This document shows positions 1-46,768 of a stretch of DNA of 46,768 nt, piece after piece (within the stretch, counting starts at the first letter, position 1; each line of letters starts with the position of its first letter). The stretch covers positions 1 through 46,768 of the forward strand of contig WFNF01000038.1 of NCBI GenBank assembly GCA_015488775.1, in the 5' to 3' direction. The translations under genes and the position numbers were made by a program. The notes beneath the pieces were generated by a model, which was given only the letters and a program-made list of their open reading frames with translations, was not told the DNA's origin and did not search any database. Source of the DNA: Helicobacteraceae bacterium. GTDB taxonomy: Bacteria; Campylobacterota; Campylobacteria; Campylobacterales; Sulfurimonadaceae.

Positions 1-498
1 GGAACTACTACTAATCCAAGTAATAGTGAGATTGATCAAACTATTGAAGATAATAAAGATTATTTAGATAGTTTTTTAGATATTTTAAATCAGTATTTAG
101 ATGATTTGAGTAGTTATTTAGATGATTGGTATAATTCTATTTTTAGTGAAGATGTTAACAATACAGTTGAGATTGTAGATGTTGATATTAAAAGAGAAAC
201 ATTTAATGGTATATGGTTGTTGAAAAACTATAATGATGCCAAAACAAAAACTTGTACAGTTATAGATAATGCAGATAACGTAGCTATATATGAAAAAGAT
301 GGTTCAGTTACTGAGCTAACTTTGGAATATAATGATGCAGATAAATCTTTAGTTTTAAGTAAGGGTTTTATAACTGCAGAAACTATATATTTTACTGAGT
401 ATAAAAGCAACGGTACTTTTAAAGCTTACTATTCAGATAAAGTTACAGTAAATGGGTCAGTAGAGGGTTCTTTAGACTCTTGTAAGAGTAAACTTTAG
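1..498 (+). CDS. 3' part of a hypothetical protein gene (5' end outside window)
   Basis: The frame is open from base 1 to a TAG at 496-498, so the gene begins upstream of the window; a TTG at 106 is probably internal. The first ~45 visible residues are Asp/Leu/Tyr-rich with recurring YLD units and look like an amphipathic helix. The rest (from about GIWLLKNY) alternates hydrophobic and polar residues as in a small beta-sheet domain, with one Cys in the middle and one near the C-terminus (SLDSCKSKL) that could form a disulfide. I do not recognise the family. The gene converges on the next one with only 2 bp between the stops. Confidence 0.6.
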   Translation, partial: GTTTNPSNSEIDQTIEDNKDYLDSFLDILNQYLDDLSSYLDDWYNSIFSEDVNNTVEIVDVDIKRETFNGIWLLKNYNDAKTKTCTVIDNADNVAIYEKDGSVTELTLEYNDADKSLVLSKGFITAETIYFTEYKSNGTFKAYYSDKVTVNGSVEGSLDSCKSKL

Positions 499-500
499 GT

Positions 501-1046
501 TTACTCCTTAGTTTCATTCCAAGTGTCTTCATCTATGTCTTTTTGAGAGTTTTGAGTTAAGTTTGCTTCATTTTTTTCATCTTCAACTAATGCTTCTTGA
601 TTTTCCCATCTGCTTTCATTTAGGGCATGAACTCTTCTCATAATCTTTTCTAACATGTTTATAGTAGCATCTACCGTGATACCTAAATCATCATAATATG
701 ACTTTAATCTTTCTAACTCTAAATTATTTATTTTATTTGAGTTTATTAGTTTCGAAACCAAACCCTTTTTAGATGGAGTTCTTAAAATTTCTATAGCTTT
801 ATTGTAATCATCATGTAAATTTGTATGTAATAACTTTAGTTCAGAAAAAAGAGATGCACCCATGTTAGAGCTTCTAAATTTTACATTTTCTTTCATCATT
901 TTACATAAAGCACAATTGTTTTCATCTAGCTTTTTTATTGCTGCTGTATGGTTTTCATCATTAATGGCATACTTAATACTATTTAGCTGTTCATAAAGTT
1001 TACTTTTTATACTTTCTAGTTCGCTTAAACAATCATTCTTACTCAT
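501..1046 (-). CDS. hypothetical helical protein, possibly CZB-like zinc-binding
   Basis: A 181-residue, strongly helical, charged protein without signal peptide or membrane segments. Residues ~30-90 resemble the layout of chemoreceptor zinc-binding (CZB) domains: an early His (ENHTAA), a Cys motif (NCALCKMM, where CZB has CxLGxW) and a later HxxxH (LLHTNLHDDYNKA). The glycine and tryptophan of the classic motif are missing, so this is only a suggestion. The C-terminal ~35 residues are acidic and probably disordered. It is divergent from a PAS energy-taxis protein across a 104-bp promoter region, which fits a chemotaxis-related role. The start is an ATG in the sequence catAATGTCC on the complementary strand; no convincing alternative was seen. 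Confidence 0.6.
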   Translation of the reverse strand: MSKNDCLSELESIKSKLYEQLNSIKYAINDENHTAAIKKLDENNCALCKMMKENVKFRSSNMGASLFSELKLLHTNLHDDYNKAIEILRTPSKKGLVSKLINSNKINNLELERLKSYYDDLGITVDATINMLEKIMRRVHALNESRWENQEALVEDEKNEANLTQNSQKDIDEDTWNETKE

Positions 1047-1150
1047 AATGTCCCCTATATAGTGAATTTTATAGATTGTATCACATTTTCCTTGAAAATT
1101 AATATTTTTTTTATATAATAAGATAAGAAAACATTTTAAGAGGAGTTAAT

Positions 1151-1714
1151 ATGGCTAAGGTAACACCAATAGATGAAGCAATAGATTTAGATTCAAGTAA
1201 ATATATTGTAAGTAGAACAGACACTAGAGGTAATATTACTTATGGTAACGAATATTTTATTGAAATTTCTGGTTATGCGAAGGCTGAACTTATAGGTTCA
1301 CCTCACAATATAATTAGACATCCAGATATGCCAAAGGCCCTCTTTAAAATGATGTGGGATAGAATTAAACAAGGTCATAATATTATGGCAGTTGTAAAAA
1401 ATTTAGCAAAAGACGGTAGATACTATTGGGTTATTACAGATTTTGAATCTAAAAATGATCCAAAAACTGGTGAGATTTTAGGTTATACTGCGTATAGAAA
1501 AGTAGCACCAGATAAGGTTATAGAAAAAATAGAGCCTATATACCAAAAACTTCTAGAGATAGAAAAAACTAAATCTGTAGATGCTGCAGAGATGTATTTA
1601 CAAGGTTATCTTGATGAGATTGGTAAAACTTATGATGAGTTTGTTGATGATCTTGTTGAAAATAAAGGTATGTTTAGAGTTTTCTTTAAAATTATGAAAA
1701 AAGTTTTTTCATAA
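1151..1714 (+). CDS. PAS domain energy/aerotaxis sensor protein (Aer/CetB-like)
   Basis: A 187-residue soluble protein with a PAS domain at residues ~15-120. It has the signature of Aer-type PAS sensors: TDTRGNITYGN, FIEISGY, the HNIIRHPDMP loop, and a GRYYWV strand followed by GEILGYTAYRK. In this family the PAS domain binds FAD (Aer, CetB) or heme and reports redox state or oxygen to a separate methyl-accepting or signalling partner. The C-terminal ~65 residues form a helical extension (EPIYQKLLEIE...) with no transmembrane segment and no MCP signalling domain, so it must act with a partner protein, as CetB does with CetA. A good RBS (AGGAG) lies 6 bases before the ATG. Confidence 0.85.
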   Translation: MAKVTPIDEAIDLDSSKYIVSRTDTRGNITYGNEYFIEISGYAKAELIGSPHNIIRHPDMPKALFKMMWDRIKQGHNIMAVVKNLAKDGRYYWVITDFESKNDPKTGEILGYTAYRKVAPDKVIEKIEPIYQKLLEIEKTKSVDAAEMYLQGYLDEIGKTYDEFVDDLVENKGMFRVFFKIMKKVFS

Positions 1715-1777
1715 TAGCTACACTTTAACTACATACAAATAAAGTAAAATAATGTTAATTTAATTTAAAGGATTAAT

Positions 1778-2041
1778 ATGAAATTTTTACTACTTGCTCT
1801 ACTAAGCCTAGCGATGAGTGTATATGCACAAGAAAGAGAAACTTTAAGTGTAGATTCTCAAGATACAACTTTAGGTGGTTTTGGTGGACCGGTCATTAAA
1901 ATGACTAAAATAGGCAAAAATGATACAGCCTTAATGTTAGGTGGAAAAGGTGCTCTTTTAATAGACCAACATTTTTTTGTTGGTGGTGCTATGTATGGTT
2001 TAGCAAGTCAAGATAAGTACTTAGACAAAAAACTAAGGTAG
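1778..2041 (+). pseudogene. truncated outer-membrane beta-barrel-type protein (N-terminal part only)
   Basis: An 87-codon frame starts with a clean signal peptide (MKFLLLALLSLAMSVYA, cleavage after AYA-like site) and then glycine-rich strands (GGFGGPVIKMTKI, MLGGKGALLIDQHFFVGG). This resembles the first strands of a family of ~200-residue outer-membrane proteins in this phylum, but the frame stops with TAG after DKKLR, well short of a full barrel. The next gene starts 3 bases later in the same reading frame and is unrelated in composition, so a cassette appears to have replaced the 3' half. RBS AAAGGA is intact, so the fragment may still be made. The assignment to a barrel family is from memory of sequence style. 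Confidence 0.6.
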
Positions 2042-2044
2042 AGT

Positions 2045-2713
2045 ATGAATGGTAAATATTATGTAGCTTTAGATGCTTGGGGAGAACTTCTTGGTTATCC
2101 TGCTTTTTTTGATTGGGAAATAGATTGGGATAAATGTGATGACCCAAAAAAAACAGGAGCATTAATAAATTGTACTCAAGAGGTAATTGAATTAAAAGTA
2201 AAGCATAAAAAAATTTCTTTTGATTATTGCAGTGCAGCGGGATATCTTGAATACTTTGTATCAGAAGATTTTTTGAATCTCATTAAAGAGGTACAAACAC
2301 CCTTGTATAAATCCAAGCCTATTAGATTTTTAAATAAAAAAGGTGATGATGTTTCAACAAAAAAATACTTTTTAATTATGTTTAATGTAGAAAAAACTGA
2401 ATATTATGTAAACGAGAAAGAGTGCGAGTATGTTATACCTGATGAAGCGTACCCAGATGAGACAGAACTGATTTCACTATCCATTAATTATGAACGACTA
2501 AACTCTTATGATATTGCACCCTCTTTATCCTATGGTTTACCTACAAGTTTGTTTGTAAATAGTGCTATTTTAGAAGCTAAGGCAGTTAAAAATATGAATT
2601 TTGAGTTTCTTGAAATTGACAATGCTCCAACTGTTCTTTATAAAAGAGAACATGAATCTTACGCTCCACTAAATGGCTTGAAAAGATATAAAGAAACGGA
2701 TTTACAAAAATAA
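2045..2713 (+). CDS. putative immunity protein (Imm11/Imm43-like), hypothetical
   Basis: A 222-residue soluble protein rich in aromatic and acidic residues, with no signal peptide. The N-terminus (MNGKYYVALDAW) and C-terminal region (FLEIDNAPTVLYKRE) resemble the style of Imm11/Imm43-type immunity proteins that neutralise polymorphic toxins, but I cannot confirm a family. RBS AAGG lies 7 bases before the ATG, inside the end of the truncated barrel gene. It is the first of a run of short genes of the same type without an intact toxin gene, which suggests an orphan immunity cluster. Function is inferred mainly from context. Confidence 0.55.
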   Translation: MNGKYYVALDAWGELLGYPAFFDWEIDWDKCDDPKKTGALINCTQEVIELKVKHKKISFDYCSAAGYLEYFVSEDFLNLIKEVQTPLYKSKPIRFLNKKGDDVSTKKYFLIMFNVEKTEYYVNEKECEYVIPDEAYPDETELISLSINYERLNSYDIAPSLSYGLPTSLFVNSAILEAKAVKNMNFEFLEIDNAPTVLYKREHESYAPLNGLKRYKETDLQK

Positions 2714-2769
2714 ATATAAAACTCGATAAGTATATAATAAATCTTAGAAAAAGTAGGTGGAGTAAGGTC

Positions 2770-3267
2770 TTGATAAACATGAACTTTAAATACACTTGTG
2801 AGTGGAAAGAAAAACTATTAAATTTGTCTAAATTAAAGTATATGACAAAGAAAGAAGAAATTGAATTTTCTAGACTGATTGATTTTGCTGAGTATACTCA
2901 AGATCCTCGTGTTGTAAAAGTTTTAATCAAGATTTTAAATAATGATGACTTAGGTGGAATGGAACAGTCCATTTACAGTACATTGAGTACAGTTGATTAT
3001 TCTGTGTATTACAAAGAAGTTTTTGTAAATAGCCAAGAATTATTAGAAAAAAATCCAAGGGGTGCTTGTGACTTACTAGATTGGCAATGGAAAGAACTTG
3101 ATAAAAATGAGTTAATAAAGGTGTTTGAAATTTCGAAACAAACCCTTGATGTAACAACCATGGAAAAATATATAAATACATTAGAAAAATTTGGCTATTG
3201 TGATGATAAACCTTATAGTAGTTTTATTACTTATTTTAATCAAATAATTAAGGATCAGAATGAGTGA
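2770..3267 (+). CDS. hypothetical helical protein, possible immunity protein
   Basis: A 165-residue all-helical acidic protein with no membrane segment. Residues ~25-100 (TKKEEIEFSRLIDFAEYTQDPRV... and ...VVKVLIKILNND) read like two HEAT-type helical hairpins, a fold seen in several small immunity families. The listed start is a TTG with GGTGGAG upstream at a good distance; an ATG at 2779 is the alternative and would remove only MIN. It overlaps the next gene by 8 bases, so the two are translationally coupled. I do not recognise a named family. Confidence 0.55.
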   Translation: MINMNFKYTCEWKEKLLNLSKLKYMTKKEEIEFSRLIDFAEYTQDPRVVKVLIKILNNDDLGGMEQSIYSTLSTVDYSVYYKEVFVNSQELLEKNPRGACDLLDWQWKELDKNELIKVFEISKQTLDVTTMEKYINTLEKFGYCDDKPYSSFITYFNQIIKDQNE

Positions 3268-3766
3268 TATTTTAGAAGATTTTATGGAAGACTGGGAAAA
3301 TGTTAAATATGCAATTCCTTTAGGTATTTTAGATGAAGATATTGATCCTGAATTTCCTTATGCTGGATTAGAAACAACATTATTTTTATTTTGGTCTATG
3401 CAAAAAGGGTTACTTACTGATATCGTAAGTAAACAAATTGATTCTTTTCAACAACAAACCCCTTTACGAAATCATGAAAATTCAATTTTAATGATGAAAA
3501 ATACCATTGGATTACAATTATTATCTATACACTATAGAGATGTAGGTAAAGATTTTGCTGTAGATTATATGTCTCAAACTGGTGAGTGGAAAAATAGTTT
3601 TTATAATGATTTATCAACCCTATATCCGAATATTAGAACTTATTGTGAAATACCAGAGTCGAATGAAGAATATACGAAAGTAGAAACATTTTTAGATAAG
3701 CGTTTAGCCGAATATCAGGAAGAATATGAGAATAAATTCTCCGATATTGAGTTAGAAAAATCTTAA
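3260..3766 (+). CDS. DUF7832-like small protein, probable immunity-cluster member
   Basis: A 168-residue acidic protein. Its layout matches my memory of the DUF7832-type family found beside polymorphic toxins: FPYAGLETTLFLFWSMQKGLL (compare the family's hydrophobic 'G-hhhhhW-hp-hLhs' helix), then a middle helix pair, then GKDFAVDYMSQTGEWKNSFYNDL (family pattern G-x-FA-x-x-Y-(Y/M) followed by a Y-x-x-D-Y-like stretch). The start overlaps the preceding gene by 8 bases and has an AAGGA RBS. Role as an immunity protein is inferred from context; the family assignment is moderate. Confidence 0.6.
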   Translation: MSDILEDFMEDWENVKYAIPLGILDEDIDPEFPYAGLETTLFLFWSMQKGLLTDIVSKQIDSFQQQTPLRNHENSILMMKNTIGLQLLSIHYRDVGKDFAVDYMSQTGEWKNSFYNDLSTLYPNIRTYCEIPESNEEYTKVETFLDKRLAEYQEEYENKFSDIELEKS

Positions 3767-3825
3767 ATATTTCAAGTGTAGACAAGCTTTAATACGATAT
3801 TTGAAAAACTTTAAAGGAAAAAATA

Positions 3826-4293
3826 ATGCCACGAGTTAGTTTAGATAATCTTATCGATATCTATTATCAAATACAAGATGCTTATAAAGATTTAAATTCT
3901 CAAGAAAAGATAGATGAATTGCTTAGAATAGAATCATTACATAAAACTACTATTATAATGTCCCCATATGTCAAGACCAATCCAGATATTTTTAAGAACC
4001 ATAAAAAGTATCATTTTTCTACACTAGAACCTATTGATTTAGAATTTCAACTAAACGATATCCTTAATACAAATAACGAGTTTATAGATACGCAAATATT
4101 TGAAGACTTGTTAATCTATACAGGAGAATATTTTCCTCTTTCTACTATAGGTTACTATTCTAAGAAAAAAGAGCATATTGATCAGTGGTTAAAATATCTG
4201 AGTGACAATAAAGATATGTACCGTTCTGGACGTTGGTTTAGATATGGTAAATATGTAGAAGATAAATCAATCATAAAATATAGGATAGCATAA
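3826..4293 (+). CDS. hypothetical protein in immunity cluster
   Basis: A 155-residue soluble protein with an AAAGGA RBS 8 bases upstream of the ATG. It is mostly helical with a beta-like middle (KKYHFSTLEPIDLEFQ) and an aromatic/basic C-terminus (YRSGRWFRYGKYVED). No recognised motif. It is convergent with the next gene, the two stop codons being adjacent (4293/4294). Its size, solitary nature and neighbours suggest an orphan immunity gene, but this is inference only. Confidence 0.5.
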   Translation: MPRVSLDNLIDIYYQIQDAYKDLNSQEKIDELLRIESLHKTTIIMSPYVKTNPDIFKNHKKYHFSTLEPIDLEFQLNDILNTNNEFIDTQIFEDLLIYTGEYFPLSTIGYYSKKKEHIDQWLKYLSDNKDMYRSGRWFRYGKYVEDKSIIKYRIA

Positions 4294-4932
4294 TTAAATA
4301 GTACCCTTTGGAAATTCTTCCCACATAAGCTGAGATGTAACCTCTGAAATTGGCACAAATACAACTGTTCTATCTTCAACCAAAGCCAGTGCATCAACCA
4401 TCTCTTTGTGTACAATAGGTAAAGTCGCACCATATTCAGAATATGGCAAATCAAAACATAATCGTTCTTCTAAAGGTAACTTTTCTAATATCTTCTGATT
4501 CAATTGATAAGAGTTAATACTTTCATATTTGCTTAGAGGATCTGCATTAGGGTCTAAAGTCAAGTCACTTTTTTCAACATCTAGCCAATTACTAGGCACC
4601 TGTTGAATCATTACTAACCAATATCCTTCAAAGTACTCTTCACCATCAGGAGAGGTAATATACGCTTTGTGTAACTTAATACATTCAAGATCATATTTAT
4701 AAAAATATTTCTCTTTTAAAGCATTAGAAATTAAAAGTTCTCCACCTATAATATACATACATTCTTGTGGACGTAAACCTGCATCCCAATTATCATCATC
4801 TATTTCCATATGCACTGGTCTAATAACATCTTCATCAAACTCGACATCCATATCATCTGCTTGATCTAAGTCAATAAAAGGTTTACGATTATCCCAAGTC
4901 ATTACATAATATTCATCATTTATATTCATCAT
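4294..4932 (-). CDS. putative immunity protein (Imm11/Imm43-like)
   Basis: A 212-residue acidic soluble protein starting MMNINDEYYVMTWDN, with a good AGGAAAT RBS. It shares the 'short strand - acidic loop - GGELLISNALKEK' layout of Imm11/Imm43-type proteins, where a half-buried helix (ISNxLKEK) precedes a central sheet. The end (VTSQLMWEEFPKGTI) is echoed by a decayed fragment about 1.1 kb away at 5399-5437, showing that a related gene once existed next door. A relic frame ends in TAATG overlap with this start, as toxin genes often do with their immunity genes. Family call is tentative; an immunity role is inferred. Confidence 0.55.
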   Translation of the reverse strand: MMNINDEYYVMTWDNRKPFIDLDQADDMDVEFDEDVIRPVHMEIDDDNWDAGLRPQECMYIIGGELLISNALKEKYFYKYDLECIKLHKAYITSPDGEEYFEGYWLVMIQQVPSNWLDVEKSDLTLDPNADPLSKYESINSYQLNQKILEKLPLEERLCFDLPYSEYGATLPIVHKEMVDALALVEDRTVVFVPISEVTSQLMWEEFPKGTI

Positions 4933-5095
4933 TAATTTCCTATTTTTAAATTATATGGACTATAATCAGGTAAGTTTGAAAAGTGCTTTTTAATACTTAA
5001 TCCTTTTTTCCAGCTCTATTTTGACAATCTATCCAATGTTGCATTAAACTCATCTCTAAAAGTTTGAGACCGTAAAATAAACTATATAAACCCAT
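4932..5095 (-). pseudogene. relic of a short reading frame upstream of the immunity gene (possible toxin tail)
   Basis: On the minus strand an ATG at 5095-5093 opens MGLYSLFYGLKLLEMSLMQ followed by HWIDCQNRAGKK, then hits a stop right after an A6 run (GGAAAAAAGG). Adding one A restores a continuous frame ending KKHFSNLPDYSPYN-LKIGN and a TAA that overlaps the ATG of the 4932 immunity gene (TAATG). The length, 164 bases, is one short of 55 codons, consistent with a single-base loss. The tail directly abutting an immunity gene is the usual position of a toxin C-terminus; the family is not recognised. A sequencing error in the A run is a simple alternative. Confidence 0.45.
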
Positions 5096-5107
5096 CTCTT
5101 AAGCAAT

Positions 5108-5155
5108 TTTAGAGGTGCTCTTTATTAAATTAATAATTTTTTTAGCTTATTATAT
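5108..5155. repeat. direct repeat A, copy 1
   Basis: About 48 bp starting TTTAGAGGTGCTCTTTATTA, nearly identical to copy 2 at 7147-7193 (one T of length difference and two mismatches near the right end). Both copies are in the same orientation, 2,039 bases apart. Confidence 0.85.
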
Positions 5156-5295
5156 TATTATTCATATAAATATAAAGTATCATCAGAAAAAATATACAAT
5201 AATAATTATGTTATTAATCTTTTTATCTTTGAGGATGAAAGCATGTGTATGTTGAAAAGATATAGCTTTTGTTGATGGAAAAAATAAGGACAAAA

Positions 5296-5437
5296 ATGCA
5301 AGATATAAATGAAGAGTACAAGTTTTTAACGTATAATCACGAAGATGATTGTTTGGATGATTTATTAACTGTTACTACTTCTTTAGAAGGTTGATCTTCA
5401 GCTTATGTGGGAAGAATTTCTAAGAAGTGCTTTTTAA
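5296..5437 (+). pseudogene. decayed paralogue of the 4294-4932 immunity-like gene
   Basis: ATG at 5296 opens MQDINEEYKFLTYNHEDD-CLDDL, resembling the N-terminus MNINDEYYVMTWDN of the 4294-4932 protein, and stops at 5392-5394. In another frame, 5399-5437 reads QLMWEEF followed by LRSAF and TAA, matching the QLMWEEF near the C-terminus of the same protein. The central ~150 codons are missing, so this is an internally deleted and frameshifted remnant on the opposite strand from the intact gene. Confidence 0.6.
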
Positions 5438-5480
5438 TTCAAGCTTACGCAATATAAAATTTAAAATTGCATATTTTTAC

Positions 5481-5552
5481 TTAAATAAAAGTTCTTAACT
5501 AAGAAATATATGTTTAGCACGTTCCAAATCTTCAAGCGTATCTATTCCAAAA
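5481..5552 (-). repeat. direct repeat B, copy 1: orphan copy of the kdsB 3' end
   Basis: A 72-bp segment identical except for one base to 7215-7286. On the minus strand it encodes the last 18 residues of KdsB (FGIDTLEDLERAKHIFLS) and the stop codon plus a few flanking bases. Sequence to either side is unrelated to kdsB, so this is a tail-only duplicate. Confidence 0.9.
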
Positions 5553-5583
5553 TAAGTAGTCTTGACATATTGGGACGCTATAG

Positions 5584-5619
5584 TGGATAAAAGTAAGATA
5601 ATTTACTAAGTTTTATCCA
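5584..5619 (-). terminator. hairpin at the end of the SUKH-TPR gene
   Basis: TGGATAAAA pairs with TTTTATCCA across an 18-base centre that itself contains GTAA/TTAC. It spans the TAG stop of the minus-strand gene. There is no clear U-tract, so termination is only suggested. Confidence 0.35.
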
Positions 5620-7132
5620 AAATTTTATCTCTTAGTTCTTTTGCATTTTCATCTTCAGGTTTAAGTTTTAGTGACTTTTCTATATATATTTTTGCTTCAT
5701 CATTGTTTTTTAAATGATTTTGAAGAAGAGCATAATTATAATGATAAAGTGCATTTTTTGTATCTTTTTTGATAGCAGTAAGTAGAAGTTCGCCTGCCTT
5801 GTCAAAATCTCGTCCAAGCTGATACATAAGAAGACAAGCATAACCATTACAAGCATACTTATAAGTCTTATCTATAGCTAAAGATTTTAAAAAATATTGT
5901 TCACTTTTTTCATAATCTTTAAGGTTAAATCTTAAAAATTTTGCATAATCTTTATAATCTCGTGCTTTATTATAGTCTGTTAATGACATAAGCTTTTCAT
6001 AATATACATCTACATAATTATCATCTTCTTTGTCTTCAATCAAGTCTATATATTGATATAACCAATACAAGTCAGAAGAATAATCAGCACGATTTTTCAT
6101 AAACATGTTTAGCTCTTCTTCACAGTCTTCAAGTTCTCTAAGAGTGTTTGAATAATAGTTTAGAAGATACCCATCATCTTCAGGATTTAGCTTGAATGCT
6201 TTTCTAAAGTAGATTATAGCTTCTTCAAAGTTACGACTTTCAAAAAGCTTATTTGCGATTTTACATAAGTCTTCAAAATTATTTGTGTCTAAATCTTCTG
6301 AGACAAGATTAGCAGATAGGCTGTCATCGTATTTTAAAAATTTATCAAAATTTTCATATATACTTGAGTTCATGTCATGTGAGAGATAGACCATGCGTAG
6401 TCTGTCTCTGTCTTGTTCATCAGGTAAGATACATATGAAATCTCCATTACCCATAGCAGTAGACATTAAGCCTTTTGTCAACTCCTTACTTATTTCACTG
6501 CTTTGCTTTTCATCAAACGCTAATAATGCTAACTCATAAAATTCGTTTAAATCATCTTCGTTATCACCGCGATACTCATTTGCAAAAGTGCTCATCAGTT
6601 GAAGTTTTGTTGCATGTTGTATAGCGTCATATCCACCTTGATACTCACCTAAATTTGCTATATCTTGTAAATCTACAGCGTACTCCATATCTCCAAACCA
6701 AAAACCATGGATAGCCCAAATATCTTTTAAAAATTGCGGATACTCTTTCCATTGAGAATTTTCAGTTATAGAACTTGGCATAATAGGGTTGAGATTTGGC
6801 TCACCACCGAAATAAAATAAGGCTTCACCATTTTTATCTTCCCCCACTAGGTATAAAGCACACCAATACTCTTTTTTAATAGCCTTTGCATATACTTTTA
6901 CAAAAGCTATATCTTTTACGTGTGGGATTATCTTTTGGAAAAAGTAATGTTTTTTTCCTAATGGAGCAAATAAAGTTTGCATAAATTCAGTTTCACTTAT
7001 ACCTTCATAGCTTTTCCAAGGGCAATCATCTGGTAGCTTATCTAAAGTTGCAAAATCTAAAAAGTCTTCTATATCATCAGCAATGTACTCTTTGATAGGT
7101 TTTGTTTTTTTATTAGGTGTTAAAAGTGTCAA
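5606..7132 (-). CDS. SUKH/SMI1-like and TPR repeat protein, putative immunity protein
   Basis: A 508-residue soluble acidic protein. The N-terminal half carries features of the SUKH (SMI1/KNR4) superfamily: a central block ending with GNGDFICILPDEQDRDR and VYLSHDMNSSIYENFDKFLKY near residues 228-275, matching the family's 'GDxhxhd...Vhhh.Hd...h..hFxxFL' end. Residues ~290-508 are TPR-like helical pairs (NFEEAIIYFRKAFKLNPED, NDEAKIYIEKSLKLKPED). SUKH proteins are common immunity proteins to contact-dependent and polymorphic toxins. The start is TTG, with AAGGA 8 bases upstream. It sits between the two copies of repeat pair A/B, so it looks like an acquired cassette. Confidence 0.7.
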   Translation of the reverse strand: MTLLTPNKKTKPIKEYIADDIEDFLDFATLDKLPDDCPWKSYEGISETEFMQTLFAPLGKKHYFFQKIIPHVKDIAFVKVYAKAIKKEYWCALYLVGEDKNGEALFYFGGEPNLNPIMPSSITENSQWKEYPQFLKDIWAIHGFWFGDMEYAVDLQDIANLGEYQGGYDAIQHATKLQLMSTFANEYRGDNEDDLNEFYELALLAFDEKQSSEISKELTKGLMSTAMGNGDFICILPDEQDRDRLRMVYLSHDMNSSIYENFDKFLKYDDSLSANLVSEDLDTNNFEDLCKIANKLFESRNFEEAIIYFRKAFKLNPEDDGYLLNYYSNTLRELEDCEEELNMFMKNRADYSSDLYWLYQYIDLIEDKEDDNYVDVYYEKLMSLTDYNKARDYKDYAKFLRFNLKDYEKSEQYFLKSLAIDKTYKYACNGYACLLMYQLGRDFDKAGELLLTAIKKDTKNALYHYNYALLQNHLKNNDEAKIYIEKSLKLKPEDENAKELRDKILDKT

Positions 7133-7146
7133 GTTCTATCCTTATA

Positions 7147-7193
7147 TTTAGAGGTGCTCTTTATTAAATTAATAATTTTTTAGTTTATTATAA
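7147..7193. repeat. direct repeat A, copy 2
   Basis: Same ~47-bp AT-rich repeat as at 5108-5155. Here it lies just upstream of the SUKH-TPR gene (minus orientation) and may carry its promoter. It is followed 22 bases later by repeat B copy 2. Confidence 0.85.
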
Positions 7194-7214
7194 TATAAAG
7201 CTATAAAGCTTTGA

Positions 7215-7286
7215 TTAAATAAGAGTTCTTAACTAAGAAATATATGTTTAGCACGTTCCAAATCTTCAAGCGTATCTATTCCAAAA
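7215..7286 (-). repeat. direct repeat B, copy 2 (native kdsB 3' end)
   Basis: The genuine 3' end of kdsB, duplicated at 5481-5552 with one mismatch over 72 bp. Confidence 0.9.
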
Positions 7287-7948
7287 CTTGTTGAAGATAC
7301 TTTTACCATTGAGATAGGTTTTTTATGAAAAATGGCTCTTAGTTGCTCTAGTTTTTCTATATCTTCTAGTGGTGCATCATCTAAGTCACAAAACTCTTTT
7401 AATGACTTTTTAGTAAAACCGTAAATCCCTATATGTCCATAATAGTTAGCAACTTCACTTCTATTGTAAGGGATTTTTGCGCGTGAAAAATATATTGCGT
7501 CTTGTTTATCATCCAAAACAACTTTTACAAGATTTGGGTCTTTTGCTGATTCTTCATTGATTGCATTAAAACATGAACCCATTATGAAATCTTTGTTTTG
7601 ATTTTTAAGTTCATGGAGTCTATCTATGAGTTTTGAGACAACATTGACTTCTATAAAAGGTTCATCTGCTTGGACATTAATAATAAGTTCATCATCATCT
7701 ATATCTAAGATTTGAGCGCACTCATTTATACGATCTGTTCCACTTTTATGTGTAGTTGATGTCATAACAGCTTTAATCCCATAAGATTCACAAACCTCTT
7801 TTATCTTTTCATCATCACAAGCTACTACAACTTTATCAATACTTTCTACCCTTTTTGCAGTTGTTACAACCATTGGTAGGTCATCAATAATGGCTAAAAC
7901 TTTTTGTGGAAATCTTGAAGAAGCTAAACGAGCAGGTATAATTATCAT
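7229..7948 (-). CDS. kdsB: 3-deoxy-manno-octulosonate cytidylyltransferase
   Basis: CMP-KDO synthetase couples CTP to KDO for lipopolysaccharide inner-core assembly in the cytoplasm. The 239-residue protein has the family's nucleotide-binding start IIIPARLASSRFPQK (residues 2-16), the VVACDDEKI strand, the SGTDRINE motif and the NVQADEPFI acidic motif that coordinates metal, then GIDTLEDLE near the end. Length is typical (about 240-250). It is transcribed away from the next gene with a 59-bp gap. Its last 18 codons have been copied to 5481-5552. Confidence 0.95.
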   Translation of the reverse strand: MIIIPARLASSRFPQKVLAIIDDLPMVVTTAKRVESIDKVVVACDDEKIKEVCESYGIKAVMTSTTHKSGTDRINECAQILDIDDDELIINVQADEPFIEVNVVSKLIDRLHELKNQNKDFIMGSCFNAINEESAKDPNLVKVVLDDKQDAIYFSRAKIPYNRSEVANYYGHIGIYGFTKKSLKEFCDLDDAPLEDIEKLEQLRAIFHKKPISMVKVSSTSFGIDTLEDLERAKHIFLS

Positions 7949-8007
7949 AATATAGTCTTTATTTTTGGATTTTGGTATAATGTCAAAATTATACTATAAA
8001 GATTTTT

Positions 8008-8703
8008 ATGTTTCTGTATCAACCATTAAAAAGTTACTGTTTTAACTCTGATTCTATTTTTTTGTACGACTTTATAAACTCTTTTAACCCTAGAGGTGAA
8101 GTTTTAGATGTTGGTGCTGGTAGTGGAGTTCTTGGCTTACTTGTAGCTAGAGATAACCCAAAAGTAAATCTTGAAGCAGTTGAACTTCAAAAGAGTTTTG
8201 CTTTTTATGCTCAAAAAAATGCTGAGATAAACTCTATAAACTATAAACTTTATAATCAAAGTTTTTTAGATTTTAATATATCTAAAAAGTATGATTATAT
8301 TATCTCTAATCCACCTTTTTATCATGATGGTGTGGCTAAAAGTGATGATGAGATGAGATTTAAAGCTAGATACTCTGTAAATCTACCATTTGATCAGTTT
8401 GTCACTAAGGTTAAGACTTTACTAAAACCTAAAGGGCATTTTATATTTTGTTACGATCCCCAAAGTTTTGGCATGATAGCCAAAGTTATAGAAGATGCAA
8501 AAATGAAAATAGTTGATGTGCGTTTTGTACACTCTAAAGAGGATAGGGTGGCATCACTTGTTATGGTTCATGCAAGAGTAAACTCATCCTCATATATGAG
8601 AGTTTTACCACCTTTTATAAGCTTTGATGGTGATGTGTTTGGCAAAGAGGCACAAAATATATATAAAAAAGCAAAAACAACATCTATAAAGGCACAGTTA
8701 TGA
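8008..8703 (+). CDS. TrmN6-like tRNA/rRNA adenine-N6 methyltransferase (YfiC family)
   Basis: A 231-residue Rossmann-fold SAM-dependent methyltransferase. Motif I is VLDVGAGSGVLGLL (residues ~34-47), the adenine-N6 motif IV is NPPFY (~107), and a characteristic leading stretch (LYQPLKSYCFNSDSIFL) matches the TrmN6/YfiC subfamily, which methylates adenine 37 of tRNA1Val in gammaproteobacteria. The exact target here is unverified. It overlaps the next gene by 4 bases (ATGA). Confidence 0.8.
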   Translation: MFLYQPLKSYCFNSDSIFLYDFINSFNPRGEVLDVGAGSGVLGLLVARDNPKVNLEAVELQKSFAFYAQKNAEINSINYKLYNQSFLDFNISKKYDYIISNPPFYHDGVAKSDDEMRFKARYSVNLPFDQFVTKVKTLLKPKGHFIFCYDPQSFGMIAKVIEDAKMKIVDVRFVHSKEDRVASLVMVHARVNSSSYMRVLPPFISFDGDVFGKEAQNIYKKAKTTSIKAQL

Positions 8704-9065
8704 TAACAAAAGAGGGATTTAATTATAGTTTTGATGAAAATGCTTGTGCTAGTTGTGGTGGAAAATGTTGTACAGGTGAGAGTGGGAATATATTTGTCAA
8801 TACTAGTGAGATAAAAGCCTTAGCTACACTGCTAAACCTAGACGTAGAGCTCTTTAAAAGCAATTATTTGGTTAAAAAAGGGTATAAATACTCTATTAAA
8901 GAAAAAATTGTTGGTTTATCTTATGATTGTGTGTTTTACGACAGAAAGATAGAGGGCTGTAGTGTTTATATGGCTAGACCAACACAATGTATCACTTTCC
9001 CATTTTGGGATTATTTTAAAAACAATGTATCGGAGCTTAAACAAGAATGTCCAGGTATTCATTAA
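8700..9065 (+). CDS. YkgJ family cysteine cluster protein
   Basis: A 121-residue protein with an N-terminal CASCGGKCCTG cluster (residues ~17-27), a central CVFYDRKIEGC segment and CITFPFWDYF, followed by a final Cys (QECPGIH). This is the CxxCxxCC pattern of YkgJ-type putative zinc- or iron-binding proteins (UPF0153), of unknown molecular function. Its start overlaps the methyltransferase stop by 4 bases and its end overlaps the following lipoprotein gene by 19 bases, so the three are co-transcribed. Confidence 0.8.
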   Translation: MITKEGFNYSFDENACASCGGKCCTGESGNIFVNTSEIKALATLLNLDVELFKSNYLVKKGYKYSIKEKIVGLSYDCVFYDRKIEGCSVYMARPTQCITFPFWDYFKNNVSELKQECPGIH

Positions 9066-10309
9066 TATTACTTTTTTTCACATCTTTACTTTTAGTATCA
9101 TGTGCCTCTAAACAAGAGGTCGTACCACCATCACAAAAAGCTTTTGATCAAGAAGATACTTATGCTATATTTGCTCTTTATGCTCAAAATAAAGGTGATT
9201 ATAAAAGCGCATCAGGACTTTATCAGCTTCTTTATGAAAATTCTGGTAAAAAAGAGTATCTTTATGAAAATATAAAATGTTTAATAAACTCTAAAGAAAA
9301 TGATAAAGCTGAAAAACTTGCAAAAAGTGAGATACTAAAAACACCAAAAGATGATGAACTTTATAGACTTGAAATATCTGCTTTGATTAACCAAGAGAAG
9401 TATGAGGAAGCAAAATCTGAATCTTTACTTCTTTTAGAGTTTTCAAAAACTCAAAAAGATTATATTTTGACTAGTAATGTGTATTCAAAATTAAAAGATT
9501 ATGAGATGTCAAGAAGGTATCTTGAGAGTGCTTACAATATTAATCATGATGAAAATGTATTAAGAAAATTATCTTTAGTTTTATATCTTAATTTAAACGA
9601 TAAAAAAGGTGCGATAGCTCTATTGGAGACACATTCAAGATTGTATGGATGTGGCGATAATATATGTAGTCAACTTGCAAGTTTTTACTCTGAGTCTAAC
9701 AATATAGATGGCATGTTAAACACTTACTTGAAGTTATACAAAGAAACAGGTAGTGAAGATTCAAGAATACATATAATTAAGATATATGCTTACAAAAAAG
9801 ATTATAACTCTTTAACAACTTTTTTGGAAAAAACTGGAACTGACAAAGAGATACTTTTAAAACTATATATAAATTCAAAATCTCTAAAAAAAGCTTCAAA
9901 AACCTCTTATGAACTTTATGATGATACGGGTGATATTATATATTTAGCTCAAGGTTCTATATATGAGTATGAATCAAATGAGGCAAATAATAAAATAGTT
10001 AAAAAAGTTATAAAAAATCTTAAAGTGGTTGTTGATGAGCTTGATGATCCTGTTTATTTAAACTATCTTGGTTACTTGATGATTGATCACAATGTTGACA
10101 TTAAAGATGGTATGAAGTATGTTAAAGAAGCTTTAGCTAAAAGCCCAAACTCTTCGTATTATTTAGATTCATTAGCTTGGGGTTATTATAAACTTTCAGA
10201 TTGTAAAAAAGCAGATAAATTGATGAAAAAAGTTGTGAATGATTTAGGCTTAGAGGATGATGAACTTATAAAACACACAAAAGCCATAAATAAATGTATG
10301 AAAAACTAA
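9047..10309 (+). CDS. TPR-repeat lipoprotein
   Basis: A 420-residue lipoprotein: an N-terminal hydrophobic segment ends with the lipobox LLVSC (Cys at residue 19), followed by TPR-type helical pairs throughout (YAQNKGDYKSASGLYQLLYE; ...KDGMKYVKEALAKSPNSSYY). The C-terminal third matches the layout of the outer-membrane-tethered TPR lipoproteins of this phylum, of unknown function, probably a scaffold for envelope assembly. The start overlaps the preceding gene by 19 bases. Confidence 0.8.
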   Translation: MSRYSLILLFFTSLLLVSCASKQEVVPPSQKAFDQEDTYAIFALYAQNKGDYKSASGLYQLLYENSGKKEYLYENIKCLINSKENDKAEKLAKSEILKTPKDDELYRLEISALINQEKYEEAKSESLLLLEFSKTQKDYILTSNVYSKLKDYEMSRRYLESAYNINHDENVLRKLSLVLYLNLNDKKGAIALLETHSRLYGCGDNICSQLASFYSESNNIDGMLNTYLKLYKETGSEDSRIHIIKIYAYKKDYNSLTTFLEKTGTDKEILLKLYINSKSLKKASKTSYELYDDTGDIIYLAQGSIYEYESNEANNKIVKKVIKNLKVVVDELDDPVYLNYLGYLMIDHNVDIKDGMKYVKEALAKSPNSSYYLDSLAWGYYKLSDCKKADKLMKKVVNDLGLEDDELIKHTKAINKCMKN

Positions 10310-10334
10310 TTTTTTAGTTTAGTAAAAAGTATTG

Positions 10335-10340
10335 TATAAT
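10335..10340 (+). promoter_or_regulatory. -10 element upstream of trpC
   Basis: A perfect TATAAT preceded by TTG (ATTGTATAAT) lies 29 bases before the trpC start. Vegetative promoters in this phylum often have a strong -10 and no conserved -35. Confidence 0.5.
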
Positions 10341-10369
10341 TGCAAATAAATTAAAGGTAAATATTGTAA

Positions 10370-11155
10370 ATGATTTTAGATGAGATAATAAAAAGAACAA
10401 AAGAAGATTTAGTTAAAAGAGAAAAAGAGTTTTCTATGGATTGGTTAGGAAAATCTTTAGCTTTTAATGCAAGAGCACCAAGAGATGTTCATGAATTTTT
10501 AAAATCTACCGAGGACAACCCATATAGAATTATTACTGAAGTTAAAAAAGCTAGCCCAAGTAAGGGTGTTATAAGAGAAGATTTTGACCCACTAGCTATA
10601 GCTCAAGCTTATGAGCGTGGAGGTTCTAGTGCTATATCTGTTTTAACTGAGCCTCACTACTTTCAAGGTAATATTGAGTATCTTGCTGGAATCAGAAGAT
10701 ATGTAAGCATACCACTTTTAAGAAAAGATTTTATAGTTAGTGAATACCAAATACTTGAAGCTTTAGTTTTTGGTGCAGATTTTATACTTCTAATCGCTGC
10801 TGCACTTAGTAAAAAAGAGTTAAAAGATCTTTTAGCTTATGCTAGACATTTAGGTTTAGAGGTTTTAGTTGAGGTTCATGATAAAATTGACTTAACTAAA
10901 GCTATATATGCAGGTGCAGATATTATAGGCATAAATCATAGAAATCTACAAACATTTGAGATGAATATGAACTTAAGTTTTGAACTTATACCTTTGATTC
11001 CTAATGGTAAGATTATAGTTGCAGAGAGTGGTATAGACTCACATGAGCAATTGGTTGAGTTAAATAAAGCTGGCGTTGATGCGTTTTTAGTTGGTGAATC
11101 TTTGATGAGACAAGACAATGTAGAAGATGCTCTTAAAAAGCTTAAAAATTCATAG
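10370..11155 (+). CDS. trpC: indole-3-glycerol phosphate synthase
   Basis: Catalyses ring closure of CdRP to indole-3-glycerol phosphate in tryptophan synthesis. The 261-residue TIM-barrel protein carries the family motifs [14 protein letters not shown] (~55-68), [47 protein letters not shown] and VAESGI, with the catalytic Lys/Glu residues in place. Length is usual. It stands alone, not in a trp operon, as is common in Campylobacterota. RBS is AAAGG 12 bases upstream. Confidence 0.95.
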
Positions 11156-11165
11156 ATAAAAAATC

Positions 11166-12122
11166 ATGAAACCGTTTATTTTAATATTTTTATTATCTTT
11201 TGTGCTAAATGCAAAGGGTACGCTTTTATACAATAAATTTCAAGAAACTTCAAAAGATGATTATGAACTTTTTATGTTTCAACATATCTCATATAAATCT
11301 TGTTTGTTTTTAAAAGTAAATGAAGAAAGTTTTGTTGATCAGTATTTTAAAAATAAACAAAATTATCTATATGCAAAAAACTATACTATATCTAAGTACC
11401 AAGAAAAAGTACTAAGTGAGTATCCTGCTGTTAAAATAGACTTGGATGAAGCCTTAGATTATAAGTATGTAAAATTAATAGAAGATTCTATGTATGTACA
11501 AGTAGCTTTTGTTGCTGCTATAGGTGCTGTTTTTGCACTTCCTGAAAGTGTTTCAAACTGGGATAAAGAGTCCATACTAAATGATGGTATAACTAAAAAA
11601 TGGTCACAAAATGTTGCTGCTGGACCTGTAATTGATCAAGATGATTTTGTTATAAACTATATAGGGCATCCTGTAAGTGGGGCGTTTTACTATAATTTTG
11701 CTAGGGGTGATGGTCTAAATATTGGTGAATCTTTTGCTTTTAGTGTTTTAATGTCTAGTGTTATTTGGGAATATGGTTATGAAGCATTTGCTGAGATACC
11801 ATCAATACAAGATCTTATTAGTACTCCTGTTGTTGGTTCTTTAATGGGTGAGGGTTTGTATCAAATAGAAACATCACTTGATGAAAATGAAGGTAAAATA
11901 TGGGGTTCAAGTGCTTTAGGTAATGTAGCTTATGTATTTTTAAACCCAATGGCTAGTATCTCTCGTTCTTTAAAAGGGGCTATGGGTAAAAATAACACAC
12001 ATGCAACAGTTGATTTGATGTATGAAAACTACACCAAACCAAATCAAATGTATCAAGAAAATTCACTTTTTCAAGCAAGACGTTCAGAGATGTATTATGG
12101 AGTATATTTAACTATTTATTAA
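11166..12122 (+). CDS. DUF3943 domain protein, probable outer membrane/periplasmic
   Basis: A 318-residue exported protein: signal peptide MKPFILIFLLSFVLNAKG, then a helical domain and the DUF3943 signature from about residue 150: DDFVINYIGHPVSGAFYYNFARG, SSVIWEYGYEAFAEIPS and DLISTPVVGSLMGE. The function of the family is unknown. It starts 10 bases after trpC and ends convergently with yqeY, sharing a 4-base TTAA where the stops overlap. Confidence 0.8.
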   Translation: MKPFILIFLLSFVLNAKGTLLYNKFQETSKDDYELFMFQHISYKSCLFLKVNEESFVDQYFKNKQNYLYAKNYTISKYQEKVLSEYPAVKIDLDEALDYKYVKLIEDSMYVQVAFVAAIGAVFALPESVSNWDKESILNDGITKKWSQNVAAGPVIDQDDFVINYIGHPVSGAFYYNFARGDGLNIGESFAFSVLMSSVIWEYGYEAFAEIPSIQDLISTPVVGSLMGEGLYQIETSLDENEGKIWGSSALGNVAYVFLNPMASISRSLKGAMGKNNTHATVDLMYENYTKPNQMYQENSLFQARRSEMYYGVYLTIY

Positions 12123-12562
12123 TTTAGTAAGGTTTTAACACACTCATTTATACGTTTTCCATCTGCTTTACCTTGAAGCTCTTTTGAAGCCATACCCATA
12201 ACTTTACCCATATCTTTCATGCTTGTTGCTCCTAGCTTAGTTATAATTGCTGTTAGTGCATCTTTTAACTCATCTTCACTTAGTTGTGCTGGTAGGTATG
12301 TTGCAAATAAATCTAGTTCAGCTTTTTCTTTGTCATATAAATCATCACGACCTGCATCTTTGTATTGTGTCATAGAATCATTTCTTTGTTTTACTTGTTT
12401 TGTGATTATTTTTACACAATCTTCGTCACTAAGTTCAATTCTTTGATCAACTTCTATTTGTTTAAATGCACTAGCTAAAAGCCTTAAAGCATCCCTCTTT
12501 ACGGTATCTTTAGCTTTCATAGCCTCTTTAATGTCATTTTTTATTGTATCTTTTAAGTTCAT
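12119..12562 (-). CDS. GatB/YqeY domain protein
   Basis: A 147-residue protein starting MNLKDTIKNDIKEAMKAKD with the YqeY motifs LRLLASAFKQIEVD, RNDSMTQYKDAGRDDL, E-x-x-x-x-x-LPAQLSEDEL and a terminal MKDMGKVMG-MASKELQGKADG. It is related to the tRNA-binding tail of GatB and to proteins of unknown function in tRNA-dependent amidation. Length is typical. It is divergent from flgH across 65 bp. Confidence 0.9.
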   Translation of the reverse strand: MNLKDTIKNDIKEAMKAKDTVKRDALRLLASAFKQIEVDQRIELSDEDCVKIITKQVKQRNDSMTQYKDAGRDDLYDKEKAELDLFATYLPAQLSEDELKDALTAIITKLGATSMKDMGKVMGMASKELQGKADGKRINECVKTLLN

Positions 12563-12627
12563 AATCTTCCTTTTGGTATTTTTTTTGCTTAATAATGGTA
12601 GAATTATATCTTAAGGGAATACTATTG

Positions 12628-13338
12628 ATGATTAAAGCAATCTTTTTTACTACATTTTTACTTATGTTTTTAGGTTGTACAGCAAAAACAATGGAGCCAA
12701 AAATTGATTTTGAGCCACCAGTTTATGTTGAACAGATGCCAGCAAAAGAGGAGGAGACAACTTTTAACTCTGGTGGAAGTATTTTTGGTTCAGGAGATAA
12801 CCCACTTTTTTCTGATCATAAGGCTATACATGTTAATGATATAGTCACAGTTGTTATATCTGAAAATGCAAAAAGTTCAAACAGTTCAAATAAAGCTTTA
12901 AAAAAGAGTGATACTACTGACTTAAATGGTGGTGTTTTTGCAGGTGGTGGTGCAAATACAGGTATCAACAATGCTGCAACAGATATAAGTGGTGTTACTA
13001 ATGTAGGTTTTAATGCATCAACAAACAATGCTTTTAGTGGACAAGGTTCTTACACTAAAGATGCTACTTTTACAACAACTGTTTCTGCAAGGGTTGTAAA
13101 AGTTTTAGAAAACAACAACTACTATATAAGCGGAAGACGTGAGATTATGATTGATGGTGAAAAACAGATTATACAAATATCTGGTGTTATAAGACCATAC
13201 GACATAAATCAAAATAACCAAATCAACTCTGCTCAAATGAGTGATGCTAAAATTTTATATGAAAATCAAGGAGATGTTAATCGTGCAACTAATCAAGGAT
13301 GGGCAACCAGTATGTTACAAGCAATTTGGCCTTTTTAA
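12628..13338 (+). CDS. flgH: flagellar L-ring protein precursor
   Basis: Lipoprotein that forms the outer-membrane L-ring bushing around the flagellar rod. The 236-residue protein has a signal peptide with lipobox FLGC (Cys ~16), then the family motifs: a SIFGSGDNPLFSDHKAIHVNDIVTVVIS-type secretin-like strand set, a G/A/N-rich middle, and IDGEKQIIQISGVIRPYDI and NNQINSAQMSDAKI at the end. An upstream ATG at 12595 exists but ATG 12628 has the AAGGGA RBS and the signal peptide. No other flagellar gene is nearby. Confidence 0.92.
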   Translation: MIKAIFFTTFLLMFLGCTAKTMEPKIDFEPPVYVEQMPAKEEETTFNSGGSIFGSGDNPLFSDHKAIHVNDIVTVVISENAKSSNSSNKALKKSDTTDLNGGVFAGGGANTGINNAATDISGVTNVGFNASTNNAFSGQGSYTKDATFTTTVSARVVKVLENNNYYISGRREIMIDGEKQIIQISGVIRPYDINQNNQINSAQMSDAKILYENQGDVNRATNQGWATSMLQAIWPF

Positions 13339-14836
13339 ACTTTTACTACTTACAAGTTTAAGTCTAAGTCTAAATGCATCAAGTTTTGAGGATTATAAAA
13401 ATGCTCAAAGTGAAAGTTATAGCAATTTTGTTGAAAAACAAGATAAGGCTTTTTCTGATAATTTAAAAAAGCAGTTTCAAAATTTTAGGAAGTATAAGGG
13501 TGAAAAACTTTATGAAAAACCTAAACCAAAAAAGATTAAAACTGTAAAAAAAGCTCCAAAAATTAAAAAAGAGGGACCAATAGTTAAAGTTGTAGTTCCT
13601 AAAAAAATTAAGTTTGTTGAGCCAAAGCCTATAGTTATAAAAGTAGATAAAAAACTTTTAGAACCTGAGGTTAAAAAAGAAGATATACACAAGCATGAAC
13701 CTATAGTAAAGCCTATAAAAAAAGAGATTGAAAAAGTTGTAGTTAAAAATGTTAATACTTTTAAGTTTTTTGGTACAGATGTACAGTTTTCTAAAACTAT
13801 AAAATTTAATGATTTAAATTACTACCCTAAAAACCAAAAGGGTGTTGTTAACTTTTTTGACAAAATATCAGCTAAAAATTATTCAAATCATATAGCTGAA
13901 TATAAGCAAAATATTAAAAACCTTAACTTAAATGATTGGGGTGTGTATCTATTGGTTAAAAAGGGAAGTGAATTTTATTTTAAAGATAAAGATAGCAAAA
14001 ATCTTTATAGATGGTTTGTACTAAACCACCTTGGATATAATGTAAAACTGGCTTTAAATAACTCAAAACCAATTTTACTTTCATACTCTAAAAATACAGT
14101 TTATTCAACTGCAAACTATAGATTTGGATCTAAAAAGTTTTATGCTTTAGATTTTTATGCTAAAGGATCTCTAGGTAGTGTAAAATCTTATCCTAAGGAT
14201 TATGCTAATGCTACAAAAGATATGGATTTATCACTTAAGAGTCTACCTAGATTGGCTTTAGTAAAGAAAACTAAAAAATTATCTTTTAAACATTTAGGTA
14301 AAACATATAGATATTCATATGATTATAATCAAAATCTTTTAGATTTTTTAGCGACTTATCCTCAAGCTCATTATGAGGCATTTTTTAATGCACCATTAGA
14401 TGAGATAACTAAAACATCTTTGATCAAGTCTATAAAACCTATGATAGATAAAAAACAAGCTAGTGTAGCTTTAAACTTTGTTTTAAATATGGTTCAAAAA
14501 TCGTTTGATTATAAAACTGATGATGAGCAATTTGGTCGTGAAAAAGTTATGTTTCCTCAAGAAACACTTTACTTTAGGTCAAGTGACTGTGAAGATAGAG
14601 CTACTCTTTACTCATACTTAGTTGAAGTTTTGTTTGGTGTTAAGGCATTTGGTATTACTTATCCAAACCATATGGCTACAGCAATACTAGCTCCAATTAA
14701 TGGTGATAGTGTAGATTATAAATCAACGCGTTATGTTGTAGCTGATCCTACATATATTAATGCATCAGTTGGTATGGCAATGCCACAATTTAAAAAACTT
14801 CACCCTAAAAAATTTATTAAGGTTTCTCAAAAGTAA
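13283..14836 (+). CDS. exported transglutaminase-like cysteine protein with Lys/Pro-rich stalk
   Basis: A GTG at 13283 is preceded by AAGGAG at 9 bases and gives 517 residues with a signal segment (KLLLLTSLSLSLNA); earlier ATGs in the frame lie inside flgH and lack an RBS. Residues ~70-150 are a Lys/Pro-rich, probably extended stalk. The C-terminal domain has a transglutaminase/papain-like triad: SSDCEDRATL (Cys436), NHMATAI (His463) and ADPTY (Asp488). Such proteins act as periplasmic peptidases or transferases, but activity is unproven. It overlaps flgH by 56 bases and the FIST kinase by TAATG, so the three are translationally coupled. Confidence 0.75.
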   Translation: MQLIKDGQPVCYKQFGLFKLLLLTSLSLSLNASSFEDYKNAQSESYSNFVEKQDKAFSDNLKKQFQNFRKYKGEKLYEKPKPKKIKTVKKAPKIKKEGPIVKVVVPKKIKFVEPKPIVIKVDKKLLEPEVKKEDIHKHEPIVKPIKKEIEKVVVKNVNTFKFFGTDVQFSKTIKFNDLNYYPKNQKGVVNFFDKISAKNYSNHIAEYKQNIKNLNLNDWGVYLLVKKGSEFYFKDKDSKNLYRWFVLNHLGYNVKLALNNSKPILLSYSKNTVYSTANYRFGSKKFYALDFYAKGSLGSVKSYPKDYANATKDMDLSLKSLPRLALVKKTKKLSFKHLGKTYRYSYDYNQNLLDFLATYPQAHYEAFFNAPLDEITKTSLIKSIKPMIDKKQASVALNFVLNMVQKSFDYKTDDEQFGREKVMFPQETLYFRSSDCEDRATLYSYLVEVLFGVKAFGITYPNHMATAILAPINGDSVDYKSTRYVVADPTYINASVGMAMPQFKKLHPKKFIKVSQK

Positions 14837-17238
14837 TGAATACATACAATTTTGTATATAGTAAAAATAAGTTAATTTCAACTATAAAAGAGCATAAACT
14901 AAAATATGAAAAAGAGATTTTAATACAAATTTTCTCTAGTAATAACTCTAAAAAATATCTTAAAAAAGTTAGAGATGAAACTTTAGAATTTTTACCTAAT
15001 GCAAATATTGTTGGTTCAACTAGTGATGGGGAGATTTTAGAAAATTATGTAAATGAGTTTGATGCTGTTATCTCTATTACGGTTTTTAAAAAAACATCTG
15101 TTAAACTTGATTTTGTTGATAACAATTCGGAGTATTCATCTTATGAACTTGGACAGATGCTTGCTTTTAAGCTTATAACAAATGAAACAAAGGTTTTATT
15201 GCTTTTTACAGATGGACTTTATACAAATGGTGAAGAGTTTTTAAATGGTATATTGAGTGTGTCTAAAGATATAATAGTTTCAGGTGGAATGGCAGGTGAT
15301 GCAGCAAAGTTTGAACATACTTATATATTTGATAATACAAATATAAGTGAAAATGGGGCAGTTGGTGTTTCACTTAACTCACATGATTTGATTGTAAATA
15401 CTGCTAGTAATTTTAATTGGAGTGGTATAGGTAAAGAGATGATTATTACATCATCTGATCAGAATAGAGTTTATGAGATAGATGGTAAAAAAGCTTTAGA
15501 GATTTATGAACATTATCTAGGAAGTGATGTTGCAGACGCTTTACCTGGTATAGGTATTGAATTTCCTCTTATTATTCAAAATGATGATGGTAGTGAGGTA
15601 GCAAGAGCAGTATTAAATAAAAATGATGATAAATCCTTGAATTTTGCTGGTAATATAAATGAGGGTCAGAGGGTAAAATTTGGTTATGGAAATATCAACT
15701 CTATATTACAAAGTATATCATCTCTTGTAAGTGAGGTTGAAAAGTATCCTATAGAATCTATTTTTATATACTCATGTATGGCTAGAAAAAGATTTTTAGA
15801 AGAAGATATAGATAAAGAGCTACAACCTTTTAGCTCTATAGCACCTACTATGGGGTTTTTTACTTATGGTGAGTTTTATAAAAATAATCTTTTAAATCAA
15901 ACTATGACTCTTTTACTTTTAAGTGAATCTAAAAAGATTAAAAAAATAAAAAAGAGTAATACTTGTTTAAAAACTCCCATAAAAGTTCATTCAGCTCAAA
16001 AAGCTCTTTCCCATCTTGTAAATATTTCATCAAAAGAGTTAGAAGATTTTAATGAAAAGTTAGAAAAAAAGGTAGATGAAAAGACCTCGGAGTTAGAAAA
16101 TAAAATAGTAGAACTTGAAAAAGCAACAAGTGTAAAAAGTGATTTTTTAGCTTCTATGTCTCATGAGATTAGAACTCCATTAAATGCAATTTTAGGTTTT
16201 ATAGATATTTTAAAAAATGAAGAGAATGATGTTGATAAATCTAGAAAGTTTGGCATTATAAAAAGTTCTGGGGATTCTCTTTTAAATATTATCAATGATA
16301 TTTTAGATTTTTCAAAAATGGAGAGTGGCAAATTTGAGATAGAAAATAGTTTTTTTGAGACTAAAAAAGTTTTTAGTGAAAGTTATGGTCTATTTTTAGA
16401 AAAAGCTATAGAGAAAGATATTGTTTTAAGCTTTGAGTATGATGAAAACTTACCTAATAATGCTTATGCAGATTTTTCTAGATTAAAACAAATTTTAAAT
16501 AATCTTCTAAGCAATGCAATAAAATTTACACAAAAATATGGTCATATAACTTTAGATATAACTAATATTGGTGAAAATGTAATAATACACGTAAAAGACA
16601 ATGGAGTAGGGATTGCAAAAGCTTCTCAAGGCAAAATTTTTGATGCTTTTGAACAGGTTGAAAATAGATCAGAACTTGAAGGAACTGGTTTAGGTTTAAG
16701 CATATCTAAACGTTTAGCAAACTTGATGGGTGGCGATATATTTGTAGAATCTACAGTAACCAAAGGCTCAACATTCACTGTAGTACTTCCTATATTTCAA
16801 GACGTATCTTCTGATATTACTGTACACAAAGAGGTAAGTAGTATTGAAAAACAATATGACCTTAGTGATAAAACAGTTTTAATAGCAGAAGATGATCCTG
16901 CATCCATGATGCTTTTAGAAGAGTATCTTAAAGAGTTCAATTTTCACGTAGATAAAGCTTTAAATGGCTTAGAAGCATTAGAATCTATGAAGTTAAAAAG
17001 ATATGATTTTGTTTTTATGGATGAAAATATGCCTGTTATGAGTGGAAGCGACGCTACAATTAAAATTAGAGAGTATGAAATCAACATGGGATTTGATCCA
17101 AGTAAAATCATTGCAGTAACTGCTAATGCTCTTCAACATGATGAAAAAAGATTTTTAAAGTGTGGTATGGATGATTATATATCAAAACCAGTTGATCGAG
17201 ATATTTTAAAAACTAAAATTATAAAACATTTAGTTTAA
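14836..17238 (+). CDS. FIST-domain hybrid sensor histidine kinase
   Basis: An 800-residue soluble hybrid kinase. Residues ~1-380 are a FIST N and FIST C sensor (TSDGEIL, VSGGMAGDAAKF, YSCMARKRF). A coiled coil (~395-430) leads to HisKA with SHEIRTPLNAILGF (His443), then the N box LLSNAIKFT, G1 VKDNGVGIA and G2 GTGLGLSISKRL. The C-terminal receiver has EDD at its acidic pocket, Asp729 in FMDENMPVMSG, and the conserved T and K (AVTA, ISKP). FIST proteins sense small ligands; some (NosP) bind heme and NO. No membrane segment is present. The partner and output are unknown. Confidence 0.9.
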   Translation: MNTYNFVYSKNKLISTIKEHKLKYEKEILIQIFSSNNSKKYLKKVRDETLEFLPNANIVGSTSDGEILENYVNEFDAVISITVFKKTSVKLDFVDNNSEYSSYELGQMLAFKLITNETKVLLLFTDGLYTNGEEFLNGILSVSKDIIVSGGMAGDAAKFEHTYIFDNTNISENGAVGVSLNSHDLIVNTASNFNWSGIGKEMIITSSDQNRVYEIDGKKALEIYEHYLGSDVADALPGIGIEFPLIIQNDDGSEVARAVLNKNDDKSLNFAGNINEGQRVKFGYGNINSILQSISSLVSEVEKYPIESIFIYSCMARKRFLEEDIDKELQPFSSIAPTMGFFTYGEFYKNNLLNQTMTLLLLSESKKIKKIKKSNTCLKTPIKVHSAQKALSHLVNISSKELEDFNEKLEKKVDEKTSELENKIVELEKATSVKSDFLASMSHEIRTPLNAILGFIDILKNEENDVDKSRKFGIIKSSGDSLLNIINDILDFSKMESGKFEIENSFFETKKVFSESYGLFLEKAIEKDIVLSFEYDENLPNNAYADFSRLKQILNNLLSNAIKFTQKYGHITLDITNIGENVIIHVKDNGVGIAKASQGKIFDAFEQVENRSELEGTGLGLSISKRLANLMGGDIFVESTVTKGSTFTVVLPIFQDVSSDITVHKEVSSIEKQYDLSDKTVLIAEDDPASMMLLEEYLKEFNFHVDKALNGLEALESMKLKRYDFVFMDENMPVMSGSDATIKIREYEINMGFDPSKIIAVTANALQHDEKRFLKCGMDDYISKPVDRDILKTKIIKHLV

Positions 17239-17405
17239 CCAAAACTATGCAGTAGTGAACTCAAGAAAGCATCTATCATTGTACACAAGGCACATTCATA
17301 AAATTATTGACCTACCAATAAGGTAGGCGCAAAAATTTTCTAAACGCCCCTTATGCACAAGCATAGACGCTACTTATTGTTCACTACTGCATAATTTAGG
17401 TTTAA
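17234..17405. repeat. inverted-repeat element (MITE-like or structured RNA)
   Basis: TATGCAGTAGTGAAC at 17246-17260 is the perfect reverse complement of 17379-17393. With mismatches the arms extend to about 27 bp (17234-17260 and 17379-17405). The interior contains a CCTACC-AATAA-GGTAGG hairpin and no open frame. A short non-autonomous mobile element is the simplest reading; a structured RNA is the alternative. It occupies most of the intergenic space between the kinase and htpG. Confidence 0.65.
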
Positions 17406-17416
17406 AAATGCTTTTT

Positions 17417-17443
17417 ATATTATCTCCAATAAGGAGATAATAT
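17417..17443. terminator. perfect 11-bp hairpin downstream of htpG
   Basis: ATATTATCTCC and GGAGATAATAT pair across an AATAA loop, 3 bases from the htpG stop on the other strand. It lies between two converging genes and could terminate either; there is no strong U-tract. Confidence 0.6.
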
Positions 17444-17446
17444 TTA

Positions 17447-19348
17447 TTATAAAGCTCTACTCATTATAGAGTTGATTTTTGAGATAAACTCAGCAGTGTC
17501 ATCTAACTCTTCACCAGCATAAAGTTTTGCTTGATCAAGTAGGATAGTTGCAGCATCATTTACTAAATTTACATCTGAACTTGCTTGTAGTTTTTCAATT
17601 AAAGCATGTTTAGGATTGATTTTCAATATAGGTTTAATCTCTGGAACTTCACTTGAACCCATTGCTCCACCCATCTGTTTCATCATCTGTGCCATCATGT
17701 AGTTAGGGTCTTCTTTGTCTTCAACTAGAACAACAGCAGAGTCACTTAACTCATCAGTTACTTCAACTTTTTTAACCTTATCTTTTAAAGCATCACTTAG
17801 TTGAGTTGTAAATGAATCATACTCTTTAGATACTTCCTCTTTTGCTTTTTTCTCATCTTCGCTCTCTTCAAACTTAGCATCGTTTGCGTTAATAAACTTG
17901 TACTCTTTGTACTCGTTTATCATAGGGAAAACTATAGTATCTATCTCTTCATTCATAACAAGAACATCTATGTCTCTTGATTTGAATTTTTCTAATTGTG
18001 GTGCATTTTTAAGCATACTAAGAGCTGTTTTACCAGTTATGTAATATATCTCTTTTTTATCTTGGTCAACACTTTGTGCAAAAGTGCTTATATCTGTTTG
18101 TTCATCTGAGTTTAAAGTGTTAAATTTTAGAAGTTCTAAAATACGTTCACGATTACCCATATCTGAGTAAAGTCCCTCTTTTAAAACATTTCCAAACTCT
18201 TTGTAAAACTCTGCATATTTATCTGTATCTTTTTTTGCCATTTTTGAAAGTTCAGATAAAACTTTTTTAACAGAAGCATTTTGGATTTTATTCATAACAG
18301 GGTTTGACTGTAGAATCTCACGAGATACATTAAGTGGTAAATCTTTAGAGTCTATAACACCTTTTAAAAATCTTAAGTAAGTTGGCATCAACTCTTTATC
18401 GTCATCAGTTATGAAAACACGGTTGATGTAAAGTTTAATACCTGGAGCATAATCAACTCTATACATATCCATAGGCGCTTTTTTAGGGATGTAAAAAAGT
18501 GTAGTGTACTCTATAGCACCCTCTGCTTTGTTGTGCATCCATGTTAATGGCTCATCTGAATCGTGTGCAATACTTTGATAAAAATCTTTATACTCATCAT
18601 CTTTTACTTCAGATTTAGAGATAGTCCATAAAGCGTTTGCTTTATTGATTTGAGTGTTTTCAATATCTGTACGTGATGGCTCAATCTCTTTATCGTCATC
18701 ATCTTTAACAGCTGCTACATATTTCTCTTTATCCATAAAAATTGGGAAAGGGATGTGATTAGAGTACTTTTCAATTATAGATATAATTCTTTGCTCTTCT
18801 AAAAACTCATCTTCATCATCTTTAAGATACATTTTAATAGTAGTACCTTGAGTCTCTTTAGTACTTTCACTTAAATCGTACTCACCAGTACCCTCACTTA
18901 CCCATAAGTAAGCTTTTTCTTCATTTGCTTTTTTAGATGTAACTTCAATTTTGTGTGCAACCATAAATGCAGAGTAAAAACCAACACCAAATTGACCAAT
19001 AAGTTTAGAGTCAGCTTTTTGATCACCACTTAGGTTTTCTAAAAATGCTTTTGTTCCTGATTTAGCTATAGTACCAATATTTGCTACTAAATCTTCCTCA
19101 TTCATACCAATACCATTATCACTTAGTGTAATAGTTTTTTCATCTTTGTTAAAAGCTATATCTATTCTAGGTGTAAAGTCGATGTTTTTGTACTTGTCAT
19201 CTGTTAAAACTAACATATTTAATTTATCTAACGCGTCTGATGAGTTAGAAACTAACTCTCTAATAAAAATCTCTTTATTTGAGTATAAAGAGTGAATCAT
19301 AAGTTGTAAAAGTTGATTAACTTCAGTTTGAAATTGATGTTTTGCCAT
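17447..19348 (-). CDS. htpG: chaperone protein HtpG (bacterial Hsp90)
   Basis: ATP-dependent dimeric chaperone. The 633-residue protein starts MAKHQFQTEVNQLLQLMIHS and shows the GHKL ATP-binding motifs: ELVSNSSDALDKL, DNGIGM, IGQFGVGFYSAF and TTIKMYL. The middle domain has the conserved YRVDYAPGIKLYINRVFI and LNVSREILQ motifs. An ATG 27 bases further upstream is in frame, but ATG 19348 has the AGGAG RBS and the expected N-terminus. Length matches the family. Confidence 0.97.
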   Translation of the reverse strand: MAKHQFQTEVNQLLQLMIHSLYSNKEIFIRELVSNSSDALDKLNMLVLTDDKYKNIDFTPRIDIAFNKDEKTITLSDNGIGMNEEDLVANIGTIAKSGTKAFLENLSGDQKADSKLIGQFGVGFYSAFMVAHKIEVTSKKANEEKAYLWVSEGTGEYDLSESTKETQGTTIKMYLKDDEDEFLEEQRIISIIEKYSNHIPFPIFMDKEKYVAAVKDDDDKEIEPSRTDIENTQINKANALWTISKSEVKDDEYKDFYQSIAHDSDEPLTWMHNKAEGAIEYTTLFYIPKKAPMDMYRVDYAPGIKLYINRVFITDDDKELMPTYLRFLKGVIDSKDLPLNVSREILQSNPVMNKIQNASVKKVLSELSKMAKKDTDKYAEFYKEFGNVLKEGLYSDMGNRERILELLKFNTLNSDEQTDISTFAQSVDQDKKEIYYITGKTALSMLKNAPQLEKFKSRDIDVLVMNEEIDTIVFPMINEYKEYKFINANDAKFEESEDEKKAKEEVSKEYDSFTTQLSDALKDKVKKVEVTDELSDSAVVLVEDKEDPNYMMAQMMKQMGGAMGSSEVPEIKPILKINPKHALIEKLQASSDVNLVNDAATILLDQAKLYAGEELDDTAEFISKINSIMSRAL

Positions 19349-19439
19349 AATAATTCTCCTAATTAATTTTTGCAATTATAGCAAATGAAAAACAATAAAT
19401 CAAGTCATATCAAGAAAGATGAGTCTATATGACTAAAGT

Positions 19440-20162
19440 TTAGTAAATAATATTACTTAAGTATAAACCTTGATGTGGAGCAGGATTATTGTTATATAGT
19501 TTACTATATAGTAGTTGTTGTTTCAAATCTTCTATGTTAAAAACTTTATCATTTACTAGTAGTAAAAAAGCCACCATAAGCCTAATTTGTGAGCGTAAAA
19601 AGCCGTTTGCTTCAAAGTATAATATGGTTTTACTTCTATATCTATATACTTTTGTTTTATATATATTTCTTACAAAAGAGCCTGTGTCAGAACCTGTTTT
19701 TCTAAAATTTTCAAAAGAGTGCTCACCTTCAAACACTTTTATAGCTTCTTTTAGTATATTTATATCTAGATTTTTATGATAGGTTACAAAATCATTTTCA
19801 AAAACGCTAGGTAGTGTTTCTTGTAAAATATATCTATAAACTCTTTTTTTAGCACTGTATCTAGCGTGCATCTCTTGATCAACTTTTTTTAGAGATCTTA
19901 TAAATATACTAGAGGGTAGTTTTCTTTGTAAAATATCTTTTAATTTAGAAGTTTCAATAGTGTAATCAACATCAAAATGAAGAGTTTGTCTAAAAGCATG
20001 AACTCCTGCGTCTGTTCTTCCTGATGCTACAAGTTTGGAGTTGATATTACTTGCTTTTAAAGCCTTATATAACATACCCATTATAGTGTTAGAAGTGCTT
20101 TTTTGCACTTGTAAGCCAGCGTATGAAGTACCGTTATAGCTTATAGTTATAAAGTAACGCAT
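19440..20162 (-). CDS. truA: tRNA pseudouridine synthase A
   Basis: Forms pseudouridine at positions 38-40 in tRNA anticodon arms. The 240-residue protein has the catalytic motif ASGRTDAGVHAF (Asp at ~52), the N-terminal YNGTSYAGLQ and the C-terminal FLRSQIRLMV. It overlaps the lptF/G stop by one base (TAATG) and is the last gene of the minus-strand operon starting at coaBC. Confidence 0.95.
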   Translation of the reverse strand: MRYFITISYNGTSYAGLQVQKSTSNTIMGMLYKALKASNINSKLVASGRTDAGVHAFRQTLHFDVDYTIETSKLKDILQRKLPSSIFIRSLKKVDQEMHARYSAKKRVYRYILQETLPSVFENDFVTYHKNLDINILKEAIKVFEGEHSFENFRKTGSDTGSFVRNIYKTKVYRYRSKTILYFEANGFLRSQIRLMVAFLLLVNDKVFNIEDLKQQLLYSKLYNNNPAPHQGLYLSNIIY

Positions 20163-21181
20163 TAAAATCTTTTAAGTATTTGATTTTTATATAATATAAA
20201 AGATATGGTTAAAAAACTTAGTATAACAACTGGTATAGTTATAAAACCTATTTTTGTTTGTAAAGCTACTATGGAGCCATAATAAAATAATATAGTTAAA
20301 AATATATGCAAATATATACCATTTTTGTTGTGTCTAGCATGAACTACACCTAATGCTAAAGCTATCATTATAGATAAAACTGGAAATAAACAAAGTAATA
20401 AATCTGTTATAAAAATAGGTATTTTTCTTTTCCTATTATCTTCAGAAAGCCAATAATCTATAGATGTTCTATATGTTTGAAAATTTGTTTCAAGTAGATT
20501 GTTGATGAGCATTGAATCAAAATTTATTTGTGTAAATTTTTCTTTATTGTATGTATAGCCTTGACCATCAAAAAGTTTTAGTCTTAAAATAGAGTCTTTG
20601 TTTACAACTTCTGCACTTTGAGCACTAATTAAAACTTCCTCTTTGTTGTTTTTATTAAATAAAAAAATCTTTTCATAGTTTTTATTTCCATCACTTTTAC
20701 CTATATATAAAAGCCATTTACCAAACTGATGACCAAACTCAGAAGCAGATAAGTTGAACTTAGCTTCACTCTTTTTTTGTTTTATAAAATTTATAGAGAG
20801 GTTACTAGCATGAGGTATCATAACAAAAAAGTCAAAAAACAGTATTGCACTTAAAAAGAATGATGGGGTAAAAAATGTTTTTAAAATAAAATTGGGAGAT
20901 ATACCAAGTGCAAAAACAACTATAAGTTCATTGTCATTAGATAGTTTAAAAAGTGCCATTACGCTAGCAACAAAAAAACTTATAGGTAGGGTATAAAAAA
21001 GTGCTTCAGGTAATATAAAAAGATAAAGTTTAAACATCTCATAAACATTAAGTTTAATGATAGATGTATAAGTTGCAAGTTGAATCATAAAGATTACAGA
21101 TGCTATTGCAAAAAGTGGTAAAAATATAGAGAAAAAAAGTATTGCTAAATTTTTTAATATATAAGCTTTTAGCTCTCTCAT
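20162..21181 (-). CDS. LptF/LptG family LPS export permease
   Basis: A 339-residue inner-membrane protein with three N-terminal membrane helices (ILFFSIFLPLFAIA; FILPEALFYTLPISFFVASVMALF; FFLSAILFFDFFVMI), a periplasmic beta-domain of ~150 residues and three C-terminal helices. This is the YjgP/YjgQ layout: a transmembrane subunit of the LptB2FG transporter moving LPS to the outer membrane. LptF and LptG cannot be told apart from this alone. It starts 3 bases after the prepilin peptidase and overlaps truA by one base. Confidence 0.88.
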   Translation of the reverse strand: MRELKAYILKNLAILFFSIFLPLFAIASVIFMIQLATYTSIIKLNVYEMFKLYLFILPEALFYTLPISFFVASVMALFKLSNDNELIVVFALGISPNFILKTFFTPSFFLSAILFFDFFVMIPHASNLSINFIKQKKSEAKFNLSASEFGHQFGKWLLYIGKSDGNKNYEKIFLFNKNNKEEVLISAQSAEVVNKDSILRLKLFDGQGYTYNKEKFTQINFDSMLINNLLETNFQTYRTSIDYWLSEDNRKRKIPIFITDLLLCLFPVLSIMIALALGVVHARHNKNGIYLHIFLTILFYYGSIVALQTKIGFITIPVVILSFLTISFILYKNQILKRF

Positions 21182-21183
21182 TG

Positions 21184-21999
21184 TTATCCTAAGAAAGAGC
21201 TAAAAAAATCATCAAAGAAAAAAACTGTTAATGAGGCGGTTGTTAAAAATGGAACAAAGGCAACACTAGCATTTCTCATCTTAAGCATTAAAAGTACAGG
21301 TATAGAAAGCAGTGCAGATAAAAATACAGCCATCAAAGATAGTTTCAAGCCTAAAATAGCTCCCATAGTTGCAGCAACCATAATATCACCTTCACCAAGT
21401 GCTTCTATATAAGTTGGAACTTTGTTGTAAAATCTTGTCCAAGATGAGTCTTTCATCTTAGTTATAAATCTTTGAAATTTAAGATATAGGTAGTAAGATA
21501 GATAAAATCTTAAAAGTGAAAAAGCACCAGCTAGAATTAAAGCATTTTGTAGATTTTCAAAAAAACCTTTAAAACTTTGATCACTAGCTAAGGCAAGTGT
21601 AAGTGCTAAAAGATTTAAAGAGTCAGGTATAGCCTTGTATTTTATGTCTATCATAGTTAAAGCGAGTAGGGTTGTAAAAGATAGAGCTATAAGTGTAGTT
21701 TCAACACTAACACCAGCTTTGTAAAATATAGCACTAAACATTATTGCGTGTGCTAACTCTATTGAAGGGTATTGCATTGAGATTTTTTCTTTACAAAAAG
21801 CACACTTGCCACCTAAAAATATCCATGAAAAAAGTGGTATGTTATGATAAGCCTTTAATGGTGTGTTACATGAAGTACAGTGTGAAGCTGGAAAAGCTAT
21901 ATTTTCACCAGTTGGTACTCTTAGTATAACTACATTTAAAAACGAACCTATAGCCAAACCTAAAATAAATATTGTAAAAAGTGTATATATATCTATCAT
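21184..21999 (-). CDS. pilD: type IV prepilin peptidase (PilD/GspO type)
   Basis: Inner-membrane aspartic protease that cleaves prepilin leader peptides and methylates the new N-terminus. The 271-residue protein has an N-terminal GSFLNVVILRVP, a cytoplasmic zinc tetracysteine (CTSCNT ... CAFCKEK), and the two catalytic Asp motifs: TMIDIKYKAIPD and GEGDI (GxGD). Eight hydrophobic segments follow the family pattern. It overlaps uppS by 4 bases and sits in a housekeeping operon with no pilin genes in view. Confidence 0.92.
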   Translation of the reverse strand: MIDIYTLFTIFILGLAIGSFLNVVILRVPTGENIAFPASHCTSCNTPLKAYHNIPLFSWIFLGGKCAFCKEKISMQYPSIELAHAIMFSAIFYKAGVSVETTLIALSFTTLLALTMIDIKYKAIPDSLNLLALTLALASDQSFKGFFENLQNALILAGAFSLLRFYLSYYLYLKFQRFITKMKDSSWTRFYNKVPTYIEALGEGDIMVAATMGAILGLKLSLMAVFLSALLSIPVLLMLKMRNASVAFVPFLTTASLTVFFFDDFFSSFLG

Positions 22000-22676
22000 T
22001 TTAATCCTCCAAATCTTCTCTCAATTGTTGTAAATTTTTCTATAATCTTTTCTAACTCTTGTGTTGTAAAGTCTGGCCAAAGTGTGTCTGTAAAAAACAG
22101 TTCAGCATAAGAGCTTTGCCAAAGTAAAAAGTTAGAAAGTCTATGGTCTCCACCTGTTCTTATAAAAAGATCAACATTCTCTTTTATGTCAAGTTTAGCT
22201 TGAATGTTCTCAATATTTAGTTCTAAGTCACTTTCATTTAAAGACTTTAAAGCTCTATTTATCTCATCATGTGAACCATAGTTTAAAGCTAAAGTATGTG
22301 TCAATGCCTTACAATGCTCAGTTTTCTTTTGCGTTTTTATAATCAAATCTTGTAAGGAGTTTGGAAATCTACTCAAGTCCCCAATGGCTTTAAACTTTAT
22401 ATCGTTTTCTAAATATAAAGCTAACTCTTTTTTAAGATAAACTTGTAAAAGTTTAATTAAAAAATCAACTTCAATTTTTGGTCTTTTCCAATTTTCAGTA
22501 CTAAAAGCGTAAAGTGTTAAAAAATTTATATCTTTATGTGATGCACAATACTTTGTAACTTCTCTAACAACCTCAGCACCTTTTTCATGCCCTTTTGAAC
22601 GTTTTAAACCTTGATTTTGAGCCCATCTGCCGTTTCCATCCATTATGATTGCAATGTGGTTAACTTTGTTTTTCAT
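21996..22676 (-). CDS. uppS: undecaprenyl diphosphate synthase
   Basis: Cytoplasmic cis-prenyltransferase making the C55 carrier lipid for peptidoglycan and LPS. The 226-residue protein carries HIAIIMDGNGRWA (catalytic Asp), RSKGHEKG, TLYAFSTENWKRP and the C-terminal RTGGDHRLSNFLLWQSSYAE motif, where Asp and Arg bind substrate. Length is slightly short, usual for this phylum. The stop and start overlaps with both neighbours (4 bases each) show co-translation. Confidence 0.97.
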   Translation of the reverse strand: MKNKVNHIAIIMDGNGRWAQNQGLKRSKGHEKGAEVVREVTKYCASHKDINFLTLYAFSTENWKRPKIEVDFLIKLLQVYLKKELALYLENDIKFKAIGDLSRFPNSLQDLIIKTQKKTEHCKALTHTLALNYGSHDEINRALKSLNESDLELNIENIQAKLDIKENVDLFIRTGGDHRLSNFLLWQSSYAELFFTDTLWPDFTTQELEKIIEKFTTIERRFGGLK

Positions 22677-23413
22677 GCTTTTTTATCCAGTAAAGTTGTT
22701 AAACTCATGTCGTAAAGTGGTTCAATGTTTTGATCAATATTTATACTTATATTGTACTTTAAAGAGGAACCCTCTTTTGCTAAAACCTCTTTTACATAAG
22801 AGTTTAAAACACTTAATTCTATTTTAATATTATCTTCATACTCTGTGATTACACCTTTTACACTCAAAAGATGTTCAAAAAATCCAAAAAAATCTAAAGA
22901 ATATTTTTTTAGATTTTTATTGTATCTTTTTTTCATTTGAAGTAAGCTCATAAACCCTCTATAATCAAAAGGAATACTCAATGTTTGTGCATTTAAAGAT
23001 AAAAGTATAGATGAAAGGGCAGTAAAATCATCTTTAGAGGTGGTTTTACTAAGCAGTTCTAAAACTTCTGTTTTAAGCTCGTTGTGTGGTTTAGAGTTTT
23101 TAAGTATCTCTAAAACTCTTGTAAAATCAAAATGTTTATCTGCGTTTTGTATATTTTGCAAAAAAAGTGGTATTTTTACAAAGTTTAAAATTTTAAAAAG
23201 ATTTTTATCACTTGTGTCTATAAGAGCTTTTAGATTTGTATGCTCTGGTAAGATGTTTTTTGATTGTAGTTTAATAGTTTCATTTTCTATTTTCACCAAG
23301 TAAATGTTGTTACCTAAGGGTTTTAAAACCTCTAGGTTAAGTGTTTTTAAACTTGCATTTAAAATGCTTGGTGAGATTTTAGAAAGAGTAGAAAGCAGTT
23401 CACTTGAAATCAT
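22673..23413 (-). CDS. hypothetical protein between coaBC and uppS, weakly FliK-like
   Basis: A 246-residue soluble protein, Leu/Lys/Ser-rich, without signal peptide. The C-terminal third (FEHLLSVKGVITEYEDNIKIELSVLNSYVKEVL) has an alternating pattern that faintly recalls the C-terminal domain of flagellar hook-length control proteins, but I see no defining motif. The gene overlaps coaBC and uppS by 4 bases each, so it is part of the operon and probably a conserved Campylobacterota protein of unknown function. Confidence 0.65.
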   Translation of the reverse strand: MISSELLSTLSKISPSILNASLKTLNLEVLKPLGNNIYLVKIENETIKLQSKNILPEHTNLKALIDTSDKNLFKILNFVKIPLFLQNIQNADKHFDFTRVLEILKNSKPHNELKTEVLELLSKTTSKDDFTALSSILLSLNAQTLSIPFDYRGFMSLLQMKKRYNKNLKKYSLDFFGFFEHLLSVKGVITEYEDNIKIELSVLNSYVKEVLAKEGSSLKYNISINIDQNIEPLYDMSLTTLLDKKA

Positions 23414-24678
23414 AACTCTTTAGATGCTTCTATGATTTTTAGAGCTATATTTAGCTTGTCGTCTTGATCAAACCTTATAGTGTTGTTTTTGCTAATAAAT
23501 TCAACCTCATTCTGATCAGAACCAAAAGAGTTTTTAGAACCTAAGATATTTAAACATATGGCATCTACACCTTTTGAATTTAAAGCTTTTGTAGCACTGT
23601 CTTTTGCATTTAACTCATCAAATTCAGCTTTAAAGGCTACTGTTTTTATGCCATCTTTATCTATAGAAGCTATGATATCTTTGTTTTGTACAAGCTGTAG
23701 GTTAAACTCTTCACCAAGCATCTCTTTTTTAAGTTTACCACTTTGTTTATGTTTTGCCTTATAGTCAGATATAGCTGCTGCCATAAACAAGTACGGCTCT
23801 TTTTGGATTAGATGTAAGGGTTCATCCTCAATGATAGAAGCTTTGCTCATCATCCCTTTTTTAGCGATGCGTACAGAGTCAGTTATATAGTCTAAAAACT
23901 CATCAGCTTCCTCAACCTCAAGTTTATGCATAATTTGTGGAAGATCATCATCAAATTTTGTAGAGATTAGGTTTACATCAGCACCTTTTAAAAAGAGTGC
24001 TTTAGCTAAGGCACTAGCCATCTTGCCACTAGAGAAGTTACTTAAAAATCTAACATCATCAATCTTTTCTATACTTCCACCACCTGTTACTATAACACGT
24101 CTATTTGAGTAGAAACTATCTTTTAAAAGTAATCTTGCACTATGCCAAAATATCTCTAAAGGCTCTGCCAAAGCTCCATCTCCACTTGTTGCACAAGCTA
24201 ACTCTTTACTTTGTGTGTCAACTAACTCAAAATTTGCTACTTTTAACATTTTTAAGTTTGCAACTGTAAATGGTGAATTTAACATATTTGTGTTTGCTGA
24301 GGGAGCTATAAGCTTCATATTTGAGTAGGCTAGGGCGCATTGCAACAAGATATTATCAGCTATACCATTTGCAAGTTTTGCTATGGTGTTTGCAGTTGCT
24401 GGAGCTATAACAAAAAGATCAGCCCATGATGTTATTTTAATGTGGTTAAAATCTGAACTCCATGATTCATTTGTATCATCTAAAACACTATTTCGAGATA
24501 GTGTCTCAAAACTTAAGGGTGTAACAAACTTCTTTGCAGATTCACTCATAACAACTCTAACATTTGCACCAGCTTTTATAAAAAGTCTAGTTAACTCTAA
24601 AGCTTTATATGCAGAGATACTTCCCGTAACTCCAAGAAGTATATTTTTATCTTTTAGTAAGTTTTCATAATTGTTCAA
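23410..24678 (-). CDS. coaBC: bifunctional phosphopantothenoylcysteine decarboxylase / phosphopantothenate-cysteine ligase
   Basis: Two-step coenzyme A synthesis enzyme (Dfp). The 422-residue protein has the CoaC flavin domain (~1-190): LGVTGSISAYKALE, the active His in FNHIKITSW, PATANTIAKLANGIADN, and LACATSGDGALAEP with the catalytic Cys. The usual APAMNTxM appears as APSANTNM. The CoaB domain follows with GGSIEKIDDVRFLSNFSSGK and a later AAISDYK and IVAFKAE-like stretch. It is the first gene of the minus-strand operon, with an AT-rich promoter region of 126 bp shared with the divergent 24805 gene. Confidence 0.95.
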   Translation of the reverse strand: MNNYENLLKDKNILLGVTGSISAYKALELTRLFIKAGANVRVVMSESAKKFVTPLSFETLSRNSVLDDTNESWSSDFNHIKITSWADLFVIAPATANTIAKLANGIADNILLQCALAYSNMKLIAPSANTNMLNSPFTVANLKMLKVANFELVDTQSKELACATSGDGALAEPLEIFWHSARLLLKDSFYSNRRVIVTGGGSIEKIDDVRFLSNFSSGKMASALAKALFLKGADVNLISTKFDDDLPQIMHKLEVEEADEFLDYITDSVRIAKKGMMSKASIIEDEPLHLIQKEPYLFMAAAISDYKAKHKQSGKLKKEMLGEEFNLQLVQNKDIIASIDKDGIKTVAFKAEFDELNAKDSATKALNSKGVDAICLNILGSKNSFGSDQNEVEFISKNNTIRFDQDDKLNIALKIIEASKEL

Positions 24679-24804
24679 AATAATCCATTTTTACGTGTAT
24701 TTTATAATTATAATTATTATAAAAAGATTTATTTTAAATCATAATATCTTTTTCCTAAGTTAAATTAGCTAAAATATCACTTTTTAGCTATAAAGGAATC
24801 CAAC

Positions 24805-25239
24805 TTGATTAAAGAAATAAAAGAAAATAGATTATTAAACCATAAAACAATAAGTTCTAGAATTGAAAATTATGATTATAGAGCAAGAAGATATAAACAG
24901 TCTTACGCATTAGCTATTGGTTACACTGAAGATGGAATTGATATATCAAACTTTAGTGAATACACTAGACAAACAGATTTTTTTATAGAGCTTGATAAAA
25001 ACTTATGTTGTGTTGTTTTTGATAATGCAAATATAAGTTCGGGTATAAAAGCTAGTACAAATATGTTAGTTGGTTTTCAGCAAGGTAATTTTGGAAAAAT
25101 TATGTATACAAGTGTGGTTTGTTCTGATCAACATGAAAAATCATCAACACTGATACATGAACTTTTTGATGTTTTAGAATATTCTATACTAAACAACATG
25201 AACAATATGGTTGTAGATGCACAGCAGATGATGAGATAA
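24805..25239 (+). CDS. hypothetical protein, possible degenerate GGDEF-like fold
   Basis: A 144-residue protein starting with TTG, with AAAGGAA 5-8 bases upstream. The middle (RRYKQSYALAIGYTEDGIDISNFSEYTRQTDFFIELDKNLCCVVFDNANISSG) has the strand-helix-strand order and the 'R.tDhhh.L' spacing of GGDEF domains, but no GGDEF or catalytic Asp/Glu, so at most an inactive relative. No signal or membrane segment. It is divergent from coaBC and followed by a 548-bp stretch with an IS relic. Confidence 0.5.
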   Translation: MIKEIKENRLLNHKTISSRIENYDYRARRYKQSYALAIGYTEDGIDISNFSEYTRQTDFFIELDKNLCCVVFDNANISSGIKASTNMLVGFQQGNFGKIMYTSVVCSDQHEKSSTLIHELFDVLEYSILNNMNNMVVDAQQMMR

Positions 25240-25301
25240 TTTTTATACTTTTACAATATAAACACTTTTATTGAAAGAAAGCTAATTAGAGAATTAAAAA
25301 T

Positions 25302-25355
25302 ACTATTAATTTAAAAATAAATAAATCTACTACGTTAAATAAAAAATTGTATAAT
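25302..25355 (+). repeat. AT-rich direct repeat, left copy (promoter-like)
   Basis: A ~54-bp segment (from ACTATT to the TGTATAAT) that matches 36557-36607 with a 3-base gap and about four mismatches. The right copy carries the -10 of sbcD. The left copy therefore looks like an orphan promoter pointing into the IS relic. Confidence 0.65.
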
Positions 25356-25368
25356 CTAAAAGATTTCC

Positions 25369-25385
25369 CCGTACCCTTGGGTCGG
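25369..25385 (+). repeat. IS200/IS605-type end hairpin, left
   Basis: CCGTACCCTTGGGTCGG folds as CCG-ACCC / GGGT-CGG with a bulged T and a TT loop. The same 16-base string recurs at 25749-25764. Bulged hairpins at both ends are the recognition structures of IS200/IS605 transposases. Confidence 0.65.
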
Positions 25386-25423
25386 TAGGCAACAATTCAA
25401 GAAACCATACAGTACAATATGGA

Positions 25424-25734
25424 ATGAGTGAACATATATTTAAAAGTCATAACAAAACATTGTTGTTATACCATTTAGTATTTCCAGCAAAATACAGAAG
25501 AAAAGTATTTAGTCAAGGTATCGAAGATACCTTGGTGAATATTTGTTTGGAAATGATGAAGATAATGTTCATTTTTTAGTGCAAAGTGTGCCAAAAATGA
25601 CAGTAACACGGATGGTGCAAATAATAAAAAGTATCACAGCAAGAGAAGTTTTTGCAAAACATCCTGATAAGAAATTATGTGAAAGATCAAGGCAAGAAGT
25701 ATACAAAGGTGCATACAAGTCAGTTACTATTTGA
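25424..25734 (+). pseudogene. tnpA: TnpA (Y1 HUH transposase) remnant
   Basis: ATG 25424 opens MSEHIFKSHNKTLLLYHLVFPAKYRRKVFS, matching the IS200 TnpA N-terminus (SHNK...HhVF..KYRRKV), and stops at 25577. The sequence resumes in another frame from ~25543 with NDEDNVHFLVQSVPK (the HUH motif, here DNVH where DHVH is usual) and VQIIKSITAREVFAKHPD. The block with WGGEFW and the catalytic Tyr is missing; a short tail EVYKGAYKSVTI follows. Two frames plus a deletion make it inactive. Confidence 0.8.
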
Positions 25735-25748
25735 CTTATAAGCTCAAA

Positions 25749-25764
25749 CGTACCCTTGGGTCGG
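25749..25764 (+). repeat. IS200/IS605-type end hairpin, right
   Basis: CGTACCCTTGGGTCGG, identical to 25370-25385 and in the same orientation. It marks the right limit of the IS relic, 24 bases from the nuoN stop. Confidence 0.65.
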
Positions 25765-25787
25765 GGTTGTTCATTTTAAGTATGTTT

Positions 25788-27092
25788 TTACATAAACACT
25801 GAGCTAGCAAAAACACCAAAATATAGAGTTCCTGCTGCTAAAATTAACTGTGCAATTTGAGGCAGATGTAAATCAACCAATCTTTCTTTTAAAGTTCCCT
25901 CATCAAAATACATGGATTTAATTATCCAAGCATAGTATCCAACTGATAGCGCTGAGTTAAGTAGTGCTATGAGAACTAACCACCAAAGCCCTGCATCTAC
26001 ACCAGCGTAAAATACAACTGCTTTTGCTAAGAAACCTGCAAGAAGTGGGATGCCTGCGAGTGAAAGTAGCTGTATAGTGAAGAAAAAGGATAGAGTAGAA
26101 TTTTGTGATGCAAAACCTTTAAGATCATCAAGTGTCTTAATATCGTACTCTTTTTTCAAGCTATCAAGTGCTAAAAATGCGCCACTTTGCATAAATATAT
26201 AAGCTATTGCCATATATAAAATACCCTCATCTGCATAAGTACTTTTTACCGCGACAAAGGCAATTAACATATAACCTGCATGAGCGATTGAGGAGTACGA
26301 AAGTATACGCGCAATGTTTTTTGTAAAAAGTGCCAAGAAGTTGCCAAGAGTCATTGTGATGATGGCAAGAGTAGCTAATAGTGGTAAACTTAGTGTTATA
26401 TGCTCTGCTAAAAAAGGTGCAAAGATTTTAAATATAGCTAAGGCTGCAACTGTTTTTGCTATACCACTTAGTATGGCTGCGTGAGAGTGGCGAATAAGTG
26501 CATAAGTGTCTATTGCCCAACCGTGAAATGGCACAATTGTGAGTTTGTAAAAAAGACCTGCAAGCATAAGAGCTACACCTATGTTCATAAACTCTGAACC
26601 TTTAGATGAAAGTGGCTCAAGAAGCATACCTCCACCCATTAAATAAAATGCAGATCCTAGAAGGACGATGCCTGTTGCCATACTTCCAGCGATAAACATT
26701 TTGACAGCACCTTGGGCTTGATTCTTTGTTTTGATATAACTTACTAGAACTACAGAAATAATACTAAGTGCTTCAAAACTTAGAATGAAACTTACTAGAG
26801 TGTTACTTTGTAGAAGTAAAACTGACGCAGCACCTAAAAAAAGTGTCTGAGTGATAGTAATCTCTTCACTCTCGTGCAAGATACTTGCAAAAAGAACAAT
26901 TTCCAAAACAAGCTCAAAAAGTTTAATTTGTTCATTTGTAGCAAAACCTATCAGTGGTACAACTGCACCACCAAGTGTTACATAAAATGCAGCGGATAAA
27001 GCAACTAAAGACAGAGGTTTAAGTAAAAAACTTCTATGAAAAAAGAGGCTTACAAGTGCCATAGTAAAGAGAATTGTAAATGCACTTATCAT
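25788..27092 (-). CDS. nuoN: NADH-quinone oxidoreductase subunit N (complex I)
   Basis: Antiporter-like proton-pumping membrane subunit. The 434-residue protein has about 13-14 hydrophobic helices, with the conserved Glu in SFEALSIISVVL, the Lys in AQGAVKMFIAGS and in FYKLTIVPFHGWAID, and ILSYSSIAHAGYM. It is shorter than typical NuoN (~480), the reduction being at the N-terminal side. It overlaps nuoM by 4 bases and is the last gene of the operon. Confidence 0.93.
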   Translation of the reverse strand: MISAFTILFTMALVSLFFHRSFLLKPLSLVALSAAFYVTLGGAVVPLIGFATNEQIKLFELVLEIVLFASILHESEEITITQTLFLGAASVLLLQSNTLVSFILSFEALSIISVVLVSYIKTKNQAQGAVKMFIAGSMATGIVLLGSAFYLMGGGMLLEPLSSKGSEFMNIGVALMLAGLFYKLTIVPFHGWAIDTYALIRHSHAAILSGIAKTVAALAIFKIFAPFLAEHITLSLPLLATLAIITMTLGNFLALFTKNIARILSYSSIAHAGYMLIAFVAVKSTYADEGILYMAIAYIFMQSGAFLALDSLKKEYDIKTLDDLKGFASQNSTLSFFFTIQLLSLAGIPLLAGFLAKAVVFYAGVDAGLWWLVLIALLNSALSVGYYAWIIKSMYFDEGTLKERLVDLHLPQIAQLILAAGTLYFGVFASSVFM

Positions 27093-28528
27093 AAAGCACC
27101 TCCTAGAGATGTAAATTGCGCAAAGGCAGGATTAATATACTCAAAGAGTAGATTTGGGAAAACTCCAAATAGTATGATAAAAAGTGCAAAAATAGCAAGT
27201 GCTAAAAACTCAAAAATATTCATAGAGAAGTTTGTTTTACGCACCACCTCACTCATCTCACCATAGATAACTCTTCTTAGTGTCCAGATGATATAAGCAG
27301 CGCCAAGCATAGAGCCAAAAGCTACAACTGCCATCCACAAACCAAAACTTTTTATACTACTAAGAAGAATACTAAGCTCCCCAACAAAACCCATAGTTCC
27401 AGGAAGCCCTAAGGCTCCAAGTCCAGCTAAAACGAAGATAGCCGAAATATAAGGGGCTTTTTGCATAATGCCACCCATATCTTTCATCTCCCATGAGCCA
27501 GTTTTATGGTGGAAAAATCCAGCAAGTAAAAATAACGGAGCTATAACAAAAGCATGTCCTATCATCTCATAAAGGGCAGCACTTAGTCCTGAGTAACTTA
27601 GTGTTGCCATAGCTATAGCCACAAGCCCCATGTGTGAGATAGAGCTATATGCTACCATCTTTTTAAGGTGTGTTTCATAGATAGCCATAAACCCTGCATA
27701 AAAAAGAGTAATTAGTCCTAGAACTAAAAGAACCCAAGCATACTGCTGTGAAGTCTCAGGTAGAAGTAGTAGCACCATACGAATCATTGCGTAAGCTCCC
27801 ATCTTTAGAAGAACTCCAGCAAGTAAAACAGATATAGGTGCTGGTGCTTGTACATGCGCATCTGGTAGCCATGTATGAAAAGGAAAAAGTGGCATTTTTA
27901 CAGAAAAACCTACAAATAATAGCCACCATATAAGTACAGGCGAGAGAAGCATTCCCTCTCTTACTAGTGTCATATCAAAAGTACCTGCTTCTTTGTGGAT
28001 GAGAAAAAATGCAAGAAGCACAAACATAGAAGCAACATGAGTATAGAGAAAAAATTTCACTGCTGCATAAATGCGTCTTTCTTCTCCCCAAATACCTACT
28101 AAAAAGTACATAGGCACAAGAGTAAGCTCCCAAAAGATAAAAAACCATAAAAGATTTGTACTCATAAACACACCAAAAATAGCCCCACTAAAAAAGATAA
28201 GCAAAGAGTAGTAAAGTGCTTGGTTTTTCATACTCCAACTTGAGAGTGCTACTAAAAGTAGAAGAACAGAAGTAAGAGTAAGCATAATAGTGCTAAGCAT
28301 ATCAACTTTAAGTGTTAGTATAAAATCAAATTTAGGCACAGATAAATATGTACCTAAGTCTAAATATCCACTACTTGGAAGTTGTGAAAAAAGATTTATG
28401 CTAAAGAGTAACATGTAGGTAAAAAGTGCTAATGCTACAAACTTACTAACAGCACTGTTTTGACGAAAAAACACAGCTGTAAGAAGTGCTATAATAAATG
28501 GATAAAATATAAGTTCTACTCCGCTCAC
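27089..28528 (-). CDS. nuoM: NADH-quinone oxidoreductase subunit M
   Basis: Antiporter-like membrane subunit of complex I. The 479-residue protein has ~14 helices, the conserved Glu in FFIFWELTLVPMYFLVGIWG, the Lys of SVKMPLFPFHTWLPDAH, and MVAYSSISHMGLV in helix 8. Length is normal. It overlaps nuoL and nuoN by 4 bases each. Confidence 0.95.
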   Translation of the reverse strand: MSGVELIFYPFIIALLTAVFFRQNSAVSKFVALALFTYMLLFSINLFSQLPSSGYLDLGTYLSVPKFDFILTLKVDMLSTIMLTLTSVLLLLVALSSWSMKNQALYYSLLIFFSGAIFGVFMSTNLLWFFIFWELTLVPMYFLVGIWGEERRIYAAVKFFLYTHVASMFVLLAFFLIHKEAGTFDMTLVREGMLLSPVLIWWLLFVGFSVKMPLFPFHTWLPDAHVQAPAPISVLLAGVLLKMGAYAMIRMVLLLLPETSQQYAWVLLVLGLITLFYAGFMAIYETHLKKMVAYSSISHMGLVAIAMATLSYSGLSAALYEMIGHAFVIAPLFLLAGFFHHKTGSWEMKDMGGIMQKAPYISAIFVLAGLGALGLPGTMGFVGELSILLSSIKSFGLWMAVVAFGSMLGAAYIIWTLRRVIYGEMSEVVRKTNFSMNIFEFLALAIFALFIILFGVFPNLLFEYINPAFAQFTSLGGAL

Positions 28529-30375
28529 ATTGCACCTCCTATAAAAAGTATAATTAGTAAAATAAGAATCCCAAAAGCCATCGCTCCAGAATTATCACTT
28601 GTGTAGCCTGTATGTGTTTTAGCAAAGAGCATTTTAACTCTTTGTGCTACTTTTACAGTAGCATTAACTGTAGCATCGATAATATAAGTATCTATCCAAT
28701 TTATTGATTTAGCAAAGCCTCCAATAACTACCTCTTTGGCAAAGTAGTGAATGAAGAACTCTATAAAGTAGCCGTTGAAAAGTACCTTGTGAATAGAACG
28801 CATTAGTGGTTGTGCAGCTATTTTTTTAGTCAAATCAAGTCGCTTAACAAAATAGTAGTAAACAATAAGTGCTAAAAGAGTAATACTACTCATAAGCCCA
28901 ATAAAAAGCCCTGAGACATGCTCCTCTTGTGGTACATTGCCACTTACTAGTTTTGCTATACTTTCTTGTGAAAATCCCATCAAAAATGTTGCGATTGCCA
29001 TGATGGCAAGTGGTAAAACTATCCAAAAAAAAGATGGTTTTGAAGTTTTTAAAAATAGCTCTTTATCTCTAGGCTCTCCACTAAAAGTAAGAAACCAAAG
29101 TCGCGCGATGTAAGCAATTGATAGAATACCTGCTATAAGTGTCAAAGATGAGATAAGTCCACTTGTTAGTGGATTTGTAAGTGTTGCTATAATTATGGCA
29201 TCTTTAGAATAAAAACCACTAAAAGGTGGAATTCCACTTAGGCTTAATGCTCCAAGTCCCATAAAAAGAGCTACAAGAGGCATCTTAGTTTTTAGTCCAC
29301 CAAAACGCCACATATCTTTTACATGTGATGCTGACATGATGATAGCACCAGCTCCTAAAAACAGAAGTGCTTTAAAAACAGCATGATTTACTAAGTGTGT
29401 CATACCTGCCGCTAAACTACCAGCACCAAGACCAATGAATGCTAAAGATAGATGTGACATAGTTGAATAAGCAAGCACTTTTTTAAGCTCACTCTGAACT
29501 AGAGCAGAAGTTGCACCAATAAACGCAGAGATGGCACCAAATGCAGCCACAACTAAAAGTGCTTCTGCTGCCACATAAAAATCAAAAAGACGAGCAACTA
29601 TATAGATACCACTGTTAACCATAGTTGCACCATGGATAAGTGCTGAAACTGTAGTTGGTCCCTCCATTGCTCTCATAAGCCAAGGAAAAAGTGGAAACTG
29701 CCCAGATTTTCCAATAGCTGCTATAAAGATAAATATAGCGATAAGATACATCATATTTTGTTCAATTTTTCCATTGCTTGCTAATTCGTTTAGATGTACT
29801 AAATCAAGTGAACCAGTTAGATAAAAAAGAAGACCAATAGATGCAAATAGAAAGATATCTCCAAATCTTGTAAATAAAAATGCACTCACACCAGCGTCAG
29901 CAGGAGCGTTTTGATCATGCCAAAAAGATATAAGTAGATAAGAAGCAAGCCCCATAAACTCCCAACCTGTAAAGAGTGAAACCATATCTTTTGCACTCAC
30001 AAGTAAAATCATACCACCAATGAAAAAAAGCACTTTTGCATAGTATCGTGGTTGGTGTGGATCTTTTGCCATATAATCATGAGCAAAGTGAATATCTAAA
30101 AATCCAAGTCCGGTAGCTATTAACAACATAACAAGGGAAAGTTCATCAATATAAATACCAAAGGGGATACTGAAATCACCAAGACTAAACCAAGTCATTG
30201 GTAAATCTATGGGTACAGTGTATGAGCTGTAAAGTTTAAGAGTAATAAGAAAAAGGCTTAAACCAATAATTTCAGCACTCCAAAAAGCAAATTTTTTATT
30301 TATCTTACCACTCAAAAAAGCGAAGAGTGCCCCAAACATAGGAAGCATAAGTAAAATTATTGCTAAATTAGGCAT
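28525..30375 (-). CDS. nuoL: NADH-quinone oxidoreductase subunit L
   Basis: Distal proton-pumping subunit with a long lateral helix. The 616-residue protein starts MPNLAIILLMLPMF; this ATG has AAGGAG upstream, while an ATG 21 bases earlier has none. Motifs: GWEFMGLASYLLISFWHD, IGKSGQFPLFPWLMRAMEGP (Lys), SALIHGATMVNSGIYI and KVLAYSTMSHLSLAF. In TM5 the usual 'KAF' appears as GVSAF, so one conserved Lys of the family is absent. It overlaps nuoK by 8 bases. Confidence 0.95.
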   Translation of the reverse strand: MPNLAIILLMLPMFGALFAFLSGKINKKFAFWSAEIIGLSLFLITLKLYSSYTVPIDLPMTWFSLGDFSIPFGIYIDELSLVMLLIATGLGFLDIHFAHDYMAKDPHQPRYYAKVLFFIGGMILLVSAKDMVSLFTGWEFMGLASYLLISFWHDQNAPADAGVSAFLFTRFGDIFLFASIGLLFYLTGSLDLVHLNELASNGKIEQNMMYLIAIFIFIAAIGKSGQFPLFPWLMRAMEGPTTVSALIHGATMVNSGIYIVARLFDFYVAAEALLVVAAFGAISAFIGATSALVQSELKKVLAYSTMSHLSLAFIGLGAGSLAAGMTHLVNHAVFKALLFLGAGAIIMSASHVKDMWRFGGLKTKMPLVALFMGLGALSLSGIPPFSGFYSKDAIIIATLTNPLTSGLISSLTLIAGILSIAYIARLWFLTFSGEPRDKELFLKTSKPSFFWIVLPLAIMAIATFLMGFSQESIAKLVSGNVPQEEHVSGLFIGLMSSITLLALIVYYYFVKRLDLTKKIAAQPLMRSIHKVLFNGYFIEFFIHYFAKEVVIGGFAKSINWIDTYIIDATVNATVKVAQRVKMLFAKTHTGYTSDNSGAMAFGILILLIILFIGGAM

Positions 30376-30667
30376 TATTTTCTCCTTTAAACTCATCTGG
30401 ACTCACCACTTTAGCTATCTTATTTGCTGCAGCAAAGATAAGTAGGCCAGCCGCTGCCTCAAGTGTTGCAAGTATCATAACCATGTATGCTAAAACTATA
30501 TTTTGTGTCATGCCTAGATGATGAGCTGTGGTTGCAAGTATCATAATGACTGCATTTAAAAGCATCTCTAAGGAAAAAAATATTCGTAAAAAATCTCTAC
30601 TCGAACTTACTCCGTAAACGCCAAGAGAAAAAAGAGCAAAGGCAAAAAGCATCTCTATTTCAAACAT
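30368..30667 (-). CDS. nuoK: NADH-quinone oxidoreductase subunit K
   Basis: Small membrane subunit (99 residues, three helices) of the E-channel. The two conserved membrane Glu are present: FFSLEMLLNAVIMI and ILATLEAAAGLLIF, with HHLGMTQNIVLAYMV between. Length is normal. It shares one base with nuoJ and 8 with nuoL. Confidence 0.95.
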   Translation of the reverse strand: MFEIEMLFAFALFSLGVYGVSSSRDFLRIFFSLEMLLNAVIMILATTAHHLGMTQNIVLAYMVMILATLEAAAGLLIFAAANKIAKVVSPDEFKGENNA

Positions 30668-31134
30668 TATCTACTCCTTTTTGCTTTAAGTGTACTACTC
30701 ATCTTTACTGTAGCATAGAGTAAAGAAGAAGCGATAAGTGCAAATATAATTACAAAGTCGCTAAACTCAGCACTAAAAAGATTGACATTTTCTACTGGTT
30801 GATTAAGTTTTAGTCTTAGGTTTTCAACCCCTCGTAAAAAAAGTGCTGAAATACTTAAAAAAAGTAAAAAAGCAGCTACTGCATTAAATGGTTTTACTTT
30901 ATACTTTGGAAATTCAGTTCCAATGATAGTAACACCAAAAAGCATAAGAACCATAATTCCACCTGTATAGATAAAAATCTGAAAAAGTCCAAGCATCTTT
31001 GCATCAAGGTTAATATAGTACAAACCAAGAACAAACATCATAAGTATAAAACTTATGATAGCTGGAACACTTTTTTTTATAACTAATGAGCCAATTGCCA
31101 AAAGTAATACTACACTTAAAAGTGCTATGTTCAT
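30667..31134 (-). CDS. nuoJ: NADH-quinone oxidoreductase subunit J
   Basis: Membrane subunit of 155 residues with five predicted helices and the family motif FQIFIYTGGIMVLMLFGVTI, where the conserved Tyr/Gly pi-bulge helix (TM3) lies. It is a little shorter than the ~170-residue average. It overlaps nuoI by 4 bases. Confidence 0.93.
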   Translation of the reverse strand: MNIALLSVVLLLAIGSLVIKKSVPAIISFILMMFVLGLYYINLDAKMLGLFQIFIYTGGIMVLMLFGVTIIGTEFPKYKVKPFNAVAAFLLFLSISALFLRGVENLRLKLNQPVENVNLFSAEFSDFVIIFALIASSLLYATVKMSSTLKAKRSR

Positions 31135-31694
31135 TCTAATACTCCCTTATTAAAATCAGGCAAAGTTGTTTCTACCTTTTTTATCTCTTCACCAGCTTCA
31201 GCTTTTTTCTTTGCCTCAGCCTCAGCTACTTTTTTCTTAGTAGCGAGCTCTTTTTTCACACGAGTAGCTTCCTCATCTTCTAAACGAGAATCTATGTAAC
31301 TTTGAGGAACATCCGTATGTACCCAAAAATCATTTTGATCCTCATGCCAACCGCCACTAAGCATGTCATACCTACCACCACTTAAGATGATGGATTTTTC
31401 AGGTTTTGTGGGGCAAACATCTTCACATAGTCCACAAAATATACAAACTGAGAGACTTACCTCTGGTACTATGTTTTGCTTTTTAAATGGAAATTTTTTC
31501 ATCGTTATAGCATGTGTTGGGCAGATTTTATTACAGCTATCACACCCTATACATGTTTCATAATCTACTCTATGTTCTCCACGGTATCGTGATGGATTAT
31601 GCATAGCTTCATAACGAACATCTTTATTTGCTGGTGATGGTGTCATTAGTGCTTTTGCTACTCTTAATGTTCTGTTTAGTATCTGAAGTATCAT
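31131..31694 (-). CDS. nuoI: NADH-quinone oxidoreductase subunit I, 2x[4Fe-4S]
   Basis: Peripheral-arm subunit carrying clusters N6a and N6b. The 187-residue protein has CIGCDSCNKICP (residues ~48-59) and CIFCGLCEDVCP (~83-94). An extended C-terminal tail of about 40 residues (EDEEATRVKKELATKKK, then AEAEAKKKAEAGEEIKKVE) is charged, Ala/Glu/Lys-rich and likely a free helix; ordinary NuoI lacks it. It ends 4 bases after the next gene's start region, with nuoH upstream by 3 bases. Confidence 0.94.
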   Translation of the reverse strand: MILQILNRTLRVAKALMTPSPANKDVRYEAMHNPSRYRGEHRVDYETCIGCDSCNKICPTHAITMKKFPFKKQNIVPEVSLSVCIFCGLCEDVCPTKPEKSIILSGGRYDMLSGGWHEDQNDFWVHTDVPQSYIDSRLEDEEATRVKKELATKKKVAEAEAKKKAEAGEEIKKVETTLPDFNKGVLE

Positions 31695-31697
31695 CTT

Positions 31698-32654
31698 TTA
31701 TGCTCCCATAAACCAAAGTGATTTTGCAAAGAGTACCCAAGCAAGGTTTAGTAATGCAAGTGGTACCATGTATTTCCATGAAAAAGATAGCATCTGTGCT
31801 AGGGTAATACGAGGTGTCGCTGCACGAATAGTCATCATTAACATAGCAATACCCAACATTTTCATAAAAAAGAAGAAGTAACTATCAAAGAAAATACCTT
31901 TATATGCTCCTAAAAAGAGTGCTGTAGCTCCTGCAAAAACAGCCATAAACTCAGCAAATTCTGCAAGTTTGAGTAAAAAATAGTTTGTACCACTGTATTC
32001 CGTGTAGAAACCATAAACTATCTCTTGTTCTGCATCAGGAATGTTAAAAGGAGGTTGTTCTAAGAGACCTAAAAGTGCTACGAAGTACATAGCAAGGCCA
32101 GGAAAAAGTATTAGAAAACTAAACCATGAACTCTGCTCAACTATCTGAGTTAAGTTCATAGTTCCAAAAAGTAGAGCAGGAGATAAAGCCGATAAGAAAA
32201 AAGCTGTCTCCATCGAGATAGACTGTGTCAATATGCGTACACCACCAAGAAAAGAGTACTTGTTGTTTGAGCCAAAACCTGTAAGAAAAAGTAAAAATGG
32301 TTCAATACCTATGAGAATCACAAGTGCCAAAAGACCATAGTCACTATCAACTACAACTAACCCATCCATCCACGGTATAAAAGCCGCAGGAAGCATAGCA
32401 ATAATAACAGCTAAAAGTGGCATAATTGAAAAAAGATAAGGATTTACTCCATCAGGAGTTATGCTCTCTTTAGTAAGAAGCTTACTTAAATCAAAAAGTG
32501 TTTGGTAGCTTCCTGCTTTACCATTAAAACTAGGACCTACCCGTTTGTGAAGGGCAGCCATAAATTTTCTAAAAAACCAAAAGAGTCCAACAGTCCAGAC
32601 TAAAACATAAAGAAGCCCAGGAAAAACAAAGGCTGAAAAGAGTGTATCTATCAT
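31698..32654 (-). CDS. nuoH: NADH-quinone oxidoreductase subunit H
   Basis: Membrane subunit that forms the quinone entry chamber and the link to the proton path. The 318-residue protein has eight helices and the motifs [37 protein letters not shown] and [14 protein letters not shown]; these are the loop and E-channel Glu residues. Length is normal. It overlaps nuoCD by 4 bases. Confidence 0.94.
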
Positions 32655-34294
32655 CTATCTAAATCCCCCTGACAAATGTACAGACTTCCAAAAATAAGTG
32701 GAATATCTGCAAGTGTTTGACCTTTTAGTAGGTGATTTAGCATCATAGTGTGGTTAAAACTTGGTGCTCTCATCTTAAGGCGATATGGTGTTTTTGCTTT
32801 TTCCTCTGTCACTAAGTGCATAAGCACCTCACCTCTTGCCCACTCAACACGGCTTATCGCTTCACCTTTAGGTAGCTTTTTTGGTACCTTAACCATATGA
32901 TCTTTAGTTGGATTCATCTTAGCATCAGCAACTGCTTTTTCAATATGGGCTTTTGCTTTTTTAATAATCTCTACAGACTGTTTTAAATCAAGAAAGAGCA
33001 TCATAAATCTATCTTTAGCACTACCTTTTTCTTGAGTAATGTACTCTAAGTCAAGTTCACCATAAGCAGCGTAAGGCTCATCTATTCTAATGTCAGTTTT
33101 TACACCACTTGCACGAGCGACTATACCACTTAGTCCAAATTCATGTACTTCCTCTTTTGTTAAGATACCAACATTGTCTGAGCGAAGTTTCATCGTTGGA
33201 TTTTTTACGAATACAGCTTCAACTTCTCCAACACTATTATCAAACTTGTCTAAAGCTTTTTGTAACTCATCAAACATACTCATATCAAGACCATATCTAA
33301 CACCACCTGGTTCTATAGACGCAGTGGCGATTCTTGCTCCTGAGTATGATTCTAAGAAGTCTAAGAAAAACTCTCTAGTATCCATGTTCCACATTCCTAA
33401 AGTATGTAAACCCATGTTATTGAAAAAGCCTCCAAGACCCATAAAATGTGATGACACACGAGCTACTTCACCAAGCAAAACACGCATCCATGAAGCAAAG
33501 GGAGTTATCTCTACTTCTGCTATCTCTTCAACTGCCATACAGTAGCCAACCATAGAGTTGATGTTATCCATAAAACACAGACGCTCCACGGCGACAATTG
33601 CACCAACAAAATCTTTTTTTGTTACAAGATGCTCTAGCGCACGCCAAACATAACCAATGTCTGGGTCTATACTTATTACCTCTTCACCATCACAGTGTAC
33701 ACGAAGTCGTATAGGTCCACTTGCTGGGTGTGTTGGTCCCCAGTTAAGAATTGTCTCCGAAGAGTCAGGGTCTAAATCTTTTTCATTTTCATTTTGCTCT
33801 TTTTTAAAAGCATCCACAATCTGCTGAATATTTTGTGTTTGATTTTTTTCATGAGCATCCCAATCAAAATCTTTTCTAAATGGGTAAACACCTTTAAAAT
33901 CTTCACTCTTAATTATCTCTCTAAGGTCTGGATGATTTAAAAATTGCACTCCAAACATAGAAAACGCCTCTCTTTCATGCCAATTTGCACTTGCAAAAAG
34001 TGGAGTAAGAGACTCTATCTTGCAACCCTCTTTATCACGAGGTAAATCAACTTTAAGCCAAAGATTTCTTTTAGTATCTAAATCTTCAAAAAAGTAATTC
34101 ATCTCCATGATATTATCTTCTAAAAAATCTGTAGGAGAAACTGTAGAGAGTGAGCGAAGCCCCTCTTTTTTTATAGCCTCCGAAAGATTAAGCAAATCAT
34201 CTTTAGAACTCAATTTTGCCTTAAGCCATGTTTTTTTGTAGTTTTCTACATATTCGCAAGTGAAATTTTCAATAATTTTGCGTACATTTTCCAT
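32651..34294 (-). CDS. nuoCD: NADH-quinone oxidoreductase subunits C and D fused (divergent)
   Basis: Fused 30-kDa (residues ~1-160) and 49-kDa (~190-547) subunits lining the quinone cavity. The start is ATG 34294, with GGAG upstream; a longer frame starts inside nuoB. The D part has [14 protein letters not shown] where Thermus and others have GPQHPSTHGVLRL: the quinone-site His of THG is missing, while the Tyr partner is kept (GYCMAVEE). The usual H(R/T)GxEK motif reads [10 protein letters not shown]. The C-terminus is [13 protein letters not shown] where canonical chains end in DPVMGEVDR. These are shared with no standard NuoD I recall. Confidence 0.93.
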
Positions 34295-34767
34295 TAAAAC
34301 TCCATCTCTTTCCAAAGACCACCTTGGCTTGCTGCACTTGGTTCACCATTTTTTATCTTTTGCTTTACCTGTTCTAAACCTTCTATAATAGCTTCAGGTT
34401 TAGGAGGGCATCCAGCTATGAAAACATCAGCAGGTAAAATTTCAGTAGGATTTTTAATTACAGATAAAGAATCATTATATGGACCACCATCAAAAGAGCA
34501 AGCTCCCATAGCAACTACATACTTAGGCTCAGGCATCTGTGCATAAGTTCTTAAAAGTGCTGGAAGTATCTTTTTACTAACTAAACCAGTTATCATTAGT
34601 ACATCAGCTTGACGAGGTGTTGGAGTTGGTAGGTACCCATAACGCTCCCAATCATACCTTGGTCCCATAGCTGCTGCCATCTCTAAAGAGCAACATCCAG
34701 TACAAAAGTGTGCCATCCAAAGAGATTCACTTTTTGCATAGTCAAAAAAATCAAGTATTTTAAGCAT
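34294..34767 (-). CDS. nuoB: NADH-quinone oxidoreductase subunit B
   Basis: Subunit carrying cluster N2, the direct donor to quinone. The 157-residue protein has all motifs: [10 protein letters not shown] (tandem Cys), [28 protein letters not shown] and GCPPKPEAI. The start is ATG 34767 with AAAGGA upstream; the longer frame lies within nuoA. It overlaps nuoA by 8 bases and nuoCD by one (TAATG). Confidence 0.95.
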
Positions 34768-35101
34768 TATTTTCCTTTTGAAGTTCGCGCATTGCGAGTG
34801 TAATAGCAAGTGCCATGATAAGAGCAAAAAGACTTGCAACAAGTGAAGCATGTTTATCTAGCCCGAAGACAAAAAGTGAGAAAAATAAACCAGTCATATC
34901 TGCAACTATAAACATAATTGCATAAACAAAAAAGCCAAAGTTTGCTTTTTTTGGAGTAAATGAAGAGGTTGGAAGACCACATTCAAAGTGCTCATTTTTA
35001 ATACTGCTAGGAGCATATGGTGCTAAAGCAATACCTAAAAAATAAAGTAAAAAAACAGCAACACTAACAAAAAGACCATAAAGTAAAAAAGTCTCTATCA
35101 T
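34760..35101 (-). CDS. nuoA: NADH-quinone oxidoreductase subunit A
   Basis: Small three-helix membrane subunit of 113 residues beside the quinone chamber. FECGLPTSSFTPKKANFG matches the conserved loop. The TM2 acidic motif, usually FDVE, reads VADMTG here: Asp is kept but the Glu is lost. It overlaps the FAD oxidoreductase by 4 bases and nuoB by 8. Confidence 0.9.
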   Translation of the reverse strand: MIETFLLYGLFVSVAVFLLYFLGIALAPYAPSSIKNEHFECGLPTSSFTPKKANFGFFVYAIMFIVADMTGLFFSLFVFGLDKHASLVASLFALIMALAITLAMRELQKENNA

Positions 35102-36462
35102 TTTAATTGTCCTATGATGCTAACTGCTGCCATTGTGATAGGGTAAGATGTTGGTGCAGCGGTAAGCATTGGTTGTGTAGCTACTTGCATCGACATAACC
35201 TGATACACATCAAACTTTGACTCAATCATAGTTCCAACTATGTTTATCATTTCACCTGTTTCTTTCCCACCGATAATTTGACCACCGATGATAGTTCCAC
35301 CATTTTTCATAGCTATTAGTTTAACAAACTGCTTTTGAGCATCTGGAATAGTTTCAGGATGGCGGTTAAGTCCACTAAATGAACCAACTACTACATCTAA
35401 TTTAGCATTTTTAGCTTCTTCCTCTGTAACTCCTGCTGATGAAAATGCAACAGACCTAAGCATAGTAGAAAAGATGGCTATAGTTCCACTAAACCCTTTT
35501 AGGTATTCTATACCATAGAGTGAGGTTCCAGCAACCCTAGCTTCTGCAGAAGAGGTAGAAGCTAACATCACCTTTGATGGTTCTTTTGTAATAAAATCTC
35601 GTCTTGCAGTACAATCACCAACAGCAAAAATGTCATGGTTTGATGTTCTCATATATTCATCTACCCAGATACCACCGTAGTGACCAAGAGAAATACCAAC
35701 TTTTTCTGCGAGGTGTGTGTTGGGTTTGTAACCAGTTGCTAAAACAATTGCATCTGCATTGATGATTTTTCCACTTTTGAGTTCTACTGCATTTGCAATA
35801 TTGTCACCATTAAAGTCTAAAATCTCTTTTACTCGATCGTTGCCAATATACTCAATACCAGCCTCCAACAATATTTTCTCAGCCTCAATCGCAACTTCAT
35901 TATCAAAAGCTCCTTTGAGTATATGCTTTGAGCCACCAATAACTTTGACTTTTTTTCCATCACTTACAAGCTCCATAGCCATTTCAATACCGATAAATCC
36001 AGTACCAATAACAATGATATCTGTTTTATCTTTCATATATCTCTTAGCTTTATCTATAAGAGCCTTATTTTTAGCGACAGTAAAAACACCTTCAAGAGCT
36101 AAAGCATGTCGAAGAGAATCATGTACAAAAGGCTTAGAACCTGTAGCAAATATTAGCTTATCAAAATGTATAGCCTCTTTTGTAGTAAAAGCAATTTTTC
36201 CCATAAAATCTATATCACGGACTTCTCCTAAAAGAGTAGAAATACCCATCTCTGCTGCAGCAGCGCAAGAACCTAAATCCTTTTCACTACATCCTAATGT
36301 CTTGCCAAATATGTAGGGAATAGCACACGGAACTAATTGCTCCTTAAATTCACGTACAACAAGTACTTCTTTTTGAGGGTAGTTCATCTTTGCTGTTATA
36401 GCACTCACTCCACCAGCAGGACCACCACCAATAATTAAAATATCACAATTAACATTTTCCAT
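35098..36462 (-). CDS. FAD-dependent pyridine nucleotide-disulfide oxidoreductase, CoA-disulfide reductase/NADH oxidase-like
   Basis: A 454-residue flavoprotein with GGGPAGGVSA (FAD, residues 12-21), the single redox Cys of the CoADR/Nox type at residue 46 (LVPCAIPYIFG), a second Rossmann IVIGTGFIGIEMA for NAD(P)H, ALATGYKPN-type ATG motif (VLATGYKPN), DIFAVGDCTARRDF for FAD, and a dimerisation domain. It is the first gene of the nuo operon, in the place where nuoEFG would be expected, with 4-base overlap to nuoA. It could feed electrons to this complex or act on a sulfur compound; neither is shown by sequence. Confidence 0.85.
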   Translation of the reverse strand: MENVNCDILIIGGGPAGGVSAITAKMNYPQKEVLVVREFKEQLVPCAIPYIFGKTLGCSEKDLGSCAAAAEMGISTLLGEVRDIDFMGKIAFTTKEAIHFDKLIFATGSKPFVHDSLRHALALEGVFTVAKNKALIDKAKRYMKDKTDIIVIGTGFIGIEMAMELVSDGKKVKVIGGSKHILKGAFDNEVAIEAEKILLEAGIEYIGNDRVKEILDFNGDNIANAVELKSGKIINADAIVLATGYKPNTHLAEKVGISLGHYGGIWVDEYMRTSNHDIFAVGDCTARRDFITKEPSKVMLASTSSAEARVAGTSLYGIEYLKGFSGTIAIFSTMLRSVAFSSAGVTEEEAKNAKLDVVVGSFSGLNRHPETIPDAQKQFVKLIAMKNGGTIIGGQIIGGKETGEMINIVGTMIESKFDVYQVMSMQVATQPMLTAAPTSYPITMAAVSIIGQLK

Positions 36463-36556
36463 ACACTATTTCCTTGTTTTATTGTTCTATATCTTAACAC
36501 TTTATACTTTAAAAACTGGCTAATATTAAAGTTTGTAGTAACTAATTAACAAATCA

Positions 36557-36607
36557 ACTATTTTAAAAATAAATAAATTTACTATATTAAATAAAAAACT
36601 GTATAAT
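36557..36607 (+). repeat. AT-rich direct repeat, right copy, with sbcD -10
   Basis: About 51 bp matching 25302-25355 (3-base gap, about four mismatches). It ends with TGTATAAT, so it carries the probable sbcD promoter. Confidence 0.65.
36602..36607 (+). promoter_or_regulatory. -10 element of sbcDC
   Basis: TATAAT within CTGTATAATAT, 26 bases before the sbcD ATG, with RBS AGGGA between. Confidence 0.55.
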
Positions 36608-36632
36608 ATTTTAAATTATTAGGGAATTATAG

Positions 36633-37820
36633 ATGAAAATATTGCATACTTCAGATTGGCACTTAGGACAAAGCTTTATGGGTAAAAGTCGCTTAGAAGA
36701 GCATCAAGCTTTTTTAGCTTGGCTTCTTGAGGCTGTAGAATCTGAAAATATAGATGTACTTATAGTTGCTGGTGATATCTTTGATACTGGTACTCCTCCA
36801 AACTATGCTCTTGAACTTTATTATAATTTTTTAACTAAACTAAAATCTTCTTCTTGTAAAAATATAATCATAACTGCTGGAAACCATGACTCTATAGCTA
36901 CACTAAAAGCTCCACAACAACTTTTAAAAGCACTTAATGTTCATGTAATTACCTCTGGTGATGAGGATGAAAATGAGATTATTAGTATATATAAAGATGA
37001 AAAACTTGAGGGTATTGTTTGTGCTGTTCCATTTCTAAGAGATTATGTTGTTAGGCAGTCTTTAAGTGGTGAGACTATAAAAGATAAAGAAAATGCTTTA
37101 TCTCTTGGAATAAAAGAGCATTACAATAATGTTTACAAAGAGGCCTTAGAACTTTGTAAAGAACAAAATATTCCTATCATTGCTACAGGGCATTTAACAA
37201 CAGTTGGAAGTAAAGCAAGTGAATCAGAACGAGATATATACATAGGTGGAACTTTAGATATAGATAGTGACTTTTTTGCAAAGAACTTTGACTATGTAGC
37301 CTTAGGGCATCTTCATATTAACCAAAGAGTAGGGCAAGAGCATGTTTGTTACTCTGGTTCACCTATACCTCTTAGTTTTAGTGAGTCTACTACTCAAAAA
37401 AAAGTAAATATTGTTGAGTTTAAAGATAAAGAAGTAAAAGTAAGTGAACTAGATATACCACTTTATAGACCTCTTTTAGTGCTTAGGGGAGATGTAGAAT
37501 CTATTGTTTACGAACTTGAAAAAATTGAAAACAAAGAGACATGGATAGAAGTTCATCTAAAAGATGACAACCCCGTGCATGCAAATCAACTTATACGAGA
37601 AAAAGCTACGGAGTTAGAGTTAATACTTTTAGCAGTGAAGATAGATAGAGTAGAGCAAGCTCTTCACTCATCAGACTTTGAAGTCATTAGCTTAGATGAA
37701 CTTAATCCATTAGAGGTATTTGAGCGTCGCATAGAACAAGACTGTTTAGAAGATGAAGAGTTTACTAAAAAATTAATCACAAATTTTAAAAACATTGTAA
37801 ATGAGGTTCAAAACTCATGA
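36633..37820 (+). CDS. sbcD: exonuclease SbcD (Mre11-like)
   Basis: Metallophosphoesterase subunit of the SbcCD nuclease that opens DNA hairpins and trims double-strand ends. The 395-residue protein has the phosphoesterase motifs MKILHTSDWHLG (1-12), VAGDIFDTG (~47-55), GNHDS, GHLTT and DYVALGHLHINQ (~223-234). Length is normal. The ATG has an AGGGA RBS 7 bases upstream, and it overlaps sbcC by 4 bases (ATGA). Confidence 0.95.
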   Translation: MKILHTSDWHLGQSFMGKSRLEEHQAFLAWLLEAVESENIDVLIVAGDIFDTGTPPNYALELYYNFLTKLKSSSCKNIIITAGNHDSIATLKAPQQLLKALNVHVITSGDEDENEIISIYKDEKLEGIVCAVPFLRDYVVRQSLSGETIKDKENALSLGIKEHYNNVYKEALELCKEQNIPIIATGHLTTVGSKASESERDIYIGGTLDIDSDFFAKNFDYVALGHLHINQRVGQEHVCYSGSPIPLSFSESTTQKKVNIVEFKDKEVKVSELDIPLYRPLLVLRGDVESIVYELEKIENKETWIEVHLKDDNPVHANQLIREKATELELILLAVKIDRVEQALHSSDFEVISLDELNPLEVFERRIEQDCLEDEEFTKKLITNFKNIVNEVQNS

Positions 37821-40800
37821 AAATACTTTCAATAAAAGCTTTAAATATCAACTCTCTAAAAGGTGAAACTGAGATAAACTTTGAAGAGCTTACTAAAGAT
37901 GGTTCTTTGTTCGCTATAACAGGACCAACTGGTGCAGGTAAAAGTACTATACTTGACATCATCTCTTGTGCATTATATGGACGAACTGCAAGACTAAAAA
38001 ATCCAGACTACTTGATGTCTAGGCATGCAGGTGAAGCTTATTGTGAAGTTGAGTTTGAGATTAAAACTAAGATGTTTCGTTCATCTTGGAGTCAAAGAAG
38101 AGCGCGTAATAAACATGATGGAAAGTTCCAAACTGCGAAAATGGAACTTTTTGATATAAGCAATGAAAAAATCATAACTCAAAAATCAAGAGAAGTTCCA
38201 AAAAAGATAGAGGAGCTTTCAGGTTTAGATTTTGGACGCTTTACCCAGTCTATGATGCTTGCTCAAGGTGGGTTTGATGCTTTTTTAAAGGCAGATGAAA
38301 AAGAACGATCATCTTTACTAGAAAAAATCACTGGTACACAAATATATGCAAATATATCCATAGCTGTATTTAACAAACATCGTGACCTAGTACAAGATAT
38401 GCAATCTGATCAAAAGGTTTTAGAGAATATTGATGTTTTAGATGATGAGATTGTAAAACAAAAGCAAAAAGAGCTTGATCAAAACATAAGCCTAAAGAAA
38501 AAAAGCGATGATGAACTTAAAGAGCTTACTTTAGCACTTAACTGGACTCAAAGACTCTCAGAACTTACATCAGAAAGTAAAAAGTATGAAGAGGAGTTCA
38601 TAGAAGCTAAAAAAATAAAAGAAGAAAATAAAAGCTCATTTGAAAAACTTGCCTTAGCTAACAGAGCATTAAATGTCTCATCAACTTTTAGTACACATGA
38701 ACAGTTACAAAAGAGTGTAAAAGCAGATAAAGAGGTATCAGCTAAATTTACTAATGAGTTAGAGACTTTAAAGCAAGAGATAAAAGAAAAAAGTGAAGCT
38801 TATGCTCTTGTCAAAAAAGAGTTTGAAAAAGAGAGTGCAGAGTTTGAAACACAAAACAAAAAGCTAAAATTGGCTCGTGAGATTCAAACTCAAGAGAAAC
38901 AAACTTTACAAAATATTAGTAAATCAAAATTTTCTTTAAAAGCTAAAAAAGAGAGTTTAAGTGAAACTACAAAATCTTTAGAGAGTATTTCTGAAAACTA
39001 CAATCATATAACTAAACAAATAAAGATAAAAAACACTTACCTACTTAATAATGATAAAGATGAAAACTTACTCTCTACTATAGGGATAATAAAACAGAAC
39101 ATCACTCAGTATAAAGAGGAAGAAAAAAACACTACTTCTACACAAAAAACTCTTAATGCTTTAAGTGCAAACCTGCAAACACAACAAACAAAGCATGATT
39201 TTCTTCAAAAAGAAGTTGATAAATTATCTACAATATTTAAAGAAAAAGAACTTGAGTATAAAACACTAGAAGATAACAGTTCCAACAACATAAAAGAAGA
39301 AGAGAATCTTCAAAAAGAGATAGAAAATACACAGTTTTTATCTAGAACACTTAAAAGTTATTTGCTTCTTACTAAAAAAATAGCTCAAGAAGTACAAGAG
39401 AGTGAAACTAACAGCATTACTGAAAAGTCTTTGCTAGAGACACAAACCGTTTTAGTGCAACATATAAGTGAAATAAAAAAGCATATAGAAACACTTAGAG
39501 AGAAAAAAGAGAAAGAACAACAACTCAAAAAGTATGAGGAAGATAGAAAAAATCTAATTGATGGTGAAGCTTGTTCTTTATGTGGTTCTACCAATCATCC
39601 GTATGTCGATGACATCTCAGATATACATATAGATGAGACAAACGCAAAGATAAAAAGTCAAGAAAAAGAACTAGAGGAAAAAGAAAAAAACTTAAGAGAC
39701 TTAGATTCACGCCTAGTTGTAGCACAAACAAAAATACAAAACTCAAAACTAGAACTTCAAAAACTAGATGTTGAGTTAGAGACTTTACTTGGTGTGTTTA
39801 AACAGTACTCTTTTGAACTAACAACTAATAGCGAGGTTAATCTTAAAGAAAAAGAAGAAGAGCTTACTCAAAAACTCCAACAACTAAAACAAAATCGTTC
39901 AAAAAAAGATGAACTTTTAAAAGAGAGAGACAAGGCAAGAGAAACACTGCAAGCTCAAGAAAAATCACTCAATGAGTTAAACATATCTTTACAAAAAAAT
40001 CTTAATGAGCAAGAGCAGTCCTCTTTAGCATTAAAATCAAGTCAAGAAAAGAGTGAGTCAACAATAAAAAGCCTAACTTCTCAATATAAAGAGTTTAGCA
40101 TAGAACTAGATATAAAAACATTAGACTCTCAGTATCAAGAACTTTTAAAAAGAAAAGAGTTGTACACTCAAACGCAAGAGACTTTAAAAGTTTTAGAATC
40201 AGAGTTAACTAGCTCTAAAGTAAGTAAAACAGAGTGTGAAACTAAATGCAACTCTATAAACCAAGAGATAAAAACATTGGACAAAGAGATAAAAAACTTA
40301 GAAGAGAGTATGTTTAAACTCTCTTCTAAACGCATAGAGATACTTAATATAGCCAATTTAAATACTCATGAAAAAGAGATTCACTCTAAGTATAAAACAG
40401 TTCAAGAGAAAGAAAGAAATTCACAAACTAAGTTAAATGAACTTGTAACAAAAAATGAAGAACGAACACTTCGTAAAAAAGACTTAGACTCTAAGATACT
40501 TGATGAAGAGAAAAAACTCAAAGAGTTAAGCTTTATACTTGAAGAACTATATAAAAAGAATGACTTTAAACAAATGCAAGAATTTAAAGATGCTATGTTA
40601 AGCACTACAGATAGAGAAAACTTATCAGCTTTATGTAAAAAGATAGATGATCAGTTCACTCAAACACAAACACTAAAATCTCAAACCTTAAAACAACTGC
40701 AAGAGCATCAAAAAGATCCTTTAACTACAAAACCTATGCAAGAACTAGAAGTCGTTCAGTCACTTCTGCAACAAAAAGTAGATGAGCTTTCTCAAAGTAT

Positions 40801-41395
40801 AGGTAGTGGCATAAAAGAGCTAGAACTAAACCAAAAAAATATAGATAATTTTAAAGAGAGAATAAACTCTTTAAAAGAGAAAGAAGAGATTTTTAAAGTT
40901 TGGGTAAAACTAAATGAACTTGTCGGTTCAGCAGATGGAACAAAGTTCAAAAAGTTTGCACAAGGTATAACTCTTGATCAACTAATAAACTTAGCGAACC
41001 AGCACTTAAGTGTTCTAAGTTCTCGTTACACACTAGCAAGAAACCAAGACAAACTCTTAGACCTTGAGGTAATAGATGCATTCCAAGGCAATGTAATCCG
41101 CCCAGTAAGTACGCTCTCAGGTGGAGAAAGCTTCATAGTAAGTCTTGCACTAGCTTTAGGTCTTTCAGAGCTTGCAAGTCAAAAAATATCTATAGACTCA
41201 CTCTTTTTAGATGAGGGCTTTGGAACTTTGGATGAAGAGAGCTTAGAGACAGCACTTAACGCTTTAAATCTTCTTCAAGGCTCAGGAAAGATGGTTGGTG
41301 TCATCTCGCATGTGGAGGCTCTAAAAGAGCGAATACCTTTACAGATAAAGGTTGTTCCTAATGGGGATGGCACTAGTTTTGTTGAGGTTATATGA
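37817..41395 (+). CDS. sbcC: exonuclease SbcC (Rad50-like ATPase)
   Basis: SMC-like ATPase partner of SbcD. The 1192-residue protein has Walker A GPTGAGKST (~35-43), a Q-loop region, two very long coiled-coil arms rich in Glu/Lys, a zinc hook CSLCGS (Cys586 and Cys589), the ABC signature LSGGESF and Walker B SLFLDEGFGTLD near the C-terminus. Length is within the family range (~1000-1200). The stop overlaps a small ATG frame that is probably a relic. Confidence 0.95.
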   Translation: MKILSIKALNINSLKGETEINFEELTKDGSLFAITGPTGAGKSTILDIISCALYGRTARLKNPDYLMSRHAGEAYCEVEFEIKTKMFRSSWSQRRARNKHDGKFQTAKMELFDISNEKIITQKSREVPKKIEELSGLDFGRFTQSMMLAQGGFDAFLKADEKERSSLLEKITGTQIYANISIAVFNKHRDLVQDMQSDQKVLENIDVLDDEIVKQKQKELDQNISLKKKSDDELKELTLALNWTQRLSELTSESKKYEEEFIEAKKIKEENKSSFEKLALANRALNVSSTFSTHEQLQKSVKADKEVSAKFTNELETLKQEIKEKSEAYALVKKEFEKESAEFETQNKKLKLAREIQTQEKQTLQNISKSKFSLKAKKESLSETTKSLESISENYNHITKQIKIKNTYLLNNDKDENLLSTIGIIKQNITQYKEEEKNTTSTQKTLNALSANLQTQQTKHDFLQKEVDKLSTIFKEKELEYKTLEDNSSNNIKEEENLQKEIENTQFLSRTLKSYLLLTKKIAQEVQESETNSITEKSLLETQTVLVQHISEIKKHIETLREKKEKEQQLKKYEEDRKNLIDGEACSLCGSTNHPYVDDISDIHIDETNAKIKSQEKELEEKEKNLRDLDSRLVVAQTKIQNSKLELQKLDVELETLLGVFKQYSFELTTNSEVNLKEKEEELTQKLQQLKQNRSKKDELLKERDKARETLQAQEKSLNELNISLQKNLNEQEQSSLALKSSQEKSESTIKSLTSQYKEFSIELDIKTLDSQYQELLKRKELYTQTQETLKVLESELTSSKVSKTECETKCNSINQEIKTLDKEIKNLEESMFKLSSKRIEILNIANLNTHEKEIHSKYKTVQEKERNSQTKLNELVTKNEERTLRKKDLDSKILDEEKKLKELSFILEELYKKNDFKQMQEFKDAMLSTTDRENLSALCKKIDDQFTQTQTLKSQTLKQLQEHQKDPLTTKPMQELEVVQSLLQQKVDELSQSIGSGIKELELNQKNIDNFKERINSLKEKEEIFKVWVKLNELVGSADGTKFKKFAQGITLDQLINLANQHLSVLSSRYTLARNQDKLLDLEVIDAFQGNVIRPVSTLSGGESFIVSLALALGLSELASQKISIDSLFLDEGFGTLDEESLETALNALNLLQGSGKMVGVISHVEALKERIPLQIKVVPNGDGTSFVEVI

Positions 41396-41532
41396 AAATA
41401 TTAGAAATTAGAAGTTAATTTTGTGTTGCATATGGAAACAGTTGCTTAGAATTGTATTATAAAGAGTATAAATTTAAGTTTCCACTCTGCACACCTTCAA
41501 ATTATGTTGGTGTACCATTTATGCTTAATTGA
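41392..41532 (+). pseudogene. short relic frame overlapping the sbcC stop
   Basis: ATGA overlap with sbcC opens MKILEIRS followed by TAA, then in the same frame FCVAYGNSCLELYYKEYK and FKFPLCTPSNYVGVPFMLN before TGA at 41530-41532. It resembles a small third gene in the operon carrying one in-frame stop. Its codons are AT-rich and no family is recognised; chance is possible. Confidence 0.25.
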
Positions 41533-41599
41533 TTATACGATTAAATACAAAAAAACTTTCTGATGTGATACATATTTACTTGTACCACAATCATGATAA

Positions 41600-42280
41600 T
41601 CAAGAAATATTTTTTACAATCAAAGTACTATTCTTTTTGCCTGTTAACTTTACGATAAAATCTTCTTTATTAATTTTGAAAAAATCTCCCCATGAGTTAA
41701 CACCATTTTTTTTAGATAAGAGCATGTTCTTATACGGACTTAATAAAGAACCAACCTTAGATAAGTGTGTAAAACCACTTTCATCTTTATGTTTATCTAT
41801 TAATTTTTTTATTTTTTGTATATTAGTCTCAACCATCTCTTTTTGGAAAGATTCTTTTTTTAACTGAATAAACGTCGTATAAGCATTACGTAATGCTTCT
41901 GGTGTCTTCTCTTCACCTAAACCCAATACTGTAAAATTATTAGCTTTTACTTCCATAGCTAGCGCTGTAAAATCACTATCACTAGATACAATTGCAATAG
42001 TGTCTACACTTGAGGTACAGATAGTTTTCATTACATCAATAACCATTTTGATATCTGCTGCATTTTTATAATGCGTGTTGTGTTTCACTTGTATTGCTTC
42101 TATAGCATATTCCTGTAAAACTTGACTCCATTTTAGACTTTTTGAGTTACTCCAGTCGTTATAAGCTTTAGATATTATCACCTCACCATGATATTCTAAA
42201 GATGAAAAAATACTTTGTAGATAACTAGCACTTACATTTTCACAATCGAAGAATATGGCGATTTTATTTTGTTTTAACAT
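41600..42280 (-). CDS. NYN (PIN-like) nuclease with C-terminal LOTUS/OST-HTH domain
   Basis: A 226-residue protein. Residues 1-130 form an NYN (Nedd4-BP1/YacP, DUF88/LabA-type) PIN-like ribonuclease domain with the acidic site intact: IAIFFDCEN (Asp12), KNAADIKMVID (Asp76), VSSDSDFTALA (Asp101, Asp103), then VLGLGEEKTPEALR. The tail (~150-226) fits a LOTUS/OST-HTH RNA-binding domain: SGFTHLSKVGSLLSP, and GVNSWGDFFKIN...DFIVKL. Such pairs are RNases acting on RNA in stress or defence. The start lies inside the pVip gene (7-base overlap) with AAGGGG upstream, so it is translationally coupled to it. Confidence 0.88.
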   Translation of the reverse strand: MLKQNKIAIFFDCENVSASYLQSIFSSLEYHGEVIISKAYNDWSNSKSLKWSQVLQEYAIEAIQVKHNTHYKNAADIKMVIDVMKTICTSSVDTIAIVSSDSDFTALAMEVKANNFTVLGLGEEKTPEALRNAYTTFIQLKKESFQKEMVETNIQKIKKLIDKHKDESGFTHLSKVGSLLSPYKNMLLSKKNGVNSWGDFFKINKEDFIVKLTGKKNSTLIVKNIS

Positions 42281-43140
42281 GCTCGCCCCTTTTTTATTGC
42301 ATTATGCTTATATCGCGAGAAATATTTAGATAAATCAAAATCAATAGATGAAAATGCTTCTTCAACAGAAATCTCAAGTATTGACTTACTATATGTATAT
42401 GAGTCATTTCCATTTTGATAAAACCTTCCATAAGGATCAAGCATTATGTACGAGTTTGTCATATCATCTTTTGACTCTGTATAGATTTTGGAGGATATAC
42501 TTTTATGATTATTCAAAAACGTTTGATACTCTTGATCTGTACAAAACATTTGAATAGTATTCACTGATAATGCTTGAAGCACTTTCCATTTATGTGGTTT
42601 TATTAAGTCAATAAAGTGACCCATAAACTCTGTATTGTTATAAGTATTTACGACCGTATTAATTTTAATAAGTATTTCTGGATGGATTAATCTAAACTTT
42701 TCTATAGAGGCTATCAACTTCGATATTTTCAATGTTTGATGTTTAGTCTCTCTACCAATAAGTACATTTGTCTTACTTTCTAAACTGTCTATGCTTACTG
42801 CAAAAATAGAGATGTACTTTGCATTCTCTTCAATAAAAGTGGTTGTAAGTTTTGAAGCATTAGTTATTAATGATATTTTGAATCCTATACGATATGCGCG
42901 TCTAATTATGTAGCTAAGATTTTTAGATAACGTAGGTTCGCCACCGGCAAGATTCAATCTAATTAAATACTCTGGATACTTATTTTTAAAATAGCTGTAT
43001 AATTTATCGAGAAAGATGTTAATATCTTTTTTAGATTGTTGTAGCTTCTTTTGATTGGTTCTTTGGTATTTTGCAAAACAGTAACTACAACTATAGTTAC
43101 ACTTCTCGATTATATGCCAATTTATTGTGATCTCTTTCAT
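42274..43140 (-). CDS. prokaryotic viperin (radical SAM ddhNTP synthase)
   Basis: A 288-residue radical SAM enzyme of the viperin family. Viperins convert CTP, GTP or UTP to 3'-deoxy-3',4'-didehydro nucleotides that terminate viral RNA chains. Visible: cluster motif CNYSCSYC (Cys14, 18, 21), LAGGEPTL (~64-71), FAVSIDSLESKTNVLIGR (residues 113-130; the viperin IDS and NVLIGR hallmark), KINTVVN (~159), WKVLQAL (~185), DQEYQTFLNNHKS, NSYIMLDPYGRFYQ (~229-242), SKSILEISVEEAF. These match human viperin block by block, with no amphipathic N-terminus. ATG has AAGGAG at 6 bases. The substrate nucleotide cannot be read off. Confidence 0.9.
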   Translation of the reverse strand: MKEITINWHIIEKCNYSCSYCFAKYQRTNQKKLQQSKKDINIFLDKLYSYFKNKYPEYLIRLNLAGGEPTLSKNLSYIIRRAYRIGFKISLITNASKLTTTFIEENAKYISIFAVSIDSLESKTNVLIGRETKHQTLKISKLIASIEKFRLIHPEILIKINTVVNTYNNTEFMGHFIDLIKPHKWKVLQALSVNTIQMFCTDQEYQTFLNNHKSISSKIYTESKDDMTNSYIMLDPYGRFYQNGNDSYTYSKSILEISVEEAFSSIDFDLSKYFSRYKHNAIKKGRAC

Positions 43141-43165
43141 GAGAACTCCTTGTAATAGATTAGTG

Positions 43166-43171
43166 TATAAT
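43166..43171 (+). promoter_or_regulatory. -10 element for the ankyrin gene in a divergent promoter
   Basis: TATAAT within GTGTATAATA, 34 bases before the ankyrin gene start. The same bases read on the other strand give TATTATAC, so the 64-bp gap with the pVip gene holds overlapping divergent promoters. Confidence 0.45.
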
Positions 43172-43204
43172 ATAAAATACAGGTTTTATTAGATAGGAAA
43201 TTGG

Positions 43205-45790
43205 ATGGACAAGAAAATTCAAAAAATAAAAACACTATTTGCTAGGTATAGAAAAAACGGCTATTTACTGGACTTTTTGGTTAAAGGTTTAGGTGTAGAA
43301 CAAAAGCAAGTTGAAGTACAGAAACGATATCAAAGATTTGTTAAAGAAGAAAATATTTCCAATCAAGAGTATCACGATACCATGAATACAATGGTTTATG
43401 ACATACTTCATTCTTTCTTTAAAGACAATGACAATAAAGCTTTTATATTTGTCGAAAGATTTATAAAAGAGTATTTCTTCTATATGAATATTTTTAAAAC
43501 AACAAATGAAACTCTACGGTGTTCACAAAAACAACTTGATTTTATTACCATTACTGCTGATTTTATACCTATGCTTAGTATATTAACAGTGGAGTTTGAT
43601 CAGAAAAATATTATAAGAGATATATTGCCTACCGAGCACTTTACATCTATACAAAAACTGTTTATACGAATAGAGCAGTCCTTTAGAATCAAAAACCAAA
43701 AGTTAGATAAATTATTATTTGAAATATTAAATCAAGATTCTGTGAAAGATACTGGATATGACACAATATTAAAAGACATAAACAATTGGTTGTCGGGTGA
43801 ACATGTGCCAGATAATAGACATATCTTAATGATTGTAAGTGAGTTAGCTTTACATTCCAAAGAATTTGATGAGAATGAGTTGCTTATCTATTTTAAGCTA
43901 TCAAAGGTTATTCAGAATACATATAATAGAGCAGTACATTATTTTGGAAAAGAGCTTACTCAGCTATTAATTGAACATTTTGTTTTTTTAATTGAATTAC
44001 TTCCCTATCATAATATTTGTCCAACAGTTGGAGAGTTTGAAAGAAGAGTAAATAATAAGTATCCTCATGCAGGAAAAGATTTTATTTCTAGGTACAGTAA
44101 CATGTACTTATATGTGACTTTTGATCTATATACAATCATCACAGAGTCTATACGTAAAAAAGAGGATTATTATGATTCAACTCAGAAACAAAGATATCTT
44201 AAACTTATTAAAGAAAATTATAAATATCTAGAGATCTTATATAAAATAGAGCAAGAGGTGTTTTTCCAAGAGATACATACAATTTTGCCCATCCGACTAT
44301 TCATGAAACAGATGTCTGTAGATGCACTAAATGATATACATGAATTGCCAAATGTACGCAGTGAGAAATTGGCCTCTATGTATATTTTAACATTACTTGG
44401 AGCAGAAAAAACAGCTGAACAAGAGACATCATTTCTAAAAGAAATAAATCAATTTATAAAGTTATATGACATAGATGAGGATCCCTATATAGCATTTATT
44501 CAAGCAAGATATTATGCTCAAAAAAGAAATTATAAAAAAGCTACAGAGCATTATTTAATTGCTTTGAAATATGGTAAGAATTGTATGGGGGTACACCTTA
44601 AAAGTATCATCAATGAAGGATTAATAGTATCTGCACAGGATACTAGAAAGAAGCAGATAGACCTAATTAATGCTAAAAGTCCATTTACAAAGTTTTATAA
44701 AGAAGCTTATTTATACAAGCTTATTGATTATTTGCCAGATGAATTAAATTTGCATTTTTTAAATGATATGAAAAAGAAATTTGATTTTAAATATAAAAAC
44801 TTATTTCCTAATACAAAGAAAGCAGACCCCAATAAGATGGTACGTAATCTTGGTATTGTTGACACCAAAAAGATTCAAAGAATAAAACCAGACCTAGAAA
44901 GGCCTAATAAACTTATTCGCAAATTGTATACAAACGATCTACCACAATTAATGCATTTTGTAGGTAAGCTTGATTATGACAATGTTATAAAACTGATTTC
45001 AAAAGGTGCAGATGTAAATTATGTAAGAGCCAACGACAACCATACAGTACTTATTGCTCTAGTAGAAGGTACCGTAATAGGGGCACTTCCAAAGGAACGA
45101 AGTACAGAAGAAAATAGATATAAAATAGCTGAGTTGTTAATTCCAGCTATGGAGATTGAAATATTGAATAAAAAACTTGTAAAAAAACAAGAAACGGCAT
45201 TATCATATGCAATAGTCAATGGATACACTGAAATTGTTAAGCTACTAATAGACTATGGAATAGATTTAGAACAAAAAGCCACTTGTGATGAAATGTCAGC
45301 TCTATATCTATGTATTCATTGCATAGGTTTTTCAAATAAAGACAAAATATTTGATTATGAAAACCCTGATTTTCATGTGGTAAATCCATTAGAGTCAAGA
45401 AAAGAGATGAAAAAAATTATAAAGGCGAATGTCTCTCCTGTGACAACTTTTGATGAGGATGTTAAGAAAATGCTAGACATGCAAGAATCTCCCGCATTTC
45501 AAGCTATTCAAGATGAAATCTTAAAGAATGAACTGGAAAAGTACAAAAACAACCAAGAGGCGTACTACCAGATATTTGATTTGGTTTTGCAAGCAGTAAA
45601 GAAAATAGATATTCCACATAGATTCAATATTACCCCTCTTATATTTGCAACCGAATTAAACGAAGTCGAAATAGTTCGTAAACTTTTAGATAAAGGTGCA
45701 AATCCTAATTGGAATACTGATGATTATTATACGGCATTGGATTATGCAGAAAGAAACAAAAACAAAAAGTTAGTGGAACTATTGGAGTAA
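43205..45790 (+). CDS. large helical protein with C-terminal ankyrin repeats
   Basis: An 861-residue soluble protein, starting MDKKIQKIKTLFARYRK with RBS AGGAAAT. Residues ~1-560 are all-helical, including a TPR-like stretch (ASMYILTLLGAEKTAEQE; ARYYAQKRNYKKATEHYLIA). Residues ~580-861 hold ankyrin-type units: DYDNVIKLISKGADVNYVRAN, QETALSYAIVNGYTEIVKLL, TPLIFATELNEVEIVRKLLD and YYTALDYAERNKNKKLVELL. It has no enzymatic motif, signal peptide or membrane segment. It is divergent from the pVip-NYN pair. A scaffold, sensor or anti-phage effector is possible; family unknown. Confidence 0.75.
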   Translation: MDKKIQKIKTLFARYRKNGYLLDFLVKGLGVEQKQVEVQKRYQRFVKEENISNQEYHDTMNTMVYDILHSFFKDNDNKAFIFVERFIKEYFFYMNIFKTTNETLRCSQKQLDFITITADFIPMLSILTVEFDQKNIIRDILPTEHFTSIQKLFIRIEQSFRIKNQKLDKLLFEILNQDSVKDTGYDTILKDINNWLSGEHVPDNRHILMIVSELALHSKEFDENELLIYFKLSKVIQNTYNRAVHYFGKELTQLLIEHFVFLIELLPYHNICPTVGEFERRVNNKYPHAGKDFISRYSNMYLYVTFDLYTIITESIRKKEDYYDSTQKQRYLKLIKENYKYLEILYKIEQEVFFQEIHTILPIRLFMKQMSVDALNDIHELPNVRSEKLASMYILTLLGAEKTAEQETSFLKEINQFIKLYDIDEDPYIAFIQARYYAQKRNYKKATEHYLIALKYGKNCMGVHLKSIINEGLIVSAQDTRKKQIDLINAKSPFTKFYKEAYLYKLIDYLPDELNLHFLNDMKKKFDFKYKNLFPNTKKADPNKMVRNLGIVDTKKIQRIKPDLERPNKLIRKLYTNDLPQLMHFVGKLDYDNVIKLISKGADVNYVRANDNHTVLIALVEGTVIGALPKERSTEENRYKIAELLIPAMEIEILNKKLVKKQETALSYAIVNGYTEIVKLLIDYGIDLEQKATCDEMSALYLCIHCIGFSNKDKIFDYENPDFHVVNPLESRKEMKKIIKANVSPVTTFDEDVKKMLDMQESPAFQAIQDEILKNELEKYKNNQEAYYQIFDLVLQAVKKIDIPHRFNITPLIFATELNEVEIVRKLLDKGANPNWNTDDYYTALDYAERNKNKKLVELLE

Positions 45791-46008
45791 AGATTTATAT
45801 TATAATTTAAGTTACCATTCCATATTTATTTTATACACTACAGAAAGTAAAATTAACTTTATGACTTAATTGTTTTTAGATATAATCTTTTTAAAAATGA
45901 TATGAGTGAATTTGACTTTTTTTAATAAAGTATGATAAGATAAAAAAGCCTTAAAATTACCTAGTATATGGTGGTTTAAAAAAATTATAAAATATAAAAA
46001 GGATGATT

Positions 46009-46434
46009 ATGGAGTGTGAGTTTCCAAGTGTAAATGCAGATAAAAAGCAGATTAAAGAGATATTTGATACGGTAAAAACTATTGCTGTTTTAGGTTTGTC
46101 TCCAGATGAGAGTAAGGCTAGTCATAGGGTTGCTAAATACCTTAAAGAGCATGGTTATAAAATAGTTCCTGTTTATCCTAAAGAGGAAACAATCTTGGGT
46201 GAAAAGGTTTATAGGTCTTTAGCTGAAATACCTTTTGAGGTTGATATGGTTAATATATTTAGAAAACCTAATGCTTTTGATGCTATAGCTGAGGCATCTA
46301 TAGAGCGTGGTGATGTTAAAGTGTTTTGGGGACAAAAAGGTCTTGTTAACAATGAAGCAGCACAAAAAGCAAAAGATGCTGGTATGATAGTTGTGCAAAA
46401 TATGTGCGCAATGGTAGAGCATAGAGAGCTATAG
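46009..46434 (+). CDS. CoA-binding domain protein (YccU-like)
   Basis: A 141-residue protein with a Rossmann CoA-binding fold: TIAVLGLSPDESKASHRVAKYL (~23-44), HGYKIVPVYPKEETILGEKVYRS, DMVNIFRKPN and VFWGQKGLVNNEAAQKAKDAGM. Members bind CoA or a nucleotide; the metabolic role is unclear. The ATG 46009 is preferred (AAGGA at 5 bases); ATG 46003 lies on the RBS itself. A TATAAT (~45891) in the 218-bp gap upstream may be its promoter. Confidence 0.9.
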   Translation: MECEFPSVNADKKQIKEIFDTVKTIAVLGLSPDESKASHRVAKYLKEHGYKIVPVYPKEETILGEKVYRSLAEIPFEVDMVNIFRKPNAFDAIAEASIERGDVKVFWGQKGLVNNEAAQKAKDAGMIVVQNMCAMVEHREL

Positions 46435-46768
46435 TGTTAGAACTTTCAAAAATAGAAGAAGCTTACACTCGCATAAAAGATATTGTAGTAAAAACTCCAT
46501 TTTCTTTTGCTCCAAAGTTATCCCAGATTAGTGGTGCAAATATATACTTAAAAAAAGAAAATTTACAACTGACTGGTGCTTTTAAACTTCGTGGTGCTTT
46601 TAATAAAATTTCAACTTTAAGTGATGAGCAAAAAAAACATGGTGTTATAGCTGCTAGTGCAGGTAATCATGCTCAAGGTGTTGCATACTCTGCTAAACAT
46701 TACAATATAAACAGTGTTATAGTTATGCCTGAATCTACTCCACTTACAAAGGTTAATGGTGTAAAAGA
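46434..46768 (+). CDS. ilvA: threonine dehydratase (start of gene, runs off the window)
   Basis: A GTG at 46434 overlaps the previous TAG by one base (TAGTG). The 111 visible residues have TPFSFAPKLSQISG, YLKKENLQLTGAFKLRGA with the PLP Lys (SFKxRGA appears as AFKLRGA, Lys in TGAFKLRG), SAGNHAQGVAYSA and VIVMPESTPLTKV. These are the fold II PLP motifs of IlvA/TdcB. The 3' end lies beyond the window, so degradative and biosynthetic types cannot be separated. Confidence 0.88.
   Translation, partial: MLELSKIEEAYTRIKDIVVKTPFSFAPKLSQISGANIYLKKENLQLTGAFKLRGAFNKISTLSDEQKKHGVIAASAGNHAQGVAYSAKHYNINSVIVMPESTPLTKVNGVK

Follow-up and report, generated by a model that had tools for sequence, protein, structure and literature searches.

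What does it mean when the end of a gene is found a second time, in the right orientation and with the right stop codon, and nothing of the gene lies upstream of it? This question is raised by the window, by which we mean the whole 46,768-nucleotide stretch of DNA analysed here, which is contig 38 of a 170-contig assembly of a bacterium of the Sulfurimonadaceae. An intact kdsB gene is followed there by an orphan copy of its own 3' end (Table 1). The initial annotation had described the copy as a 72 bp segment with one mismatch, and the comparison bears this out, with 71 of 72 positions identical (98.6%; blastn E-value between the copies 1.2e-29). The repeat search of the window reports the direct repeat pair as 5455-5552 and 7189-7286, with a spacing of 1734 bp. 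Because the lone mismatch (A at 5489, G at 7223) falls 3' of the stop codon, the 58 coding bases (5495-5552 and 7229-7286) are without difference, and there are no codon differences over the last 19 codons, stop included. Copies this similar fit a recent event in the window, which is one part of what had been proposed for them (a recent event or gene conversion); in the relatives described below the tails range from near-identical to decayed. A search for further copies had also been suggested, and in the whole genome, with 2.70 Mb on 170 contigs and a completeness of 95%, no third copy of the 72 bp segment was found. Among relatives, six other kdsB loci have a comparable downstream tail. We argue that foreign genes probably entered behind kdsB, leaving a kdsB tail as a mark, and that the kdsB 3' end appears to be a site where new genes arrive repeatedly, most likely by ordinary recombination rather than by a dedicated integrase.

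Table 1. Features of the kdsB region of the window, with positions counted from its first letter.
Feature	Position	Strand	Evidence
kdsB (CMP-KDO synthetase), intact, 239 aa	7229..7948	-	ORF; Pfam CTP_transf_3, E-value 1.7e-57
Native kdsB 3' end, repeated (58 coding bases and 14 past the stop)	7215..7286	-	Repeat search
Second direct repeat, copy after intact kdsB, about 15 bp from the start of the TPR ORF	7147..7196		Repeat search
Single large ORF between the tails, 508 aa, presumed inserted cargo	5606..7132	-	Pfam TPR_2, 1.8e-11
Orphan kdsB 3' end copy, 71/72 identical	5481..5552	-	Repeat search
Probable remnant of a decayed gene, lying between the orphan tail and the second repeat	5296..5439	+	Resembles ORF 4294-4932
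Second direct repeat, copy after orphan tail, upstream of ORF 4294-4932	5108..5158		Repeat search
ORF of 212 aa, first intact gene after the orphan unit, same direction as kdsB	4294..4932	-	ORF
Imm43-like immunity protein gene	2045..2713	+	Pfam Imm43, 30.7 bits (cut-off 25)

The name kdsB was given in the initial annotation and agrees with the Pfam family matched; among the best 80 of 396 matches, the closest KdsB relatives come from records that bear the names of Sulfurimonas, Sulfuricurvum and other Campylobacterota. The gene rpsO is not adjacent to kdsB in the window, and no tRNA gene near kdsB was found within it. A second direct repeat, 94% identical and missed by the initial annotation, lies downstream of each kdsB tail. 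Both the tail and this second element are thus doubled in the window, with different genes after each copy, and the locus appears to consist of two stacked units with the order kdsB tail, spacer, leader and cargo. The presumed cargo of the unit next to the intact gene reads the same way as kdsB and has its TPR repeats in the C-terminal half; when it was compared with 41 genomes the full-length match was to itself only, with eight others matching the TPR part only. An inverted similarity of 24 bp by the junction (5559-5582 and 3954-3977) was rejected, being no better than other chance pairs.

On the far side of the orphan tail, the end of the gene remnant corresponds to the end of the 212-residue ORF through an inverted repeat (4292-4333 and 5398-5439; 42 bp, 86%, E-value 9.6e-7), and the resemblance between their starts is weak (7 of 21 residues, E-value 0.001). 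No Pfam or NCBIfam family was matched by this ORF, which is immunity-like by its neighbourhood only; a distant relative is present on contig 45 of the same genome (13268-13648; 34% over residues 66-189). The small genes between 2045 and 4932 include one above the Imm43 cut-off and one that is weakly DUF7832-like (below the cut-off), the rest being without a telling family. No toxin gene was recognised beside them, and the cluster may be an orphan immunity array.

We looked for similar tails at other kdsB loci. Eighty loci were taken from GTDB genomes (the best 80 of 396 matches) and 80 more from the order, in which 389 of 398 genomes have a match, making 161 with the window. Eight that duplicated another locus across the 600 bases surrounding the stop were dropped, leaving 153 distinct loci, as were four with fewer than 600 bases downstream (L030, L071, L076 and L159). 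The remaining 149 comprise 77 from the first set, 35 from the family of the window, 36 from other families, and the window itself. Each kdsB end was compared with its own downstream 8 kb by an ungapped repeat score, for which a cut-off of 18 was chosen after the scores were seen. The window scores 69, and six of the 148 other loci score at least 18 (L140 68, L062 44, L115 27, L074 22, L029 21 and L039 19), which supports the earlier suggestion that kdsB may be a target of recombination or integration; the cut-off is not reached by any of the 36 loci from other families. As L115 and L074 have one tail in common (97% over 460 bp), the six represent five events besides that in the window. Control windows internal to kdsB (n = 1043) score 16 at best, except for one with 66 that is taken to be the longer tail of L140, and reverse-strand controls (n = 149) also reach 16 at best. 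Three further loci, L097 and L171 (both 16) and L183 (15), were left out as not above the best controls.

The ends of other genes give a different picture. At the same cut-off, tails are found for 6 of 139 kdsB ends, or 5 without L140, which trips the paralogue flag because its repeat is long, compared to 0 of 498 other convergent ends (350 + 55 + 82 + 11); the Fisher test gives 1e-4 for the six and 4.5e-4 for five events, values that are optimistic given that the genomes are related. Among gene ends reading in the same direction, a score of at least 18 is seen for one of 1337 (954 + 127 + 228 + 28), and that one is a flagged paralogue. Lowering the threshold to 17 lets in 3 of the 350 convergent ends from the kdsB loci, among them the L039 repeat read from its opposite side, and 2 of the 228 same-direction ends from other genomes, of which one is a flagged paralogue scoring 40. 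An earlier control with 1056 other genes produced two matches at 17, one again being L039. The mirror scar, a tail of rpsO, was found at 0 of 78 loci (best score 14), rpsO being a short anchor.

The nature of the tails can be seen best where a locus with the insert can be set beside one that lacks it. In three pairs (L140 with L042, L029 with L027, and L039 with L036) the orphan tail and the DNA that follows continue into the flank of the insert-free locus, and for L062 with L109 the same continuity is found in two blocks, one of 60 bases followed by a second. The comparison loci lack the insert but may hold other genes further on, and rpsO lies within 40 bases only in L042 of the four. All four relatives thus have an intact target gene and a displaced end joined to the native flank (for L062 in two blocks), and this continuity indicates that genes were inserted behind kdsB and that the orphan is the displaced original end. 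On the side of the intact kdsB, the match in these four pairs stops within 2 bases of the gene end, and the right junction varies, that is, homology is one-sided and the other junction differs from case to case. Relative to the gene end, the right junctions are at -173 in L140, -65 in L029, -48 in L062, -20 in L039, -57 in the window and about -30 in L115. For the window no close relative was found in the genomes searched; we infer that its 72 bp segment likewise represents the 3' end of a kdsB allele that was displaced.

Differences between the two ends of a locus bear on where they came from. In L140, seven synonymous changes and one non-synonymous change are seen among 50 sense codons, together with a swap of the stop codon; as the differences are mostly synonymous, both ends would have evolved as coding sequence before they were joined, which points to two alleles. 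This sign is clear in L140 only. L062 and L115 each show one synonymous codon and one stop swap, and the tails of L029, L074 and L039, with non-synonymous changes in 4 of 13, 2 of 10 and 1 of 7 codons respectively, look decayed and older and are uninformative on this point.

Displaced gene ends are familiar from site-specific integration. For instance, e14 or phage 21 insert at icd in such a way that the element restores the target gene and the old end is displaced. By the same logic, small elements carrying a kdsB end might insert at the kdsB 3' end, restore kdsB and displace its old end, the integrase being encoded elsewhere or lost. The preference for kdsB over other gene ends would fit this, as would the fact that the repeat ends no more than 2 bases from the gene end in L140, L062, L115, L029 and L039, with kdsB intact. 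We nevertheless consider it unlikely. The initial annotation had pointed to an integrase that uses kdsB as its attachment site, and we searched for one with a profile built from 20 members of the tyrosine integrase family Phage_integrase, which finds all 20 of 20 held-out members again. In the 161 kdsB loci, which contain 7,780 ORFs, there are two matches, both with an E-value of 0.053, and these are the same ORF in the duplicate loci L040 and L109, 6.8 kb downstream of kdsB. No convincing integrase gene of the tyrosine type was thus found in or beside an insert at the 161 loci, and a regular-expression search for tyrosine recombinases also found none. Phage_integrase matches do occur in 120 of 121 genomes of the family. 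The genome of the window has three, and the one of these that is listed lies on contig 48, which is without the 72 bp segment. The junctions also argue against integration, since one integrase should give one crossover and a constant repeat start, whereas the tail starts differ by up to about 150 bases. The second repeat of the window would not be expected of such elements, and the genome has the segment at the native and the orphan site only. Searches for a mobile carrier were negative throughout: the region 5200-5900 has no megablast match in the phage collection, no KdsB relative was found in viral contigs, and ORF 4294-4932 has no match in plasmids. A variant of the idea, in which the kdsB end in the Sulfurimonadaceae is a dedicated docking site for small cassettes that lack a recombinase and are moved in trans by an unrecognised enzyme, with a kdsB tail on every cassette to repair the target gene, appears to us hardly probable.

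The tail could instead be what is left of an older kdsB copy, mostly deleted after a replacement or tandem duplication of the gene, with the 3' end remaining. L140 lends itself to this view, with its mostly synonymous differences and the roughly 155-170 bases of the kdsB end that it keeps. Yet no long intermediate was seen, the detected tails covering at most about 170 of 720 bases, and other genes stand between the copies every time, common only to L115 and L074, and we regard such a history as rather improbable. An error of assembly, in which two strain alleles were merged at their shared tail, has to be thought of in an assembly of 170 contigs, as two alleles of one locus would produce just such stacked units. 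However, the junction at 5552/5553 requires reads of its own, the same architecture is present in separate assemblies, and L115 and L074 share one scar, which together make an artefact very unlikely indeed.

The reading that we favour over an integrase site, with a probability of roughly 0.57, is homology-anchored capture, either by homology-facilitated illegitimate recombination (HFIR) or by the single crossover of a circularised fragment of kdsB and cargo. Incoming DNA from a sibling strain would contain a kdsB end with its own downstream cargo (in the window the spacer, the leader and the TPR gene). The incoming kdsB end would recombine with the resident kdsB through homology, and the far end of the cargo would be joined illegitimately some 58 bases short of where the resident gene ends; alternatively, the fragment would be circularised first and then integrated through one crossover. 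The product would in order consist of the intact kdsB, the new cargo, the truncated old kdsB end and the old downstream region, and if this were repeated at the same gene, cargoes would stack behind kdsB with one tail per event. The second repeat of the window, doubled together with the tail, agrees with such a stacking of two alleles of one locus. The donor would presumably be a sibling strain, the process RecA dependent and the route natural transformation; the families ComEC and DprA are present in the genome of the window, which makes DNA uptake plausible. Five of the six tails in relatives are shorter than 70 bases, which is short for RecA homology if the tail is the crossover site. Homology-anchored capture alone leaves the preference for kdsB unexplained, and to account for it over other gene ends we add the assumption that kdsB borders a gene-content hotspot.

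The region between kdsB and rpsO can indeed be read as such a hotspot, being variable in length and mixed in its genes. In the 78 of 161 loci with rpsO downstream, the gap is between 37 bp and 8.5 kb long: 31 loci have at most 171 bp, 8 have 217-528 bp, 34 have 979-3954 bp and 5 have more than 7 kb, with some genomes represented twice. Two of the six tail-bearing relatives, L062 and L039, have no rpsO within the DNA searched. The cargoes at the scars are equally mixed. L140 carries two AAA_14/DUF4143 ATPases, and L115 and L074 encode an MNT-type nucleotidyltransferase and its HepT-like partner. A Sel1 protein occurs in L062 and again in an extra insert of L074. L029 has a glycine-zipper protein beside one of 108 residues that belongs to no family, and L039 has proteins of 719 and 158 residues, both likewise without a family. 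In PADLOC, candidate defence families are matched by the ATPases and by the nucleotidyltransferase, a prediction from their sequences.

Several smaller observations concern individual loci. Compared to L115, L074 has a Sel1 gene and a second small gene at the kdsB stop, from 3961 to 5015, before the older MNT/HepT insert, and this extra insert is a stacking of two events. L033 has an insert of about 690 bp relative to L032 (7168-7857, or +9 to +698 after the kdsB stop) with no repeat detected; it contains a PIN-domain gene and a small upstream gene, and is toxin-antitoxin-like. A 75 bp stretch just after kdsB is common to L140 and L062, with 39 bp of it in L073. As a candidate att arm this stretch was rejected, matching among 121 family genomes only the genome of L140 itself and, over 40 bp, a stretch of G010 that we take to be fliA-like. 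As to folds, L062 is unusually stable (z -3.7) and L140 is not (z 0.0).

Kirchberger and colleagues reportedly described immunity arrays in Vibrio cholerae and suggested HFIR for them. In the part of PMC5361080 that was available, the gene 3' end in such arrays is shifted back, with HFIR suggested as a possibility. The likeness to our loci is that new modules arrive at a conserved place and old ones are displaced with gene 3' ends; the Vibrio cholerae site, as far as the same text goes, is a type VI secretion cluster, whereas the site here is kdsB and the cargo in relatives is mixed. A similar example at the level of mechanism is found in Escherichia coli, where the available portion of PMC3240628 reports a PCR product for duplication of the anchor end in 56 of 60 clones. 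Duplications of 109-950 bp in the 14 that were sequenced are ascribed there to a single crossover by a fragment that had been trimmed and then recircularised, and HFIR proper is said to be usually accompanied by a deletion of similar size (PMC3240628), none of which was found here. One homologous end, duplication of the anchor end and the lack of an own recombinase are, on that text, common to both; the events it covers are from the laboratory and at lacZ, whereas ours took place in nature, repeatedly and at a single housekeeping gene, within a bacterial family. Integrase-free hotspots, as presented in the excerpted text of PMC5635113, also show conserved neighbours that enclose variable genes, often lack mobility genes, and have homologous recombination at the flanks as the proposed route; compared to these, individual insertion scars are visible at the kdsB loci.

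Closest in place is Campylobacter jejuni, another member of the Campylobacterales, for which the consulted section of PMC6874264 names kdsB-CJE0905 as a previously described insertion site of tetO. The insertion is likewise next to kdsB; a kdsB tail repeat is not mentioned in that section, and the comparison is by description only. The site is thus not wholly new. Among the papers listed in the literature searches, no report of recurrent capture at kdsB in the Sulfurimonadaceae was found; the process is known in kind, and what is new is that kdsB is used repeatedly. What it offers is a chromosomal site at which the gain of genes without an integrase can be followed one event at a time, because an insertion can leave the tail of a conserved gene behind. 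This makes it testable how hotspots without mobile elements get filled, and it ties an environmental family to a published kdsB insertion site in Campylobacter.

Follow-up and report, generated by a model that had tools for sequence, protein, structure and literature searches.

Viperin is an antiviral enzyme common to bacteria and animals, and its products are chain-terminating nucleotides. In bacteria, hicA and relE genes adjoining the gene for prokaryotic viperin (pVip) have already been published, and the pVip-HicA and pVip-RelE operons make up classes 9 and 10 of the mBio 2024 article, which cites Bernheim 2021 (PMC10865869). RNA cleavage as a partner of ddhNTP production has been raised in the literature only as a question (PMC10865869). 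Bacterial proteins joining an LK-nuclease (NYN) domain to an OST-HTH domain were described as being without conserved neighbourhoods to known RNA-processing systems (Anantharaman 2010, PMC2848206), and single-stranded RNA is reported as the target that the NYN domain of MARF1 cuts (PMC10226599). Searches of an open-access library gave no paper on bacterial viperin that mentions NYN, and the text of the mBio article is silent on it (PMC10865869).

A viperin gene overlapped by a NYN-LOTUS gene

The window analysed here, a stretch of 46,768 nucleotides from a Helicobacteraceae bacterium with a 2.7 Mb genome, harbors an island of three genes. On the reverse strand lie pVip (42274..43140, 288 aa) and, directly behind it, an intact NYN-LOTUS RNase gene with an ATG start (ORF 42280..41600, i.e., 41600..42280; 226 aa), while a large ankyrin-repeat gene (43205..45790, forward strand, 861 aa) diverges from pVip across an intergenic region of 64 bp (43141..43204) that separates the two starts. 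The island is flanked by sbcC (37817..41395, forward strand; an ORF that borders the island and lies outside the system) and by a gene for a CoA-binding-like protein, the latter read by eye. The 3' end of sbcC borders both the window island (41395-41600) and a defence island in an Aliarcobacter locus, L045 (L045 1741-1995; integrase nearby), which suggests that it is an insertion hotspot.

The gene at 43140..42274 is identified from its profile matches as a true prokaryotic viperin, with a PADLOC pVip match of 4e-89 and 303 bits against the curated NCBIfam viperin model NF038283, which it passes at a cut-off of 180. The cysteines of its radical-SAM CxxxCxxC motif (C14/C18/C21) are invariant among ten aligned pVips. 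Its closest pVip, 58% identical, is that of genome G451, where the gene is accompanied by HicA and an ankyrin gene.

The downstream protein is assigned to the NYN (LK-type) family with a predicted RNase fold. Its nuclease domain (residues 6-140; 41861..42265, reverse strand) matches Pfam NYN PF01936 at 5e-32 and 111.8 bits (cut-off 24.2), and the catalytic acids, invariant in the family (D12, D76, D101 and D103), are retained. An AlphaFold2 model (pLDDT 84.5) retrieved with Foldseek the NYN domain of MARF1 (5yaa/6fdl) and VPA0982 (2qip) at E-values of 1e-8 to 6e-7, those of MARF1 alone being 3e-8 to 6e-7. A LOTUS tail had been proposed in a sequence-only reading of this DNA, and the tail (about residues 150-226; 41603..41833, reverse strand) proves to be a real though diverged LOTUS/OST-HTH domain: taken alone it scores 14.2 bits with OST-HTH PF12872, below the cut-off of 23.8, while a profile of the relatives' tails gives 39.4 bits (best of 999 shuffles, 10.5) and hhalign 97%, with a fold match to 2kpm on the predicted structure and matches to 2kzv and 2kpm by profile. 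The tail may nevertheless be dispensable, since it is shortened by an in-frame TAG in a relative, the NYN of G629. The closest relatives of the window NYN, which share about 40% identity with it, are encoded by stand-alone genes of Campylobacter- and Helicobacter-type genomes. The host's own NYN-LOTUS gene, located elsewhere in the genome (L170), belongs to a different NYN clade, hence the copy linked to viperin is foreign to the host's family, the island having probably brought it in.

The NYN start codon (ATG, 42280-42278) precedes the pVip stop codon (TAA, 42276-42274) within an overlap of 7 nt (42274..42280, reverse strand, ATGTTAA). The earlier statement that the ATG lies 7 bases before the pVip stop thus holds as regards a start inside the end of pVip, while the 7 is the length of the overlap and the A of the ATG lies 4 nt before the stop codon. 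The Shine-Dalgarno sequence, described in the same reading as good, bears this out: AAGGGG, within pVip (42291-42286, reverse strand), has a predicted duplex energy of -7.0 kcal/mol, which is reached by 1.9% of random 20-mers from the window and ranks among the stronger of the 32 gene starts listed for the window. Bacterial genes often overlap by a few nucleotides, and the pVip/NYN overlap is therefore by itself not beyond chance. What is beyond chance is that the overlap recurs, with 11 nt, in G629, a member of a second genus, and that most of the pVip loci surveyed carry an RNase gene in this position, the slot. The recurrence in G629, which belongs to another family, likewise upholds the reading of pVip and NYN as one overlapping operon; that the ratio of the two proteins is set jointly may be presumed from the overlap.

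The RNase slot behind pVip and its occupants

For comparison, 93 other pVip loci were assembled: one genome scan contributed the best 80 of its 302, plasmids nine, and viral contigs and genome searches two each. The viral contigs yielded no pVip in a single-sequence scan; an alignment scan then gave the two. In this set, which includes the best 80 of 302, a HicA-like gene lies ≤400 nt downstream of pVip in 54 of the 93 loci, usually overlapping the pVip stop, mostly by 4 nt, and the catalytic His is kept in all 44 slot HicAs that were aligned. About 40% of the surveyed loci (again with the best 80 of 302 included) have no recognised slot RNase, hence pVip needs none. In L120 (Colwellia), the slot gene is ParE/RelE-like by the appearance of its sequence, which agrees with the sole ParE_like match in the scan.

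Several other neighbours of pVip were observed. In L035, L036, L090, L101, L109 and L112 (Pseudoalteromonas, Psychromonas), the gene behind pVip encodes 422-436 aa and usually overlaps it by 4 nt; the L035 example has DUF4145, Sel1 and SEC-C, and the gene is possibly another slot occupant. Upstream of pVip and in its orientation, a family of ~700 aa is encoded in L058, L063, L065, L069, L078, L081, L091, L111 and L119, and one of ~630 aa in L055, L068, L071, L076, L084, L110 and L122; both occur mostly in HicA-type loci, and a PADLOC scan of two examples from these families gave no match. In L042 and L043 (Helicobacter rappini/bilis, about 3356-5826), pVip adjoins a gene pair that by eye is OLD-type ATPase/TOPRIM-like.

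Among the close pVip relatives of the window, HicA and NYN stand in for one another. The pVip tree groups the window with G451, L044 and L045. The slots of G451 and L044 hold HicA, overlapping pVip by 11 and 14 nt, respectively, and both loci have the divergent ankyrin homologue. In L045, which is without the ankyrin gene, a NYN gene broken by frame changes directly follows pVip. G629, found by searching the Arcobacter group specifically, after the pVip tree was built and hence absent from it, has the divergent ankyrin gene, pVip and the overlapping NYN; its NYN is 45% and its pVip 55% identical to those of the window, so that the full arrangement with NYN is present in two families. Further NYN-type loci outside Campylobacterota may lie beyond the best 80 of 302. 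A pVip operon with NYN is accordingly a variant, rather than a plain member, of the pVip-RNase type, its slot RNase being neither HicA nor RelE.

Among the three NYN-type loci, only the window has a fully intact NYN, L045 keeping a broken remnant and G629 carrying the TAG; as two of the three are damaged, the gene may be weakly selected for, or a burden. The NYNs of the window and L045 fall into one clade of the NYN tree (98/89) but are not sisters, which does not support their being one vertically inherited pair; NYN recruitment may therefore have occurred more than once. That a mobile NYN gene simply hitch-hiked behind pVip by chance, with no joint function, would fit the abundance of NYN-LOTUS genes, which occur in 104 of 249 Campylobacterota genomes and on many plasmids. 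It would also fit L082 (1234-3345, Pseudomonas sp. ZH-FAD), where pVip and HicA are followed 190 bp on by a NYN-LOTUS gene next to a radC-type gene; with HicA already in the slot, this locus was set aside as a pVip-NYN locus and is probably a coincidence. The same overlapping position in G629 and the remnant in L045 argue against hitch-hiking, the rough chance of three NYN placements behind pVip in 12 loci being 2e-9 (kinship uncorrected), as does the fact that the slot is generally an RNase slot, and we consider it the least probable of the explanations weighed.

HicA has a fold different from that of NYN and, to our knowledge, no taste for modified 3' ends, so that the property shared by the slot's occupants is RNA cleavage as such. 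This bears on the earlier proposal that NYN recognises RNA which ddhNTPs have stalled or terminated and, by cutting it, clears terminated transcripts, a proposal to which the operon overlapping pVip and the LOTUS tail, RNA-binding by family (PMC2848206), lend some support. A specificity of NYN for such RNA finds no support in view of the HicA slots in 54/93 other loci (best 80 of 302 included), among them that of the sister G451, so that close relatives use an unrelated enzyme in the same slot. The truncated tail of G629 also speaks against it, and both NYN and HicA would be expected to cut internally, where the 3' end need not be seen; the proposal is thus improbable. Since unrelated RNases, the PIN-like NYN and HicA, occupy the slot, what it requires in common would seem to be an endonuclease acting on RNA in general rather than one recognising ddhNTP ends. 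Alternatively, the RNase could be a feedback regulator that is not directed at phages and holds down the level of pVip by cleaving its mRNA or transcripts close by, as co-translation from one mRNA would put it beside the message. Unrelated RNases would then each need the same mRNA target, however, and the loci without a recognised RNase show no obvious compensation, which makes feedback regulation very unlikely.

The divergent ankyrin gene

The sequence-only reading made no mention of the 861-aa ankyrin gene (Pfam Ank_2, 5e-19), whose product may regulate the module or serve as its sensor. Homologues 41-46% identical diverge from pVip in three other Campylobacterota (L044, L180 and L222), and the spacer measures 64 bp in the window, 68 bp in L044 and 64 bp in L180. 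By slot content, the divergent gene accompanies HicA in two other Campylobacterota pVip loci (G451, L044) and NYN in one (G629). Among 397 Campylobacterota genomes, 8 have pVip and 7 the ankyrin gene, and 4 possess the two together (hypergeometric p 2e-6). The window, G451 and L044, three of these 4, have an ankyrin gene of full length that diverges from a standard pVip. The fourth, the Helicobacter-type G353 (L183 1292-4658), has a shortened ankyrin frame beside a diverged pVip, and a further Helicobacter-type genome, G381 (L224), has a decayed pVip. The ankyrin gene had no match in viral contigs, and a search of plasmids gave only weak matches of the Arcobacter group.

In proteobacteria, 22 pVip loci (from the set including the best 80 of 302) have a divergent gene of 618-961 aa that forms one similarity cluster; L053, L060-L062, L070 and L100 are examples. 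The members tested match PDLC02908, the PADLOC model 'Ankyrin', over its full length at 770-1268 bits, hence the proteobacterial gene is already catalogued. The window protein matches this model over its ankyrin part only (28 bits); comparison of the N-terminal halves of the Campylobacterota and proteobacterial proteins gave 70% with hhalign (E 4e-5), against 0.1% for a reversed control, and the window protein is thus classed, from sequence comparison, as a remote homologue of the PDLC02908 proteins. No DNA-binding domain was recognised in it, and an AlphaFold model built from two sequences was poor (pLDDT 39).

The ankyrin gene belongs to the pVip-RNase unit. HicA is present in 22/22 proteobacterial ankyrin-type loci, and together with the window, L044, G451 and G629 a slot RNase is found in 26/26 ankyrin-type loci, 24 with HicA and 2 with NYN (both counts from the set including the best 80 of 302). 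The corresponding count for the other loci is 31-33/70 (Fisher 6e-8 to 2e-7), where p, like the hypergeometric one above, overstates independence as the loci share ancestry.

This association also fits the main rival explanation, according to which the module is an abortive-infection system and its RNase, whether NYN or HicA, a suicide toxin that the ankyrin protein or pVip restrains in an antitoxin-like manner until infection or ddhNTP build-up. HicA normally requires HicB. No HicB is among the families listed (25 of 36) for the genes flanking the slot HicAs, and neither HicB nor RelB is among those listed for the slot operons. Ankyrin repeats, moreover, are protein-binding domains, and the broken NYN copies would suit a costly gene. 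Against this, one ankyrin family would need to restrain two unrelated RNases, and in many HicA-type loci the large gene upstream is a different one, or none was recognised. We regard a restrained toxin as rather unlikely, and the earlier suggestion that NYN is held back until infection as possible.

Proposed working and comparison with known systems

The overall explanation that we favour, with middling confidence, is that NYN replaces HicA as the co-translated RNase effector of an ankyrin-controlled pVip defence operon. In such an operon, where the control, the RNase activity, the interplay with ddhNTPs and the very defence against phages are all putative, the ankyrin protein, our guess for a regulator or sensor, might sense infection or keep the 64-bp divergent promoter region quiet. 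Upon infection, pVip would make 3'-deoxy-3',4'-didehydro-NTPs, causing transcripts to end early, and the RNase, its translation coupled to the 3' end of pVip, would cleave RNA, so that blocked synthesis and decay together would empty the RNA pool needed by the phage. A bolder version, which we consider unlikely, is that ankyrin-type viperin systems are three-part systems with an obligatory output that includes a swappable RNase, in which the ankyrin protein, or viperin with ddhNTP, licenses an otherwise toxic RNase; viperin would then not only produce chain terminators but also trigger or gate the destruction of RNA.

The occurrence of HicA, reportedly RelE and now NYN-LOTUS in one slot suggests that RNA cleavage is a functional partner of ddhNTP production and that one phage-defence module combines terminator production and RNA cutting as its two halves, the cutter being exchangeable, and the HicA/NYN exchange makes the function of the slot open to a clean swap test.

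The window locus resembles the pVip-HicA and pVip-RelE operons (PMC10865869), for which joint anti-phage action has been proposed, in that an RNase gene lies beside, and often overlaps, pVip, but theirs is HicA or RelE, in contrast to a NYN-LOTUS protein of PIN-like fold. With PADLOC 'Ankyrin' PDLC02908 it shares a large divergent gene beside pVip with C-terminal ankyrin repeats, although the proteobacterial members match at full length and the window protein by HMM in the ankyrin part only. The domain architecture is that of the bacterial LK-nuclease(NYN)-OST-HTH proteins (Anantharaman 2010, PMC2848206); unlike that set, the window NYN sits in a recurrent viperin operon, which gives bacterial NYN-LOTUS proteins a concrete biological setting. 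The eukaryotic NYN-LOTUS RNases MARF1 and DNE1 likewise join a NYN fold to LOTUS, but in another context and with other partners, the RNase role of the window protein being predicted. HicA and RelE beside pVip were already known and the ankyrin component underappreciated, while a NYN-LOTUS protein in the pVip RNase slot is new with respect to the open-access literature searched.
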